Assembly (NCBI RefSeq): GCF_003347515.1
Contig: NZ_QEII01000234.1
Coordinates: forward strand, 62,001 to 126,000
Length of the DNA stretch: 64,000 bases
From: Rhodoferax ferrireducens
GTDB taxonomy: Bacteria > Pseudomonadota > Gammaproteobacteria > Burkholderiales > Burkholderiaceae_C
Direction: 5' to 3'
The notes beneath the pieces were generated by a model. It saw only the letters and a program-made list of their open reading frames with translations, had not been told where the DNA came from and ran no database searches. The position numbers were made by a program, and so were the translations under genes. Every line of letters starts with the position of its first letter. Position 1 is the first letter of the stretch. Positions 1-64,000 of this stretch are shown here, piece by piece.

Positions 1-584
1 GCCTTTCCGAGCAGCAATGAAATAATCGTCACGTTAACCGGATGCATGGAGGCTTTGTCCCCCATGCCTTCAGAGAGCAAGCGAATGGCAGAGTCACCCT
101 CTCCCAGCATCTCGCCGACAACCGTATTTACCAGGCCAAGACACTGCTCCATTGCCTCGCGTGGTTTTGAGCTGACCAGGGCCACAATCAGCTTGTGCTC
201 ACGAATGGTCTCCGCAAAACGGCGCTCGCACATGGCCATATTTCTTTGCTGCGCAGCGAGCAGGTCACGGCTCTGTTTTCCTGCATGAAGTTCTTCTGAA
301 TTTGTTTCCTCTATAGCCCGCTTCCCGTCGGCTTCCCCGCTTATGCTGGCCGATTCGGATTCAATAGTCTCTGCACCCGACGATCTATCCGCCAATTCGC
401 TTTTTCCGGGGACGTAGCGAATGCGCTTGAGCCCGAGCTCCTGAATAACCACAATCTGCTTGTCCGAAGAAATTTTGAAACTGCCTTTGGGAAACGGGTG
501 CGACATCCACCCCAGCTCAAGCTCAATAAACATGCCAATTTGCAATTGATGGACTTCAATGAATTCGGTCTGAGCTTCGTTCAT
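1..584 (-). CDS. HD-GYP domain protein, N-terminal part (DUF3391 + start of HD-GYP)
   Basis: The frame is open from an ATG at 584 to the window edge, so about 194 residues are visible and the C-terminus is missing. Residues about 5-60 (VHQLQIGMFIELELGWMSHP ... KRIRYVPGKS) match the DUF3391 domain that precedes HD-GYP cyclic-di-GMP phosphodiesterase domains. A charged linker follows, and the last visible residues (MHPVNVTIISLLLGKA) look like the beginning of the HD-GYP fold. The HD and GYP catalytic motifs would lie outside the window, so activity cannot be judged. An in-frame TAG lies not far upstream of the chosen ATG. No strong ribosome binding site is seen. Confidence 0.82.
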   Translation of the reverse strand, partial: MNEAQTEFIEVHQLQIGMFIELELGWMSHPFPKGSFKISSDKQIVVIQELGLKRIRYVPGKSELADRSSGAETIESESASISGEADGKRAIEETNSEELHAGKQSRDLLAAQQRNMAMCERRFAETIREHKLIVALVSSKPREAMEQCLGLVNTVVGEMLGEGDSAIRLLSEGMGDKASMHPVNVTIISLLLGK

Positions 585-764
585 GTGCAATTCAATACGG
601 AACCCGGGCCTTTCATGGCCGCAAGTGATAAGAGCCTACATATTTTTTATTGCAGACGTTATCATATTAATGTGAGCGAACCGAGGTGGGCCGTCGATAT
701 GGCTGGAAATTCGAGATACGCGGAGTTTGTAGCCGTTGCAGGGCAAGACATGGATTCACGAATG

Positions 765-802
765 AAAAAAGCCTCTGAATATCTCTACTCAGAGGCTTTT
801 TT
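765..802 (-). terminator. Intrinsic terminator of tRNA-Pro (likely bidirectional)
   Basis: Stem GCCTCTGA (771-778) pairs with TCAGAGGC (789-796) and is flanked by A6 on the left and T6 on the right, so it can work on either strand. It lies just 3' of tRNA-Pro and also 5' of the HD-GYP gene. Confidence 0.85.
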
Positions 803-811
803 CGTTCGTAA

Positions 812-888
812 TGGTCGGTGTGAAAGGATTCGAACCTTCGACCCCTTGCACCCCATGCAAGTGCGCTACCAGGCTGCGCCACACACCG
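812..888 (-). tRNA. tRNA-Pro (anticodon GGG)
   Basis: The reverse complement folds as a 77-nt cloverleaf. The acceptor arms are CGGTGTG and CACACCG with discriminator A and an encoded CCA. The D arm contains GCGCAGCCTGGTAGCGC, the anticodon stem is CTTGC/GCAAG with loop ATGGGGT, and the T arm contains GGTTCGAATCC. Anticodon GGG reads CCC (proline). Confidence 0.95.
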
Positions 889-900
889 AACTAAGCTTGA

Positions 901-906
901 ATTATA
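901..906 (-). promoter_or_regulatory. -10 box of the tRNA-Pro promoter
   Basis: A perfect TATAAT on the minus strand lies 12 bases upstream of the mature tRNA 5' end. The -35 region is not convincing. Confidence 0.5.
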
Positions 907-926
907 ACCGGTAGAAAAACGATATT

Positions 927-1376
927 TCAGAGCGCCAGTGACAGGAGCTCACGAATTTCAAACAGTTCACGTCGCACGAACAACAAGTGATCAGAAACAC
1001 TATCGGATGACCAGATGGGTTGGCTATCTTCAAAGTCATTCAACTCCGAATCACTGATCTCGATGACTTCGACGCCACTCAACTGCACTTCGCCATTGCT
1101 CCTATTGTCACGCTCGGTCTGCAGGATCTCCTGCATCTTATTGCGCGCGCCGCTGATGGTGAACCCTTGGTCATAGAGTAGGTCGCGGATGCGACGGATC
1201 ATCAGTACCTCATGGTGCTGGTAGTAGCGGCGATTACCACGCCGCTTCATGGGACGCAACTGTGTAAACTCCTGCTCCCAATACCGTAGCACGTGAGGTT
1301 TAACGCCACATAAATCACCAACTTCACCGATGGTGAAATAGCGTTTGGCAGGTATGGGAGGAAGGGTTTTCTCCAT
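927..1376 (-). CDS. MerR-family transcriptional regulator
   Basis: A 149-residue protein with an N-terminal winged helix-turn-helix of the MerR class (YFTIGEVGDLCGVKPHVLRY, then RRGNRRYYQHHEV) at about residues 12-80. A short, acidic C-terminal part has no metal-binding cysteines, so it is not a classical metal sensor. It sits directly downstream of ihfA in the pheST-ihfA string, an arrangement common in proteobacteria; its targets are unknown. The longest frame begins at a TTG at 1385, but the ATG at 1376 (MEKTLPPIP) is the more likely start. Confidence 0.85.
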   Translation of the reverse strand: MEKTLPPIPAKRYFTIGEVGDLCGVKPHVLRYWEQEFTQLRPMKRRGNRRYYQHHEVLMIRRIRDLLYDQGFTISGARNKMQEILQTERDNRSNGEVQLSGVEVIEISDSELNDFEDSQPIWSSDSVSDHLLFVRRELFEIRELLSLAL

Positions 1377-1478
1377 TGAAATCAATGCTGTAGGAGATAA
1401 AGATCAGAGGTTACTCCAAGCCACTACGGTATGTAAAGTCGCAATTAACCCTGAACAGCAAATAAACAGTAGCCGGGA

Positions 1479-1814
1479 CTAAATGTTTGAAGATGGACGG
1501 CCTTCGTCCTGGATTTGTTCCTTGAGTTTGTGGCTGGCATGAAAGGTCACCACGCGGCGGGCCTGTATGGGAATGGCCTCGCCGGTTCGGGGATTGCGCC
1601 CTGGGCGGGGCGCCTTGGTCCGGATCTGAAAGTTACCAAAGCCTGAAATCTTGACATCGTCTCCCTCAACCAGACTGTCAGAGATCAAGTCAAAAAATGC
1701 GTCAATCATGTCTTTTGATTCGCGCTTATTCAGGCCTATCTGCTCAAACAGCAATTCAGCCAGCTGTGCTTTAGTCAGCGCAGGGGTTTCCAGGCTTTCA
1801 ACCGAGATGTCCAT
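1479..1814 (-). CDS. ihfA: Integration host factor subunit alpha
   Basis: A 111-residue HU/IHF family protein. IHF is a heterodimer with IhfB that bends DNA sharply at specific sites. The family core is complete: helical dimer part ([20 protein letters not shown]), the GFGNF turn, and the DNA-contacting beta arm with the tip GRNPRTGE whose proline intercalates. It follows pheT at a spacing of 35 bases, the classic position of ihfA. The N-terminal extension ([11 protein letters not shown]) and a short C-terminal tail make it slightly longer than the 99-residue E. coli protein. Confidence 0.96.
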
Positions 1815-1849
1815 TCAGTCCTTAATTTCGTTTAGCAGTGGGTGACGGT

Positions 1850-4288
1850 TCAGCCGCGCTGACGGGCACCCAGAGTGCCTGCCAGCGTACTCACCACCGC
1901 TTGTACTGCAGAGTCGATTTGATCTTCGGTCAAAGTGCTGTCTTCGCTATTGAGAGTCAGGCGCACTGCCATGCTCTTCTCAAAGCTTGGGACGGCCGTG
2001 CCATCTGGATCTTTGGCAGGCTTGGGACGATAGACGTCGAACAGGGTGGCATCGCGCAGCAGGCCGGCCGTAGGCGCAGACCAAACAGCCCCTATCAAGG
2101 CCGCGTGAGTGACTTTTTCGTGCACCAGCACCGCGATATCGCGCTCCACGGCCTGATGCTTGGCCACCACCTTGAACACCGGCACCTCGCGCTGCAGCAC
2201 TGCGTCAAGTTCCAGCTCAAACATGACCGGCGCTTGCGCCAAATCATAGGCCTGACGCCATTGGGGATGCAACTCGCCAACGAATCCAATGGCCATACCT
2301 CCTAATGTGACGCGAGCACAACGTCCTGGGTGCATAGCGGGATGCTCGGCGGGTGCAAAGGTCGGCTTAAGCGGGGCCAGCAATGCCTCAATATCGCCTT
2401 TGACATCAAAGAAATCAGCACCCTGTTCTTTGCGGCCCCACTGCAGCGCGTCGGCACTACCGCACACCATGCCCGCGACACGCATGGGCTGATGAAAGCC
2501 TTCGACCGTGGAGTCGGTATTTTTGATGGACGCATCACGTAAAAATACACGACCCAGTTCAAAAACGCGCACGCGCTGGGCTTTCCTGTCGAGGTTAAAC
2601 TTCAAAACTTGTAGCAGCGAGCCCAATAGAGACGAGCGCATCACGCTCATTTGGCTGGCGATTGGATTGAGCAGTTTGATGGGACTGGGATTTCCGGCCA
2701 GCTCATGCTCCCAACGCTCTTCAACAAAACTGAAGTTGATGGTTTCCTGGTACCCCAGCGCAGCAATGGCGCGGCGCACGGCAAACGGACTGCGCTGCGC
2801 CTCGGTGCGAATTTTGGCAGTGATTGGCGCCAAAGGCGGTGTCTGCGGCAGATTGTTGTAGCCCACCATGCGGGCCACTTCTTCAATCAAATCCTCTTCA
2901 ATTTGCAGATCAAAACGGTAGGACGGTGGCGCCACGGAGATGATGCCATCACCTTGCGTGACCGGCAACCCCAGTCGCGTCAGCGCGTCAACACATTGCG
3001 CTTGGGTTAACGGCATGCCAATGACTTTGCTGGCGCGTGCCACGCGCAGGTTGACCGCAACGGGCGCGGGCAGATTCACCTGCAGGTCGTCGATGGGTCC
3101 ACATGCCGTGTTGGCAGTACCGCAAATGTCAATGATCAGTTGCGTGATGCGTTCAATGTGCTCCACAGTCTGGCTCGGGTCCACTCCGCGCTCAAACCGG
3201 TGGCCGGCATCAGTAGAGAAGTTGAAGCGGCGTGACCGGCCAGCGATAGCTTTAGGCCACCAGAAAGCGGCTTCCACATACACATGCTGCGTGTCGTCAG
3301 ACACGGCAGTAGCGTCACCACCCATAATGCCGGCGAGCGACTCGACCTGCTCCAAGTCGGCAATCACGCCAACTTTATCGTCGACTGTGACCGTGTTGCC
3401 ATTCAATAATTTGAGTTGTTCACCCGGCTTGCCCCAGCGCACGTCCAAGCCCCCATGGATCTTGTCAAGATCAAAAATATGCGATGGACGACCCAACTCA
3501 AACATCACGTAGTTGGAAATATCCACCAACGCCGTGACGCTCCGCTGACCGCAGCGCGCCAATCGGTCCACTATCCACCGCGGCGTACTGGCCCGGGGGT
3601 TAACGTGGCGCACAATGCGGCCAGAGAAACGTCCGCACAGATCGGGCGCGCTTATCCTCACCGGTAACTTGTCTGCGCTCCCGACTTTTACGGCTGGAAA
3701 GCTGGAGGACTTCAACGGTGCGCCCGTCAAGGCGGCCACTTCTCGCGCAACGCCATAGACACTCAGACAATGAGCCAGATTGGGCGTGAGTTTGAGGGTG
3801 AATAAGGTGTCATCTAAATTCAAATGCTCACGTATGTCCTGCCCCAGCGGCGCATCCGCGGCAAGCTCCAACAGGCCACCTTGTTCGTCTGAAAGCTTCA
3901 GTTCTCGCGCTGAACACAGCATGCCCTGGCTCTCAACGCCACGCAGCTTGCCCAGGCTGATTTTGAAGGGTTTTCCATCGTCGCCAGGAGGCAACTCCGC
4001 GCCGACCAAGGCACACGGCACCTTGATGCCGACGCGCGCATTGGGTGCACCACACACGATATCAAGTAAGGTCGACTGCCCCACATCCACCTTGCACACG
4101 CGCAGGCGATCCGCATTGGGATGCTGCACTGCTTCTTTGATTTCACCCACGACGATTTTGGTGAACGGTGGGGCAACGGTCTTGAGTTCTTCAACCTCAA
4201 GACCCGCCATGGTGAGCGTCTCGGCAAGTTGTTCGGTGGAAAGGGGTGGATTGCAAAACTCGCGCAACCAGGATTCGGGGAATTGCAT
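1850..4288 (-). CDS. pheT: Phenylalanine--tRNA ligase beta subunit
   Basis: An 812-residue subunit of the (alpha beta)2 enzyme that charges tRNA-Phe in the cytoplasm. Visible in order: N-terminal helix and tRNA-binding (EMAP-like) domain around residues 40-150, the B3/B4 editing region in the middle (with MGGDATAVSDDT and RRFNFSTDAGHRFERGVDP), B5, and a C-terminal ferredoxin-fold anticodon-binding domain (VFKVVAKHQAVERDIAVLV ... LTLNSEDSTLTEDQI). Length is normal for the family. It follows pheS by 21 bases on the same strand and is presumably co-transcribed with it and ihfA. Confidence 0.98.
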   Translation of the reverse strand: MQFPESWLREFCNPPLSTEQLAETLTMAGLEVEELKTVAPPFTKIVVGEIKEAVQHPNADRLRVCKVDVGQSTLLDIVCGAPNARVGIKVPCALVGAELPPGDDGKPFKISLGKLRGVESQGMLCSARELKLSDEQGGLLELAADAPLGQDIREHLNLDDTLFTLKLTPNLAHCLSVYGVAREVAALTGAPLKSSSFPAVKVGSADKLPVRISAPDLCGRFSGRIVRHVNPRASTPRWIVDRLARCGQRSVTALVDISNYVMFELGRPSHIFDLDKIHGGLDVRWGKPGEQLKLLNGNTVTVDDKVGVIADLEQVESLAGIMGGDATAVSDDTQHVYVEAAFWWPKAIAGRSRRFNFSTDAGHRFERGVDPSQTVEHIERITQLIIDICGTANTACGPIDDLQVNLPAPVAVNLRVARASKVIGMPLTQAQCVDALTRLGLPVTQGDGIISVAPPSYRFDLQIEEDLIEEVARMVGYNNLPQTPPLAPITAKIRTEAQRSPFAVRRAIAALGYQETINFSFVEERWEHELAGNPSPIKLLNPIASQMSVMRSSLLGSLLQVLKFNLDRKAQRVRVFELGRVFLRDASIKNTDSTVEGFHQPMRVAGMVCGSADALQWGRKEQGADFFDVKGDIEALLAPLKPTFAPAEHPAMHPGRCARVTLGGMAIGFVGELHPQWRQAYDLAQAPVMFELELDAVLQREVPVFKVVAKHQAVERDIAVLVHEKVTHAALIGAVWSAPTAGLLRDATLFDVYRPKPAKDPDGTAVPSFEKSMAVRLTLNSEDSTLTEDQIDSAVQAVVSTLAGTLGARQRG

Positions 4289-4309
4289 GATGAATCTTCG
4301 ATTTCTTTT

Positions 4310-5386
4310 TTATTGGAATTGCGACAGAAAGCGGATATCACCGTCAAAAAACAAGCGCAAATCATTTACACCATAGCGCAACATGGTGAGCCGGTCAGGC
4401 CCCATGCCAAAGGCAAAGCCAATGTACTTCTCGGGATCCAACCCCATGTTGCGAATCACATTGGGATGCACCTGGCCCGAGCCGGCCACTTCCAGCCAGC
4501 GGCCAGCGAGTGGACCGGTCTGGAACTGGATATCAATCTCGGCACTCGGCTCGGTGAACGGGAAAAAACTGGGGCGAAATCGCAGCACCAAGTCGTCCGA
4601 TTCGAAGAAGGTGCGGCAAAAATCTGTGAAGACAAACTTGAGGTCTTTGAAGCTGACGTTCTCACCTATCCACAAGCCTTCGCACTGGTGGAACATGGGG
4701 GAATGCGTGGCATCGCTGTCAACGCGGTAGGTACGGCCAGGCGCAATGACGCGAATTTCAGGCATGGAACCTGAAAACAGTCCTACTGAGGGCTGCCCGG
4801 CTTCCGCAGCAGCACGGTGCTGTTTAACATGCTGCACCGCATGACGAATTTGCATCGGGCTGGTGTGGGTGCGCAGCAGGTTGGGTGCACTGACAGAGCC
4901 GCCTTCGACGTAGAAAGTGTCGTGCATCGAACGCGCGGGGTGATCTTCAGGCGTATTCAGTGCGGTGAAGTTGAACCAATCTGTTTCGATCTCGGGACCT
5001 TGCGCCACCTCAAAACCCATAGAGCCAAAGATGGCTTCGATACGTTCCAAGGTGATCGACACCGGATGCAAACCGCCCTGCCCTCGCTGCCGGCCAGGTA
5101 GGGTGACATCAAGGGCTTCGGCTTGGAGCTGAATCTGTAATTCAGCATCAGCGAGCGCTTGACGGCGACTATTCAAGGCAGCTTCGATGGCCTGTTTTGC
5201 GAGGTTGATGGCAGCGCCGCGTGACTTCTTCTCATCCACCGGGAGGGCAGCCATGCCCTTCATTAACTCAGTGATGCGGCCAGACTTGCCGAGAAACAAC
5301 GCTTTGGCGTTTTCCAGGTCTGCGGGAGTGAGAGCCTTCTCAAAGGCTTCTTTTGCGCTGTCAACGACGAAGTTCAACTCGTTCAT
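4310..5386 (-). CDS. pheS: Phenylalanine--tRNA ligase alpha subunit
   Basis: A 358-residue catalytic alpha subunit. The class II motifs are clear: motif 2 region ([19 protein letters not shown], then [17 protein letters not shown]) and motif 3 ([18 protein letters not shown]). The N-terminus ([15 protein letters not shown]) is the usual coiled-coil start. An upstream in-frame ATG at 5452 would add 22 residues unlike the family; the ATG at 5386 has AAGAGA about 6 bases upstream and is preferred. The leader contains a terminator-like hairpin (5455-5487). Confidence 0.97.
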
Positions 5387-5454
5387 AATTTCTCTTGTAG
5401 TTCCGACATAACTTGAGTACAAGTTAGTCTTCTCTGAAACTGCGTTTTTCAATG

Positions 5455-5487
5455 AAAAAGGGCTAGCGCTTTTTCAAGCTCTAGCCC
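5455..5487 (-). terminator. Terminator / possible attenuator between rplT and pheS
   Basis: On the minus strand, GGGCTAGAGC (5487-5478) pairs with GCGCTAGCCC (5469-5460) with one mismatch, followed by TTTTT (5459-5455). It ends the infC-rpmI-rplT unit and lies about 70 bases before the pheS start. The upstream arm is part of a copy of the 55-bp repeat. No phenylalanine-rich leader peptide is visible, so attenuation is only a possibility. Confidence 0.7.
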
Positions 5488-5525
5488 TTGTTTCTAATGC
5501 ACAGAACGTTATCCGAAAGATAGCG
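5471..5525 (+). repeat. 55-bp dispersed repeat, copy 1 (rplT-pheS gap)
   Basis: It begins TTTTCAAGCTCTAGCC and ends GATAGCG, the same ends and length as the other copies, though the middle is degenerate (TTGTTTCTAATGCACAGA). It occupies most of the gap between rplT (ends 5539) and the terminator loop, and its GCTCTAGCCC block forms one arm of the terminator stem. Confidence 0.55.
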
Positions 5526-5538
5526 AACCGCCGTAAAC

Positions 5539-5898
5539 TCAAGCAGCCAGTTTGGCCTTGACTTGCTCCACGATACCGGCAAATGCGGCCATGTCATGCA
5601 CAGCGATATCAGACAGAACCTTACGGTCGATCTCGATATTCGCTTTCTTCAGCCCGTTGGCAAATTGGCTGTAAGTCATGCCGCACTGACGCGCAGCCGC
5701 ATTAATACGGGCAATCCACAACTGACGGAAGACGCGCTTCTTGGTACGGCGGTCACGGTAGGCATATTGCCCAGCCTTCATTACCGCTTCTTTGGCGACG
5801 CGGTAGACATTACCGCGGCGACCGCGAAAACCTTTTGCAAGGGCTAAGACTTTTTTATGGCGGGCGCGAGCCGTTACACCACGTTTGACGCGAGGCAT
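5539..5898 (-). CDS. rplT: 50S ribosomal protein bL20
   Basis: A 119-residue basic protein starting [16 protein letters not shown], diagnostic for bL20, with the family core ([39 protein letters not shown]). bL20 nucleates early assembly of the large subunit and in enterobacteria also represses its own operon by binding the mRNA leader. Length is normal. It is third in infC-rpmI-rplT, 25 bases after rpmI. A good GGAG-type site precedes the ATG. Confidence 0.98.
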
Positions 5899-5923
5899 GT
5901 GATTACTCCTTGTTCGTCGTTAA

Positions 5924-6127
5924 TTAAATACCACGGCCGGGCAACATCTGTGACATGTGACCCATATTGGTCTCGTGTACAGCCGTCGAACCGCGCAATT
6001 GGCGTTTATTTTTAGTGGTCTTCTTGGTCAGAATGTGACGCTTGAAGGCTTGACCGCGTTTAACGGTGCCACCTGGACGGACGCGGAAGCGTTTTTTCGC
6101 CGCGCTCTTGGTCTTCATTTTGGGCAT
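5924..6127 (-). CDS. rpmI: 50S ribosomal protein bL35
   Basis: A 67-residue basic protein ([16 protein letters not shown] ... [14 protein letters not shown]) typical of bL35. The longest frame starts two codons earlier (MN at 6133), but family members begin at MPKMKTKS, so 6127 is chosen. It lies between infC and rplT as in most bacteria. Confidence 0.96.
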
Positions 6128-6298
6128 ATTCATGCTCCTTCTTCATTGTGCTCGTGAGGCGTCTGCAAACTATTTACAGCCTTGTTGGCCCCGAGCCACT
6201 TTTAAGTGGCGCTTTTTATAGCGTCACTTGCGTGGTGAGTGTTACCTCGCCACCATTCGAAGCGCATGGGTCACACGAACCCAAGCGCCACAAAATTT

Positions 6299-6892
6299 TT
6301 AAGACGTCACCGCTGGCGTGGAATCCACCACCGGCTTCACTGCAATTTTCTTCTTGCCAGGCGCGATCATCATGATCATCTGGCGCCCTTCCAGCTTGGG
6401 AAACTGCTCGATCAAGATCAAATCACCCAATTCAGTCCGAATCCTGTTCAGCAAGGCCATACCGATCTCTTGGTGGGTAATCTCGCGTCCCCGAAAGCGC
6501 AATGTAATCTTGCACTTATCGCCTTCAGACAAAAAGCGCTTGATATTGCGCATCTTGATGTTGTAATCACCATCATCAGTACCCGGACGGAACTTGATTT
6601 CCTTGATTTCGATAACCGTCTGCTTGGCCTTCGCTTCCGCCGCCTTCTTTTGCTCTTGGTACTTGAACTTGCCATAATCCATCAAGCGACAAACCGGCGG
6701 AACCGCCGTGGCAGAGATTTCAACCAGATCAACATCCAGCTCACCCGCCATACGCAGCGCCTCCATCAGGCTGACCACGCCAAGCGGCTCATTCTCAACT
6801 CCAGAGAGTCGAACTTCCGGAGCCATAATTTCCCGGTTCAGGCGATGTTTGCGTTCTTCGCGGTGACGGCGATCACGAAATTCAGTAGCGAT
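6299..6892 (-). CDS. infC: Translation initiation factor IF-3 with AUC start codon
   Basis: IF-3 binds the 30S subunit, prevents early 50S joining and checks start-codon pairing. The first ATG in frame (6826, MAPEVRLSG) would remove the first strand of the N-domain. Homology to IF-3 continues upstream ([16 protein letters not shown] aligns with NRINGEIRAQEVRLTG of E. coli) to an ATC codon at 6892, which has GAAGGA 7 bases upstream. Starting there gives 197 residues, with the N-domain, linker ([14 protein letters not shown]) and C-domain ([13 protein letters not shown]) complete. E. coli infC starts with AUU, which IF-3 discriminates against, giving autoregulation; an AUC start here implies the same. 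Confidence is high for the gene, moderate for the exact start. Confidence 0.95.
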
Positions 6893-6981
6893 GGTTTAAT
6901 CCTTCACAAATTCTGCTACGAAAACCGTAGCTAAAACCGATTTATGCACGCGGACAAGCTGCAATCTGGCTTGATACCAGC

Positions 6982-8907
6982 TTAGACAACAGACTTGTTA
7001 GTGATGTCGCTTGCGATTTTTTGCACGAATGCATCGAGAGACATCACACCGAGGTCTTGACCACCCCGGACGCGCACTGCAACGGTACCTGCTGCTTTTT
7101 CCTTGTCGCCCACGACAAGGATATATGGCAACTTTTGCATTGAATGCTCGCGTATTTTATACGTTATTTTCTCGTTGCGCAAATCCGTCACGACCCTAAG
7201 TTCTTGATTTGGCAGTGATTTCTTCAATATGTCGACAATTTCGCGACAATAATTGGCTTGGGCGTCCGTGATATTGAGCACCGCAACCTGTACCGGAGCC
7301 AGCCAGACAGGCAAGGCGCCGGCACTTTCTTCAATCAAAATTCCGATAAAGCGCTCCAGACTGCCGACGATCGCGCGATGAAGCATCACCGGCCGGTGAC
7401 GGGCGCCATCTTCTCCCACATACTCGGCGTCCAACCGCTCCGGCATCGAAAAATCCACCTGAATGGTTCCGCATTGCCAATGGCGTCCAATCGCATCCTT
7501 GAGTGTGTATTCGATCTTCGGCCCATAAAATGCACCCTCTCCGGGTGAAATTTCGAACTCGCAGTCGGATGCCCGCAGACTTTCAATCAAAGCGGCTTCG
7601 GCCTTATCCCATACCTCGTCAGAGCCAATGCGCTGCTCCGGACGGGTGGCGATCTTGTAAATGATGTTCTTGAAACCAAAGTCCGTATAGACCTTTTGGA
7701 GCAGGCTCGTGTAATCTACACACTCCTGAAGTATCTGGTCTTCGGTGCAAAATATGTGACCGTCATCCTGCGTGAAGCCCCGTACACGCATGATGCCGTG
7801 CAGCCCGCCCGAAGGCTCGTTACGGTGGCATTGGCCGAACTCGCCGTAACGTAGCGGCAGATCGCGGTAGCTCTTGATGCCCTGCTTAAAGATCAGGATA
7901 TGGCCTGGGCAATTCATCGGTTTCAGGGCGTATTCACGCTTTTCCGACTCAGTCGTGAACATGTTTTCACGGTACTTGTCCCAGTGGCCCGTCTTCTCCC
8001 ACAGCGTCTTGTCCAGCACCTGCGGACCCTTGACTTCCTGGTAACCGTTGTCGCGGTACACCTGACGCATGTATTGTTCAACTCCTTGCCACAGCGTCCA
8101 GCCCTTGGGGTGCCAAAACACCAAGCCTGGAGCATGGTCGTCAATGTGAAACAAATCAAGCTCACGCCCAAGCTTGCGGTGATCGCGCTTCTCGGCTTCT
8201 TCAAGCATCGTCAAGTGCTGCTGCAATTCATCCTTCGTGGCCCAGGCCGTGCCGTAGATTCTCTGCAGCATTTCGTTGCGATGGTCGCCGCGCCAATACG
8301 CACCAGCGAGCTTCATCAGTTTGAAAAATTTCAGCCTGCCCGTGCTCGGCACATGTGGCCCACGGCACAGGTCTTCAAATTTGCCTTCGCGGTACAGGGA
8401 TACGTCTTCATTGGCAGGAATGCTGGCAATGATCTCTGCCTTGTAATGCTCCCCTAACTCCTTGAAGTACGCCACAGCTTCATCACGTGGCAACACACGA
8501 CGGGTAATAGGCTCGTCTTTGCCCGCCAACTCGACCATCTGCTTTTCGATGGCAATCAGATCTTCCGGGGTGAATGGTCGCTTGTATGAAAAATCGTAGA
8601 AAAATCCATTCTCAATCACTGGACCTATGGTGACTTGGGCTTCCGGGAACAACTCCTTGACAGCGTAAGCCAACAGGTGAGCTGCAGAATGACGAATCAC
8701 ATCCAGCCCATCGGCATCTTTGGCCGTGATGATGGACAAGCGACTATTCGTCTCAATCAGATAACTGGTATCCACCACCTTGCCGTGAACATTGCCCGCC
8801 AGCGCCGCTTTGGCCAGACCCGCACCAATGGAAGCCGCGACTTCAGCCACCGTCACCGGACCGGGATAGTCACGTTGGGAGCCGTCAGGAAGTGTGATTT
8901 GAATCAT
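6982..8907 (-). CDS. thrS: Threonine--tRNA ligase
   Basis: A 641-residue class II synthetase. Domains in order: TGS ([20 protein letters not shown]), the editing domain with HSAAH near residue 75 and the SAD region, then the catalytic core with the zinc-cysteine segment MNCPGHI, motif 2 ([20 protein letters not shown]) and motif 3 ([19 protein letters not shown]), and the anticodon-binding domain ([13 protein letters not shown]). Upstream sequence up to 8994 is also open but unlike the family; [10 protein letters not shown] is the conserved start, so 8907 is used. It is first in the thrS-infC-rpmI-rplT string. Confidence 0.97.
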
Positions 8908-8963
8908 GATGAAAAACCAAAAGAATGTGGAGCAAAACAAAAAGCGCGGAACCGGCCGCGCTT

Positions 8964-9018
8964 TACTATTAATTTTGTAGCTATCAGCGCACAAGGCGCG
9001 CGGGCTAACGGCCTGTAA
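8964..9018 (-). repeat. 55-bp dispersed repeat, copy 2 (upstream of thrS)
   Basis: Read on the minus strand it runs from TTACAGGCCGTTAGCCC through TGCGC and GATAGCTAC to ATAGTA. Both ends and the 55-bp spacing match the other copies. It lies in the thrS-aceA gap, about 57 bases upstream of the thrS start. Confidence 0.6.
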
Positions 9019-9106
9019 GCTATATAAACTTCGCCGATGTAGTTCGCGGTGTCATAACCAGACTGCCTTTCTCGCTCTTGTTGCAGGGATGAGGCGCCGA
9101 GTTTAA

Positions 9107-9149
9107 CAAAAAAGGGCCTGTGCCATCCAAAAATGGATGGCACAGGCCC
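9107..9149 (-). terminator. Strong intrinsic terminator after aceA
   Basis: A perfect 15-bp stem: GGGCCTGTGCCATCC (9114-9128) and its complement (9135-9149), followed on the minus strand by T6 (9113-9108). It starts 23 bases after the aceA stop. Confidence 0.92.
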
Positions 9150-9171
9150 TTGATCGAATCAGCAATGCTGC

Positions 9172-10491
9172 TTAGTGGAACTGTTCTTCTTCAGTGGAAC
9201 CGGTCAACGCGGTCACGCTGGACTTGCCGCCTTGAATCACGGTAGTGACTTCGTCGAAGTAACCCGTGCCGACTTCCTGCTGGTGCGACACAAAAGTGTA
9301 GCCACGATCGCGAGCTGCAAATTCGGGTTCTTGCACCTTCTCAATGTAAGCCGTCATGCCGCGCTTGACGTAGTCTTGCGCCAAGTCAAACATGTTGTAC
9401 CACATAGAGTGGATGCCAGCCAAGGTGATGAACTGGTATTTGTAACCCATGGCGCCGAGCTCTTTCTGGAACTTGGCGATAGTGGCATCGTCCAGGTTTT
9501 TCTTCCAGTTAAACGATGGCGAGCAGTTGTACGCCAGCATCTTGCCAGGGTGTTTGGCATGCACGGCATCAGCAAACTTCTTGGCAAATTCGAGGTCAGG
9601 CGTGCCGGTTTCGCACCACACCAGATCAGCGTAATCCGCGTAGGCAATGGCGCGGGAGATCGCTTGGTCCATGCCCTTGTTGGTCTTGTAGAAGCCTTCT
9701 GCGGTGCGCTCACCGGTCAGGAATGGCTTGTCGTTTTCGTCATAGTCGCTGGTCAGCAAGTCAGCCGCTTCGGCATCGGTACGAGCGATCACCAGCGTAG
9801 GCACGCCGCAGACGTCGGCCGCCATACGGGCTGCAATCAGCTTCTGGCAGGCTTCAGCCGTTGGCACCAACACTTTGCCGCCCATGTGGCCGCATTTCTT
9901 GACCGAAGCCAACTGGTCTTCCCAATGCACGCCAGCTGCGCCAGCCTTGATCATGGCCTTCATCAGCTCAAACGCATTCAAGACGCCACCGAAACCGGCT
10001 TCAGCGTCAGCCACGATCGGTGCGAAGTTGTCGATGTAGCCCTTGTCGCCGGCATCAATACCTCTGGAATGCTGAATTTCGTCGGCACGACGGAAGGTGT
10101 TGTTGATGCGTTCAACAACCGTAGGCACTGAGTCCACTGGGTACAGTGACTGGTCGGGGTACATGGACGCATACGAGTTGTTGTCAGCAGCCACCTGCCA
10201 GCCGGACAGGTAAATGGCCTTCACGCCAGCCTTGACTTGCTGCATGGCTTGGCCGCCCGTCAGTGCGCCCAAACAATTGACATAGGGCTCAGTGTTCACC
10301 AGATTCCAGAGCTTCTCAGCGCCACGGCGAGCCAGGGTGTGCTCGATAGGAAATGAGCCACGCAGACGCACAACGTCAGCGGCGCTGTACCCGCGCTTGA
10401 TGCCTTTCCAGCGGGGGTTGGTGGCCCAATCTTTTTCAAGAGCGGCGATTTGCTGTTCTCGGCTCAGTTGTTCGGTGATGGTTTGTGGCAT
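9172..10491 (-). CDS. aceA: Isocitrate lyase
   Basis: A 439-residue enzyme that splits isocitrate to glyoxylate and succinate, the first step of the glyoxylate bypass needed for growth on acetate or fatty acids. The catalytic loop [14 protein letters not shown] with its active-site cysteine is present. So are the PEP-mutase-like barrel signatures ([19 protein letters not shown], and the nearby [12 protein letters not shown]). Length matches the short bacterial form. It is a single-gene unit ending in a strong terminator, and its promoter region holds a palindromic operator pair (10566-10615). Confidence 0.97.
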
Positions 10492-10803
10492 GGAATCACT
10501 CCTAGGGTTAAGTAAAACAAATCGGTACTGGATCCTGCGTAAGCTCCGTACCTGTCGGTCAATTCTAAGTCTTATAGAAGACTTAAAGGCAATCTTATGT
10601 CTTATAGAAGAGTTAATTTAAATTCAATTAAATCAATGGCTTATGATATTAAAATCACAATACGAAAAAACATTTTTCATAACGAGAAAAATTCTCGTGC
10701 ATTGATGTAGCCACTTTTCGCAATACAAAATTTAATTTTCATATTGCAAAAATATTCTGAAGGGGACGTTCACAATACTTTCTACGGCCTCAGACAGTCG
10801 ATT
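10492..10803. other. AT-rich intergenic region between aceA and the aldehyde dehydrogenase gene
   Basis: This 312-bp stretch holds the aceA promoter side and the palindrome pair at 10566-10615, then an AT-rich segment (about 10615-10760) with runs such as TTAATTTAAATTCAATTAAAT. No gene is seen in it. The minus-strand aldehyde dehydrogenase gene ends at its right edge. Confidence 0.6.
10566..10615. promoter_or_regulatory. Candidate operator pair upstream of aceA
   Basis: First site: TAAGTCTT-ATAG-AAGACTTA (10566-10585), a perfect 8-bp inverted repeat. Second site: GTCTTATAGAAGAG around 10599-10612, whose CTTATAGAAG core starts exactly 30 bp after that of the first. Two same-phase dyads about three helical turns apart suggest cooperative binding of a dimeric regulator. 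The regulator is unknown. Confidence 0.6.
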
Positions 10804-12273
10804 TCAAACCGGACTGTCGATTCTTATCCAGGTTGTCTTGGTTTCGGTGTACTTATCAAACGCATGCAGCGACTTGTCGCGCCCCACACCACTTTGGCGG
10901 AAGCCGCCAAAGGGCACAGTAATGTCATCTTCGTCATATTGGTTCACATGCACTGTTCCGGCACGCAATGCACGGGCAACACCGTGCGCCTTGTTGAGGT
11001 CACGCGTCCACACCGCGGCCTGAAGCCCGTACACGCTCTGGTTGGCCTGACGCACCACCTCTGACGCATCGGTAAAGGACAGCACAGAGAGCACCGGGCC
11101 GAAGATTTCCTCGCGCGCGATGGTCATGTCAGCTTTCACACCGTCAAAGATGGTGGGCTGTACATAGCAGCCACCGGTCTCGCGCAAGGCTTGCTCACCA
11201 CCCGCGATCAGTTGGGCGCCCTCTCTCTTGCCCGACTCAATATAGCGCAACACACTGTCGAGTTGCGTCTGATCCACGATGGCACCCATCACGGTCGATT
11301 TATTCAGCGGGTTGCCCGGCTGGTACTGCGGCACCAACGCCAACGCTTTCTCCAGGAAAGCGTCCTTGATGGACGCCTCAACGAACAGGCGCGAAGGTGC
11401 GTTGCAGCTTTCGCCCTGGTTGAAAAAGATACTGCTCACGGCTGCTTCGACCGCTCGATCCAGGTTCGGGCAGTCTGCAAAAACAATGTTGGGCGATTTA
11501 CCGCCAAGCTCAGTCCAGGCGCGCTTTAAGTTGCTCTGTCCGGCCATGACGTGGACCTGTTTGCCCACGCGGGTTGAACCTGTGAAGGCAATGCAATCCA
11601 CGTCCATGTGCAGCGCCAGCGGAGATCCCGCTTCAGGGCCGTAGCCGGGAACCACATTGAACACTCCGGGTGGAATGCCAGCTGCCAAAGCCAACTCGGC
11701 AAGTCGCAGCGCGGTCAGCGGTGATTTTTCACTGGGTTTCAAAACCACCGAGTTCCCTGCCGCCAGCGCAGGCGCGATCTTCCAGGCGGCCATGATCATC
11801 GGGTAGTTCCAGGGGACGATCACGCCGACCACGCCCACCGGCTCGCGCGTGATGAGCGCCAACGCGGTGGACGCCGTGGGCGCAATTTCGTCATAGACCT
11901 TGTCGACCGCCTCCCCATACCAGCGAATGCAGTTGGCCGCACTGTTCACATCCACCGAGCGAGCGTATTTGACCGGTTTGCCCATGTCCAGCGTTTCGGT
12001 CAGAGCTAGTTCGTCGGCATGCGCCAACAACTGGTCGGCGAACTTGATCATCACCCGCTTGCGTTGGGCAGGGCTCAGGCCACGCCAGCGGCGGTCTTCA
12101 AAGGCGGCGCGGGCAGCCGCCACTGCGGCGTCGACGTCCACCTCCCCACACCGGGCCACGGCCGTGAGCAGGCGGCCATCGACCGGAGAAATGCAGTTGA
12201 AGGTCTGAGCATCCCGTGCGGCAACGCGCTCGCCATTGATGAAAGCGCGGCCGTCGAATTTCAGTTCGGTCAT
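10804..12273 (-). CDS. puuC: Aldehyde dehydrogenase, likely PuuC-type (polyamine pathway)
   Basis: A 489-residue NAD(P)-dependent aldehyde dehydrogenase. Visible motifs are the Rossmann segment FTGSTRVGKQVH, the general base in ELGGKSPN, and the catalytic cysteine in FFNQGESCNAPSR. In this cluster it most likely oxidises 4-aminobutanal or its gamma-glutamyl form to GABA or gamma-glutamyl-GABA. It lies 51 bases downstream of potI, so it is probably the last gene of the putrescine operon. Sequence alone cannot separate this substrate from related aldehydes such as betaine aldehyde; the context decides. Confidence 0.8.
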   Translation of the reverse strand: MTELKFDGRAFINGERVAARDAQTFNCISPVDGRLLTAVARCGEVDVDAAVAAARAAFEDRRWRGLSPAQRKRVMIKFADQLLAHADELALTETLDMGKPVKYARSVDVNSAANCIRWYGEAVDKVYDEIAPTASTALALITREPVGVVGVIVPWNYPMIMAAWKIAPALAAGNSVVLKPSEKSPLTALRLAELALAAGIPPGVFNVVPGYGPEAGSPLALHMDVDCIAFTGSTRVGKQVHVMAGQSNLKRAWTELGGKSPNIVFADCPNLDRAVEAAVSSIFFNQGESCNAPSRLFVEASIKDAFLEKALALVPQYQPGNPLNKSTVMGAIVDQTQLDSVLRYIESGKREGAQLIAGGEQALRETGGCYVQPTIFDGVKADMTIAREEIFGPVLSVLSFTDASEVVRQANQSVYGLQAAVWTRDLNKAHGVARALRAGTVHVNQYDEDDITVPFGGFRQSGVGRDKSLHAFDKYTETKTTWIRIDSPV

Positions 12274-12324
12274 ATGTTCCTCCTCAATTCAGCTCATCCA
12301 CAATTGGGAGCCGCTATTCGGCAG

Positions 12325-13206
12325 CTAGCCGCCAAGCCGAGGCGCCTGGCGTACATCCAGGGCCGCCAGTTCCGCCCGTGTTGCTGCAGCGACCTCCCGC
12401 TCACGCCTGCTGGTCTGCCGCGCTACCCAAATGCTGTAGCTTACGATTGCCACCGTCACGGCGGCGATCAACAGAGTCGCAGCCGCATAAATGGTAGGGT
12501 TGATGCCGCGGCGTGCATAGCCGAAGATGACCTGTGGCAAGGTGTTGACACCCGGACCGGAGAGAAATTCGGCAATCACCACGTCGTCGAAGGACAAGGT
12601 GAATGACAACAAAAACGCGGCAAGAATGGCCTGGAAAATGTTCGGCACCGTGACGAGGAAGAACACCTGGTGCGGTCTTGCGCCCAGGTTCATGGCAGCC
12701 TCCTCGATAGAGCGATCCATCTCCAGCAGGCGCGACTGAATGACCACCATGCCGTAAGCCATGCCGAGCAAGGTGTGGCCCAAGACGATGGTGAGCATGC
12801 CGCGTTCCGGCCAGCCGAAGAAATTTTGCGTGCCGACCATCAGCAACAAAAGCGACAGGCCAATGACCACCTCAGGCATGACCAGTGGTGCATTGACCAT
12901 GCCAGAAAAGATAGTGCGTCCCGGAAAGCGGCGGTAGCGCACCAGGACAAATGCGGCAAAGGTGGCCAGCACGGCCGACAACAGGCCAGTGACCGTTGCC
13001 ACTTTCACCGACAGCCAGAAGCCCTCGACAAGCTTGGTGTCACGGGTAAGCGCTTCGTACCAGCGCAACGAGAATCCGGTGAACTCAGCATCCTGTCGCG
13101 TGCTGTTGAACGAGAACACGATCATGAAGAACAAGGGCAAGTACAAAAACAGATAAACCAATGCCAGCCAGAACTTGCCAAAATTCTTTTCGAAGTAGTT
13201 TTTCAT
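12325..13206 (-). CDS. potI: Putrescine ABC transporter permease (PotI/PotC type)
   Basis: A 293-residue inner-membrane permease with about six hydrophobic segments. The first is YLFLYLPLFFMIVFSFN; the EAA cytoplasmic loop EEAAMNLGARPHQVFFLVTVP contacts the ATPase. It is the second permease of a PotFGHI-type polyamine importer and follows potH by 10 bases. The C-terminal tail (RREREVAAATRAELAALD) is longer and more charged than usual. Confidence 0.9.
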   Translation of the reverse strand: MKNYFEKNFGKFWLALVYLFLYLPLFFMIVFSFNSTRQDAEFTGFSLRWYEALTRDTKLVEGFWLSVKVATVTGLLSAVLATFAAFVLVRYRRFPGRTIFSGMVNAPLVMPEVVIGLSLLLLMVGTQNFFGWPERGMLTIVLGHTLLGMAYGMVVIQSRLLEMDRSIEEAAMNLGARPHQVFFLVTVPNIFQAILAAFLLSFTLSFDDVVIAEFLSGPGVNTLPQVIFGYARRGINPTIYAAATLLIAAVTVAIVSYSIWVARQTSRREREVAAATRAELAALDVRQAPRLGG

Positions 13207-13216
13207 GGCTGCCCCA

Positions 13217-14134
13217 TCAGTTCCGGGGTTCGGCAGAATCGCCGGTGTAGTGGTAATAAATGGCCAAAGGAATGACGATCAGCCCGATCATGACCACCGC
13301 CAGCGCCGTGGCGCGCGGCCAGTTGTTGCTGGTGAACATTTCGTCCCAAACGACCCGACCGATCATGATGTTTTCTGGGCCGCCAAGCAGCGATGGAATC
13401 ACAAATTCACCGACTGACGGAATAAAGACCAGCATGAAGCCGGCGATGATGCCGGCCTTGGACAGCGGCACCGTCACCAGCCAGAAAGCCTTAAACGGAG
13501 AAGCGCCCAGGTCGTAGGCCGCTTCCAGCAAGCGGAAATCCATCTTCACCAGGTTGGCATACAGCGGCAGGATCATAAATGGCAGGTAGACGTAGGTCAT
13601 GCCCACGAGCATGGAGATATCGGTGTAAAGCATGAGGATTGGCTCATCGGTCAGCCCCAGCAACATTAGCGTTCGGTTGAGCACACCCTGGTCCGCCAAA
13701 ATGCCTTTCCATGCATAAACACGCAGCAGAAACGAGGTCCAGAATGGCAGCATCACCATCATCAACAAGGCAGGACGCACGCTGGCTGGCGACCGTGCAA
13801 TGAAGTAAGAAAACGGATAGCCAACAACGAGACATAACACCGCAGTGCAAAGCGCATACCAGATCGAACGCACATAGGCTTCGGTGTAGATGGTCTTGAA
13901 CAGGGCGCCGCCGTCTGCAGTGCGAAAAATTGACAGGTAGTTTTCGTATTTAAGCTTGAGCAGGCCAGTTTCAGTATTCCAAATGGGTTTGAAAGGTGCA
14001 ATGTCGTTGCCCATGTCCACGAAGCTGATGTAGAGCAGGATCAGGAAGGGCAAAAAGAAGAAAAGAACCAACCACGTGTAGGGCACGCCAATAACGAAAC
14101 GTCTGCCGGGCTTGGGAATTGAAAGTCTGGCCAT
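13217..14134 (-). CDS. potH: Putrescine ABC transporter permease (PotH/PotB type)
   Basis: A 305-residue permease with six predicted membrane segments and an EAA loop (LLEAAYDLGASPFKAFWLVTVP). The frame is open upstream to 14176, overlapping potG; MARLSIPKPGRR at 14134, with GAAAGAAA upstream and a 10-base gap to the potG stop, is the better start. It pairs with PotI to form the channel. Confidence 0.9.
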   Translation of the reverse strand: MARLSIPKPGRRFVIGVPYTWLVLFFFLPFLILLYISFVDMGNDIAPFKPIWNTETGLLKLKYENYLSIFRTADGGALFKTIYTEAYVRSIWYALCTAVLCLVVGYPFSYFIARSPASVRPALLMMVMLPFWTSFLLRVYAWKGILADQGVLNRTLMLLGLTDEPILMLYTDISMLVGMTYVYLPFMILPLYANLVKMDFRLLEAAYDLGASPFKAFWLVTVPLSKAGIIAGFMLVFIPSVGEFVIPSLLGGPENIMIGRVVWDEMFTSNNWPRATALAVVMIGLIVIPLAIYYHYTGDSAEPRN

Positions 14135-14144
14135 CGAGTTTCTT

Positions 14145-15245
14145 TCAGTCGCGCAGTACGACGCCGGCGACATCACTCCACCAGAAAAAGACGTTGTCTT
14201 CCCATGTGATATGGCTGAGATCCTGGCGTGTGGTATTGACCTCGGTGATCTTCACACGCGAGCCATCGCTGGCAGTCACGATGTAGGTGTTATAGGAACC
14301 GAAATAAGCAATTTCATTGACTCTGCCTGTGAACACATTCCTGTCAACAGCCGGCCGCTCCTTGCTGATTTGTATTTTTTCAGGCCGCACCGCAATCGCC
14401 AGCGGCATGTTGAGCGTGCCGCTCACCCCGTGCCCCACCTGGATCTCACCTATGCCTGTAATGGCGGCGCAGTGATCAATCTCATCCACGCTGAGTCGCC
14501 CCTCAAACAGATTGACGTTGCCGATGAAGTCGGCAACGAAACGATTGGCCGGATGCTCGTAGACCTCCTCCGGTGTGCCGACCTGCAAGACGCGGCCTTT
14601 GCTCATGACCGCGATGCGACCGGCCATGGTCATGGCCTCCTCCTGGTCGTGCGTCACCATGACACAGGTCACGCCCACTTTCTCGATGATATTCACCAAT
14701 TCAAACTGGGTTTGTTCACGCAATTTTTTGTCCAGCGCGCCAAGCGGTTCGTCGAGCAACAGGAGCTTCGGTCGTTTTGCCAGACTGCGCGCCAGTGCCA
14801 CCCGCTGCTGTTGCCCTCCAGACAGTTGATGTGGTTTGCGCTTGGCGTAAGGCCCCAACTGAACGAGATCGAGCATCTCACCCACCCGTTGGGTGATCTC
14901 GGCTTTGGGCAAACCTTCGCGTTTGAGCCCAAATGCTATGTTCTCCCAAATATCAAGATGCGGGAATAAGGCATAGGACTGAAACATCATGTTGATGGGA
15001 CGATCGTAGGGCGGCAGGTTCGCCACGTCCTGCCCACCAAGCAAAATGCGCCCCGCAGTCGGCTTTTCAAATCCCGCCAACATGCGCAGCAAGGTCGACT
15101 TGCCACAACCGGAACTGCCCAGCAAGGCGAAGATTTCGCCCTTGTCGATGGACAAGGAAACTTCGTCCACGGCGACGGCCTCGTCGAAGCGTTTGACCAA
15201 CTTCTCTGTGACGAGATAGCCCTCTTTTTCAACCTTGTCTGCCAT
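14145..15245 (-). CDS. potG: Putrescine ABC transporter ATP-binding protein
   Basis: A 366-residue ATPase of the polyamine/iron/maltose (CUT1-like) group. Walker [17 protein letters not shown]-loop (MMFQSYALFPHLD), signature LSGGQQQRVALAR and Walker B LLLLDEPLGALD are all intact, and a C-terminal TOBE domain follows (AIAVRPEKIQISKE). ATG at 15245 has GAGG upstream; codons further upstream (a TTG at 15269) are unlikely. It is separated from potF by a strong hairpin. Confidence 0.93.
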   Translation of the reverse strand: MADKVEKEGYLVTEKLVKRFDEAVAVDEVSLSIDKGEIFALLGSSGCGKSTLLRMLAGFEKPTAGRILLGGQDVANLPPYDRPINMMFQSYALFPHLDIWENIAFGLKREGLPKAEITQRVGEMLDLVQLGPYAKRKPHQLSGGQQQRVALARSLAKRPKLLLLDEPLGALDKKLREQTQFELVNIIEKVGVTCVMVTHDQEEAMTMAGRIAVMSKGRVLQVGTPEEVYEHPANRFVADFIGNVNLFEGRLSVDEIDHCAAITGIGEIQVGHGVSGTLNMPLAIAVRPEKIQISKERPAVDRNVFTGRVNEIAYFGSYNTYIVTASDGSRVKITEVNTTRQDLSHITWEDNVFFWWSDVAGVVLRD

Positions 15246-15269
15246 GTAGCCAACCTCTGTTTTCATCAA

Positions 15270-15316
15270 TCAAAAACCAAAAAGGGCTGTTTGTACCGCA
15301 TGTACAAACAGCCCTT
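15270..15316 (-). terminator. Intercistronic terminator between potF and potG
   Basis: A perfect 15-bp stem (15282-15296 with 15302-15316; AAGGGCTGTTTGTAC) with loop CGCAT, followed on the minus strand by a T-rich stretch. It lies between potF and the downstream ATPase and permease genes, where partial termination would give more binding protein than membrane complex. Confidence 0.8.
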
Positions 15317-15336
15317 GATTCAGTCAGAACCGGTGA

Positions 15337-16503
15337 TTACTTGCCTTTTTTGAAGCTGTTATAGGCGTTGGCCATGGCTTCGCGGGCTTCATTGGTGAAA
15401 CTGCTCGGGGGAATCATCTTCGCGAAGTAATCCGGTTCAACAAAGATGGTTTTATTGCCGGCAATCTCAGGTTTGATCTGCGCAATAGCCGCCTTGTTGG
15501 CCGTGGGGTAGTTCATCTCGTTGGACATGAGTGCGGCATTTTCGGGGCGCAGGTAGAAGTCGATGAAGGCGTGGGCATTGTTGGGGTGCTTGGCGTCCTT
15601 CGTGAGGGCGATGGTGTCAAAAAAGATCAGCGCACCAGTGCTGGGCAGCAGCGACTCGATGACGTCCTTGGAACCATTGTCCTTGGCCCGACCCGCGGCG
15701 ATGTTGATATCACCCGACCAGCCAACGGCCACACAGGCCTTGCCACCAGCGATGTCATCGATCATGGTCGCACTGAACAGGCGCACATCCTTGCGCACTT
15801 TGGCCAGCATGGCCGTCGCGGCCTTGTAGTCCGCTGGATCATTGGAGTATGCATCCTTGCCAATGTAATGCAGCGCCGCCGGGATGATCTCGGTGGGTGA
15901 ATCCAGATAGGCGATACCACAGGACTTCAGCTTGGCTGTGTACTTGGGATCAAACACCAAATCCCAGGCGTTTTCAGGCATGGGCATGCTGCCCAGGGCT
16001 TTGGCCACCTTGGTTTTGTTGATGCCCACGGTGGTGAAACCCCATGCCCAAGGCACCAGGTATTTATTGTCGGGATCAGCCTTGACCAGGGTGCCCATGA
16101 TGGCGGGATCCAGATTGGCCAGGTTGGGAATCTTCGACTTGTCCAGTGGCTGCAGCAAGCCGCCTTCGATTTGGCCTTTTGCAAATACGCTGCCGGGCAC
16201 CACGATGTCGTAACCTGTATTGCCCGCCACCAGTTTCGCGTGCAGCGCCTCATTGGTCTCAAAGGTGTCGTAGTTGACCTTGATACCCGATTCTTTCTCG
16301 AATGCAGCAATCATTCCCTCGGGAACGTAATCAGGCCAGTTGTAGATGTTGAGCACTTTTTCTTCGGTGTTGACTGGAGCTGCGGCGGGCGCACTGACCA
16401 CCGGTGCTGGCGCAGCCGCAGGCATCGGCGGCTCTTCTTTTTTGCCACAGGCAGCCAGAACCACCGCAGACAGCGCAAACGACCACAAGTACTTTTTTAT
16501 CAT
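15337..16503 (-). CDS. potF: Putrescine-binding lipoprotein of the Pot transporter
   Basis: A 388-residue spermidine/putrescine-binding protein. The N-terminus is a lipoprotein signal (MIKKYLWSFALSAVVLAAC, lipobox LAAC), then an Ala/Pro-rich linker (residues about 24-45) and the PotD/PotF fold starting LNIYNWPDYVPEG. E. coli PotF is a soluble periplasmic protein, so a lipidated form with a linker is a variation. ATG at 16503 has GGAG 8 bases upstream; a GTG at 16512 is the alternative. It heads the transporter half of the operon. Confidence 0.92.
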   Translation of the reverse strand: MIKKYLWSFALSAVVLAACGKKEEPPMPAAAPAPVVSAPAAAPVNTEEKVLNIYNWPDYVPEGMIAAFEKESGIKVNYDTFETNEALHAKLVAGNTGYDIVVPGSVFAKGQIEGGLLQPLDKSKIPNLANLDPAIMGTLVKADPDNKYLVPWAWGFTTVGINKTKVAKALGSMPMPENAWDLVFDPKYTAKLKSCGIAYLDSPTEIIPAALHYIGKDAYSNDPADYKAATAMLAKVRKDVRLFSATMIDDIAGGKACVAVGWSGDINIAAGRAKDNGSKDVIESLLPSTGALIFFDTIALTKDAKHPNNAHAFIDFYLRPENAALMSNEMNYPTANKAAIAQIKPEIAGNKTIFVEPDYFAKMIPPSSFTNEAREAMANAYNSFKKGK

Positions 16504-16588
16504 GTCAGGCACTCCGTTTAAAAGATTTGAGAATTAAAAACTATAGCGCATGTCATGCAAAAAACAGACCAGAAAGACAAGGGAATGC

Positions 16589-18001
16589 TCAAAGAAGTCC
16601 TTTTTCCTTCAAGTCTTTGTGCGTCAAGTCCAGCGCGAGCCGGATCAAGCGCATCATTTCGTCAATATCTGAGGTCGTCATCACCAAGGGTGGTGCAATG
16701 ATCATCCGATCATCCACGGCACGCATGATCAGGCCATTGCGGAAACAATGGCCCCGGCATACCATACCCACAAGCGTTGCATCGGAGCCGAAGCGCTCCC
16801 GGGTCTGCTTGTTCTTGACCAGCACCAGCCCGGCCATGAAGCCACAGGTCTCGGCCAAGCCGACCAGCGGATGTTCATTGAGCTCGGCATAGCGCCGGGC
16901 GAAATACGCACCCAGCTCGCCCTTGACCCGCTGCGGCAACTGCTCCCGCTCCATGAGGTCCAGGTTGGCCAGGGCCACGGCGCAAGCCACCGGGTGGCCA
17001 CTGTAGGTGTAGCCGTGATTGAACTCGCCACCTTTTTCGATCAAAACCTCAGCCACACGGTTGCCGACCATGACACCGCCCAAGGGGATGTAGCCGCTGG
17101 TCACGCCTTTGGCAAAGGTCACCAGATCGGGTTTGTAGCCAAACTTCTCATACGCAAACCAATGCCCAACCCGGCCAAAGGCACAAATGACCTCGTCACT
17201 GATCAACAAAATACCGTACTTGTCCACGATCCGCTGGATTTCAGGCCAGTAGGTGGCAGGCGGAATGATGACACCGCCCGCCCCTTGCACCGGCTCGCCA
17301 ATAAAGGCGGCCACGCGTTCAGGCCCCACCGCCAGGATTTTTTCTTCCAGCCATCTGGCCGCGCGAAATCCAAATTCGTCCGCGGTTTCACCCGGCAAAC
17401 CTTTCTCAAAAAAGTAGGGTTGCTCGATGTGCGTGATGTTGGGTATAGGCAAATCGCCCTGCGCATGCATGCCCGTCATGCCGCCCAGCGACGCGCCGGC
17501 CATGGTGCTGCCATGGTAGGCGTTCATGCGGCCGATGATGACTTTGCGCCGGGGTTGACCCAGCAGATCCCAATACCGGCGCACCATGCGCACATTGGAG
17601 TCGTTGCTTTCACTGCCGCTGGACGAATAGAACACATGCTCGAAGCTGCGCTCGCCCACTTTTGGTGCGAGTGCAGCCAAACGTGCCGCCAGCTTCACCG
17701 CAGGCACATTGGTCGTTTGGAAAAAGCTGTTGTAAAACGGCAGCGTCATCATTTGCTGATAAGCCGCATCCGCCAGCTCTTTGCGTCCGTACCCTACGTT
17801 GACACACCACAGGCCACTCATGGCATCGAGCATCTTGTCGCCTTCGGAATCCCACACATAGATGCCCTCACCCCGGGTAATGACACGCGCACCGCGGGCA
17901 GCCAAGTCCTTGAAGTCGGTGAAGGGGTGCAGGAAATGCGCGCTGTCCAATGCCTGGATGTCGCGGGTGCTCAGGGTTTGCTTGTCGTTGATCGCATTCA
18001 T
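16589..18001 (-). CDS. spuC: Putrescine/polyamine:pyruvate aminotransferase (class III)
   Basis: A 470-residue PLP-dependent class III transaminase. The PLP lysine lies in TFAKGVTSGYIPLGG, the aspartate motif is LLISDEVICAFGRVGHWFA, and the substrate-side HPFTDFKDLAARG is typical of the SpuC/omega-transaminase group. It would convert putrescine to 4-aminobutanal with pyruvate as acceptor. ATG at 18001 (MNAINDKQT) has GAGG upstream; the frame is open to 18073, overlapping puuA. It sits between puuA and potF. Confidence 0.87.
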   Translation of the reverse strand: MNAINDKQTLSTRDIQALDSAHFLHPFTDFKDLAARGARVITRGEGIYVWDSEGDKMLDAMSGLWCVNVGYGRKELADAAYQQMMTLPFYNSFFQTTNVPAVKLAARLAALAPKVGERSFEHVFYSSSGSESNDSNVRMVRRYWDLLGQPRRKVIIGRMNAYHGSTMAGASLGGMTGMHAQGDLPIPNITHIEQPYFFEKGLPGETADEFGFRAARWLEEKILAVGPERVAAFIGEPVQGAGGVIIPPATYWPEIQRIVDKYGILLISDEVICAFGRVGHWFAYEKFGYKPDLVTFAKGVTSGYIPLGGVMVGNRVAEVLIEKGGEFNHGYTYSGHPVACAVALANLDLMEREQLPQRVKGELGAYFARRYAELNEHPLVGLAETCGFMAGLVLVKNKQTRERFGSDATLVGMVCRGHCFRNGLIMRAVDDRMIIAPPLVMTTSDIDEMMRLIRLALDLTHKDLKEKGLL

Positions 18002-18039
18002 ATCGCGGGTCCTCGTCTGGGTATCAATGGATCGGTGGT

Positions 18040-19407
18040 TTAGACATGCAGAAGCAGGTGCTCGCGTTCCCAAGGCGAAATCACCTTCATGAACTCGTCG
18101 AACTCCAGCTCCTTGATTTCGGAGTAAACCGTGATGAACTCCTTGCCCAAGACCTCGTGCAAATCCGACTCGCGGCGCAGCCAGTCCAGGGCCTCCCCCA
18201 AGCTGCGCGGAAGCGCATACGGCGCCAGATAAGCATCCCCTTTCATTTCAGCTTTGGGTTTGATCTTGTTTTTCAGCCCCAGATAACCGCAGGCCAGGGT
18301 CATGGCCATGGCCACATAAGGGTTCGCGTCGGCACCAATCACCCGGTTTTCAACACGGCGCGCCTCGGGCGATGAAATCGGTGAGCGAATGCCCACGGTG
18401 CGGTTGTCGTAGCCCCACTCAATGTTGATGGGTGCGGCCGTGTTGCGCGACAGGCGGCGATAACTGTTGACGTAAGGCGCCACCAGCACCATCGCTGCCG
18501 GAATGTAGCGCTGCAAGCCGCCGATGTAATGCATGAAGGCTTCCGAGGGCGAGCCATTTTCATTGCTGAAGATATTCTTACCTGTTGTTGTGTTCAAGAT
18601 ACTCTGATGCACGTGCATCGCGCTGCCCGGTTCGCCCGCGATTGGCTTGGCCATAAAGGTGGCGTACATGTCGTGCCGCAATGCCGCCTCACGCACCGTG
18701 CGCTTGAAAAAGAACACCTCATCCGCCAGCCCCAGCGGTTCAGCATGGAAGAAATTGATCTCCATCTGGCCCGCGCCTACCTCGTGAATCAAGGTATCGA
18801 CATTCAGCTCCATCTTGTCGCAGTAGTCGTAAATCTCCTCAAACAGCGGATCGAATTCATTCACGGCATCAATGCTGTAGGCCTGGCGGGAGGTCTCGGC
18901 ACGCCCGCTTCGGCCAATAGGTGGCTTTAACAAGGTATTGGGGTCAGTGTTGCGGGCGGTCAAGTAAAACTCCAACTCGGGTGCGACGATGGGTTGCCAG
19001 CCTTCCGCCGCAAACAAGTCACACACCCGGCGCAACACGGTTCGGGGTGCAAAGGGAACCAGATTGCCCTGGTGGTCAAAACAGTCATGAATCACCTGGG
19101 CCGTCGGGTCGGTCGCCCAGGGAACGATGCGCACCGTCGAGGGGTCCGGGCGCAGCTGCATGTCCTTGTCGGTGGGATCAATCACGTCGTAATAGGGGCC
19201 GCTTTCAGGAAACTCGCCCGTGACACCCATGGCCACAATGGCCTGCGGCAAACGCATGCCGCGGTCTTCCGTGAACTTGCCCCGAGGCAAAATTTTGCCG
19301 CGGGCCACACCGGTCAAGTCGGGCACCAGGCACTCCACCTCGGTGACCCGGCGCTCATTGAGCCATTGCTCCAGGTCGTTGAAGTTCATTGATTTTTTTT
19401 CGTTCAT
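18040..19407 (-). CDS. puuA: Glutamine synthetase-like gamma-glutamylputrescine synthetase
   Basis: A 455-residue glutamine synthetase-fold protein. It has the beta-grasp N-terminus and the catalytic signatures HEVGAGQMEINF, AGEPGSAMHVHQS and RRLSRNTAAPINIEWGYDNR. The length and neighbourhood fit PuuA/SpuI, which joins glutamate to putrescine using ATP, rather than GlnA. ATG at 19407 has GGGAG upstream; its ATG overlaps the TGA that ends the puuD remnant. A second ATG at 19389 is possible. Confidence 0.88.
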   Translation of the reverse strand: MNEKKSMNFNDLEQWLNERRVTEVECLVPDLTGVARGKILPRGKFTEDRGMRLPQAIVAMGVTGEFPESGPYYDVIDPTDKDMQLRPDPSTVRIVPWATDPTAQVIHDCFDHQGNLVPFAPRTVLRRVCDLFAAEGWQPIVAPELEFYLTARNTDPNTLLKPPIGRSGRAETSRQAYSIDAVNEFDPLFEEIYDYCDKMELNVDTLIHEVGAGQMEINFFHAEPLGLADEVFFFKRTVREAALRHDMYATFMAKPIAGEPGSAMHVHQSILNTTTGKNIFSNENGSPSEAFMHYIGGLQRYIPAAMVLVAPYVNSYRRLSRNTAAPINIEWGYDNRTVGIRSPISSPEARRVENRVIGADANPYVAMAMTLACGYLGLKNKIKPKAEMKGDAYLAPYALPRSLGEALDWLRRESDLHEVLGKEFITVYSEIKELEFDEFMKVISPWEREHLLLHV

Positions 19408-19671
19408 GAATTACTCCCGATTGCGGTTGACTGCGCCTGCGCCCATGGACGCAAGCCATGTGCCAGGCGTGCGATGCACTGTCCGTGCAGGTAGTTGACC
19501 TGAGCCGATTCGGCCCCGTGCCCATGGGGTGAACGCTGAGCCTTTGATGAGCCTGACATCATGGTGGGGCGCGTATTTATCGCCCAGCACCAGATAGGGC
19601 ATTTTGTGATCGGCATCACCTAACGGACGGTGGTCCATGGGAGCCAAACCAGGCAGGGCCGCTTTGTCATA
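19404..19671 (-). pseudogene. Remnant of a PuuD-type gamma-glutamyl-GABA hydrolase
   Basis: Two frames together resemble the middle of PuuD (class I glutamine amidotransferase fold). Frame one (about 19660-19550) reads MDHRPLGDADHKMP and LGDKYAPHHDVRL, like the HRED...QYAPSHEV stretch of E. coli PuuD. Around 19530 the reading shifts to the frame that gives ESAQVNYLHGQCIARLAHGL, like the VNSLHGQGAKVV segment. That frame ends in a TGA overlapping the puuA start. The nucleophile CRG region before it and the HPEW region after it are missing. Only about 80 residues of family sequence remain, so no active enzyme can be made. Confidence 0.68.
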
Positions 19672-19693
19672 AACGTCTCCGTTTTACTTGTCT

Positions 19694-19756
19694 CATTGTG
19701 CCGCGAAATTGGTTCACAATGGGAGCCAGTTAAGCCAAGTGCATGGTGCCACTTGG
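19694..19756. promoter_or_regulatory. Two dyads upstream of the MocR regulator, candidate operators
   Basis: CATTGTG (19694-19700) is inverted at CACAATG (19715-19721), and CCAAGTG (19735-19741) at CACTTGG (19750-19756). The motifs CATTGTGCC and CATGGTGCC also form a direct repeat. They lie between the puuA operon and the divergent regulator, where such a regulator would act. Confidence 0.45.
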
Positions 19757-19811
19757 AATACCAAAAAATCCAGACTGCTCTCAACACCTTGACCCTGCAT
19801 GTCGGCCCATC

Positions 19812-21278
19812 ATGCTTTCAGAACTCTTGCTGACTGACATAGCGCGGCTGAGCGCGCAAAGCAAGCTGCCTCTGCACCGGCAGCTGTATGAAGCGCTGCG
19901 CCGCGCCATTCTGGATGGCAAACTGTCAGCGGGCGATCGTCTGCCCTCCAGTCGTGAACTGACGCAGGACTTGAATTTGTCGCGCAACACAGTGGTGGCG
20001 GCACTCAGCCAGCTTGGCGTCGAGGGCTACCTGGTGAGCCGTGTTGGCAGCGGCACTTATGTGAATGACAGCGTCCCGAAGTCAGCCCCTTGCCGGCACC
20101 CGCCCCATGCGATCCAAACCGCAAAACTATCCCGGCGCGGCCAGTCACTGGCGACAACCTTCTGTGCGGACAAGCTCGAAGTGCAGCCGTTTACGCCCGG
20201 CATCGCCGACTTCAGCGTATTTCCGGTGGCGCTGTGGCAGCGCCTGCAGAATAAACACTGGCGGATGACCTACCCCGACATGCTCGACTACAGCTACTCG
20301 GGGGGCTACGCCCCGCTGCGCCGGGCGGTAGCCGATTACCTGCGGGTATTTCGCAGCGTGACGCTGGAGGTTGACCAAGTCATTATTACCAGCGGCACCC
20401 ATCAGTCGCTGGAACTGTGCGCCCAGCTGCTGGCCGATCATGGCGACACCGTCTGGCTGGAAGACCCCGCCTATTGGGGCGCCGTCAAGGCTTTTATGGC
20501 GACGGGCCTCAACCTGCATCCGGTGGCGGTTGACCAGCAGGGAATTGCGCCCCGGATAGAGGATGAAGCCACGCCCCCGCGACTGATCTACCTGACGCCT
20601 TCTCACCAGTACCCCATGGGCGCGGCCATGTCGCTGGCGCGCCGTCACCAGATTTTGTCGATCGCCCGAAAGCACAAGGCCTGGATTCTGGAAGACGACT
20701 ACGACAGCGAGTTCCGTTTCAGCGGCCCCCCGATTTCATCCCTGGCTGGTCTGGATGCGGACGAACGCGTGCTCTATATGGGGTCGTTTTCCAAGGTGCT
20801 CTACCCTGGCCTCAAGCTGGCTTATCTGGTGGTACCCAAGGGTCTCGTGGCATCGTTTAAACAGGCGCATTACGACCTCAACCGGCCCGGCCAGATGCCG
20901 CTGCAAGCCGCCCTGGCGGAATTCATCGAGATGGGGCACTTCGCCAGCGCCCTGCGCCGTACCCGCCAGAGCTACGCCGAACGCCGCCATTGCCTGCTGG
21001 AGGCACTCAAACCCTGTTTGGGCGCTCAGGCCTACATCAGTGGCGCGGAACAAGGCCTGCACCTGTGTTTGCGCCTGCCTGCCGCTGTGGACGACAAAGC
21101 GTTGGCCGATCGCATCAGCCAACAGGGCCTCACCGTGCGACCCCTGTCGGCCTACTGCCTGAAGCGCAAGGATGCCAAAGGACTGGTGATCGGTTACGGC
21201 TATGCACCGCTGGCTGAGATTGAACGCTGTGGCCCCCTGCTGGCCCGTGCTGTGACAGACTCGCTGACAAGAACTTAA
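19812..21278 (+). CDS. MocR-family (GntR HTH + aminotransferase) transcriptional regulator
   Basis: A 488-residue regulator. The N-terminal winged helix of the GntR family covers residues about 12-75 (PLHRQLYEALRRAIL, PSSRELTQDLNLSRNTVVAAL). A full type-I aminotransferase-like domain follows, with the PLP lysine in MGSFSKVLYPGLKLAY. MocR proteins use PLP adducts of amino acids or amines as signals. Its divergent position next to puuA suggests control of putrescine degradation. The frame is open from 19743; MLSELLLTDIARL at 19812 fits the family better. Its stop overlaps the stop of the convergent oxidase gene. Confidence 0.9.
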   Translation: MLSELLLTDIARLSAQSKLPLHRQLYEALRRAILDGKLSAGDRLPSSRELTQDLNLSRNTVVAALSQLGVEGYLVSRVGSGTYVNDSVPKSAPCRHPPHAIQTAKLSRRGQSLATTFCADKLEVQPFTPGIADFSVFPVALWQRLQNKHWRMTYPDMLDYSYSGGYAPLRRAVADYLRVFRSVTLEVDQVIITSGTHQSLELCAQLLADHGDTVWLEDPAYWGAVKAFMATGLNLHPVAVDQQGIAPRIEDEATPPRLIYLTPSHQYPMGAAMSLARRHQILSIARKHKAWILEDDYDSEFRFSGPPISSLAGLDADERVLYMGSFSKVLYPGLKLAYLVVPKGLVASFKQAHYDLNRPGQMPLQAALAEFIEMGHFASALRRTRQSYAERRHCLLEALKPCLGAQAYISGAEQGLHLCLRLPAAVDDKALADRISQQGLTVRPLSAYCLKRKDAKGLVIGYGYAPLAEIERCGPLLARAVTDSLTRT

Positions 21279-22585
21279 AACGCGTCCCGCAAGCGGAAGA
21301 ACAAGGTACCCAGCACGAGGCTGGGCGTGCGCAAAAAAGCGCCACCCGGAAACGCGCGATGCTGCAAGGCAGCAAACACATCAAAACGCCCGGCCTGCCC
21401 TGCTACGGCCTCCGCCACCAGACGGCCAGCCAGGCCCGTCAAAGCGACGCCATGGCCGCTGAACCCATGCAGGTAATACAGGTTGTCGCCCAAGCGCCCA
21501 AAGTCAGGCGCGCGGTTCATGCTGATATCGACAAAACCACCCCATACGTACTCAATGGGAACACCCTGCAACGCCGGAAAAACCTGCCGCATGCGTTGGC
21601 CCATCACGACCTCCAGATTGCCCGGCGTGCGGGTGGTGTAACTGACCCGGCCGCCAAAGAGCAGACGGTGGTCGGCACTGAACCGGAAGTAATCAAGCAC
21701 GAAGTTGTTGTCGCACACAGCGGCGTTGCTGGGGATCAGACGCTGGCACAAGCCCGGTTCAAGCGGGGCCGTTGCCACCATATAGGTGCCCACCGGCATG
21801 ATGCGCGACGCGATGTCCGGCGCCACGCGCGGCCCATATTCGCCCAGCGTGCAATTGCCCGCCAGCACACCGAACTGTGCCGTGACAAGGCCCGCCGCCG
21901 TGTGGGCGGTCAAGGTGGCGCCGCGCTGAATTTTCAGCACCGGCGACTGCTCGTAAATGCGGACCCCCAGCGAACGTGCCGCCTCGGCCAGCCCCAAGCC
22001 ATACTTCAGCGGATGAAGATGACCGGAGGTCAGCTCAAATGCGGCCGCGCAGTAGCGCTGGCTCGCGATATGGCGTTGGGTATCTGCACCGCGGGCGAAA
22101 GCGCAGGCAAAACCATAGTCGCGCTCCATGGCTTGCACGTCGGCTTCCAGCGCACGAGCCTTGCGCGGCGAGTCGGCAACGTGCAGATAGCCCGACTTGC
22201 GATCGCAGTCAATCTGGAACCGGGCGATGCGTTCATCCATCAGCTGAATGCCCTCCAGCGACATGTCCCAGGCCAAACGCGCGTCGGCGCGACCGAGTTG
22301 CCGCTCAAACGGCTCTTGTCCGCTGGCATAACCCACGAGGGCCTGACCACCGTTGCGCCCCGAGGCACCGCTGCAAATCCGATCGGCCTCCAGCAGCACC
22401 ACGCTGAAGCCGCGCTGTGCGAGTTCAATCGCCGCCGACAAGCCCGCGAACCCGGCCCCGACAACGAGCACATCGGCGTTGACTGCGCCTTGCAAGGGCG
22501 GTTCGGACGGCAGTCGCTGCACACTGGCCTCGTAATAGCTTCTTTGCTTGAGCTGGGTATCCGAGTTGAGCAGCATGGTCAACAT
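21275..22585 (-). CDS. puuB: FAD-dependent oxidase, likely gamma-glutamylputrescine oxidase (PuuB/OrdL)
   Basis: A 436-residue DAO-family flavoprotein. The dinucleotide-binding motif DVLVVGAGFAGLSAAIELAQ lies near residue 40; the C-terminal part has YVWGGFVDISMNRAPDFGRL and HGFSGHGVALTGLAGRLVAE, typical of PuuB/OrdL. It would oxidise gamma-glutamylputrescine to the aldehyde that PuuC uses. Start at 22585 (MLTMLLNSDTQ) has GTGGA just upstream; the frame runs open to 22795 with unrelated sequence. It is convergent with the MocR gene, with overlapping stop codons, and so apart from the main operon. Confidence 0.87.
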   Translation of the reverse strand: MLTMLLNSDTQLKQRSYYEASVQRLPSEPPLQGAVNADVLVVGAGFAGLSAAIELAQRGFSVVLLEADRICSGASGRNGGQALVGYASGQEPFERQLGRADARLAWDMSLEGIQLMDERIARFQIDCDRKSGYLHVADSPRKARALEADVQAMERDYGFACAFARGADTQRHIASQRYCAAAFELTSGHLHPLKYGLGLAEAARSLGVRIYEQSPVLKIQRGATLTAHTAAGLVTAQFGVLAGNCTLGEYGPRVAPDIASRIMPVGTYMVATAPLEPGLCQRLIPSNAAVCDNNFVLDYFRFSADHRLLFGGRVSYTTRTPGNLEVVMGQRMRQVFPALQGVPIEYVWGGFVDISMNRAPDFGRLGDNLYYLHGFSGHGVALTGLAGRLVAEAVAGQAGRFDVFAALQHRAFPGGAFLRTPSLVLGTLFFRLRDAF

Positions 22586-22748
22586 TCCACAGACCCTTGA
22601 TGGGCGATGTCTGACCTTAACGCCAGTTGCACGCCCCAACAGGTGCCAATTTATGCAGTGAGCGGCAAGCCACTGTCGCCTGATCGACCCATGCGCAGGC
22701 GTCAGGCATGATGCAATCCTTCGACATTTACCCAAGCAAGCGCCTGCC

Positions 22749-23735
22749 ATGGCACCCGCTTCAAACGCCTTGACTACTACAAAACACCGCCTCACAGCCT
22801 ATGGCCTTCTGGCCCTCAGCATGTCGCTGGTTGGCAGTTATGTCGCCCTGTCAAAACCGCTGGTGGCGGCGCTGCCGGTATTTTTGCTGGCCTGGATGCG
22901 TTTTGGCATCGGCGGACTCGCCATGCCGCACTGGCTGAAAAAACCAGTCGGAGAGCCGCCCATGACCGGTGCGACCCGCAAGCTGGTGTTTCTGGAGTCC
23001 TTGCTGGGCAACTTCTTATTCTCCATCTGCATGCTCTACGGCGTCAGCATGACCAGCGCGGTCTCGGCGGGCGTCATCATGGCCTCCATCCCGGCCGCGG
23101 TCGCGCTGATGAGCTGGTTCTTCCTGCGTGAGCGCATAGGCCTTCGGGTCTGGGCCGCGATTGCCTGCGCAGCCTTCGGCATAGGTTTGTTTTCGCTATC
23201 AAAATCAGAGCTGCCTGCGCAATATACACGAGGGCTAGAGGCTGATTTAGCGTATAAAAACATGCTGTGGGGCAATCTGCTGGTGTTTGCCGCCGTGTTG
23301 TGCGAAGCCGCATACGCCGTGATCGGCAAGAAGCTCACAGGCACCCTGAGCGCAAAACGGATCACCGCGCTGATCAACCTATGGGGCTTTGTGTTGATGA
23401 CGCCCCTGGGCCTCTACATGGCCTTGCAGTTCGACTTTGGCACCGTGACCTCAGGTACCTGGCTGCTGCTGGTCTTCTACTCGCTAGCGGCCAGCGTGTG
23501 GACCGTGTGGTTGTGGATGACGGGCCTGCAAACCGTGCCGGCCGCGAAGGCCGGGGTGTTCACCGTCATGCTGCCCATCTCGGCGGCACTGGTCGGCGTG
23601 TTCGCCTTGGGCGAGACGCTGCGTGGCGTGCAGCTGCTGGCGTTCGGTATCGCCATGATCGGCGTGGTGCTGGCCACCCTGCCCGCCCGCGCCAGCTTCA
23701 CACCTGCCAGTGCTAAGTCAGACGGCGCGCACTGA
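22749..23735 (+). CDS. DMT-superfamily (EamA) transporter carrying an in-frame 55-bp repeat
   Basis: A 328-residue inner-membrane protein with about ten hydrophobic segments in two EamA repeats (first about residues 15-145, second about 175-320). The substrate cannot be told; family members export amino acids or metabolites. Residues about 149-167 (KSELPAQYTRGLEADLAYK) are polar, lie in the loop between the two halves, and are encoded by a copy of the 55-bp dispersed repeat. The gene is divergent from puuB and its 3' end overlaps the convergent RraA-like gene by about 23 bases. Confidence 0.88.
   Translation: MAPASNALTTTKHRLTAYGLLALSMSLVGSYVALSKPLVAALPVFLLAWMRFGIGGLAMPHWLKKPVGEPPMTGATRKLVFLESLLGNFLFSICMLYGVSMTSAVSAGVIMASIPAAVALMSWFFLRERIGLRVWAAIACAAFGIGLFSLSKSELPAQYTRGLEADLAYKNMLWGNLLVFAAVLCEAAYAVIGKKLTGTLSAKRITALINLWGFVLMTPLGLYMALQFDFGTVTSGTWLLLVFYSLAASVWTVWLWMTGLQTVPAAKAGVFTVMLPISAALVGVFALGETLRGVQLLAFGIAMIGVVLATLPARASFTPASAKSDGAH
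23194..23248 (-). repeat. 55-bp dispersed repeat, copy 3 (inside DMT transporter gene)
   Basis: Read on the minus strand it has AAATCAGCCTCTAGCCCTCG at the left, then TTGCGCAGGCAGCTCTGATT, and ends GATAGCG. It is the best-preserved copy and lies wholly within coding sequence without breaking the frame. Confidence 0.8.
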
Positions 23736-24234
23736 GCACGATGCCATCTTCGTCCGCATAAAGCCAATTGCCGGGACGCACCCAGACGCCCTGGAGCTGG
23801 ACCGCCATGTCTGTCTGGCCTTCATTGCGTTTCTCCGTCGGCAGCGGCATGCTCGCCAGGGCACGAATGCCCACATCGAGCACAGCCAGTTCGGCCACGT
23901 CGCGAACACAGCCGTCAATCACCACGCCAGCCCAGCCGTTTTTGGCCGCCGCTGCGCCCAAGTTGCCACCCAGCAAGGCGCGGCGCAAAGACCCACCGCC
24001 ATCGACCACCAGCACTTTGCCAATCCGCCCGGCCGGTGTCTCCTCGAAACCCACCGAATCCAGCGCCGCCTTGACCAGCGTGTTGTCCTCGAAGCATTTG
24101 AGGGTCACGACAGGACCGCAAAATCTACGCACGGCACCAAAGTCCCGAAACACCGGCGGCAAAACCTGGAAGTCGCCGGACGAATCGTTTTTGTGGGCGT
24201 CGCACAGGTCGCAAGTGGCAAATGATGAAGTCAT
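23713..24234 (-). CDS. RraA family protein (RNase E inhibitor-like / HMG aldolase-like)
   Basis: A 173-residue protein of the RraA/MenG family, with the conserved core LRRALLGGNLGAAAAKNGW and VVIDGCVRDVAEL. E. coli RraA binds RNase E; other members are class II 4-hydroxy-4-methyl-2-oxoglutarate aldolases, whose RD motif (CVRD) is present here. The length (161 in E. coli RraA) fits either. The N-terminus (MTSSFATCDLCDAHK) is conserved. The neighbours give no pathway, so either role is possible. Confidence 0.88.
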   Translation of the reverse strand: MTSSFATCDLCDAHKNDSSGDFQVLPPVFRDFGAVRRFCGPVVTLKCFEDNTLVKAALDSVGFEETPAGRIGKVLVVDGGGSLRRALLGGNLGAAAAKNGWAGVVIDGCVRDVAELAVLDVGIRALASMPLPTEKRNEGQTDMAVQLQGVWVRPGNWLYADEDGIVLSARRLT

Positions 24235-24555
24235 GGTTGGGTTCCTTTGGTTGGCAAAATTGTAGAGCGTCAGACCAGCCCGTCGCGAGACGCAAGGGCA
24301 TGCAACAGCCTCTCGTAACGCCGTGTGGATGGCGGCATCAACGGCCCTTCGCGAACATTTTGTTGCACCCCCCGCGACTCACATTCGTGCCTCAGAGGGA
24401 AAACCACGCAAATCACCTATGAAAAAACAACATTCTCCAGTGAAATAAACGATTTGCCCCTAGGAAACACCCACATTCTCCAGTAGCATCCTGTTTGCCA
24501 GTGAAGAAGCAGTTTTTCTCTGGTGATTAATCAACTTCAAGAAGGACAATAAATC
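24235..24555. other. Intergenic region upstream of the SWIB gene with a 12-bp direct repeat
   Basis: No gene is seen in this 321-bp stretch. ACATTCTCCAGT occurs at 24430-24441 and again at 24473-24484, 43 bp apart, in the likely promoter region of the SWIB gene; a looser relative (TTTCTCTGGTG) lies nearer the start. The repeat could be a regulator site but could also be chance. Confidence 0.4.
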
Positions 24556-25020
24556 ATGGCAACTGCAAAAAAAGCACCGGCAAAGAAAGCTGCACCTGCA
24601 AAAAAAGCAGCACCGGTCAAGAGCGCGGCTCCTGCAAAGAAAGTCGCACCTGCCAAGACCGTAGCCGCCAAGGCGCCGGCCAAAAAGGCAGCGCCAGCTA
24701 AAAAAGCTGTGCCTGCCAAGAAAGCGGCTCCGGCTAAGAAAGTCGCTGCGACCAAAGCACCCGCCAAGAAGCGGACTGCCAACGCCGCGTTCATGAAAGC
24801 ACTGACGCCCAGCGCCGCTCTGGCTGCCGTAGTGGGTGCAAGCCCACTGCCACGCACCGAGGTGGTGAAGCAGCTGTGGGTTTACATCAAGAAGAACAAG
24901 CTGCAAGACGCCATCAACAAGCGCATGATCAATGCCGACGCCAAACTGAAGGAAGTCTTCGGCAAGGTGCAGGTATCCATGTTCGAGATGGCTGGCCTGA
25001 TCGGCAAACACCTCAAGTAA
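24556..25020 (+). CDS. Histone H1-like Lys/Ala-rich protein with C-terminal SWIB domain
   Basis: A 154-residue protein in two parts. Residues 2-75 are built almost only of Ala, Lys, Pro and Val in degenerate AKKAAPAKKA units, like the DNA-binding tails of bacterial histone H1-like proteins. Residues about 78-154 form a SWIB/MDM2 domain (MKALTPSAALAAVVG, LPRTEVVKQLWVYIKKNKLQ, ADAKLKEVFGK, MFEMAGLIGKHLK), a fold otherwise known from eukaryotic chromatin remodellers and chlamydiae. It probably binds DNA and shapes the nucleoid. A strong AAGAAGGA site precedes the ATG, and a terminator follows. Confidence 0.93.
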   Translation: MATAKKAPAKKAAPAKKAAPVKSAAPAKKVAPAKTVAAKAPAKKAAPAKKAVPAKKAAPAKKVAATKAPAKKRTANAAFMKALTPSAALAAVVGASPLPRTEVVKQLWVYIKKNKLQDAINKRMINADAKLKEVFGKVQVSMFEMAGLIGKHLK

Positions 25021-25043
25021 TCAGCCCCTGCTGTTTACTTCAA

Positions 25044-25070
25044 AAGGCCGGCGCAAGTTGGCCTTTTTTT
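25044..25070 (+). terminator. Intrinsic terminator after the SWIB gene
   Basis: AAGGCC (25044-25049) pairs with GGCCTT (25060-25065), followed by a run of T. It lies 24 bases after the stop codon. Confidence 0.8.
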
Positions 25071-25255
25071 GTTTCAGGACAAGGATTTTGGTGTGGGTGG
25101 TACACGAGGGTTTATCCGAGGTAAATAGCGCCATTTTCTGACCATAAGCTCTACCGGAGCTTGCTAGAATTCGACGCAATCCTGACTATCAGGTCAAGAT
25201 TTTTTCATCTCCCTTCTCATAAGGCACTTCGAGTTCGCCCTTCACCCCCCAAACA

Positions 25256-26260
25256 ATGCTGCGCTTTCTCTTAACCCGCTTCAGCCTGATCATTCCGACT
25301 TTCATCGGCATGACGCTGGTCGCGTTCTTTCTGATTCGTCTGGTGCCGGGTGACCCGATCGAGACCCTGGCCGGCGAGCGCGGCATTGACGCAACACGCC
25401 ATGCGGCACTGCTCAAGGAATACGGGCTGGACCAACCGGTCATCGTTCAATACGGCATTTACATCGGTCGCGTGCTGCAAGGTGATTTGGGAAAATCCAT
25501 CATCACCCACGAGCCGGTGCTGAATGAATTCATGTCGCTCTTCCCCGCGACGATTGAACTGGCGGTATGTGCCATTCTGTTCGCACTCCTGCTGGGCATA
25601 CCGGCCGGCATTCTTGCGGCAGTAAAGCGCAACTCCGTGCTGGACCATGGCGTCATGGGCGTGTCGCTCACCGGTTATTCCATGCCCATCTTCTGGTGGG
25701 GTCTGCTGCTGATCCTGCTGTTCTCCGTGCAACTGGACCTGACGCCGGTGTCTGGGCGCATATCGGTCATGTACTTCATTGAGCCCGTCACGGGCTTTTT
25801 ATTAATCGACACCTTGCTGGCGGGTGACAAGGGGGCGTTCTGGTCGGCCCTCACTCACCTGATCTTGCCCACGATTGTGCTGGGGACCAATCCGCTGGCC
25901 GTGATTGCCCGCATGACCCGTTCCGCCATGCTTGAAGTGCTGGGCGAGGACTACATTCGTACCGCACGCGCCAAGGGCCTTTCTCACTTGCGGGTAGTCG
26001 GTCTTCATGCATTTCGCAATGCGCTTATTCCGGTGGTAACGGTTATCGGCCTGCAGGTGGGCGTGCTATTCACCGGCGCCATCCTGACCGAAACCATCTT
26101 CTCCTGGCCCGGGGTTGGCAAGTGGCTGATTGAAGCCATCGGCCGGCGCGACTATCCCGTGTTGCAGGGCGGCATGCTGCTTCTGGGCGCTATCGTGATG
26201 GCGGTCAACCTGCTGGTCGACGTGACCTACGGCATCATCAACCCGCGCATAAGGCACTAG
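25256..26260 (+). CDS. dppB: Dipeptide/oligopeptide ABC transporter permease (DppB type)
   Basis: A 334-residue permease. The N-terminal segment with LIPTFIGMTLVAFFLIRLVPGDP is the DppB/OppB signature, followed by about five more membrane segments and the EAA-type loop (DYIRTARAKGLSHLRVVGLHAFRNALIPV). It is the first gene of a five-gene peptide transporter. No clear Shine-Dalgarno sequence precedes the ATG. Confidence 0.93.
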   Translation: MLRFLLTRFSLIIPTFIGMTLVAFFLIRLVPGDPIETLAGERGIDATRHAALLKEYGLDQPVIVQYGIYIGRVLQGDLGKSIITHEPVLNEFMSLFPATIELAVCAILFALLLGIPAGILAAVKRNSVLDHGVMGVSLTGYSMPIFWWGLLLILLFSVQLDLTPVSGRISVMYFIEPVTGFLLIDTLLAGDKGAFWSALTHLILPTIVLGTNPLAVIARMTRSAMLEVLGEDYIRTARAKGLSHLRVVGLHAFRNALIPVVTVIGLQVGVLFTGAILTETIFSWPGVGKWLIEAIGRRDYPVLQGGMLLLGAIVMAVNLLVDVTYGIINPRIRH

Positions 26261-26262
26261 CG

Positions 26263-27156
26263 GTGAATACAACTGTTCTGAATCCCGCCGCCGAACCACC
26301 CCACCCGCTGCGTGAGTTCTGGAGTTACTTCAGCGCCAACAAGGGGGCCGTAGCAGGCCTGGTGATCGTTGCGGTGGTGTTGCTGATGGCGGCTTTTGCC
26401 CCCTTCATCGCGCCCTATGCGCCGGACCTGACCGACCCCAGTGTATTTTTGACGCCACCGTTCTGGCAGGAAGGTGGCTCCAGCGCGCACTGGCTGGGTA
26501 CCGATGCCATTGGCCGCGACATTTTGTCGCGCATCATTTTTGGCGCGCGTCTCTCGCTGGCGATTGGCCTGGCGGTAGTGGCCATCTCCGTCGTGATAGG
26601 CACCATTCTGGGATTGACCGCGGGTTATTTTCGCGGCCTCTTCGAGATTGCGGTCATGCGCTTGATGGACATCATCCTGACCCTGCCCAGCCTGCTGCTG
26701 GCGATTGTGATCGTGGCCATTCTGGGGCCGGGCCTGATGAACGCCATGCTGGCGGTGGCGGTGGTGGTGTTGCCGCACTATGTCCGCATCACGCGTGCCG
26801 CCGTGATCTCGGAAACGTCGAAAGACTACGTCACCGCCGCACGCATGAATGGCGCCGGCCATCTGCGCCTGATGTTCAATGAAGTCCTGCCCAACTGCAC
26901 GGCGCCGCTGATCGTGCAGGCGTCCCTGGGTATTTCGACGGCGATTCTGGATGCGGCCGCGCTGGGCTTTTTGGGCCTGGGTGCGCAGCCGCCCTCACCC
27001 GAATGGGGCACCATGCTGGCCGACGCGCGCGAGTTTGTGCTGCGCGCATGGTGGGTTGTGACCTTCCCCGGCCTGGCGATCCTGATCACCGTGCTGGCCT
27101 TCAATTTGCTGGGCGATGGCCTGCGCGACGCATTCGACCCCAAGCTGAAGCGCTGA
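26263..27156 (+). CDS. dppC: Dipeptide/oligopeptide ABC transporter permease (DppC type)
   Basis: A 297-residue permease beginning at GTG (26263), two bases after the dppB stop, with AAGG upstream. It has the DppC/OppC N-terminal soluble stretch with WLGTDAIGRDILSRIIFGARLSL, the conserved DxxGRD motif, and the loop DYVTAARMNGAGHLRLMFNEVLPN that contacts the ATPases. It forms the channel with DppB. Confidence 0.93.
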   Translation: MNTTVLNPAAEPPHPLREFWSYFSANKGAVAGLVIVAVVLLMAAFAPFIAPYAPDLTDPSVFLTPPFWQEGGSSAHWLGTDAIGRDILSRIIFGARLSLAIGLAVVAISVVIGTILGLTAGYFRGLFEIAVMRLMDIILTLPSLLLAIVIVAILGPGLMNAMLAVAVVVLPHYVRITRAAVISETSKDYVTAARMNGAGHLRLMFNEVLPNCTAPLIVQASLGISTAILDAAALGFLGLGAQPPSPEWGTMLADAREFVLRAWWVVTFPGLAILITVLAFNLLGDGLRDAFDPKLKR

Positions 27157-27168
27157 AAGAAATCTCTC

Positions 27169-28185
27169 ATGGCCCTTCTTGAAATTGAAAACCTGTCGGT
27201 CGAGTTTCCCTCGAAAAACAGCGTGATGCATGCCGTTGACGGCGTCAGCCTGTCGCTGGAAGCCGGTGAGGTGCTGGGCATCGTGGGCGAATCCGGCTCG
27301 GGCAAAAGCGTCACCATGATGGCCCTGATGGGCCTGGTGTCCTACCCCGGCCGCGTCACGGCCGACAAACTGCGCTTTGACGGCCATGACCTGCTGGCCT
27401 TGACGCCGAATGAGCGCAGCAAGCTCACCGGCAAAGACGTGGCGATGATTTTCCAGGACCCCACCACCAGTCTGAATCCCTGTTTTACCGTGGGCTTCCA
27501 GCTGGCCGAGACACTCAAGCTGCACCTGGGCCTGGACGCCAAGGCCGCCAAACGCCGCTCCATCGAGCTGCTGGAGCAGGTCGGCATTCCTGCACCCGAG
27601 AGTCGCCTCAAGGTCTACCCGCACCAGATGTCGGGCGGCATGAACCAGCGCGTCATGATCGCCATGGCGATTGCCTGCAACCCCAAGCTGCTGATCGCCG
27701 ACGAACCCACGACGGCGCTGGATGTGACGATTCAGGCGCAGATTCTGGATTTGCTGCGCAGCCTGCAGAAGGAACGCGGCATGGCGCTGGTGCTGATCAC
27801 GCACAACATGGGCGTGGTGTCCGAGATGGCCCAGCGCGTCGCCGTGATGTACGCCGGCCAGATCATGGAAGAGCGCAGCGCCCACGACTTGTTTGCAGCG
27901 CCGCAACACCCCTACACCGAAGCGCTGATGGCCGCCCTGCCCGAGCGCAGCGACGGCCTGACCCGCCTGGCCACCATCCCCGGCATGGTTCCTGGTTTGT
28001 ATGACCGGCCCAGCGGCTGCCTGTTCGCACCACGTTGTGCCTATGCCGCCGACAGCTGCCGCGCGCAACGGCCGCTGCTGCGGCCCTGGCAAGAGGGTAT
28101 GGTGCGCTGCCTGTTCCCTTTGGGTGAATCGCACGGCCAAGCCTCTGGCCAGCAGAAAAAATCGCCAGCGGGGACGACGTCATGA
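27169..28185 (+). CDS. dppD: Peptide ABC transporter ATP-binding protein (DppD type)
   Basis: A 338-residue ATPase. Walker [18 protein letters not shown]-loop ([15 protein letters not shown]), signature [15 protein letters not shown] and Walker [13 protein letters not shown] are intact. The C-terminal oligopeptide-transport domain with its cysteine cluster ([16 protein letters not shown]) may hold an iron-sulfur cluster, as in DppD homologues. It overlaps dppF by four bases (ATGA). Confidence 0.93.
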
Positions 28186-29207
28186 TCACCATGGCCGTCA
28201 AATATCCGGCGAGCGACACGCCGGTGATCGTCGCCAAGGACTTGAAGCAGGTCTATAAAATCAGCCGGGGCTTTCTTCACCCCGCGGATCAGTTGCAAGC
28301 CGTCAGCGGCGTGTCGTTCACGGTGCGCTCCGGCAAAACACTGGCCGTGGTGGGCGAGTCCGGCTGTGGCAAGTCCACGCTGGCGCGCATGGTGTCCCTG
28401 ATCGAGACGCCGTCAGAAGGTGAGTTGCGCCTCAACGGCGTGGACGTGATTCATGCGTCCGCCGCCGAGCATCACGCCCTGCGCCGCACCGTGCAGATGG
28501 TGTTTCAAAACCCCTACGGCTCGCTCAATCCGCGCAAGAAAATTGGTGCCATTCTGGAAGCGCCGCTGGAGATCAATACCCCGCTGACCGCCACCGAGCG
28601 CGCGGAGAAAGCCCGCGCCATGCTGGCGCTGGTTGGACTGCGTCCGGAACACTACGACCGCTATCCGCACATGTTCTCGGGCGGGCAACGCCAGCGCATC
28701 GCCATTGCGCGTGCGCTCATGCTCAACCCGTCCCTGATCGTGGCCGACGAGCCGGTGTCGGCACTGGACGTGTCCATTCAGGCGCAAGTGCTCAATCTGC
28801 TGGCCGATCTGCAGCAGGAGCTGGGTCTGGCCTACCTGTTTATTTCGCACGATTTGGGCGTGGTGCGTCATATTGCCCATGATGTGCTGGTGATGTACCT
28901 GGGCCACGCCGTGGAACAGGGCGAAAAGAAAACCATCTTCGCGCAACCGCTGCACCCCTACACCCAGGCCCTGCTGGCCTCCACGCCCGGCATCGTCGGC
29001 AGCGGTGTGGTGAAGCGGCGCATCGTGCTCAAGGGGGAATTGCCCTCGCCTTTGAATCCGCCCAGCGGTTGTGTCTTTTCCACGCGTTGCCCCTACGTCG
29101 TCGCACGTTGCCATGTTGAGCGCCCCCTGCTGCGCGAACTGGGCGGGCGACAGGTGGCCTGCCACGAAGCTGAACAATTTATTCAACCCGCTGCTGTGCA
29201 GCAATAA
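28182..29207 (+). CDS. dppF: Peptide ABC transporter ATP-binding protein (DppF type)
   Basis: A 341-residue ATPase. Walker [17 protein letters not shown]-loop ([15 protein letters not shown]), signature [15 protein letters not shown] and Walker [13 protein letters not shown] are present, with the cysteine cluster [15 protein letters not shown] near the C-terminus. It couples with DppD to drive import. Start at 28182 overlaps dppD; an ATG at 28191 is an alternative. Confidence 0.93.
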
Positions 29208-29227
29208 CCCCCAGAGGAGTCCACGAG

Positions 29228-30862
29228 ATGATTCAATCAAAATCAAGCGTTCGCCGAAAATTGAATATCAAACCCAGCGTGCTATGCGCACTGGCGCTGC
29301 CAGCCTTGATGGCACTGGCGCCTGTGTCGGTGGCGGCCAAGACGCTGGTGTTCTGCTCTGAGGGTAGCCCGGAAAACTTTGTGCCCAGCGTCAATACCAC
29401 CGGCACCTCCTTCGATGCCACGGAACAAATCTACGACAACGTCGTCAAGTTCGAACGGGGCGGTACCAAGGTCATACCAGGCCTGGCGGAACGCTGGACG
29501 ATCTCGAAAGACGGCACGGAATACACCTTCTTCCTGCGCAAGGGCGTCAAGTGGCATAGCAACAAGAACTTCAAGCCCTCGCGCGATTTCAACGCCGATG
29601 ACTTCATCTTCTCGATTGAACGCCAGTGGAAGGAAAGCGACCCTTACTTCAAGGTCACCAGTTCGAACCACTCCTATTTCAACGACATGGGCATGCCCAA
29701 GCTGCTGAAGTCGGTGGACAAGGTGGACGACTACACCGTCAAGATCACGCTGAACCAGGCGGAGGCACCATTCCTCTCCAACCTGGCCATGCAGTACGCC
29801 GGTATCCAGTCCAAGGAATACGCCATTGCCATGATCAAGGCGGGCACCCCCGAAAAGCTGGACCAGGAGCCTTCCGGCACCGGACCCTTCATGCTGGTGC
29901 AGTACCAGAAAGATTCGCTGATCCGCTACAAGGCATTCCCGCAGTACTGGGCGGGCAAGGCCAAGATCGACGATCTGATCTTCGCCATCACACCCGATGC
30001 ATCGGTGCGCTGGGCCAAGCTGCAAAAAGGCGAATGCCATGTGATGCCCTACCCCAACCCGGCCGATATGCCCGCCATCCGCAAGGACCCCAACGTCGTC
30101 GTGATGGAGCAACCGGGTTTGAATGTGGGCTACCTGGCCTACAACACCACCAAGAAACCGTTTGACGACGTGCGTGTGCGCAAGGCCGTCAACATGGCTA
30201 TCAACAAACAGGCCATCGTGGACGCGGTCTACCTGGGCACCGGTGTTGCAGCCAAGAACCCGATTCCACCGACCCAGTGGTCCTACAACAATGCCGTCAA
30301 GGACGACGCGTTCGATCCGGCAGCCGCCAAGAAACTGCTGGCCGCAGCCGGGCTACCCGATGGCTTCTCGACCGACCTGTGGGCCATGCCGGTGCAGCGC
30401 CCGTACAACCCGAACGCCAAGCGCATTGCGGAATTGATGCAGGCGGACCTGGCCAAGGTGGGCATCAAGGCCGAGATCAAGAGCTTTGAATGGGGCGAGT
30501 ACCGCAAGCGCATGCAGGCCGGTGAACACCAGATGGGCATGCTGGGCTGGACCGGCGACAACGGCGATCCGGACAACTTCCTCAACACGTTGCTGGGCTG
30601 CAGCTCGGCCAAGTCCAATGGTTCCAACGTCGCCAAGTTCTGTTACCAGCCGTTTGAGGACCTGATCCAAAAAGCCAAGGTGGAGTCCAACCAGGCCGAA
30701 CGCAGCAAACTGTATGAAAAAGCGCAGGTGATCTTCAAGGAACAGGCGCCCTGGTTCACCATCGCCCATGCGGTGCAGCTCAAACCGGTGCGCAAGGAAG
30801 TGATCGACTTCAAACTCAGCCCATTTGCGCGTCACAGCTTCTACGGCGTAGACATCAAATAA
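29228..30862 (+). CDS. dppA: Periplasmic dipeptide-binding protein (DppA type)
   Basis: A 544-residue SBP family 5 protein. A Sec signal peptide (RRKLNIKPSVLCALALPALM, then cleavage near VSVAAK) is followed by the family start KTLVFCSEGSPENFVPS, also seen in E. coli DppA. The lobe signatures (YTFFLRKGVKWH, PSGTGPFMLVQYQ, AVNMAINKQAIV) are present. The AGAGGAG site before the ATG is very good. The gene is unusual only in being last in the operon; a terminator follows. Confidence 0.95.
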   Translation: MIQSKSSVRRKLNIKPSVLCALALPALMALAPVSVAAKTLVFCSEGSPENFVPSVNTTGTSFDATEQIYDNVVKFERGGTKVIPGLAERWTISKDGTEYTFFLRKGVKWHSNKNFKPSRDFNADDFIFSIERQWKESDPYFKVTSSNHSYFNDMGMPKLLKSVDKVDDYTVKITLNQAEAPFLSNLAMQYAGIQSKEYAIAMIKAGTPEKLDQEPSGTGPFMLVQYQKDSLIRYKAFPQYWAGKAKIDDLIFAITPDASVRWAKLQKGECHVMPYPNPADMPAIRKDPNVVVMEQPGLNVGYLAYNTTKKPFDDVRVRKAVNMAINKQAIVDAVYLGTGVAAKNPIPPTQWSYNNAVKDDAFDPAAAKKLLAAAGLPDGFSTDLWAMPVQRPYNPNAKRIAELMQADLAKVGIKAEIKSFEWGEYRKRMQAGEHQMGMLGWTGDNGDPDNFLNTLLGCSSAKSNGSNVAKFCYQPFEDLIQKAKVESNQAERSKLYEKAQVIFKEQAPWFTIAHAVQLKPVRKEVIDFKLSPFARHSFYGVDIK

Positions 30863-30887
30863 CAAGCGCCCATCGAAGCCCGAACAA

Positions 30888-30914
30888 AAGGCCGGTGCAA
30901 ACCGGCCTTTTTTT
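30888..30914 (+). terminator. Intrinsic terminator of the dpp operon
   Basis: AAGGCCGGT (30888-30896) and ACCGGCCTT (30901-30909) form a 9-bp stem with a 4-base loop, followed by T-rich sequence. Confidence 0.9.
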
Positions 30915-30917
30915 ATA

Positions 30918-31036
30918 ACAAATCAGGCTATGTATGAATTAGCTGTTGAAACACTTCGCTTCCCTGTAGAACCGATTTGCTCCTTCCCTCTGGCGAATTG
31001 AATTTCAACAGTTAATGCAGACATAGCCACAAATCA
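30918..31036. mobile_element. 103-bp MITE with 26-bp inverted repeats and 8-bp target duplication
   Basis: The element spans 30926-31028. The left end (GGCTATGTATGAATTAGC then TGTTGAAA) and the complement of the right end (GGCTATGTCTGCATTAAC then TGTTGAAA) agree at 23 of 26 positions. Both sides are flanked by ACAAATCA (30918-30925 and 31029-31036), a clean 8-bp duplication. There is no coding capacity. Such non-autonomous elements are moved by a transposase elsewhere; 8-bp duplications are made by IS1595-type and some other families. The parent is not in this window. The right flank is the first bases of a copy of the 55-bp repeat, so the MITE inserted after that repeat was in place. Confidence 0.85.
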
Positions 31037-31085
31037 GGCTCCAGCCCTCGTCGTCAGTGCGCAAGTAGCTCTGTTTTTAATAGCA
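31031..31085 (+). repeat. 55-bp dispersed repeat, copy 4 (dpp / TPP-enzyme gap)
   Basis: It starts AAATCAGGCTCCAGCCCTCG, has GTGCGCAAGTAGCTCTG in the middle and ends AATAGCA. It directly abuts the stop end of the TPP-enzyme gene and is cut at its left edge by the MITE target duplication. Confidence 0.8.
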
Positions 31086-31089
31086 AATA

Positions 31090-32811
31090 TCAGGCGCTTT
31101 GTTTCGCCTGCGCGGCTTGCGTGATGGCCGACAAAGTGCCACGGGTGCTGATGACTTCGGGGTCCAGCGTGACCTCGATCAGCGTCCCTTCCGCGCGCGC
31201 CAGGGCGGCCAGCAGAGCTGGCTCGAACTCGGCGGTTTGCGTGATCCGAACCCCTGCATAGCCATAGGCGCGCGCCAGCGCCGCAAAATCGGGGTTCCTG
31301 AGCTGGGTCCCGGCCACGTGTTGCGGGTACTCGCGCTCCTGGTGCATGCGGATGGTGCCGAACATGCTGTTGTTCAGCAGCACGATGATGGTCTTGGCGC
31401 CATATTGCGCAGCCGTTGCCAGCTCCTGCCCGTTCATCAAAAAGTCGCCATCGCCGGCGATGGTGAACGCCAGGCGTCCGGTCGCAATGGCGGCGGCAAT
31501 GCCGGCCGGCACACCGTAGCCCATGGCGCCATTGGTCGGCGCGAGTTGCGTCTTGAAGCCCTTGGCCAGTCCGTGGTGGCGGTAAAAACGGTGGACCCAG
31601 CTGGCAAAGTTGCCGGCCCCATTGGTCAATACCGCGTCCACGGGCAGATGCTTTTGCAGCGTCGCCACAATCGCCGGCATGTCGATATCGCCGGGCAAGG
31701 TCTGCGGCTCCAGGTTGGCCAGGTAATCGGAGTGGCAGTCCTGCGCCCAGGCTTCCCACGCCAGCGTCACCGGGGCGGTCAGCACTTCCAGCGAGCGGGC
31801 GGCGGCGTTCATGCTCGCGTTGATGGCCAGGTCGGCCTGGTACACGCGATTCAGTTCTTCCGCGCTGGCGTGGATGTGCACCAGTTTTTGCTTGGGCTTG
31901 GGCACTTCCAGCAGGGTGTAGCCGCCGCTGGTCATCTCGCCCAAGCGCGGACCGATGGCAAGAATCAGGTCACTATTCCTGATGCGCTGAGCCAGTTTGG
32001 GGTTGATGCCGATGCCCACGTCACCCGCGTACAGCGAATGGAAATTGTCAAACGTGTCCTGAAAGCGGAAGGCGTTGCCGACCGGCAATTTCCAGTTTTC
32101 AGCGAAGCGCTGCAGGGCTTGTGCCGCCTGCACCGTCCAGCCGCCACCGCCGGCAATGACAAAGGGGCGCTCTGCTTTCAATAGCATCTCACGCAGGGTG
32201 CGCAAGGAGCCAGGGTCACTCCAGGCCTCCACCGGTTCCAGTCGTGCCAGTGCCTGCGGCACGACGCCCGTGGTCGGATGCGCCGTCACGGCCTGCGTCA
32301 GCATGTCTTCCGGCAGCACCAGCACCACCGGGCCGGGGCGGCCGTTCATGGCCGTGGCGAAAGCGCGCGCCACGTATTCGGGAATGCGCCGGGCATCGTC
32401 AATGCGCTCCACCCGTTTCGCAAAGCCTTTGGTGCTGGGGCCGAAAAAGCTCAGGTAGTCGACCTCCTGAAACGCCTCGCGGTCGCGCGTGTCACTGGCC
32501 ACGTCGCCGACAAACAGCACCATCGGTGTCGAGTCCTGAAACGCGGTATGCACACCAATCGACGCATTGGTGGCGCCCGGCCCGCGCGTCACGAAACACA
32601 CGCCAGGTCGCCCGGTGAGCTTGCCATGCGCCTCGGCCATGAAGGCCGCGCCGCCTTCCTGACGATTGATGACGAAACTGATCCTGTCCTGATGCAGGTG
32701 AAAGCCATCCAGCACCGCCAGGTAACTCTCACCGGGGACACCAAACGCATGGGTAACGCCCTGGGCCACCAGGCATTCAACCAGAAGATGGCCAGCAATT
32801 TTTGTCGTCAT
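31090..32811 (-). CDS. Acetolactate synthase-like thiamine-diphosphate enzyme
   Basis: A 573-residue protein with the three POX/ALS domains. The N-terminal pyrimidine-binding domain has the catalytic glutamate in FGVPGESYLAVLDG, the central domain resembles the FAD/dinucleotide fold, and the C-terminal diphosphate domain has GDGDFLMNGQELATAAQYGA and a later NN. No regulatory-subunit (ilvN) gene lies nearby and the protein is close to the thiamine-pyrophosphate protein group of unknown substrate, so biosynthetic acetolactate synthase is unlikely. It lies downstream of an MFS gene on the same strand, which may share its substrate. Confidence 0.82.
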   Translation of the reverse strand: MTTKIAGHLLVECLVAQGVTHAFGVPGESYLAVLDGFHLHQDRISFVINRQEGGAAFMAEAHGKLTGRPGVCFVTRGPGATNASIGVHTAFQDSTPMVLFVGDVASDTRDREAFQEVDYLSFFGPSTKGFAKRVERIDDARRIPEYVARAFATAMNGRPGPVVLVLPEDMLTQAVTAHPTTGVVPQALARLEPVEAWSDPGSLRTLREMLLKAERPFVIAGGGGWTVQAAQALQRFAENWKLPVGNAFRFQDTFDNFHSLYAGDVGIGINPKLAQRIRNSDLILAIGPRLGEMTSGGYTLLEVPKPKQKLVHIHASAEELNRVYQADLAINASMNAAARSLEVLTAPVTLAWEAWAQDCHSDYLANLEPQTLPGDIDMPAIVATLQKHLPVDAVLTNGAGNFASWVHRFYRHHGLAKGFKTQLAPTNGAMGYGVPAGIAAAIATGRLAFTIAGDGDFLMNGQELATAAQYGAKTIIVLLNNSMFGTIRMHQEREYPQHVAGTQLRNPDFAALARAYGYAGVRITQTAEFEPALLAALARAEGTLIEVTLDPEVISTRGTLSAITQAAQAKQSA

Positions 32812-32869
32812 TTTTTAACCGTGTTGTGAATCAAAACCAATCGGACCCAGCGCCTGCGCCGGGTTGAAT

Positions 32870-34114
32870 TTACGCTCGGTGGCCTTGAGGCGCCTGCCTT
32901 GGCCCTCCGGCGGTACGCCGGCCGACCCCCAGCGCCGCCACCACGCTGAGCAGCAACACCGCCGCGGCGCCGAACAAGGTGGCGCCATACCAGCCCCGGT
33001 CCATGAAGGCACCAAACAGAATCGGAGAAATGGCAAAACCCACATCCAATCCGGAGTACACCATGCCATAGACCCGACCGGTGGCGCCCTTGGGCGTCGC
33101 CTTCTTGATCATCATGTCGCGCGAGGGCCCGCCGATGCCCACCGCAAAGCCGGTGCTCGCCAGCACCACCATGGTGCCCAGCGCGCCGAACAGACCGGTG
33201 CCGCACAGCGCCAGCAAGACCGCCGCCACGGCCATGGAAATAGCGACCACGCGGTCGCTGTTGGCGGTGCGGGCCGCGATAAAGCCGCCGGCAAACATGC
33301 CCACGGCGCCGCACAGCATGTAGGCCGTCAGCGTCAAGGTAGCAGCCTCAAAACTCACGCCATGCATGGCCTTGAGAATGGAGACGGAAAAACTCTGCAC
33401 CACCGCCAACGTCATGGTGGATAACAAGAAGAAACCAAAGCACCACCACACCACCGGCAGCTTCATGAAGGCCATGTCGTGTTCCGCCGGGGCATCCGCA
33501 TGGCGCACCACCACCTGGGTGCTCAGTTTGTCGCGCTGCAGAAACAGCAGCACCCAAATGCCCACGTACATGGCCGCAGCCGCCAGATAAGCCGTGCGCC
33601 AGCTGTACAGGCTGCTGATGGTGGCAAAAAACAAGGGCGCTGCCGCCCAGCCGAGGTTGCCCGTCAAGCCGTGGGCGCTGAAGGCATAACCCAGCCGCGG
33701 GCCCGAGACCCGCTGGTTCAGAATCGTGAAGTCAACCGGATGAAACGTGGCGTTGCCCAGACCGGCCAGCGCCGCCACCAACAACAAGCCGGTGTAACCC
33801 GCGACCATCGACGCCGCGCCGCACGCCACCACAAAGATGCCCAGCGCCGCGAACAGCAGCGGTCGTGCGCCCAGCCGGTCGACCACAAAACCGGCCGACG
33901 CCTGGCCCAGCCCCGACACCACGAAAAACGTGGTCATCAGCAGGCCCAGCTCGGAGTAGTTCAGGCCGAACTCTTTCATGAACACCGGAAACATTAGCGG
34001 CAGCAAGAGGTGGGCAAAGTGCGAGCTGGCGTGGGCCAGGCCCACCAGGCCGATGATGGTGGCGTCCTGCCTGAGCGGCACGGGAAGGGGCGAATGAAGT
34101 GTGGTGCTGGTCAT
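32870..34114 (-). CDS. MFS transporter
   Basis: A 414-residue protein with about twelve hydrophobic segments of the major facilitator superfamily, including the loop 2-3 motif FVVDRLGARPLLFAALG. The substrate is unknown. It is 58 bases upstream of the TPP-enzyme gene on the same strand, and divergent from an AraC-type regulator that probably controls it. The C-terminus (RTAGGPRQAPQGHRA) is short and polar. Confidence 0.88.
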   Translation of the reverse strand: MTSTTLHSPLPVPLRQDATIIGLVGLAHASSHFAHLLLPLMFPVFMKEFGLNYSELGLLMTTFFVVSGLGQASAGFVVDRLGARPLLFAALGIFVVACGAASMVAGYTGLLLVAALAGLGNATFHPVDFTILNQRVSGPRLGYAFSAHGLTGNLGWAAAPLFFATISSLYSWRTAYLAAAAMYVGIWVLLFLQRDKLSTQVVVRHADAPAEHDMAFMKLPVVWWCFGFFLLSTMTLAVVQSFSVSILKAMHGVSFEAATLTLTAYMLCGAVGMFAGGFIAARTANSDRVVAISMAVAAVLLALCGTGLFGALGTMVVLASTGFAVGIGGPSRDMMIKKATPKGATGRVYGMVYSGLDVGFAISPILFGAFMDRGWYGATLFGAAAVLLLSVVAALGVGRRTAGGPRQAPQGHRA

Positions 34115-34200
34115 GGCTGAATGGTAAATTCAGCTGGCGCTGCTGAAATACGACAAATAGACAATAATCGTCGAATATCTGCCAAGCCAAGGGATTCCGC

Positions 34201-35007
34201 GTGAAACGCACTACCGCTCTCAAACCCCAGGTCATCGAAAACACCGACCCGGTCGCGCCCACGCCGCGCCGACCGGTGCGCAGCCGGGCCCGGCCGCTGG
34301 TGGTGGACGCCCACTTTGAGCCGCATCACCACCCCTGGGCGCAAGTAGCCTATTGCGCCAGCGGGCTGATTCAGGTGACGGTCGCTGACGGCGACACGGA
34401 AACCACCTTTATCCTGCCCCCATCCCGCGCCGTGTGGATTCCGCCCGGTGCCCGGCACGCCGTGACGGTGCTGGAAGCGACTGAACTGCGCACGGTCTAC
34501 CTGGACCCCACGGCCACGCCCGAAGGCTGGCGCGGCTGTCGGGTTTTGGTCGTCTCCAATCTGCTGCGGGAACTGATTCACGCACTCGAAGCCTCGCAGC
34601 CAAGTGCCCGCGACGACGCGCTGATCACGCTGACCCTTTTCGAGATCACCCACGCCGACACCCAGGCACTGGGCGTGCCCTTGCCGCGCGACAAGCGCCT
34701 GCGCACCCTGTGCGAAGCCGTGCTGCGCGACCCGGGCAAGCGCGCCACCTTGTCCGAGTGGGCCGTGGACATCGGCGCCAGTGAACGCACGGTGGCACGC
34801 CTGTTTCGCACCGGTCTGGCGACCAGCTTTCAGCAATGGCGCCAGCAGGCCATCCTGGCGCACGCCCTGCCCATGCTGGCGCGCGGCACCCCCATTAGCC
34901 AAGTGGCGGCAGCCAGCGGTTATGCCAGCGACAGCGCCTTCTCGGCCATGTTCAAGTCGGCCATGGGGCACTCGCCCAGCCATTTTCAGAACAAAAATGT
35001 GCTCTAG
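34201..35007 (+). CDS. AraC-family regulator with cupin N-terminus; stop codon inside a repeat copy
   Basis: A 268-residue regulator starting at GTG. A cupin-like sensor domain lies at about residues 30-110 (FEPHHHPWAQVAYCASG, SRAVWIPPGARHAV) and two helix-turn-helix motifs are at the C-terminus (TLSEWAVDIGASERTVARLF; PISQVAAASGYASDSAFSAMFK). It is divergent from the MFS gene, the likely target. The last four residues and the TAG fall within a copy of the 55-bp repeat, so the original C-terminus was probably altered when the repeat arrived. Confidence 0.88.
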   Translation: MKRTTALKPQVIENTDPVAPTPRRPVRSRARPLVVDAHFEPHHHPWAQVAYCASGLIQVTVADGDTETTFILPPSRAVWIPPGARHAVTVLEATELRTVYLDPTATPEGWRGCRVLVVSNLLRELIHALEASQPSARDDALITLTLFEITHADTQALGVPLPRDKRLRTLCEAVLRDPGKRATLSEWAVDIGASERTVARLFRTGLATSFQQWRQQAILAHALPMLARGTPISQVAAASGYASDSAFSAMFKSAMGHSPSHFQNKNVL

Positions 35008-35048
35008 CCCCCGTATCCATTGCGTAGACAGCTATTATTTTAGGAGTA
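34994..35048 (+). repeat. 55-bp dispersed repeat, copy 5 (3' end of araC-type gene)
   Basis: It contains GCTCTAGCCCCCGTATCCAT, TGCGTAGACAGCTATTATTT and ends TAGGAGTA. Its TAG in GCTCTAGCCC is the stop codon of the AraC gene (35005-35007). Confidence 0.78.
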
Positions 35049-35087
35049 TGAGGAACGCGACGGCTTGCGCCTGAAACTCGCGCCAGC

Positions 35088-35798
35088 TCATAGCTGAAAC
35101 TTGCCGTTGAAGCTGTAACGCACGCCGGGGTAGACCAGGCGGGCCAGACTGGCGACGTGAACACCGCTGACCGTGCGCCGCGTCATCACCAGACACGGCT
35201 CGCTGCGCTTGACGGCCAGGCATTTGGCCTCGTGCAGACTTGGCAAACTGGCCTCAATCGAATAGCTGGCCTCGGTCAGCGGCGCGTGCTCCAGCAGGTA
35301 GCGGGTCGGCGTTGTGCTCTGAAAATCAGCGCTCAGGTAATGCGGCGCCGCGGCCGGGTTGACATGGCGGTCTTCGAACTGAATTGGTACGCCGTCCTCG
35401 CAGTGGACGAGCACCGAGTGAAACACTTTCGCCCCGGTTCGCAGTTGGAGCGTCCGCGCCATCGCCGCATTCGCGCGCAAGGACTCCAGCAAGACGACCC
35501 GGGCGGTATGCGCATGGCCGCGCTCAAGAACCTCTTCGTGAATGTCGCGCAAGGCCAGCGTGTTTGAGATGCGGTGCAACTGGGCCACCACCGTGCCGGA
35601 GCCCTGCACCCGGGTGACCAGGCCTTCCACCGCCAACTCCTTCACCGCGCGATTCACCGTCATGCGGCTGACGCCAAACTGCTGTTGCAAGGCCGCCTCG
35701 CTGGGCACGGCATCGCCCGGACGCCAGGCGCCGCAGTTGATCTGGGCTTTGACGAAGGCTTTGACCTGCTCGTAGGCAGGCAGTTGGGTAGGGGGCAT
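35088..35798 (-). CDS. hutC: HutC-type GntR/UTRA repressor of histidine use
   Basis: A 236-residue GntR-family protein. An N-terminal winged helix (YEQVKAFVKAQI, PSEAALQQQFGVSRMTVNRAV) is followed by a UTRA ligand domain (residues about 90-230, ending RYSFNGKFQL as in HutC proteins). HutC binds urocanate and releases hut operators. It is divergent from hutH, with a perfect palindrome between them (35840-35855). Start: ATG at 35798 or GTG at 35807; neither has a good ribosome site. Confidence 0.9.
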   Translation of the reverse strand: MPPTQLPAYEQVKAFVKAQINCGAWRPGDAVPSEAALQQQFGVSRMTVNRAVKELAVEGLVTRVQGSGTVVAQLHRISNTLALRDIHEEVLERGHAHTARVVLLESLRANAAMARTLQLRTGAKVFHSVLVHCEDGVPIQFEDRHVNPAAAPHYLSADFQSTTPTRYLLEHAPLTEASYSIEASLPSLHEAKCLAVKRSEPCLVMTRRTVSGVHVASLARLVYPGVRYSFNGKFQL

Positions 35799-35839
35799 AG
35801 CAGGCACCGGGTGGATCAGGGTTTTCCCGCTATTCTAGA

Positions 35840-35855
35840 AGTTGTATAGACAACT
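35840..35855. promoter_or_regulatory. HutC operator
   Basis: A perfect 16-bp palindrome AGTTGT-ATAG-ACAACT in the hutC-hutH gap, 43 bases upstream of the hutC start. TTGTATAGACAA resembles the HutC operators known from pseudomonads (from memory of the family, not searched). Confidence 0.75.
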
Positions 35856-35935
35856 AAACTATCCGCACAAACCCTTAACCGTCAACCCGTTTCACCCAGG
35901 ATCGCCGAAGCCTGCACCCATGAAAGCTCGATAAC

Positions 35936-37486
35936 ATGCTGCCCACCTTACTCATTCAACCCGGCCAACTGACGCTTGAGCAACTGCAATCCATCCACGC
36001 GGGTGTCCGGCAGTTGACCTTGCCTGCCTCCAGCCGCGAGCTCATTCGTGCCAGCCAGAAAGTGGTGCAGCGCGCCGCCGACGGCGACGCCCCGGTCTAC
36101 GGCGTCAACACCGGCTTTGGCAAGCTGGCCAACCAGCGCATCAGCAAAGCCCAACTGGACACGCTGCAGCTCAACCTGATCCGCTCCCACAGCGTGGGCG
36201 TGGGCGAGCCGCTGGCGCCTGAAGTCGTGCGGTTGATGCTGGCCCTTAAGGCCGCCAGCCTGGCGCGCGGTTATTCGGGCGTGCGCGAGGTCGTCGTCGA
36301 TACCTTGCTGGCCGTGCACAACGCCGGGCTGGTGCCCTACGTGCCGTCACAAGGCTCGGTCGGCGCCTCCGGCGACTTGGCGCCGCTGGCGCACATGACG
36401 CTGGCCCTGATTGGCGAAGGCGAGATGCTGCAAGATGGCAAGCGCGTACCCGCTGGTGCCGCCTTGAAGCAGGCCGGCATCGAAGCGCTCGCGCTGGGCG
36501 CCAAGGAAGGACTGGCCTTGATCAACGGCACGCAGACGTCTACCGCCCTGGCGCTGCATGCCCTGCTCAGTTTTGAGCCGGTGTTGGAATCCGCCCTGGT
36601 GATTGGCGCGCTCACTGTGGACGCCGCACGCGGCAGCGATGGGCCGTTTGATCCCCGCATTCATGAATTGCGTGGCCAGCCGGGACAGATGGATGTGGCC
36701 CAGTATTACCGCGCGCTGCTGAAGGGCAGCGCCATCCGCAATTCCCACCTCGACGGCGATGACCGGGTGCAAGACCCGTACAGCTTGCGTTGCCAGCCGC
36801 AGGTGGTGGGTGCCTGCCTGGATCAGCTGCGTCACGGTGCGCTGGTGCTGCTGCGCGAGGCCAATGCGGTGACCGACAACCCGCTGGTTTTCACCGAAGA
36901 CGGCGCCATGATCTCTGGTGGCAACTTTCACGCCGAGCCGGTGGCGCTGGCCGCCGATGGCATGGCCCTGGCGATTGCCGAAGTCGGCGCCATTGCCGAA
37001 CGTCGTATCGCCATGCTGATTGACAGCGGCGTGTCGCGCCTGCCGCCGTTCCTCACAAGCGATGCGGGCCTCAATAGCGGTTTCATGATCGCCCATGTCA
37101 CGGCCGCGGCACTGGCGTCGGAAAACAAGTCGCTGGCGCACCCGGCCAGCGTGGACAGCCTGCCCACCAGCGCCAACCAGGAAGACCATGTGTCGATGGC
37201 CACGTTTGCGGCGCGGCGCCTGCAGGCCATGATCAGCAATACCGCCAACATTCTAGGAATTGAGTTGCTGGCGGCGGCCCAGGGCATCGAGTTTTTGCGC
37301 CCGCTGCAGAGCTCGGTCGCCCTGGAGCAGGCGCATGCGCTTTTGCGTCAACAGATACCGGCGATGGATCACGACCGATTCCTGGCGCCGGATATCGAAC
37401 ACGCCACGACGCTGGTGCGCAACGGCGCGTTGTCGCGCATTTTCCGCACGCTACCCGGTCTGCCCACGCTCTGGATTCCGACCTGA
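35936..37486 (+). CDS. hutH: Histidine ammonia-lyase
   Basis: A 516-residue enzyme that deaminates histidine to urocanate, the first step of histidine breakdown. The MIO cofactor forms from the ASG triad in [45 protein letters not shown] and the C-terminal signature with [11 protein letters not shown] are present. Length is normal. It is alone with hutC; the other hut genes are not in this window. The ATG at 35936 ([14 protein letters not shown]) is plausible, though there is no strong ribosome site. Confidence 0.95.
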
Positions 37487-37527
37487 GCGAACCAAGCGTT
37501 TGGGTTTTCACCCGCCCGCGCCCCCCT

Positions 37528-37965
37528 TCAGGGTGTGATGACGACCAGCACGCTGCAGGGTGAATGCTCTATCAGGGACTTCGAAATCGATCCCCGCCAC
37601 CAGCGCGCGGCCCAGCCCTCCAGATGCTTGTGGCCGACGACGATCAAGTCCGCGTTGATGCGGCTGGCATAGCGGGCAATTTCATCCACCGCATCTCCGA
37701 CCAGCACTTCGCCGTGCACCGTCAGACCGGACGCGGCAAGCCGACTCACACCCGTGTCCAGAGTGGACTGGTAGGTGGCTTTCGTGCGTTCGTCCATTTT
37801 TGGATCGTAGACGTAACCCTCAAGCCCAACAGCGCTCACGGGCGACGGCATCACCGCAACAAGAAACAACTCGGATTGACTCCACTGCGCGATGTCATGG
37901 CAATCAAGCAAAGCCTGCTGCCCCGGCGCGGAGCCGTCATAAGCCAACACAATCCGCTTGTACAT
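37528..37965 (-). CDS. Universal stress protein (UspA family)
   Basis: A 145-residue Usp-fold protein starting MYKRIVLAYDGSAPGQQALL, with the ATP-binding motif in LIVVGHKHLEGWAARWWRGSISKSLIEHSPCSVLVV. The G-2x-G-9x-G(S/T) pattern is partly altered (GHKHLEG, then GSISK), so it may still bind ATP. It is a single gene, convergent with hutH. Confidence 0.9.
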   Translation of the reverse strand: MYKRIVLAYDGSAPGQQALLDCHDIAQWSQSELFLVAVMPSPVSAVGLEGYVYDPKMDERTKATYQSTLDTGVSRLAASGLTVHGEVLVGDAVDEIARYASRINADLIVVGHKHLEGWAARWWRGSISKSLIEHSPCSVLVVITP

Positions 37966-38045
37966 GGCGCACCTCCTTTATGAAAACCAATGGTTCTACG
38001 GGACAGCCCGAGAATAACCTTACGCCGACAGAATGCAACAGGCGC

Positions 38046-40646
<2,601 letters not shown>

Positions 40647-40761
40647 AGCACTCCTTTGAATTCCATCGCAGCTTGATGCTGATTCATGATTTTCAAGGGT
40701 TTGACCCGGCGGGTCTGCTGACATAAATCAAGCTAAGCGCTCTGCGCGCCCTGCCCCAGCC

Positions 40762-41259
40762 TCAAATGTTGCGCGACTCAATGCCCCATTTGGCCAAGGC
40801 CGCGTCATCCGTGACCCGTGCATCGACCCAGCGCGCACCCTCCGGCGTCTGCTCTTTTTTCCAGAACGGGGCCTGGGTCTTGAGGTAGTCCATCAAGAAC
40901 TCGCAGGCCTGGAAGCTCTCGCCCCGGTGGGCCGAGGTCACGACCACCAGCACGATCTGGTCCAGCGGTTGCAGCAGGCCGATGCGGTGAATGACGCGGG
41001 CGCCCAAGATGTCAAAGCGCTGGTGCGCCTCGTCAATCATGGCTTCAATGGCTTTTTCAGTCATGCCGGGGTAGTGCTCCAGCTCCATGCTGCTGATGCT
41101 GCCCGGGGTTCCCGCCGTTCGGTCACGCACGGTGCCGACGAAACTGCAGACAGCCCCGACGCGCGGATCATTAGCTCGCAAGGCCTTGATTTCGCTACTG
41201 ACATCGAAATCTGCGGCCTGAATGCAGACCCGGGAAGCGGGAACTTGAGGATGGTCCAT
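40762..41259 (-). CDS. moaE: Molybdopterin synthase catalytic subunit
   Basis: A 165-residue MoaE. It transfers sulfur from the C-terminal glycine of MoaD to precursor Z, making molybdopterin. The conserved parts VGAVCSFVGTVRD, LELEHYPGMTEKAIE-type stretch (MELEHYPGMTEKA), HRIGLLQPLDQIVLVVVTSAHR and the catalytic lysine region FWKKEQTPEGARWVDA are all present. The start MDHPQVPASRV at 41259 is chosen over an open frame to 41304. It is separated from moaD by the inserted DapA-family gene on the other strand. Confidence 0.95.
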   Translation of the reverse strand: MDHPQVPASRVCIQAADFDVSSEIKALRANDPRVGAVCSFVGTVRDRTAGTPGSISSMELEHYPGMTEKAIEAMIDEAHQRFDILGARVIHRIGLLQPLDQIVLVVVTSAHRGESFQACEFLMDYLKTQAPFWKKEQTPEGARWVDARVTDDAALAKWGIESRNI

Positions 41260-41307
41260 GCCGGCATTGTGGCACCGTCTGAGCGTGCCGATGCTAAGAT
41301 ACAACCA

Positions 41308-41406
41308 TGTTTTCTGGCCCGTTCAACACGCCTTCTGCCTCACCTGCCGGTGAGCTACGGGTTGCCGCGCGCGCCAGCAAATCAAAAAAACCAAAGCTCA
41401 TCTGAT
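41308..41406 (+). CDS. Possible 32-residue small protein upstream of the DapA-family gene
   Basis: ATG at 41308 opens a frame reading MFSGPFNTPSASPAGE ... SKSKKPKLI, ending at TGA 41404-41406. It is unrecognised. A TAAGAT -10-like box lies just upstream but the ribosome site is weak. The stop codon lies in the hairpin region at 41396-41435. It could be a leader peptide, a small protein or chance. Confidence 0.2.
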
Positions 41407-41435
41407 CGGAGCCGCGGTTCCGTCCTCGGATGAGC
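41396..41435 (+). other. Hairpin upstream of the DapA-family gene
   Basis: GCTCATC (41396-41402) pairs with GATGAGC (41429-41435), and inside it CGGA pairs with TCCG around the palindrome GGAGCCGCGGTTCC. No T-run follows, so it is not a standard terminator. It lies 90 bases before the GTG start of the DapA-family gene and could be a regulatory RNA element. Confidence 0.35.
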
Positions 41436-41524
41436 GATGGAACTGCCAGACACTCCCATTTTGGTATCCCGCGCATATCCGACGATGGTCATTCATCGGT
41501 CAAGTTTCTGACAAGGAAAGATAC

Positions 41525-42406
41525 GTGCAAACTTCTGCCAATTTTTCAGGGCTGTGGATTCCCCTGATCACCCCCTTTTCCAATGGTGCAGTGGACCACC
41601 CGGCGCTGACCAGGCTAGTCCACCATTTGCGTTCGACCGGCATTGCAGGATTCGTGGTCTGCGGCTCGACTGGCGAGGCTGCGGCGCTGGACGAAACGGA
41701 GCAGCTCGCGGTGCTCGATACGGTGGTGCAAGCGGCCTCTAACCTGCCGATCGTGATGGGCGTGTCAGGCTATCACCTGCCTCAAACGCTGGCTTGGGTG
41801 AAAACGCTCGCGACCCGTTCCCTGACGGGCTTGCTGGTGCCTGCGCCCCACTATATTCGCCCGGCGCAGAGCGGCGTGCTGCATTGGTTCAATGCGATTG
41901 CCGATGCCAGCCCGCACCCGCTGATCGTGTACGACATTCCGTACCGCACGGGCGTATCCATCGAACGCGGCACTTTTCAGGCGCTGAGTCGCCACCCGAA
42001 CATCCGGGCCGTGAAAGACTGTGGCGGTGATGCGGGCAAAACACAGGCCCTGATTGCCGACGGCCAGTTGCAGGTGCTGGCGGGAGAGGACGCACAGATC
42101 TTCAATACCGTGGCGCTGGGGGGCAGCGGGGCCATTTCCGCCGCTGCGCATGTGCACACCGAGCGCTTTGTGCGCGTGCTGCAGAGGTTCGGTCAAAACG
42201 AACTGGTGCAGGCCAGAACCCACTGGCGGCCGTTACTGCCTTTGATTGAGTCGCTGTTCGGCGAACCCAATCCCGGGCCGCTCAAAGCGTTACTGGCGCA
42301 CCAGGGCCTAATTGAAAATGAACTGCGCGCGCCCATGACGCCCGCCACATCGGCCCATGCGCAAGGTCTCATTCAACTGAGCGACGCAATTTCAGCATTC
42401 GAATGA
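41525..42406 (+). CDS. Dihydrodipicolinate synthase (DapA) family protein
   Basis: A 293-residue class I aldolase-fold protein. Motifs: GFVVCGSTGEAAALDETE (pyruvate-binding loop), YDIPYRTG with the catalytic tyrosine, and the Schiff-base lysine in IRAVKDCGGD. This set fits DapA, which joins pyruvate with aspartate semialdehyde in lysine synthesis, but related aldolases share it. It starts at GTG with AAGGAAAG 4 bases upstream. It is on the opposite strand to the moa genes on both sides, suggesting a later insertion. Whether it is the main dapA cannot be told from this window. Confidence 0.85.
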   Translation: MQTSANFSGLWIPLITPFSNGAVDHPALTRLVHHLRSTGIAGFVVCGSTGEAAALDETEQLAVLDTVVQAASNLPIVMGVSGYHLPQTLAWVKTLATRSLTGLLVPAPHYIRPAQSGVLHWFNAIADASPHPLIVYDIPYRTGVSIERGTFQALSRHPNIRAVKDCGGDAGKTQALIADGQLQVLAGEDAQIFNTVALGGSGAISAAAHVHTERFVRVLQRFGQNELVQARTHWRPLLPLIESLFGEPNPGPLKALLAHQGLIENELRAPMTPATSAHAQGLIQLSDAISAFE

Positions 42407-42425
42407 AACGGGACTGAGACCGGAT

Positions 42426-42677
42426 TCACCCACCCGTTACCGGCGGGAAAAAGGCGACCTCTGCCCCGTCCACCAACGCGGCGGATTCCTCGCTCATCAC
42501 CTGGTTAAGCGCCATGCGCACGACCCGGCCGCGCGCCAGGCTCTCGGCATGTTGGCCGCCCAACGCAATCAACTCGTCCCGCAGCGCGGCGAGAGAGGAT
42601 GCCGTGGTGTCAATCGATTCGCTGGACACGCCCACGGCCTCGCGGATGGAGGCGAAATACTTGACTGTGACCTTCAT
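42426..42677 (-). CDS. moaD: Molybdopterin synthase sulfur carrier subunit
   Basis: An 83-residue ubiquitin-fold protein (MKVTVKYFASIREAVGV) ending in the required Gly-Gly (PPVTGG), which is thiocarboxylated and gives sulfur to MoaE's reaction. Its ATG overlaps the moeA stop by four bases, so it is translationally coupled. The frame is open upstream to 42767, inside moeA, but that extension is not real. Confidence 0.94.
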   Translation of the reverse strand: MKVTVKYFASIREAVGVSSESIDTTASSLAALRDELIALGGQHAESLARGRVVRMALNQVMSEESAALVDGAEVAFFPPVTGG

Positions 42678-43915
42678 CCCAGCACCTCCGTAAACGGAAT
42701 AAACCGAACCACGTCGCCCTGCTGGATGGTCTGGCCGCTTGGGTTGTCCACCAGGCCATCGCCCCAAACGGCCGAGGTCAGGACGCCGGCACTTTGGTTG
42801 GCGAACAGATCCAGCCCACCCGCCGCATTGCGCCGCACGCGCAGGAATTCCCGACGTTTATCGGCTCTAGCCCACGTGAAATGGGCGGTCATAGCTATCG
42901 ATTCAGGAGTAACCACAGTAACCCCCTGCAACTTCAGCAAAAACGGGCGCACCAGCAGCAAGAAGGTGACAAAGCTCGACACCGGGTTGCCCGGCAGCCC
43001 GATGAAGTGGGCGTCCTGCACCCGGCCGTAGGCAAAGGGCTTGCCAGGCTTGATGGCGATTTGCCACAGATCCAGCGAGCCCAGCGACTGCACGGCGGGT
43101 TTGATGTGGTCTTCTTCACCGACCGAAACACCGCCACTGGTCAAAATCAGGTCGTGCTGCTCCGCCGCGCCTTGCAGTGCGGCCACGGTGGCGTCCAGCC
43201 GGTCCGGCACGATGCCCAGGTCGCTCACCTCGCAACCCAGGCGTAGCAAGAGCGCCCTCAAGAAGAAGCGGTTGGAGTTGTATATCGAGCCGGGCTTCAT
43301 CTGCCCCGGCGCCACCTCGCCCGGCATCACCAGCTCGTCACCGGTCGAGAACAAAGCCACCCGCGGCCGCCGCGCCACGGGCAGGAGGTTCATGCCAATA
43401 CTGGCCGCCAGCCCCAATGCAGCGGGCGTAAGCCGATCTCCTTTTGAGAGCACTGTGGCGCCTAGCGTCACGTCTTCGCCGGCGCGGCGAATCCACTGGC
43501 CCGGCGCGGGCACGGCCTTGATGCGTACCGCGCCGCCCTCCAAAACGTCGCAGTCTTCCTGCATCACCACCGCATCGGCTCCCGAAGGAATCGGCGCGCC
43601 GGTAAATATCCGGGCCGCGCTCATGGGCGCCAGGGCATCGCCAGAAGAGCCGGCGGCAATGCGTTGCGTGACCGACAGAACCCCTTGGGTTTGTGTCTGC
43701 GCCTGCAAAACATCCGCGCAACGTACGGCGTAGCCATCCATGGCGCTGTTGTCCTGCGGCGGCACGTGCAGGGCCGACATCACGTCTTGCGCCAGCACCC
43801 GGCCATCGGCATCAAAGGTCGAGACCGACTCGACGTCGGCCAAAACCGCAGCAAACCCCAGCAATTCAGCGAGGGCATCATCCAGTGATTTCAGCGGTGG
43901 GCGTGGCGCATTCAT
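42674..43915 (-). CDS. moeA: Molybdopterin molybdenumtransferase carrying an in-frame 55-bp repeat
   Basis: A 413-residue MoeA that inserts molybdenum into adenylated molybdopterin. Order: MoeA N-domain (SLDDALAELLGFA; DNSAMDGYAV; GAPIPSGADAVVMQED), MoCF domain with TSGGVSVGEEDHIKPAV and GLPGNPVSSFV, and C-domain IV (RREFLRVRRN). Residues about 335-353 (before KRREFLRV) are encoded by a copy of the 55-bp repeat on the opposite strand. It overlaps mobB and moaD by ATGA on each side. Confidence 0.95.
   Translation of the reverse strand: MNAPRPPLKSLDDALAELLGFAAVLADVESVSTFDADGRVLAQDVMSALHVPPQDNSAMDGYAVRCADVLQAQTQTQGVLSVTQRIAAGSSGDALAPMSAARIFTGAPIPSGADAVVMQEDCDVLEGGAVRIKAVPAPGQWIRRAGEDVTLGATVLSKGDRLTPAALGLAASIGMNLLPVARRPRVALFSTGDELVMPGEVAPGQMKPGSIYNSNRFFLRALLLRLGCEVSDLGIVPDRLDATVAALQGAAEQHDLILTSGGVSVGEEDHIKPAVQSLGSLDLWQIAIKPGKPFAYGRVQDAHFIGLPGNPVSSFVTFLLLVRPFLLKLQGVTVVTPESIAMTAHFTWARADKRREFLRVRRNAAGGLDLFANQSAGVLTSAVWGDGLVDNPSGQTIQQGDVVRFIPFTEVLG
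42857..42911 (+). repeat. 55-bp dispersed repeat, copy 6 (inside moeA)
   Basis: Both ends are conserved: TTTATCGGCTCTAGCCC at the left and TAGCTATCGATTCAGGAGTA at the right, in the same spacing as copy 5; the middle is degenerate. It lies fully within the moeA reading frame. Confidence 0.6.
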
Positions 43916-44445
43916 GCAAAAGTCTCCTGGCGATAGTCAAAACGGGCCGCATTCGCCGTCAACCAGTCCGCGACCGCCTCGGCATCATTGAGGTCCAGCA
44001 CGGGCCGCTGCGTGGCCTGGGGCAGCTGCGTGGGTGAATCCGTGGCAATGGCCACGATGAAATCATCATCCATATAACGAGCGGGCTTGTTAGCGTGTGC
44101 TCGCCAGACCTCGATCTTGAGCAAATCAGAGTCCTTGAAGCCTTCCACCAGCACCCAGTCGACGCCCTCATATAGCTCGGCAATCAACTGGTGCACCGAG
44201 AGCTGCACCGGTTGCTCAAACTCGCGCATCAGCGCCAGCCGCTTATCCGACGCCACCACCACTTCAAATGCACCCGCCTCACGGTGCCGGTAGGTGTCTT
44301 TGCCAACGTGATCGATGTCAAAGCGGTGATGGGCGTGTTTGACGACCGACACACGCAGACCCTTGAGGCGCAAGGCCGGGATCAGACGCTCCACCAGCGT
44401 GGTCTTGCCGGAGCCGGAATACCCCGCAAAACCAACGACCTTCAT
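43912..44445 (-). CDS. mobB: Molybdopterin-guanine dinucleotide biosynthesis protein MobB
   Basis: A 177-residue GTP-binding protein with P-loop GYSGSGKTTLVERLIP at residues about 6-21 and the HAHHRFDIDHVGKDTYRHREAGA segment typical of MobB. It assists MobA in making the guanine dinucleotide cofactor. The ATG at 44445 overlaps the thrC stop as ATGA; an ATG two codons upstream (44451) is possible. It is fourth from the end of hom-thrC-mobB-moeA-moaD. Confidence 0.93.
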   Translation of the reverse strand: MKVVGFAGYSGSGKTTLVERLIPALRLKGLRVSVVKHAHHRFDIDHVGKDTYRHREAGAFEVVVASDKRLALMREFEQPVQLSVHQLIAELYEGVDWVLVEGFKDSDLLKIEVWRAHANKPARYMDDDFIVAIATDSPTQLPQATQRPVLDLNDAEAVADWLTANAARFDYRQETFA

Positions 44446-45878
44446 GGGCAATGCTGCGCGATGTAGTTTTTTACCGCATCGGCATCGGCCGCCATGCGGG
44501 TCACGCGCTTGGGCAGGGCTTCGATGCCTTCAAATTTCGCCGGACGGTCCGGCTCACGCCCAAGTGCTTCCACAATGGTGGCGGCAAACTTGATGGGCAA
44601 GGCGGTTTCCAGCACAATCATCGGCACGCCCGGCTGCAAGTGCTGACGCGCCACCTTGACGGCGTCGGCGGTGTGCGTGTCTATCATCATGCCAAAGCGC
44701 TCGAAAGTCGCCTTGATGGTGGCCAAACGATCGGCGTGGGTGCTCTTGCCGCTTTCAAAACCATAGCGCGTGGCGGCTTGACCGAACGCCGGATCGGCAC
44801 CCAGATCAAAACGCCCGTCTTGCGCCAGTGCATCGTCAAACAGCGCTTTCACCCGCGCACCGTCCCGGCCCAGCAGATCGAACACAAAGCGTTCGAAGTT
44901 GGAGGCCTTGGAAATGTCCATCGACGGGCTGGAAGTTTCATGGGTATCGGCACTGCCGCGCACACGGTACACGCCGGTGCGGAAAAACTCGTCCAGCACG
45001 TCGTTCTCGTTGGTGGCCACCACCAAGTTGTCAATCGGCAGGCCCATCATGCGCGCCACATGGCCGGCACAGACGTTGCCAAAATTGCCGGAAGGCACGG
45101 CAAAGCTGACCTGCTCGGCGTTTGTTTTGGTGGCTTGGAAGTAGCCGGCAAAGTAATACACCACCTGCGCCATCAAGCGCGCCCAGTTGATGGAATTGAC
45201 GGTGCCAATTTTGTACTTGCGCTTGAACGCCAGGTCGTTGGATACGGCTTTGACCATGTCCTGGCAGTCGTCGAAAACCCCATCCACCGCAATGTTGTGG
45301 ATGTTCTCGTCCATCAGGCTGAACATCTGGGCCTGCTGGAACGGGCTCATGCGGCCATACGGGCTGGTCATGAAGACGCGCACGCCCTTTTTGCCACGCA
45401 TGGCGTACTCGGCCGCGCTACCCGTGTCACCGCTGGTCGCGCCCAAGATGTTGAGCTCCTCGCCGCGCCGCGCCAGCTCGTACTCGAACAGGTTGCCCAG
45501 CAACTGCATGGCCATGTCCTTGAAGGCCAGCGTCGGGCCGTTGGACAGGGCTTCAAGCCAGAGACCGTTTTCCAGGTGCCGCAGCGGCACGATTTCGCCG
45601 GTGCCAAACACGGCGGCGGTATAGGTTTTCTCGCACAAGGCACGCAGGTCGTCGGCCGGAATATCGTCGATGAACAGCGACAGGACTTCGAACGCCAGTT
45701 CGGCATAGCCCTGCTCGTGGTAGACGGTGCGCCAGCGCGTCAGAGTGGCATCGCTGACCTGGGGGTAGGACTCCGGCAAATACAGACCGCCATCCGGTGC
45801 CAGGCCCTCCAGCAGGATTTCGCAAAAACGTTTGCGCTCGGTCGAGTCGGTGGCAGCGCGGGTGGAAAGGTATTTCAT
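44442..45878 (-). CDS. thrC: Threonine synthase
   Basis: A 478-residue PLP enzyme that converts O-phosphohomoserine to threonine. The PLP lysine is in GPTLAFKDMAMQLLG, the glycine-rich phosphate loop is SGNFGNVCAGH, and the N-terminus MKYLSTRAATD is typical of the long (E. coli-like) class. It overlaps hom by one base (TGATG) and mobB by four, so the whole unit appears translationally coupled. Confidence 0.97.
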   Translation of the reverse strand: MKYLSTRAATDSTERKRFCEILLEGLAPDGGLYLPESYPQVSDATLTRWRTVYHEQGYAELAFEVLSLFIDDIPADDLRALCEKTYTAAVFGTGEIVPLRHLENGLWLEALSNGPTLAFKDMAMQLLGNLFEYELARRGEELNILGATSGDTGSAAEYAMRGKKGVRVFMTSPYGRMSPFQQAQMFSLMDENIHNIAVDGVFDDCQDMVKAVSNDLAFKRKYKIGTVNSINWARLMAQVVYYFAGYFQATKTNAEQVSFAVPSGNFGNVCAGHVARMMGLPIDNLVVATNENDVLDEFFRTGVYRVRGSADTHETSSPSMDISKASNFERFVFDLLGRDGARVKALFDDALAQDGRFDLGADPAFGQAATRYGFESGKSTHADRLATIKATFERFGMMIDTHTADAVKVARQHLQPGVPMIVLETALPIKFAATIVEALGREPDRPAKFEGIEALPKRVTRMAADADAVKNYIAQHCP

Positions 45879-47200
45879 CAGGCCAACTCTTCCTTGCGTA
45901 TGCGCGTAATGGGCTCCAGCACGGTCGGCAGGGCCTGCATTTGCGCCAGCGCGGCGTTCATTTTGGCCTCCACGCAGTCGTGCGTGAGAATGATCAGGTC
46001 GGTGAACGTGGCGCCCTCGCCGCCCACTTCGTCGGCTTCGCGTTGCAGCACCGCGTCGATGCTGATGCCCGCCTCGGCCAAAATGCCGGTCACTTTGGCC
46101 AGTACGCCGGTCTCGTCGGCGATGCGCAAACGCAGGTAATAACTGGTCACCACCTCGCTCATCGGCAGGATGGGCAAATCGCTCATGGCATTGGGCTGGA
46201 ACGCCAGATGCGGCACGCGATTGAGCGGATCGGCCGTGTGCAGGCGCGTGATGTCCACCAAATCGGCGATGACAGCGCTGGCCGTCGGCTCGGAGCCCGC
46301 GCCCTTGCCGTAATACAGCGTGGTGCCGACTGCATCGCCCTGCACCATGACCGCGTTCATGGCGCCTTCGACATTCGCGATCAGGCGCTTGGTCGGCACC
46401 AGGCTGGGGTGCACGCGCAACTCGATGCCGGCCGGCGTGCGCTTGGTGATGCCCAGCAGCTTGATGCGGTAGCCCAGTTGTTCGGCGTATTTGATGTCGG
46501 CGGCGCCGAGTTTCGTGATGCCCTCGACGTAGGCCTTATCGAACTGCACCGGAATGCCGAACGCAATGGCCGACATGATGGTGGCCTTGTGCGCGGCGTC
46601 CACGCCTTCGATGTCAAAGGTCGGGTCGGCTTCGGCGTAGCCCAGCGCCTGCGCCTGCTTGAGCACCACGGCGAAATCAAGACCCTTGTCGCGCATTTCG
46701 GACAGGATGAAATTGGTGGTGCCGTTGATGATGCCGGCAATCCACTGGATGCTGTTGGCGGTCAGGCCTTCACGCAATGCCTTGATGATCGGGATGCCAC
46801 CGGCCACGGCGGCTTCAAACGCTACCATCACGCCTTTGGCTGATGCTGCCGCGAAAATCTCGGTACCGTGCACGGCCAGCAAGGCCTTGTTGGCCGTTAC
46901 CACATGCTTGCCCGCGGCAATGGCTTCGAGCACCAGGGTTTTGGCAATGCCATAGCCGCCAATCAGCTCGATCACGATGTCAATGTCGGGGTTGGCAATC
47001 ACGGCACGCGCGTCATTCACCACCTTGACACCGTCACCGGCCAGGCTTTTCGCCCGCGCCACGTCGAGATCGGCCACCATGGTGATCTCGATGCCGCGGC
47101 CAGCACGACGCTTGATTTCTTCCTGGTTGCGACGCAACACGTTGAACGTGCCCGAGCCCACAACACCCATGCCCAGCAGGCCTACTTGAATCGGTTTCAT
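45878..47200 (-). CDS. hom: Homoserine dehydrogenase
   Basis: A 440-residue enzyme that reduces aspartate semialdehyde to homoserine. NAD(P)-binding VGLLGMGVVGSGTFNVL is at residues about 7-23; the catalytic core includes INGTTNFILSEM and YAEADPTFDIEGVDAAHK; a C-terminal ACT domain (RLRIADETGVLAKVTGIL) allows feedback control by threonine. It is first of the hom-thrC-mobB-moeA-moaD unit; the gap to alaA is filled by a repeat copy. Confidence 0.97.
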   Translation of the reverse strand: MKPIQVGLLGMGVVGSGTFNVLRRNQEEIKRRAGRGIEITMVADLDVARAKSLAGDGVKVVNDARAVIANPDIDIVIELIGGYGIAKTLVLEAIAAGKHVVTANKALLAVHGTEIFAAASAKGVMVAFEAAVAGGIPIIKALREGLTANSIQWIAGIINGTTNFILSEMRDKGLDFAVVLKQAQALGYAEADPTFDIEGVDAAHKATIMSAIAFGIPVQFDKAYVEGITKLGAADIKYAEQLGYRIKLLGITKRTPAGIELRVHPSLVPTKRLIANVEGAMNAVMVQGDAVGTTLYYGKGAGSEPTASAVIADLVDITRLHTADPLNRVPHLAFQPNAMSDLPILPMSEVVTSYYLRLRIADETGVLAKVTGILAEAGISIDAVLQREADEVGGEGATFTDLIILTHDCVEAKMNAALAQMQALPTVLEPITRIRKEELA

Positions 47201-47215
47201 AAAGTTTTATTGGTT

Positions 47216-47270
47216 AAATTGGCCTCTAGCCCTCGTGCAATATGCGCAAGTAGCTATTAAATATATAGCA
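47216..47270 (+). repeat. 55-bp dispersed repeat, copy 7 (alaA-hom gap)
   Basis: AAATTGGCCTCTAGCCCTCG at the left, ATGCGCAAGTAGCTATTAAA in the middle, and ATATAGCA at the right. It covers almost the whole 72-base gap between the alaA stop and the hom start. Confidence 0.8.
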
Positions 47271-47272
47271 AA

Positions 47273-48499
47273 TTAGTTGCTATGCCGCTTGCGGTAGATT
47301 TCAAGAAACTTGGCGACGCGGCCAATGGCCTCGCGCAAATCATCCTCATGCGGCAAAAATACAATGCGGAAATGGTCGGGTGCCGCCCAGTTGAAGCCGG
47401 TGCCCTGCACCAGCATCACGCGGGTTTCCTGAAGCAGCTCCAGAAAGAACTGCTGGTCATCAACAATCGGGTACAGCGTCGGGTCCAGACGGGGAAACAT
47501 ATACAGCGCCGCCGTCGGCTTGACGCAGGTTACCCCCGGAATCGCCGTGATCAACTCGTAAGCCAGGTCGCGCTGACGGCGAAGGCGGCCGCCCTCGCCC
47601 ACCAGGTCATTGATGCTCTGATAGCCCCCCAGAGCGGTCTGGATCGCCCACTGGCCGGGCACATTGGCACACAGCCGCATGTTCGAGAGCATGTTCAGCC
47701 CCTCGATGTAATCCTTGGCCGGTTTCTTGTCGCCCGACACCACCATCCAGCCCGAGCGGTAGCCGCAGGAGCGGTAGCTTTTTGACAGTGAATTGAAGGT
47801 GAGGGTCAGCACATCGTCAGAGAGACTGCCAATGGCCGTGTGGCTCGCGTCGTCGTACAGGACCTTGTCGTACACCTCGTCGGCAAAGATGACCAGGCCA
47901 TGCTCACGCGCAATCAGTACGATGGCCTTGAGCAGTTCATCGGAATACAGCGCACCGGTCGGGTTGTTGGGGTTGATCACCACAATGCCCTTGGTCCGTG
48001 GCGTGATTTTGGCGCGAATATCGTTGAGGTCGGGCATCCAGCCGTTGGCTTCGTCGCACAGATAGTGCACCGGTGTGCCGCCCGACAGACTGGCTGCCGC
48101 CGTCCACAGCGGGTAGTCGGGCGACGGCAACAGCAACTCGTCGCCGTTGTCGAGCAGTGCATTCGTTGCCATCACGATCAACTCGCTGGCGCCGTTGCCC
48201 AGGTAAATATCGTCCAGCGTTACGCCCTTGATGCCCTGCTGCTGGGTGTAGTGCATGACCGCCTTGCGCGCCGCAAAAATGCCCTTGCTGTCGGAGTAAC
48301 CGGCAGAATTGGGCAGGTTACGGATCATGTCCTGCTGGATTTCCTCGGGCGCATCAAAACCGAACACGGCCAGATTGCCGATGTTGAGCTTGATGATCTT
48401 GTGACCCTCTTCCTCCATCTGACGGGCAGCATCCATGATGGGGCCGCGAATGTCGTAGCAGACGTTGGCCAGTTTGGCTGATTTGCGAATGGTCTTCAA
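47273..48499 (-). CDS. alaA: Alanine-synthesising aminotransferase AlaA (TTG start)
   Basis: A 408-residue class I aminotransferase very close in motif to E. coli AlaA: KSAKLANVCYDIRGPIMD, IYLGNGASELIV, NPNNPTGALYSDELL, and the PLP lysine in SLSKSYRSCGYRSGW. It transfers the amino group of glutamate to pyruvate. Homology starts at the TTG at 48499 (TTGAAGACCATTCGC), which has GGAGGG 4 bases before it. The only ATG in frame, at 48550, is followed by a -10-like TATAGG box, so it is likely upstream of the transcript. Confidence 0.93.
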   Translation of the reverse strand: MKTIRKSAKLANVCYDIRGPIMDAARQMEEEGHKIIKLNIGNLAVFGFDAPEEIQQDMIRNLPNSAGYSDSKGIFAARKAVMHYTQQQGIKGVTLDDIYLGNGASELIVMATNALLDNGDELLLPSPDYPLWTAAASLSGGTPVHYLCDEANGWMPDLNDIRAKITPRTKGIVVINPNNPTGALYSDELLKAIVLIAREHGLVIFADEVYDKVLYDDASHTAIGSLSDDVLTLTFNSLSKSYRSCGYRSGWMVVSGDKKPAKDYIEGLNMLSNMRLCANVPGQWAIQTALGGYQSINDLVGEGGRLRRQRDLAYELITAIPGVTCVKPTAALYMFPRLDPTLYPIVDDQQFFLELLQETRVMLVQGTGFNWAAPDHFRIVFLPHEDDLREAIGRVAKFLEIYRKRHSN

Positions 48500-48608
48500 A
48501 GTCCCTCCGGACGTGGGTGACGTAAGGCGAAACCTATAATTTGACCACATTTCAACGCAGCATCCCGTTATTCGTGCACTGCAACATCCAGACTCAAGCT
48601 CTTACGAT

Positions 48609-48995
48609 ATGAAGTTCCAGCCCGACAGCATCAGTGTGCAATCCATCAGCGGTTACGGTCCCGGCTGGATTGGTATTGGAAGCGAAAAAATTACCACCAG
48701 CGTGGTCATCGGATCCCGCGGCGAACGCTTCAATTGGCCCTGCAACAGCTTCGACGAATTGACCGCCGAACACTTTGCCCAATTGGCGGCCCTAAACACC
48801 GAACTGGTCATATTTGGCAGCGGCGACCGCATCCGCTTCCCCCAAGGCGCCTGGATCAAGCCCCTGATTGACAAACAAACCGGCATTGAGACCATGGACA
48901 CTCAGGCAGCCTGTCGAACCTACAACATTCTGGCGGGTGAAGGACGCGTAGTTGCCGTTGCACTGCTGCTTGAACCCACCTTGGAAGAACACTGA
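48609..48995 (+). CDS. Mth938-like domain protein (DUF498)
   Basis: A 128-residue protein of the Mth938/NDUFAF3-like family (GYGPGWIGIGSEKITTSVVIG, LVIFGSGDRIRFPQ, ETMDTQAACRTYNILAGEGRVV). Human NDUFAF3 is a complex I assembly factor; the bacterial role is not established. It is divergent from alaA and precedes the peroxiredoxin gene on the same strand. Confidence 0.88.
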   Translation: MKFQPDSISVQSISGYGPGWIGIGSEKITTSVVIGSRGERFNWPCNSFDELTAEHFAQLAALNTELVIFGSGDRIRFPQGAWIKPLIDKQTGIETMDTQAACRTYNILAGEGRVVAVALLLEPTLEEH

Positions 48996-49127
48996 GCAGC
49001 GCCCGAAGGGTCGCGGGTGTTTTCGGGGTAAAATAGCAGGTTGCAGTCGGGGGCGCCGGAGCGCTGTCACAGGATAGTGCCCACGACTTGAGCGACGACG
49101 CATCCTGTCACACGAGATTTAAGAACT

Positions 49128-49613
49128 ATGGCGATTGTTGTCAATAAACCCATCCCTGAATTTGAATCAAATGCCACTGGTGGCATCAGAGTATCCAACA
49201 CGTCCCACCTCGGAAAAGTCGTTATTTTGTACTTTTATCCGAAGGACAACACCCCTGGCTGTACCACAGAGGCCATGCAGTTCCGGGACAAATACAAAGA
49301 CTTTGTGAAGGCTGGCGCCACCGTGTTTGGTGTGTCGCGCGACAACATGAAATCCCACGACGAGTTCAAAGCCAAACTGGAACTCCCGTTTGAGTTGATC
49401 GCCGATACCGAAGAAAAAATGTGTCACATGTTCGGCGTCGTCAAGAACAAGATCATGTACGGCAAAAAGGTCAAAGGCATTGAACGCAGCACGTTCCTGA
49501 TCGGTGCTGACGGCCTCGTCAAGGAAGAATGGCGCGGTCTCAAGGTGCCCGGTCATGTGGACGACGTGCTGAAAGCCGTTAAGGCACTCAACAAGACAGC
49601 CGCACTCGTTTGA
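49128..49613 (+). CDS. bcp: Peroxiredoxin of the Bcp type, lacking the usual second cysteine
   Basis: A 161-residue thiol peroxidase. The peroxidatic cysteine is C45 in FYPKDNTPGCTTEAMQF. The E. coli Bcp resolving cysteine five residues later is methionine here (CTTEAM), leaving a cysteine in KMCHMFGV, which aligns with the third cysteine of E. coli Bcp, as the only candidate. It may work as a 1-Cys enzyme or use that residue. A hairpin-capable repeat (ACAGGAT...ATCCTGT) lies in the leader (49070-49109). Confidence 0.9.
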   Translation: MAIVVNKPIPEFESNATGGIRVSNTSHLGKVVILYFYPKDNTPGCTTEAMQFRDKYKDFVKAGATVFGVSRDNMKSHDEFKAKLELPFELIADTEEKMCHMFGVVKNKIMYGKKVKGIERSTFLIGADGLVKEEWRGLKVPGHVDDVLKAVKALNKTAALV

Positions 49614-49644
49614 CGATAAATAGCGGGTGTCCGCAATGCGTGCC

Positions 49645-49741
49645 TTGACGCATGCAAAGTTTATGCATAATGGACGCATGCCGTTGAAAATCGCAACCGT
49701 GCTCCCCGAAAAAGCCGCCTTGGCCTCAAGGCGGCTTTTTT
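49645..49741 (+). ncRNA. Candidate small RNA between bcp and the PhoH gene (promoter to terminator)
   Basis: A sigma70-like promoter is seen: TTGACG (49645-49650), 17 bases, TAATGG (49668-49673), with an alternative CATAAT -10. About 40 bases later an intrinsic terminator follows (GCCGCCTT 49714-49721, AAGGCGGC 49728-49735, T6). The transcript would be about 63 nt, from near 49679 to 49741, with no open frame of note. It could also be simply the bcp terminator with a fortuitous promoter. Confidence 0.4.
49714..49741 (+). terminator. Intrinsic terminator between bcp and the PhoH gene
   Basis: The 8-bp GC-rich stem GCCGCCTT/AAGGCGGC has a 6-base loop (GGCCTC) and is followed by T6. A5 before the stem makes it partly bidirectional. 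Confidence 0.9.
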
Positions 49742-49788
49742 GCTTTTAAAGCCTGAATTCAATCCACTTTTAGCGAGCAAACATCCCT

Positions 49789-51486
49789 ATGCCATTGCCA
49801 ACCGCCCCCGCCAAACGCGCTGCGTTGCTGTCCGAGCAAGACTACGATGTGCCGGCAAGGACACAGCCTAAAGCCCGCAAGACTGAATCCTTGCTGGCTG
49901 AGCGCCCTGTTTCAGAAAAACCCCAGGCGCGGGAACTGCCCCTGCGCACTGATGTTGCCGGACAAGCCGTCGCCTTCATGGAAAAGAGCGCGCCTGAAAG
50001 CCGCGCAAAGACGCCCCGATCGGACACATCAGCGCGCAAACTTCGCCCCGAAATCAAAGTCGTAGCCGAAGTCAGCGGCAAAAAGACAAAGCACAATGGT
50101 CCGAGCAAACTGTTTGTGCTGGACACCAACGTGTTGCTGCACGACCCCATGTGCCTTTTCCGCTTCGAGGAACATGACATCTTTCTTCCCATGATTGTTC
50201 TGGAAGAACTGGATGCCCACAAAAAAGGCATGACCGAGGTTGCCCGCAACGCACGACAAACCAGCCGCACGCTGGACGCCTTGGCCGGCCATCAGGACGC
50301 AGACATCACCACCGGTTTGCCTCTGAGCACCACGGGCCACCGGGAAGCGGGCGGCAAGTTGTTCTTCCAGACGCAGCTCCTGAACTACACCTTGCCCGCC
50401 AGCCTGCCCCAAGGCAAGGCCGACAACCAGATTCTGGGCGTCGTGGAGGCACTGCGCCAGCAACATGCCCCGCGTGAAGTGGTACTGGTGTCCAAAGACA
50501 TCAACATGCGGGTCAAATCGCGTGCCTTGGGTCTGGCCACCGACGATTACCAGAACGACAAGACCCTGGAAGATGGCGACTTGCTGTATTCGGGCGCCAT
50601 TGCCTTGCCCGGGAATTTTTGGACGACACACGGAAAAACGGTGGAAAGCTGGCAGCAAGGGGCACATACTTTTTACCGCATCACCGGCCCCATCGTCCCC
50701 AACCTGCTGATCAACCAGTTTGTCTATTTCGAGTCCCCCGGTGAGCCCAGCCTGTATGCCCGTGTGACGGAAATTCGTGGCAAAACCGCCGTGTTCAAAA
50801 CACTGAAGGATTTCACCCACCTGAAGAACTCGGTTTGGGGCATCACCACGCGAAACCGTGAGCAAAACTTTGCCATGAACCTGCTGATGGATCCAGAAAT
50901 TGACTTTGTCACTTTGACGGGCACGGCGGGCACCGGTAAAACGCTGATGGCACTGGCCTCCGGCCTGACTCAGGTCCTGGACGATCGGCGCTATACCGAA
51001 ATCATCGTGACGCGCGCCACCGTAAGCGTTGGCGAGGACATCGGCTTTCTGCCCGGCACGGAAGAGGAAAAGATGGGCCCCTGGATGGGCGCGCTGGATG
51101 ACAACCTCGAAGTCTTGGGCAAGACCGACACCAGCGCCGGCGAATGGGGCCGCGCCGCGACCAGTGAACTTATTCGCAGTCGCATCAAGATCAAGAGCAT
51201 GAACTTCATGCGGGGACGCACCTTTCTGAACAAGTACGTCATCATCGATGAAGCGCAGAATCTGACACCCAAGCAGATGAAGACGCTGATTACCCGCGCG
51301 GGCCCCGGCACCAAAATCATTTGCATGGGTAACCTGGCGCAGATTGACACGCCATACCTGACGGAAGGCTCTTCCGGCTTGACCTTTGCGGTGGACAAAT
51401 TCAAAGGCTGGCCGCACGGCGGGCACATTACCCTGGCGCGAGGTGAACGTTCACGGTTGGCGGATTTTGCGAGTGAAGTTTTGTAG
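49789..51486 (+). CDS. PIN-PhoH family ATPase / ribonuclease (PhoH2/YlaK type)
   Basis: A 565-residue protein. A low-complexity basic N-terminal stretch (residues 1-105) is followed by a PIN nuclease domain (LFVLDTNVLLHDPMCLF, with aspartates for metal binding; VLEELDAHKKGM) and a C-terminal PhoH ATPase domain with Walker A GTAGTGKTLMALASG and Walker B VIIDEAQNLTPKQ. PIN-PhoH proteins are thought to be coupled ATPase-RNases. The N-terminal region has no match in memory and is longer than in the usual PhoH2 proteins. Confidence 0.92.
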   Translation: MPLPTAPAKRAALLSEQDYDVPARTQPKARKTESLLAERPVSEKPQARELPLRTDVAGQAVAFMEKSAPESRAKTPRSDTSARKLRPEIKVVAEVSGKKTKHNGPSKLFVLDTNVLLHDPMCLFRFEEHDIFLPMIVLEELDAHKKGMTEVARNARQTSRTLDALAGHQDADITTGLPLSTTGHREAGGKLFFQTQLLNYTLPASLPQGKADNQILGVVEALRQQHAPREVVLVSKDINMRVKSRALGLATDDYQNDKTLEDGDLLYSGAIALPGNFWTTHGKTVESWQQGAHTFYRITGPIVPNLLINQFVYFESPGEPSLYARVTEIRGKTAVFKTLKDFTHLKNSVWGITTRNREQNFAMNLLMDPEIDFVTLTGTAGTGKTLMALASGLTQVLDDRRYTEIIVTRATVSVGEDIGFLPGTEEEKMGPWMGALDDNLEVLGKTDTSAGEWGRAATSELIRSRIKIKSMNFMRGRTFLNKYVIIDEAQNLTPKQMKTLITRAGPGTKIICMGNLAQIDTPYLTEGSSGLTFAVDKFKGWPHGGHITLARGERSRLADFASEVL

Positions 51487-51506
51487 TTTTTCATCCTCTC
51501 TTTATT

Positions 51507-51536
51507 GCACGCCTCTTTCGTTCAAAAGAGGCGTGC
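51507..51536. terminator. Hairpin between the convergent PhoH and dnaB genes
   Basis: GCACGCCTCTTT (51507-51518) pairs with AAAGAGGCGTGC (51525-51536), a perfect 12-bp stem. No run of T follows on either strand, so it is a weak or factor-assisted terminator at best. Confidence 0.5.
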
Positions 51537-51556
51537 GGGCGAGATGAAGAAAAAAT

Positions 51557-51611
51557 AGCTACAAACTTTATAGCTACTCAGGCAATCTATTCGAGGGCTA
51601 GCGGCCAAATT
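51557..51611 (-). repeat. 55-bp dispersed repeat, copy 8 (PhoH-dnaB gap)
   Basis: On the minus strand: AATTTGGCCGCTAGCCCTCG at the left, GATTGCCTGAGTAGCTATAA in the middle, TTGTAGCT at the right. It fills the gap up to the dnaB stop. Confidence 0.72.
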
Positions 51612-51614
51612 GGC

Positions 51615-53021
51615 TTAATAGTCACCGCTTCCACCTGACGCCAAGGACTCAAACTTGGTAATCTTATTCAGGAAAGCAAGCTTCACCACACCTGTCGGGC
51701 CATTCCGCTGTTTGGCAATAATGACCTCCGCGACGCCTGGCTCCTTGCAGGCATCCTTGGTGTAGTACTCATCGCGGTAGATGAACATAATGATGTCCGC
51801 ATCCTGCTCAATCGCACCCGACTCCCGCAAGTCACTCATCATGGGGCGCTTGTCTGGGCGCTGCTCCACGCTTCGGTTGAGCTGAGAGAGCGCAATCACG
51901 GGGCACTGTAGCTCCCTGGCCAACATCTTCAGTCCGCGCGATATTTCACCCAATTCGGTCGCACGGTTCTCCCCGTCACTGGATGAACCACTCATGAGTT
52001 GCAAATAGTCAACCACAATCAAGCCCAACTTGCCGCACTGGCGCGACAAGCGGCGAGCGTTGGCACGGAGTTCGCTGGAGGTCAAACCTGCAGATTCATC
52101 GATATGCAGGGAAATCGTGCGCAATTTCTCAATCGCTTCGGTCAAACGCGGCCATTCTTCATCGGACAATTTACCGGTACGCAAATGGCCTTGGTCAATG
52201 CGGCCGATCGAGCCCACAATCCGTACCGCGAGCTGCGCGGCGCCCATTTCCATCGAAAACACGGCAACCGGTAGCCCTTCGTTCAGTGCTACATGCTCAG
52301 CAATATTGATGGCCAGCGCTGTTTTACCCATCGAGGGCCGGGCCGCGAGTACGATCAGGTCGCCGGCCTGAAAACCGGCCGTCATCCGGTCCAGGTCATA
52401 AAAGCCAGTCGGCACACCGGTCACATCATTCGGGTTGTCCGCCATCTCCTGCACCCGGTCAAGCAGATCAACCACCAGCGTATCCATGGACTGGAAGCCT
52501 TGTTTTGTGCGAGCACCTTCTTCCCCGATGTTGAAGATCTTTTGCTCAGCCTCATCCAAAATGGCGGCCACGGGACGGCCTTTGGGGTTGAACGCATTGG
52601 TGGAAATTTCGTCACTGGCAGTTACCAGCTTGCGCAGAATTGAACGCTCACGAACGATTTCGGCATAACGCCGAATATTGCTGGCGCTGGGCACATACTG
52701 CGCTAGAGAATTGAGGTAAGCCAGCCCGCCAATTTCTTCTGCCTTACCATGATTTTGCAATTGCTCAAATACCGTGATGACGTCAGCCGGTTTGGAGCCA
52801 TTGATCAAAGCGCCAATAGCCCCATAAACCATCCGGTGCTCGTAGCGGTAGAAGTCACCATCGACTAACAAGTCACCGACACGGTCCCACGCGCCGTTGT
52901 CCAATAACAGGCCGCCCAACACGCTGGACTCGGCCTCGATGGAATGCGGTGGTATGCGCAATTGCGCTACTTGTCGATCTTGACCGTAGTCGTCACCGAC
53001 GGCAGTGAGTACAGCAGACAT
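51615..53021 (-). CDS. dnaB: Replicative DNA helicase
   Basis: A 468-residue hexameric helicase of the replication fork. The N-terminal primase-interacting domain (IPPHSIEAESSVLGGLLLDN) and the RecA-like C-terminal domain with Walker A ARPSMGKTALAINIAEH, VVDYLQLM (Walker B) and the arginine-finger region are complete. ATG at 53021 has AAAGGAAA upstream; the open extension to 53144 is not conserved. It is downstream of rpsF-priB-rpsR-rplI. Confidence 0.98.
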   Translation of the reverse strand: MSAVLTAVGDDYGQDRQVAQLRIPPHSIEAESSVLGGLLLDNGAWDRVGDLLVDGDFYRYEHRMVYGAIGALINGSKPADVITVFEQLQNHGKAEEIGGLAYLNSLAQYVPSASNIRRYAEIVRERSILRKLVTASDEISTNAFNPKGRPVAAILDEAEQKIFNIGEEGARTKQGFQSMDTLVVDLLDRVQEMADNPNDVTGVPTGFYDLDRMTAGFQAGDLIVLAARPSMGKTALAINIAEHVALNEGLPVAVFSMEMGAAQLAVRIVGSIGRIDQGHLRTGKLSDEEWPRLTEAIEKLRTISLHIDESAGLTSSELRANARRLSRQCGKLGLIVVDYLQLMSGSSSDGENRATELGEISRGLKMLARELQCPVIALSQLNRSVEQRPDKRPMMSDLRESGAIEQDADIIMFIYRDEYYTKDACKEPGVAEVIIAKQRNGPTGVVKLAFLNKITKFESLASGGSGDY

Positions 53022-53145
53022 GCAGTTTTCCTTTGGGCTTTTGATGCTACGCCACCGCTTGTCTGGCGTCGAGTGAAATGCTGGGCATAAGCCTTTTATA
53101 AGCTGTGCACAAACTGTGGAAATTCCGGGACAAACCACCCCCAAA

Positions 53146-53181
53146 ATGCAAAAGCCGCCAGGATTTGCACCCCGGCGGCTT
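53146..53181 (-). terminator. Intrinsic terminator between rplI and dnaB
   Basis: On the minus strand AAGCCGCC (53181-53174) pairs with GGCGGCTT (53159-53152), followed by TTTGCATTTT. It sits 20 bases past the rplI stop, so dnaB is probably also served by its own promoter. Confidence 0.75.
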
Positions 53182-53200
53182 CTGAATGGGTCTCAGCGGT

Positions 53201-53653
53201 TTAAGCTGTTTCGCCGTAGACCGAGACTGTGATATCAACAACCACATCGGTGTGCAATGCCACGCCGACTGTACTGTCGCTAACAATCTTGATCGGACCA
53301 TTGGGCATGCGAATTTGCGCCTTGGACACCTTGAAGCCGTTCTTGGTCAGCTCTTCAGCGATGTCGGCGTTGGTCACGGAACCAAACAGGCGACCGTCCA
53401 CACCGGCCTTTTGGGTCAGCTTGCAGGTCGTGCCAGCCAGTTTTTCACCCAAGGCTTGGCATTCAGCCAACTTGACGGCAGCGGCCTTTTCCAATTCAGC
53501 GCGCTTGGCTTCGAATTGCAGTTTTGCCGACTCCGTGGCGCGACGGGCGCGGCCAGAAGGAATCAGGAAGTTGCGGGCGTAGCCATCTTTAACACGAACG
53601 ATTTCGCCGAGATTGCCAAGGTTCACGACCTTGTCGAGCAGAATGATTTGCAT
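53201..53653 (-). CDS. rplI: 50S ribosomal protein bL9
   Basis: A 150-residue bL9. The N-domain [32 protein letters not shown] is the family signature, then a long helix and a C-domain ([24 protein letters not shown]). bL9 binds the base of the L1 stalk. It follows rpsR by 11 bases. Confidence 0.98.
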
Positions 53654-53664
53654 GGTCGTAATCC

Positions 53665-53949
53665 TTAGATCTTGTGCTGGTCGCTGTACGGCAGCATCGC
53701 GAGGAAACGCGCGCGCTTGATAGCGGTGTTGAGCTGGCGCTGGAAAATGGCACGGGTACCAGTCAGGCGCGCGGGAATGATTTTGCCATTTTCAGCAATG
53801 AAATCACGCAGTGTGTCGATGTCTTTGTAATCGATCTCTTCGACGCCAGTCACGGTAAAGCGGCAAAAGCGCTTGCGCTTGAACAGCAGGTTCTGGGCTG
53901 GGCGCTTGGGGCGCTTGTCTTTATTGTTGAAACGTTTTGGTCCGGCCAT
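53665..53949 (-). CDS. rpsR: 30S ribosomal protein bS18
   Basis: A 94-residue basic protein with [26 protein letters not shown] and the conserved C-terminal core ([30 protein letters not shown]). The N-terminus ([17 protein letters not shown]) is longer than in E. coli (75 residues), as in other Burkholderiales. It binds next to bS6 on the platform of the small subunit. Confidence 0.97.
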
Positions 53950-53978
53950 GATGGACTCCTTAAATTTTTACGAATTAG

Positions 53979-54278
53979 CTAATCTTGCTGAAATTCTTGA
54001 ATATGAAACACGACATGTTTGCCGTTGCGAGGTGTCGCCAGAAAACCGTTGAATTTCCAGGCACTGCCTATGGCTTGTTTGACAAGCCGTTCAGCCATTG
54101 CACCAAAAGCCACCGCTTTCATTGTTGCCTTAACCTGTCTTGTCTGCCCTGCTTCCTGCATGTCCGACTCGTGCTCGAGTCTCATGTTCAGTGCGGGCAA
54201 TCCGGCTGGCGTATATCGCAGAGCATCAAGCTCAACAATACAGGCAGTCAGAACAAGCTGGTTGACAACGTGATTCAC
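53979..54278 (-). CDS. priB: Primosomal replication protein PriB
   Basis: A 99-residue OB-fold protein (MNHVVNQLVLTACIVELDALRYTPAG and LPALNMRLEHES). PriB binds single-stranded DNA and links PriA to DnaT and DnaB in replication restart; here it lies between the bS6 and bS18 genes, the usual place. A GTG at 54278 with GAGGGG just before it is chosen; a TTG at 54293 would add MSSRG. Confidence 0.92.
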   Translation of the reverse strand: MNHVVNQLVLTACIVELDALRYTPAGLPALNMRLEHESDMQEAGQTRQVKATMKAVAFGAMAERLVKQAIGSAWKFNGFLATPRNGKHVVFHIQEFQQD

Positions 54279-54301
54279 ACCCCTCGACGACAAAGAAGTC
54301 G

Positions 54302-54667
54302 TTAAGCCTGGTACTCAGCCTGTTGGGTCTTGCGGGCGTCTTCGCGTTCGACAGTCTTCATCATCGAAGAAGGACCAGTGTCGGCCTTTTTCTTCAAAAC
54401 TGTCAGGTGACGCAAAACGGCATCATTGAATTTGAACGCATGTTCCAGTTCAGACATCACGGCCTGATCGGCTTCGATGTTGACACAAAGATAATGGGCT
54501 TTTGCAAGCTTATTGATCATATAGATCAACTGGCGACGGCCCCAATCTTCAACACGATGCACTTTGCCGCCGCCGGCCGTGATCATGCCTTTATAACGTT
54601 CCAGCATGGCGGGAACTTGCTCGCTCTGATCCGGATGGATCATGAGAATGATTTCGTAATGACGCAT
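54302..54667 (-). CDS. rpsF: 30S ribosomal protein bS6
   Basis: A 121-residue bS6 starting [21 protein letters not shown], with the core [21 protein letters not shown] and an acidic-basic tail ([18 protein letters not shown]) like those modified by RimK. ATG at 54667 has AAGGAGT upstream; upstream open sequence to 54865 is not conserved. It is first of the rpsF-priB-rpsR-rplI string. Confidence 0.98.
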
Positions 54668-54701
54668 TGATACTCCTTGTGGATGGCCCAGGTTTAGGCA
54701 G

Positions 54702-54736
54702 AAAAAGCCACCCTCAGCGTCTAATTGAGGTGTGGC
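54702..54736 (-). terminator. Intrinsic terminator after the symporter gene
   Basis: On the minus strand GCCACACCTCA (54736-54726) pairs with TGAGGGTGGC (54716-54707) with a small bulge, then T5 (54706-54702). It separates the symporter gene from rpsF. Confidence 0.85.
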
Positions 54737-54752
54737 AAGGCGAAACCCAACA

Positions 54753-57104
54753 TTATATGCCATGTGAAGGCAATGATCGGGGACGCGACAAAAGGCTGAC
54801 AAGCACGGTGACCACAACGCCCGCAAGAACGCCAAATACCCCGGCAGAAATTGGTTGAATGGCAAACCACAGACCCGGCCCCTTCAAACCCATGGCGGAT
54901 CTAACGATGGCGGCATTCACCGCCATGTAGTAAATCGTCAATCCGAGTCCCGAGATCATCCCGCATACGGCGGCCTTTCGTGTCGTCCTGGACCAGAATA
55001 TTCCCAGCACCATCACAGGCGCAAACGCGGCCCCCGCCAGAGAAAATGACGCTGCTACAAGATAAAGGATGTCGGCCGGCCGCTGAGCAGCCACATACGC
55101 GGCTGCTAGCGCAACGACCAGCAGCGCAAACTTTGACAACATCACGCTACGCACCGCACCGGCCCGATCGCTTTCTCCGCGATAGAAAAGATCATGCGCC
55201 AACGCGTTTCCTATGGTCAGCAGGAGGCCGTCCGCTGTGGAAAGCGCGGCAGCCAGTCCACCCGCAGCAACAAGACCCGACACAACATAGGGCAATCCAC
55301 CTAGCTCAGGTGTTGCCAGCATCACGATATCCGCACCCAGTTTGAGTTCGGCAAACTGGAGGATGTGGTCCCCATTGACATCACTGACCATAATCAGCGT
55401 TGGGTCTACTTTCGCCCACTGCGCAATCCACGCAGGCAAAGAGTCAAAATTCTGGCCGACCAGATGACTCATGACCTCGAATTTCACCAGTACGGCCAAA
55501 GCCGGCGCGGACAAATACAGCAAGGCTATGAAAAACACAGACCAGGCCACGGAGGTTCGAGCTTCTGCTACGGTACGGGTTGTATAAAAGCGGGTCAAGA
55601 GGTGGGGCAACCCGGCGGTACCCACCATCAGGCAAAACATCAGCGCCAAAAAATTCCGCCGGGAAACATCGAAAGCCTGCTGTTCATCCCGGCTCCCCTG
55701 CGGGTCGCCGGCAAAAGGCTTAACGTGCAATGGCATGCCACCCAAAGGTTTGGCCCGATCCAGGTTATCCTGCATAGCACGTGCCCAACGCTCCCGAGCA
55801 GTTACGCCATCCTTGGGTAGTGCCGCCAACTCGCGCCTCGCCGCAACAATGACCGATTCATCAGCCCGCCCCTCGTTCAACAAGCGAACTCTTTCCCGCA
55901 AAGCATTGCGATCACGCTCCAGTGACGCATCCACGTTTTGCAGCTTCATCTCATAGTCTCGCGCGCGCCGGGCGTATTCATTGATTACCTGCAACTCCGC
56001 TGGCGAATGGACAAGTTGTTGCTCCAGTTCAGTAATTTTCTGCAATTGCTGACCATAAACAAACGGTGCCAACGGATTGCCAAGCTGCTTGTAGGCCAGC
56101 CATGAGACCGGAATCAGGAAGGCCAAGATCAGAACCACATACTGCGTCACCTGCGTCCAGGTCACCGCTCGCATGCCCCCGAGAAATGAGCAAACCAGAA
56201 CGCCACCAAGCCCCAAAAGAATGCCAATTTCAAACTGAACTCCCGTAAGTCGTGAGGTAATCAGTCCTACGCCATAGATCTGCGCCACAACATAGGTGAA
56301 GGAGCACAGCACGGCGGCAAAAGCTGCGATCAGTCGCGGCCAGCGGCCGCCAAAACGGGCGCCGAAATAATCGGGAATGGTGTACAGGCCCAGCTTCCTC
56401 AAATAGGGCGCAACCAGGAGCGCAACCAGACAAAAGCCCCCTGTCCAACCCAGTACATAAACGAGCCCTCCAGGTTGCGACTCTGTGCCGGAAAAGCCCT
56501 GCAGGTAAAGTCCACCGGCCATGCTGATAAACGACGCGGCACTCATCCAATCTGCGGCCGTCGCCATGCCGTTATAGACTGCGGGAATGCTGCGTCCGGC
56601 CACGTAGTACTCGGCCGCATCCGAAGTGCGGCCATAGATACCAATCACAGCGTACAAACCCACCGTGGCGAACAGAAAAATGGCGCCAACCCAGGTCTTT
56701 TTCAGCCCCCACTGCTCAGCCAGGGCCAAGGCCAGCAAGAACAGCAGCAAGCAAACGACGTAGGTGGCAAATTTGCGATGCAGGCGACGCTTGTAGGCGG
56801 CGTACGCAAGGTCGTTTGTAGAGTTTTCGCCATCGCGCTTGTTGGCAATCCAGGCGAACACAGCGACGATGGCTATAAAAATGAACACGCTGCCCTGCGC
56901 AGCAAACCAGTAGCCCAAAGGCCAACCGCCGACAATCATCTGCAGATCACGGGCGAAGAATACGACGCCGAACGACGCCGCAAACCAAATCAGAAGTAGC
57001 CAGCCGTGCAAGCGGAAACCACCAGATATCGGTTTGAACTCGCCCGCCTCTGCCGCTGGATTCAACATCTCCACATCATGGCACCCCGTGATGCCACGAA
57101 CCAT
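54753..57104 (-). CDS. Sodium/solute symporter with fused DUF4212 small subunit and coiled-coil insert
   Basis: A 783-residue protein. Residues about 30-95 ([37 protein letters not shown]) match DUF4212, the small partner subunit of the VC_2705 symporter group. After a linker, a sodium:solute symporter follows ([29 protein letters not shown]-like segments, [20 protein letters not shown]). In the middle, residues about 355-490 form a long polar insert with coiled-coil character ([36 protein letters not shown]). Substrate is unknown; relatives take up acetate or other small acids. It starts 9 bases after the ppsA stop; a later ATG at 57068 is possible. Confidence 0.87.
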
Positions 57105-57113
57105 AGGTGAATA

Positions 57114-59507
57114 CTATTGCCCGGCCAGCTGTTTCCAGGTCGCAATCACGGAGTCCGGGTTAAGAGAAATTGACAGAATCCCTTCATTTTTCAACCACTC
57201 GGCAAAGTCTGGGTGATCGCTGGGGCCCTGACCGCAAATGCCGATGTACTTGCCCTGAGCCTTACAGGCATTGATAGCCATACTGATCAGCGCTGTGACT
57301 GCAGGGTCACGCTCGTCAAAGTCAGCGGCCAACAATTCGAGGCCGGAATCACGATCAAGCCCGAGCGTGAGTTGGGTCAAATCGTTGGATCCAATGGAGA
57401 AACCATCGAAGTACTGCAGAAATTCATTCGCCAAAATAGCATTGCTGGGGATCTCGCACATCATGATGATCTTCAAACCATCTTCACCCCGTTTCAGTCC
57501 ATGCACGGCCAACAGATCGGTGACTCGTTTGGCTTGTCCCAGTGTTCGGACGAAAGGCACCATCACCTGAACGTTGCTCAAACCCATGTCCAGACGAACA
57601 CGCTTGAGTGCCTCGCACTCCATCGCGAATGCCTCGCCAAAATCAGCACTGAGATAACGCGCTGCACCGCGGAAACCAAGCATGGGGTTTTCTTCTTCCG
57701 GCTCGTAACGGCTGCCACCAATCAGTTTGCGGTATTCATTGCTCTTGAAATCCGACAAGCGCACGATCACTGGTTTGGGCCAGAATGCGGCGCCAATCGT
57801 GGCGACACCTTCTGCGACCCGGTCCACATAAAAAGCACGCGGCGAAGCATGGCCACGAGCAACAGATTCCACTGCTTTCTTCAAATCCGCATCGACATTG
57901 GGATAGTCCAGGATGGCCTTGGGATGCACACCAATATTGTTATTGATGATGAACTCCAAGCGAGCCAAACCGACGCCTTCATTGGGCAACTGGCAGAAGT
58001 CAAACGCAAGCTGCGGATTGCCGACGTTCATCATGATCTTGACGGCAATTTCAGGCATTTCGCCGCGCTGAACTTCGGTGACTTCAGTTTCCAGCAAGCC
58101 GTCGTAAATGAACCCGGTGTCACCTTCGGAGCAGCTGACTGTCACCAGCATGCCGTCCTTGAGAACCTCGCTCGCATCACCACAACCGACCACGGCCGGG
58201 ATACCCAACTCACGCGCGATGATGGCGGCGTGACAGGTCCGCCCGCCACGGTTCGTCACAATGGCCGCGGCCCGCTTCATCACCGGCTCCCAGTTGGGGT
58301 CGGTCATGTCAGTCACAAGAACGTCGCCGGGCTGCACCAGGTCCATCTCGCTGATGTTGTGCACGATGCGAACCGGACCGGTACCGATCTTCTGGCCAAT
58401 CGCCCGTCCTTCGACGATCACCGCGCTTTTGCCCTTGAGCTTGTAGCGATACTCCGCCTTGCCTGCAGCCTGGCTTTTCACCGTCTCAGGGCGGGCCTGC
58501 AAAATATAGAGTTCGCCGTCCAGACCGTCTTTACCCCATTCAATGTCCATGGCACGACCATAGTGCTGCTCAATCACCAACGCATAAGCAGCCAGCTTCT
58601 CGACATCAGCATCGGTCAGCGAATAGCGATTGCGCAGTTCGGTGGGAACGTCTGTGGTTTTGACAAGTTTGCCGCTGGCCGCTTTTTCCTCAGGCGTTGT
58701 GAACTGCATCTGGATCAATTTGGAGCCCAGACTGCGGCGAATCACGGCGCGCTTGCCGGCCTTGAGCATCGGTTTGTGCACGTAAAACTCGTCAGGGTTC
58801 ACAGCGCCCTGCACTACGGTCTCGCCCAGTCCATAGCTGGAGGTGATGAACACCACGTCCTGAAAACCGGATTCGGTGTCGATGGTGAACATGACGCCCG
58901 CCGCTCCGAGATCGGAGCGCACCATGCGCTGAATGCCCGCACTCAAGGCCACATGCTCGTGCGCAAAGCCCTGATGTACACGGTAGCTGATGGCGCGGTC
59001 GTTATACAAAGAGGCGAAAACCTCTCTCACTTTGTGAAGTATCTCTTCGATACCAGTCACGTTCAAAAAGGTTTCCTGCTGCCCCGCAAATGAAGCGTCC
59101 GGCAAATCCTCGGCGGTGGCTGACGAGCGCACCGCAAAGGAGGCTTGCGGATTGTCCGAGCTCAAGGTGACAAAGGCATCGCGAATGGCCTGCTCAAGGT
59201 CGGCGGGGAATGGCTGGGCCTCTACCATGGCGCGAATCTTGGCGCCAACCTGCGCCAGCGCCCTCACGTCTTCAGTATCCAGTGCACTCAGAAGCGCATT
59301 GATTCTGCCGCCGAGGTCTTCGAAGGCCAGGAAACCCCGAAAGGCATGAGCCGTCGTTGCAAAACCGGTAGGGACTTTGACGCCTGTGGGCAAGTTCGAA
59401 ATCATTTCGCCGAGGCTGGCGTTTTTACCGCCAACCGACTCGACGTCGGTCATTCTCAGGTTCTCAAACGGTACGACCAGGGCGGTCGAATTGAAAAGTG
59501 CAGACAT
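57114..59507 (-). CDS. ppsA: Phosphoenolpyruvate synthase
   Basis: A 797-residue enzyme that makes PEP from pyruvate, ATP and water for gluconeogenesis. Order: ATP-grasp N-domain ([34 protein letters not shown]), the swivelling phosphohistidine domain with [21 protein letters not shown] (catalytic His and regulatory Thr in RTCHA), and the PEP/pyruvate barrel ([31 protein letters not shown]). ATG at 59507 has GGAG; the extension to 59543 is not conserved. It is divergent from its regulator ppsR. Confidence 0.98.
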
Positions 59508-59735
59508 GGGGAAGCTCCAGAGTTTAAAAACGGTTCGACGCATAAAGCCACGCGCTCTGGTGCGCAGGCAATGCCCATGTGCGTGATCTGGCTTTGTTGT
59601 TGTTCTAGTGAGTCAGCGCAGCGCATGGAAAAATTGGGAGTAGGTTAGCATTATTGTAGGTGGCGAACCGGATCACAATGCCGGGAGTCCTTACAGAAGA
59701 CTGAAAGCCACCGAGCCCTTTACCATCTACCCATC

Positions 59736-60557
59736 ATGCCCAATCGAACTGTTTTCTATATTTCCGACGGCACAGGGATCACCGCAGAAACCTTTGGGAA
59801 CGCCATCCTTGCCCAGTTTGAGACCACATCGCGTCACGTACGCCTGCCCTTTGTTGACTCTGTCGACAAAGCTCACCAGGCCGTCCGCAAGATCAATCAT
59901 GCAGCGATAGTGGACGGCAATAGACCGATTGTTTTTACAACGCTGGTCAATATGGAGGTGCTCAAGGTCATTACGGAAGGCTGTCAGGGAATGCTGCTGG
60001 ACATGTTTGGCACCTTCGTGCGTCCACTTGAGACAGAACTCCAGATCAAATCCAACCATCGGATTGGCCGCTTCAGCGATGCCAGCAAGAGCAAAGAATA
60101 TCAGTTGCGCATAGAAGCCATCAACTTCTCATTGGCCCATGATGACGGCCAGTCACACCGCGATCTTGAACAGTCGGATGTCATTCTGGTGGGTGTCAGC
60201 CGAAGTGGAAAGACGCCGACCTCGCTTTATCTGGCGATGCAATACGGGCTCAAGGCATCCAACTACCCTCTGATTCCAGAGGACTTTGAACGCCGGCATT
60301 TACCGCCTGCGCTAAAAGAGCACAAGAACAAGCTCTTCGGTCTGACGATCCAGCCCGAACGCCTGAGCGAAATTCGCAACGAGCGCCGGCCCAACTCCAA
60401 GTACGCCTCACTGGAAAACTGCCGTATGGAGGTGAGTGAAGCGGAAACCATGATGAAACGATCGGGCATACGCTGGTTATCTACCACGACCAAGTCAATC
60501 GAAGAGATCGCGACGACCATCCTGCAAGAAATCAAGCCGGAACGGCTGGCTTACTGA
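59736..60557 (+). CDS. ppsR: PEP synthase regulatory protein (kinase/pyrophosphorylase)
   Basis: A 273-residue DUF299-family protein starting MPNRTVFYISDGTGITAETFGNAIL, with the P-loop GVSRSGKTPTSLYLA near residue 155 and the C-terminal RPNSKYASLENCRMEV. It switches PEP synthase off by ADP-dependent phosphorylation of the threonine beside the catalytic histidine, and on by Pi-dependent dephosphorylation. Its divergent position next to ppsA is the classic arrangement. Confidence 0.96.
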   Translation: MPNRTVFYISDGTGITAETFGNAILAQFETTSRHVRLPFVDSVDKAHQAVRKINHAAIVDGNRPIVFTTLVNMEVLKVITEGCQGMLLDMFGTFVRPLETELQIKSNHRIGRFSDASKSKEYQLRIEAINFSLAHDDGQSHRDLEQSDVILVGVSRSGKTPTSLYLAMQYGLKASNYPLIPEDFERRHLPPALKEHKNKLFGLTIQPERLSEIRNERRPNSKYASLENCRMEVSEAETMMKRSGIRWLSTTTKSIEEIATTILQEIKPERLAY

Positions 60558-60915
60558 TCTGGCGCGATAGTCGGACGGCACAACAGTCGCCAGGTCAGCG
60601 GCCCCCCCGAACAGGGGATTCCCCCATTCTGTTCGCAGGAGTCTGACGACATCGCCTTGAACGCCGGCGTGGCTCGACACACACGCCTCTACAGCAGCGC
60701 CGGACAGCAGGGACGCCGCAAGAGTCGCCGGGGTGTACTCCAAATAACACCGTTATTTCATCATCAAGGCCTGAAATACTACAATACAATTCTAAATGCC
60801 AACGATTCGCATTTATAATTAATTTGTATCAAAATTCAAGCCAGCCAGACCGCGCACTTATTTTTGGCGCTTGCGGATTCAGCCAGCCAGCCACTCCCTG
60901 AACCTGACTACAACC
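60558..60915. other. Intergenic region before the TonB receptor
   Basis: The left half holds a hairpin (CGAACAG 60608-60614 with CTGTTCG 60629-60635, with GGGG and CCCCC within it) but no T-run. The right half holds the Fur box (60795-60813) and AT-rich promoter sequence. A minus-strand open frame at 60495-60743 does not resemble any protein I know and is not called. Confidence 0.5.
60795..60813. promoter_or_regulatory. Fur box upstream of the siderophore receptor
   Basis: AATGCCAACGATTCGCATT has the spaced inverted AATGC/GCATT arms and AACGATT centre of betaproteobacterial Fur sites. It lies near TATAAT-like sequence about 100 bases before the receptor gene, so iron would repress the gene. 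Confidence 0.75.
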
Positions 60916-63240
60916 ATGTCCAAACGCTCAAAAATACAGCAAAAACAGGCTCTAACCCCCGTGTCTATTGCGCAACAAGCTATCAACAAAGTAGCAAAAC
61001 CATCCCCCCTGCTCCCCTTGGGTGCGATGCTGCTCGCGGGCTCCATGAGCGCCATGGCCCAACAATCGCCGACTGATGCAGACAAGACGCTAAAACCCGT
61101 CGTGGTCAAGGAAAAGGCCGAATCCCCGGAAGGCAAGGACGCCTTGCGCGCCACAGCCACCACCATCGGCAAAGGCAAGCAGTTGCTGCGCGACATTCCG
61201 CAGTCAGTGACCGTTGTCACCGAAAAACTGATTGACGACCGCAACCTGGACACCGTCAAAGAGGCGCTGAAAAACACCAGCGGCATCTCCTTCCTGGCGG
61301 CCGAAGGCGGCGAGGAGGACATTCGCCTGCGCGGTTTCTCCTTGCAAGCCACCGGCGATATTTTCATTGACGGCATGCGCGATCCGGCGTTTTATGAACG
61401 CGATACCTTCAATTTGGACCGCCTGGAAGTCTTGCGCGGCTCGGCCTCCATGCTGTTTGGTCGCGGCTCCACTGGCGGCGCGGTCAACCAAGTGAGCAAG
61501 CAGCCCCGCACCATTGATGAAAACGAGATTACGACCACGCTGGGCAGCCACAACTACCGCCGGGTCACGGGTGACTTCAACATCCAGACCGGGGAGAACG
61601 CCGCCCTGCGCATCAACGCGATGGTCACCGAAGCCGACAACAATGGCGCCGGCAGCAGCCTGGACAAGAAAGGCATTGCCGCCACCTACCGCTTTGGCAT
61701 CGGCACCGCCGACGAATTCTCTGTGGGCTTGTACGACCTGCAAAACAACAATGGCATGAACTACGGCATGCCGTGGATCCGGCCTACGGCAACGTCCCCG
61801 GCATCAGACACCACGCTCATCGACAAACTCGACCCCAGCGCTTACTTCGGCATGGCCAGCGATTACAACGCGGGCAGTGCCAAGCACGTGACCGCCAGCC
61901 ACACCCACCGCTTTCAAGACGACAGCGAACTGAAAACCACCATCCGCAAAGGCAGCTTTGAGCGCGACCAGCGGGCGGGAACGGTGCGCTTGTGCCAACG
62001 AACGACCAATGCAACAACCGGCGTGGTCAGCAACCCGCAATGCCCTACAGCAACCGTTTCGCTCGACACCTTTAATCCATCTACCATTCTGACGCGCGGT
62101 ACCCAACTGAAAATTCAGGATCTGGACACGCTGTATTTTCAGACCGATTACAGCGCCAAGTTCAAGGCGCTGGGCTTGCAACATGAACTGTTGGCCGGTG
62201 CCGACTACGCCAGCGAAAAACGCCAGGTGTTTGGTGCCCGCACGGCAGCCCAGGGCGGCCTCAACCTGATCAAACCCACCACGACGGCAGGCACCCCTAA
62301 TGACGGCGCATCCATCGCCGAAGGTTCTCGCGTGCTGCGCCAAACCAACCAGTTCGACTCCACCGGTTATGGCTTGTATGTGCAAGACCTGGTGCAGGTG
62401 GCGCCCCACTGGAAGTTACTGGCGGGCCTGCGCTATGACAACCTGACCGGCGACTACAGCACCTTCAATATTCCCACCGGCGCGGCTGGTCCGGTCACCA
62501 CCAGCAGCTACTCCATGAATGTGTCAGAAGTCAGCAAGCGCGTGGGTGTCTTGTACCAACCCAATGAGTTGCACTCCTACCATTTCTCGGCTGCCACCTC
62601 GTTCAACACATCGGGTGAGGCGTATTCACTCAGCGCGACCAATCAGGATATTCCGCCGGAACAAAGCATTAACCTGGAGTTGGGCGCCAAACTCGACTCG
62701 GCCGACAAACGCTTTACCACCCGCCTGGCGCTGTTCCACTCGACCAAGCTGCATGAACGCAACACCGACCCGCTGGTCAACCTGGTCACCCTCTCCGGCA
62801 AGCGCCATGTGGCGGGGTTTGAGGTGGACATGGCGGGGAAATTGACGCCGCAGTGGGAAATTTACGGTTCCTATATGTGGATACCTGAGGCCAACATCGA
62901 TGAAGGCGTGGCCGGCTCTGAAGGTCAAGGCACACGCCCCTCGCTCACCCCTGAGCACAGCGGCACGGTATGGAACACCTACCAGATCACCTCGCAATGG
63001 CGCGTGGGCCTGGGCGTGAACTTCCGCGGTGAGCAAACCCCCATTCGCAACCCCGGCTGGACGGTGGACGGCTACGTGACCGGTGATTTGATGGCCGAGT
63101 ACAGGATCAATGACCAGTTCACGCTCAAAGGCAATGTGAACAACATCACCAACAAACTCTACGCTGATGCGCTGTACACCGGTCACTACATTCCTGGCGC
63201 GGGCCGCACGGTACAACTGACCCTCAACGCCAAGTTCTAA
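60916..63240 (+). CDS. TonB-dependent siderophore receptor with repeat-encoded signal-peptide extension
   Basis: A 774-residue outer-membrane receptor. Plug domain signatures are present (IPQSVTVVTEKLIDDRNLDTV, LRGFSLQATGDIFIDGMRD, RLEVLRGSASMLFGRGSTGG), followed by a beta barrel ending in NAKF, with the terminal phenylalanine needed for assembly. It resembles Fiu/FhuE-type catecholate or hydroxamate receptors. The signal peptide is unusually long (about 48 residues, cleavage after SAMA), because residues 10-27 (QALTPVSIAQQAINKVA) come from a copy of the 55-bp repeat. An upstream TTG at 60871 is less likely than the ATG at 60916. Followed by piuC. Confidence 0.93.
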   Translation: MSKRSKIQQKQALTPVSIAQQAINKVAKPSPLLPLGAMLLAGSMSAMAQQSPTDADKTLKPVVVKEKAESPEGKDALRATATTIGKGKQLLRDIPQSVTVVTEKLIDDRNLDTVKEALKNTSGISFLAAEGGEEDIRLRGFSLQATGDIFIDGMRDPAFYERDTFNLDRLEVLRGSASMLFGRGSTGGAVNQVSKQPRTIDENEITTTLGSHNYRRVTGDFNIQTGENAALRINAMVTEADNNGAGSSLDKKGIAATYRFGIGTADEFSVGLYDLQNNNGMNYGMPWIRPTATSPASDTTLIDKLDPSAYFGMASDYNAGSAKHVTASHTHRFQDDSELKTTIRKGSFERDQRAGTVRLCQRTTNATTGVVSNPQCPTATVSLDTFNPSTILTRGTQLKIQDLDTLYFQTDYSAKFKALGLQHELLAGADYASEKRQVFGARTAAQGGLNLIKPTTTAGTPNDGASIAEGSRVLRQTNQFDSTGYGLYVQDLVQVAPHWKLLAGLRYDNLTGDYSTFNIPTGAAGPVTTSSYSMNVSEVSKRVGVLYQPNELHSYHFSAATSFNTSGEAYSLSATNQDIPPEQSINLELGAKLDSADKRFTTRLALFHSTKLHERNTDPLVNLVTLSGKRHVAGFEVDMAGKLTPQWEIYGSYMWIPEANIDEGVAGSEGQGTRPSLTPEHSGTVWNTYQITSQWRVGLGVNFRGEQTPIRNPGWTVDGYVTGDLMAEYRINDQFTLKGNVNNITNKLYADALYTGHYIPGAGRTVQLTLNAKF
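60942..60996 (+). repeat. 55-bp dispersed repeat, copy 9 (in the receptor signal peptide)
   Basis: AAAACAGGCTCTAACCCC at the left, GTCTATTGCGCAACAAGCTA in the middle, and GTAGCA at the right. It lies entirely in coding sequence, without stop codons in the receptor frame. Confidence 0.75.
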
Positions 63241-63258
63241 ACCTGTCAAACCAACGCC

Positions 63259-63942
63259 ATGCTGCTCCATATCCCCGACATCCTGACTGCCGATGAAGTG
63301 CGCCGTGCCCAGAACCTGCTGGCCAGCGCGCCGTGGGGTGATGGGCGACCGGGCGCTGGCGTGCAGGCAGCCCAGGTCAAAAACAACGAGCAGCTGCCGC
63401 ATGATTGCGACGCGGCCCGAGAGATACGCACCACGGTCTTGCGCGGCTTGGACGCCAACCCACTGTTCTTTTCAGCGGCCTTGCCCAAGAGAGTGTTTCC
63501 GCCCCGCCTGAATCGTTATGGCGGCGACAGCAATTACTACGGCAACCACATCGATGGCTCGGTGCGCTACTTGCCAGGCACTGGCCAGCGCGTCCGCACC
63601 GATGTGTCGTGCACCGTGTTTTTGTCCGACCCCTCCGACTACGACGGGGGGGAACTCTGTGTCGCGGACACGTACGGCGAACAAGCCGTCAAGTTGCCAG
63701 CCGGTCACATGGTGCTATACCCCGGCACCAGCCTGCATCAAGTCAAACCGGTAACGCGTGGCCATCGTCTGGCCTGCTTTTTCTGGATTGAGAGCATGGT
63801 GCGCAGTGATGAGCAGCGCCGCCTGCTGTATGAACTGGACATGAATCTGCTGCGTCTGCGCGAGCGCCATGGCGAAACCGACGAGACCACCGGGCTGACC
63901 GGCTGTTATCACAACCTGCTGCGCATGTGGGCAGATACCTGA
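63259..63942 (+). CDS. piuC: PKHD-type Fe(II)/2-oxoglutarate dioxygenase (PiuC family)
   Basis: A 227-residue double-stranded beta-helix dioxygenase. The iron ligands are in NHIDGSVRY (HxD) and [11 protein letters not shown] (distal His), and the 2-oxoglutarate arginine is in GHRLACFFW. Such genes often accompany TonB siderophore receptors and are iron-regulated; the substrate is not established. It starts 18 bases after the receptor stop, so it is probably under the same Fur control. Confidence 0.93.
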
Positions 63943-63955
63943 AGGAGAACCCGCT

Positions 63956-64000
63956 ATGGAATTCGTCTCAACCCTGGGCGTCAGCCTGGCTCTGGTGCTA
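63956..64000 (+). CDS. Start of an unidentified gene, cut by the window edge
   Basis: ATG at 63956 with AAGGAGAA seven bases upstream opens a frame reading MEFVSTLGVSLALVL, 14 bases after piuC. Only 15 codons are visible. The hydrophobic start suggests a signal or membrane segment. It is likely co-transcribed with the receptor and piuC. Confidence 0.6.
   Translation, partial: MEFVSTLGVSLALVL

Follow-up and report, generated by a model that had tools for sequence, protein, structure and literature searches.

We found that the eamA gene in a 64,000-nucleotide stretch of Rhodoferax ferrireducens DNA (hereafter, the window) carries, in frame, a member of a dispersed family of roughly 65-bp repeats. 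The reading we favour, with a probability of about 0.68, is that this is an old, vertically inherited copy whose DNA remains subject to sequence-specific constraint or to homogenisation. In-frame repeats within genes have already been described in Rickettsia and, in the form of REPs, in several further species (PMC3733652 and PMC10969869). What is new, judging from our codon comparisons, is the conservation of silent sites in an in-gene copy while the other silent sites of the same gene are saturated.

The original prediction placed an in-frame repeat copy (23194-23248, residues 149-167) encoding polar and charged residues between the two halves of a DMT transporter, and these points held: the segment lies in a 328-aa open reading frame matching PF00892, the frame is kept, the whole unit encodes SLSKSELPAQYTRGLEADLAYK, and its position is the linker between helices 5 and 6 (Table 1). 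The unit was underestimated at 55 bp; by alignment and profile it spans ~65 bp, mostly without indels, and it supplies residues 149-170, or 22 of the 31 linker residues (counted from GI up to, but excluding, GN). An AlphaFold model from 26 sequences, with L099 (stop) omitted from the alignment, had a mean pLDDT of 74.8 and comprised helices at 132-150 and 172-196 around an unconfident segment at 153-169. Its best Foldseek matches were the DMT-type transporters 5i20, which we take to be YddG, and 5y78; a sequence search returned no solved relative at E ≤ 1, and no EamA relative was found at the DNA level in plasmid records. The loop had been called cytoplasmic. Five membrane helices precede it and Lys/Arg residues are concentrated in the loops that follow helices 2, 4 and 6, so that, by the positive-inside rule for membrane-protein topology, this unconfidently predicted linker with its repeat is probably periplasmic.

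Table 1. Location of eamA, its linker and the repeat copies in the window.
Feature	Position	Strand	Basis
eamA, 328-aa DMT transporter, EamA family	22749..23735	+	ORF; PF00892, 109 bits; AlphaFold; Foldseek
In-gene repeat copy, model positions 1-67, frame +0	23193..23259	+	profile, 64.3 bits
31-residue linker, helices 5 to 6, residues 144-174	23178..23270	+	orthologues, AlphaFold
Decayed repeat copy	5471..5528	-	2 mismatches in core
Repeat copy	31031..31088	-	core pattern
Repeat copy	34994..35051	-	core pattern
Weak repeat copy, frame open in MoeA-like gene 42677-43936 (-)	42846..42912	-	profile (32.5 bits), core pattern
Repeat copy with exact core	47216..47273	-	profile, core pattern
Diverged repeat copy, missed by core pattern	51553..51611	+	
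Repeat copy, by eye near start of possible + strand reading frame	60942..60999	-	core pattern

The family to which the EamA copy belongs is large. An 80-bp query around the copy matched 40 places in its own genome at E ≤ 1e-3, and the best other place for the plain EamA copy had an E value of 2.3e-11. At least 150 places matched a 67-position profile built from 29 copies that exclude the EamA copy, although all had been found with it as query. The core pattern GCGC(N)7ACGNGGGCTAGAG, allowing two mismatches, gave 348 matches compared with 9 for a backward control, which confirms the dispersed family first proposed and puts it at ~340 copies in the 6.87-Mb genome. With up to three mismatches the window contained 9 matches (0.91 expected), and we count eight or so copies there. 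The EamA copy had been singled out as the best kept of its family. It does rank 5th of the best 150 own-genome copies by profile score, a measure that leans towards it because the profile was built from copies found with it, but by identity to the plain majority consensus it is only 82nd of 97.

Copies in the genome are ~75% alike to their majority consensus, have a mean GC content of 0.41 (range of 0.31-0.49 in 96 copies) and share the conserved blocks CTA, (A)TAGCT, TTGCGCA, ACG, GGGCTAGAGGC and ATTT, with ATAGCT at model positions 15-20 and CTAGAG at 43-48. The repeat is not palindromic in the way that RPEs and REPs are, since self-complementarity is limited to a single short hairpin at the 5' end (67.8% of cells paired, below shuffles). 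This hairpin lacks covariation: for any given pair, both partners were changed in at most 2 of 29 copies. Among six copies folded as DNA, the EamA copy alone passed a z of -2; no terminal inverted repeats were seen by eye in the alignment, and GTAG occurred anywhere in the reverse complement in only 58 of 96 copies. The label of a palindromic unit thus barely applies, and the comparison with RPEs survives in one respect, the recurrence of in-frame copies within genes (14 of 101).

We considered two other explanations for the family and set both aside. An RNA hairpin function is at odds with the weak folds, the lack of covariation and the presence of both orientations in genes (6 versus 8), the last of which favours a role for the repeat as DNA rather than RNA. 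A RAYT transposase is an unlikely driver, as PF01797 matches repeat-rich and repeat-free genomes alike, in all 24 of the same-genus genomes searched, own included. The repeat profile itself matched the own genome and 26 of 35 relatives in the GTDB genus, with nine relatives lacking a match. At gathering scores across the window, Rfam reported only a tRNA, and two sub-threshold miRNA-model matches in eamA were dismissed as chance.

To place the EamA copy in time, we compared 107 EamA genes, own gene included, six of which are near-identical to others. With a scoring model trained without the EamA copy, the loops of 53 scored at least 15 bits, all in one register, and the best opposite-strand score was 6.5 bits. 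Bearers belong to Rhodoferax, Curvibacter and Polaromonas, with one Variovorax record, and the repeat forms a decay gradient among orthologues. In a quick tree with SH-aLRT support only, which leaves 38 of 98 inner branches open, the bearers were spread over several genera. The short loops of L031 and L032 fall inside a group of 19 genes with many bearers (SH-aLRT 100) and are therefore most simply read as losses rather than the original state. Taken together, the single register, the orthologous placement and the tree show, at the level of sequence comparison, an old copy that was already in eamA when Rhodoferax, Curvibacter, Polaromonas and Variovorax diverged and that has since descended vertically. 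That a native loop resembles the repeat by chance, for which one could cite the LSKSD at the left edge of the loop in the outgroup gene L034, is scarcely credible against the E value of 2.3e-11, the 64.3-bit profile score and the shared register in 53 of 107 genes. Two further eamA genes look unusual, each possibly through assembly error: that of G015 (L029) seems broken by a frame change, giving two tblastn pieces in different frames, and that of G035 (L011) is partly duplicated, with a second partial copy downstream.

The repeat adds little length. Orthologues without it had been predicted to lack 18-20 residues, whereas same-genus orthologues with shorter loops have 20-28 aa rather than 31 (3-11 fewer), and loops in repeat-free genomes of other genera range from 19 to 34 aa with a median of 27 (28 genomes, 26 genera). 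On these alignments the net gain is small, about 4 residues relative to the repeat-free median. This wider comparison drew on 59 further EamA genes from outside the genus but within the family, some of them belonging to the same genomes as named records (L285, without an anchor, was skipped), and on per-genome copy counts whose top value means at least 32. Loops of exactly 31 aa occurred in 16 of 21 genes from genomes with at least 20 copies, one of them (L255) unlike the repeat, compared with 3 of 28 from genomes without copies. The case named beforehand as refuting an added loop also occurs, as there are loops of equal length without a detectable repeat (for example, L070, L094, L113 and L140). 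Some of these look like decayed copies, with repeat-like residues kept in L094 and likewise in L088, whereas the loops of L113 and L140 are unrelated Ala-rich linkers.

The strongest evidence for continued constraint on the DNA comes from silent sites. We analysed 81 EamA genes that have a 31-aa loop and encode Lys152 and Glu154, taken from 97 distinct genes with that loop length; an earlier codon comparison had used 101 genes, after removal of near-identical ones from the 107, with loops unfiltered by bit score. Between divergent pairs, which are not independent of each other, codon identity given the same residue was 0.693 in the loop repeat and 0.442 in the rest of the gene (pair-matched weights), the latter close to the 0.4375 expected at saturation from codon usage. 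None of 212 other windows of EamA exceeded 0.524, and identity in the loop did not fall as divergence grew (0.688, 0.693 and 0.704). Lys152 was AAA and Glu154 was GAG in 81 of 81 genes each, the genes having been chosen for the residue and not the codon, and Leu150 was CTA in 59 of 81 genes, compared with 120 of 4,181 Leu codons elsewhere. By this measure the DNA spelling of the EamA copy is kept far better than the protein needs, at a divergence where silent sites in the rest of the gene are saturated. This suggests that the repeat is still being read by the cell as DNA.

The third positions that are kept in EamA are also those conserved in copies outside called genes (mean information of 1.00 versus 0.39). 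They correlate with conservation in the family (Spearman coefficient of 0.50 in information and, with a permutation p of 0.007, 0.53 in agreement), and they agree with the family at 0.64, compared with 0.24 expected. First positions track family conservation likewise (0.60), and second codon positions are not predicted by it (rho of 0.08). From the silent-site conservation we infer constraint on, or homogenisation of, the DNA of the EamA copy. The constraint does not cover the full motif: at positions 37-38, where the family is invariably CG, many EamA copies no longer have these bases (agreement of 52% and 22%). When 31-aa loops from few-copy and many-copy genomes were compared (8 versus 28), the third-position match showed no clear difference (p of 0.20) and all conserved positions together gave a p of 0.02; G190, which has no detected copy, kept 0.67 of third positions.

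Two alternatives bear directly on these data. Selection on codons to slow translation where the two membrane halves meet would keep rare codons, and CTA and TCA are indeed rare elsewhere in the gene, with a GC3 in long-loop genes of 0.43 in the loop and 0.78 elsewhere. Selection of this kind could mimic part of the silent-site signal. As a full account it is very unlikely, given that the kept third positions follow the dispersed family, that a similar signal appears in other genes in both orientations, and that short-loop orthologues have a GC3 of 0.71 in the loop and 0.82 elsewhere. The second alternative is a plain selfish, RPE-type insertion that jumped once into eamA, was tolerated in the linker and is now decaying coding sequence. 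Although the decay gradient among orthologues and the low model confidence of the linker are consistent with such an event, the silent sites of the copy remain undecayed while the rest of the gene is saturated, and the third positions kept are those of the family. We regard it as improbable, also in light of the copies in other genes.

Fourteen of 101 own-genome copies have an open frame and coding flanks on both sides, as called with ad hoc codon-score thresholds; the 101 are the best-scoring copies found with the EamA copy or the profile, plus those of the window, and are not a random draw from the ~340. The genes (NCBIfam, Pfam) encode EamA, MutS, PurL (twice), TrmJ, XdhA, RlmD, GluQRS, MoeA, a NUDIX/beta-lactamase-fold protein and a MocR-like regulator, with further copies in genes for Tex-like and HoxF/NuoF-like proteins (names from our interpretive reading) and in the MoeA-like gene of the window. 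Another two copies fall within a coding frame but are interrupted by a stop. A second MoeA gene of the genome (L160) has a strong in-frame copy at a place differing from that in the window gene.

None of 87 other copies is open in frame +0, the frame used in EamA, mainly owing to a TAG; an ordinary copy would thus stop the gene, which counts against a simple jump. The EamA copy has G at model position 16 where the family usually has T, such that the TAG is not a stop. All five in-gene copies in frame +0 have this G, as the stop must be lost somehow; it is also present in 4 of 87 other copies, and a suitable source for a selfish insertion could therefore exist. Across orthologues, position 16 is G in 76 of 77 EamA copies, compared with T in 88 of 96 other own-genome copies.

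We then examined orthologous positions for nine in-gene sites in eight genes, out of twelve further in-gene loci and with the window MoeA-like copy left out, reading 50 of 72 possible sites in eight same-genus relatives. The repeat was present at 19 of 19 sites read in repeat-rich relatives (G005, G024 and G032; 12.6-63.0 bits) and at 0 of 31 in repeat-free relatives (G001, G012, G027, G034 and G035), 30 of which gave no match and one 0.0 bits on the other strand. The XdhA site was read in one repeat-rich relative only; its repeat-free matches, at 41-42% identity, are not among the 31. Codons at the nine sites showed the same trend on smaller data, again with pairs that are not independent: between repeat-rich pairs, 298 of 399 codons (0.75) were identical in the repeat and 2,199 of 3,623 (0.61) in the flanks, and between the own genome and repeat-free relatives the values were 68 of 187 (0.36) and 1,934 of 3,469 (0.56). 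MutS had no silent-site excess (0.67 and 0.67).

Net lengths relative to repeat-free relatives differed between genes. Residues were gained in MoeA (+26 aa in 3/3, and ~26 extra compared with the solved 1fc5), TrmJ (+24 to +26 aa in 5/5, and ~28 extra compared with 4cnd) and GluQRS (+20 or +21 aa in 4/4), and these net insertions favour the selfish alternative. Tex gave +14 and 0. Against the selfish alternative are sites with no or almost no change, namely MutS (0 in 4/4, and no extra residues compared with the solved 5yk4), RlmD (0 in 5/5) and PurL site a (0 to +2 in five). PurL site b was 5 to 8 residues shorter than in three repeat-free relatives, which carry other repeats there: the linkers of G027, G034 and G035 (L313, L312 and L310), compared with L054 at aa 497-517, contain other GC-rich, palindrome-like putative repeats in frame, and the PurL linker may be a favoured site for unrelated repeat families to enter in frame. 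By eye, native edge residues already resemble repeat-encoded ones in MutS, TrmJ, PurL site a, RlmD and EamA.

Such look-alikes are what homogenisation alone would exploit, if gene conversion or template switching lets one copy overwrite another, producing in-gene conservation in the absence of selection and overwriting partial native matches. In-place copies sit at native stretches that resemble the repeat by eye (MutS QTLQKTELL, PurL AKSA...GYEKQ and RlmD LAxTxFVA), and the EamA copy is equally close to own-genome copies (best of 0.79) and to orthologous copies (best of 0.79). However, ~75% likeness to consensus is low for active conversion, and the near-fixed G at position 16 of EamA copies runs against overwriting by T-bearing copies, although a stop there would be selected against anyway. 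We consider this a possible but not a likely sole explanation.

Under the reading we favour, a ~65-bp repeat, dispersed across many genomes of the GTDB family to which the host belongs, entered eamA in frame at a linker that joins the two halves of the transporter and tolerates change, and it then descended vertically. A candidate factor in repeat-carrying cells would read or copy the motif, and genes able to bear it in frame would keep it. Some in-gene copies arrived as net insertions (MoeA, TrmJ and GluQRS), whereas others (MutS, RlmD and one PurL site) occupy the place of native codons, with edges already similar by eye, at no change in length; the outcome of in-place replacement is the same as that of insertion followed by an equal deletion, and the two are indistinguishable here. 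A bolder version, which we hold only tentatively, is that a DNA-recognition system (an uptake, recombination or nucleoid factor) drives the motif into genes, overwriting similar native codons, and that lineages losing the system let their in-gene copies decay together. If so, a DNA-level signal would dictate stretches of protein sequence in MutS, PurL, RlmD and EamA.

In-gene repeats are usually viewed as tolerated selfish DNA. Our results suggest that conserved proteins, MutS and MoeA among them, can be shaped by a DNA signal that acts across the genome. They turn the function of the motif into a testable question, for which repeat-rich and repeat-free species of one genus provide a natural comparison for finding the factor. 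DNA uptake sequences (USS and DUS) of 9-12 bp are kept by DNA-level drive in and between genes. By analogy, the Rhodoferax motif also occurs in both places, but it is far longer, at ~65 bp.

Among known repeats, RPEs are described in parts of PMC10969869 and PMC3733652 as short, palindromic dispersed repeats of ~150 bp in frame within functional genes of Rickettsia. The Rhodoferax family likewise lies in frame inside functional genes, but by that description it differs in being ~65 bp, hardly palindromic and betaproteobacterial, and also in that its silent sites are conserved across genera and several copies bring no net length change. REPs are 20-40-bp palindromes with a GTAG or CGTC end, and intragenic GTAG/CGTC REPs are given for O. 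terrae, Thauera, X. oryzae and others, with many in DNA synthesis and repair genes (PMC3733652, section on REPs). These too are repeats within genes outside Rickettsia, although the Rhodoferax family is longer (a 67-position model), mostly not palindromic and untracked by RAYT-type genes. BRE, as outlined in a portion of PMC3110155, is a ~90-bp element of 69% GC in Bordetella, dispersed in Bordetella, Polaromonas, Rhodoferax and others with some copies in genes; our family shares the dispersal and in-gene copies but is ~65 bp with 41% GC. The part of PMC2755013 concerned with repeats treats CRISPR repeats only.

The closest match is the motif ATAGCT(N)22CAAAAG of Polaromonas naphthalenivorans CJ2, with 125 copies, 18 (14%) of them in genes, and with the most motif pairs, 140, given for Rhodoferax ferrireducens (PMC5217627, section on the motif). 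Its first half and spacing fit repeat model positions 15-20 and 43-48, and its in-gene share is like our 14 of 101, whereas its second half reads CAAAAG where the Rhodoferax repeat has CTAGAG. On this likeness the CJ2 motif is probably of the same family; neither ATAGCT form was found in 19 Polaromonas-titled loci (72 kb). That section of PMC5217627 describes no in-frame use or conservation, and a literature search, with subscription papers mostly outside its reach, found no account of in-frame use or silent-site conservation for this family.

The window contains two other kinds of repeat. Downstream of eamA, at 24556-25020 (+), a Lys/Ala/Pro-rich histone-like protein is encoded with tandem 18-bp repeats (PAKKA units), and at 10560-10616 there are two near-identical 27-bp repeats of the CTTATAGAAG type, 30 bp apart.
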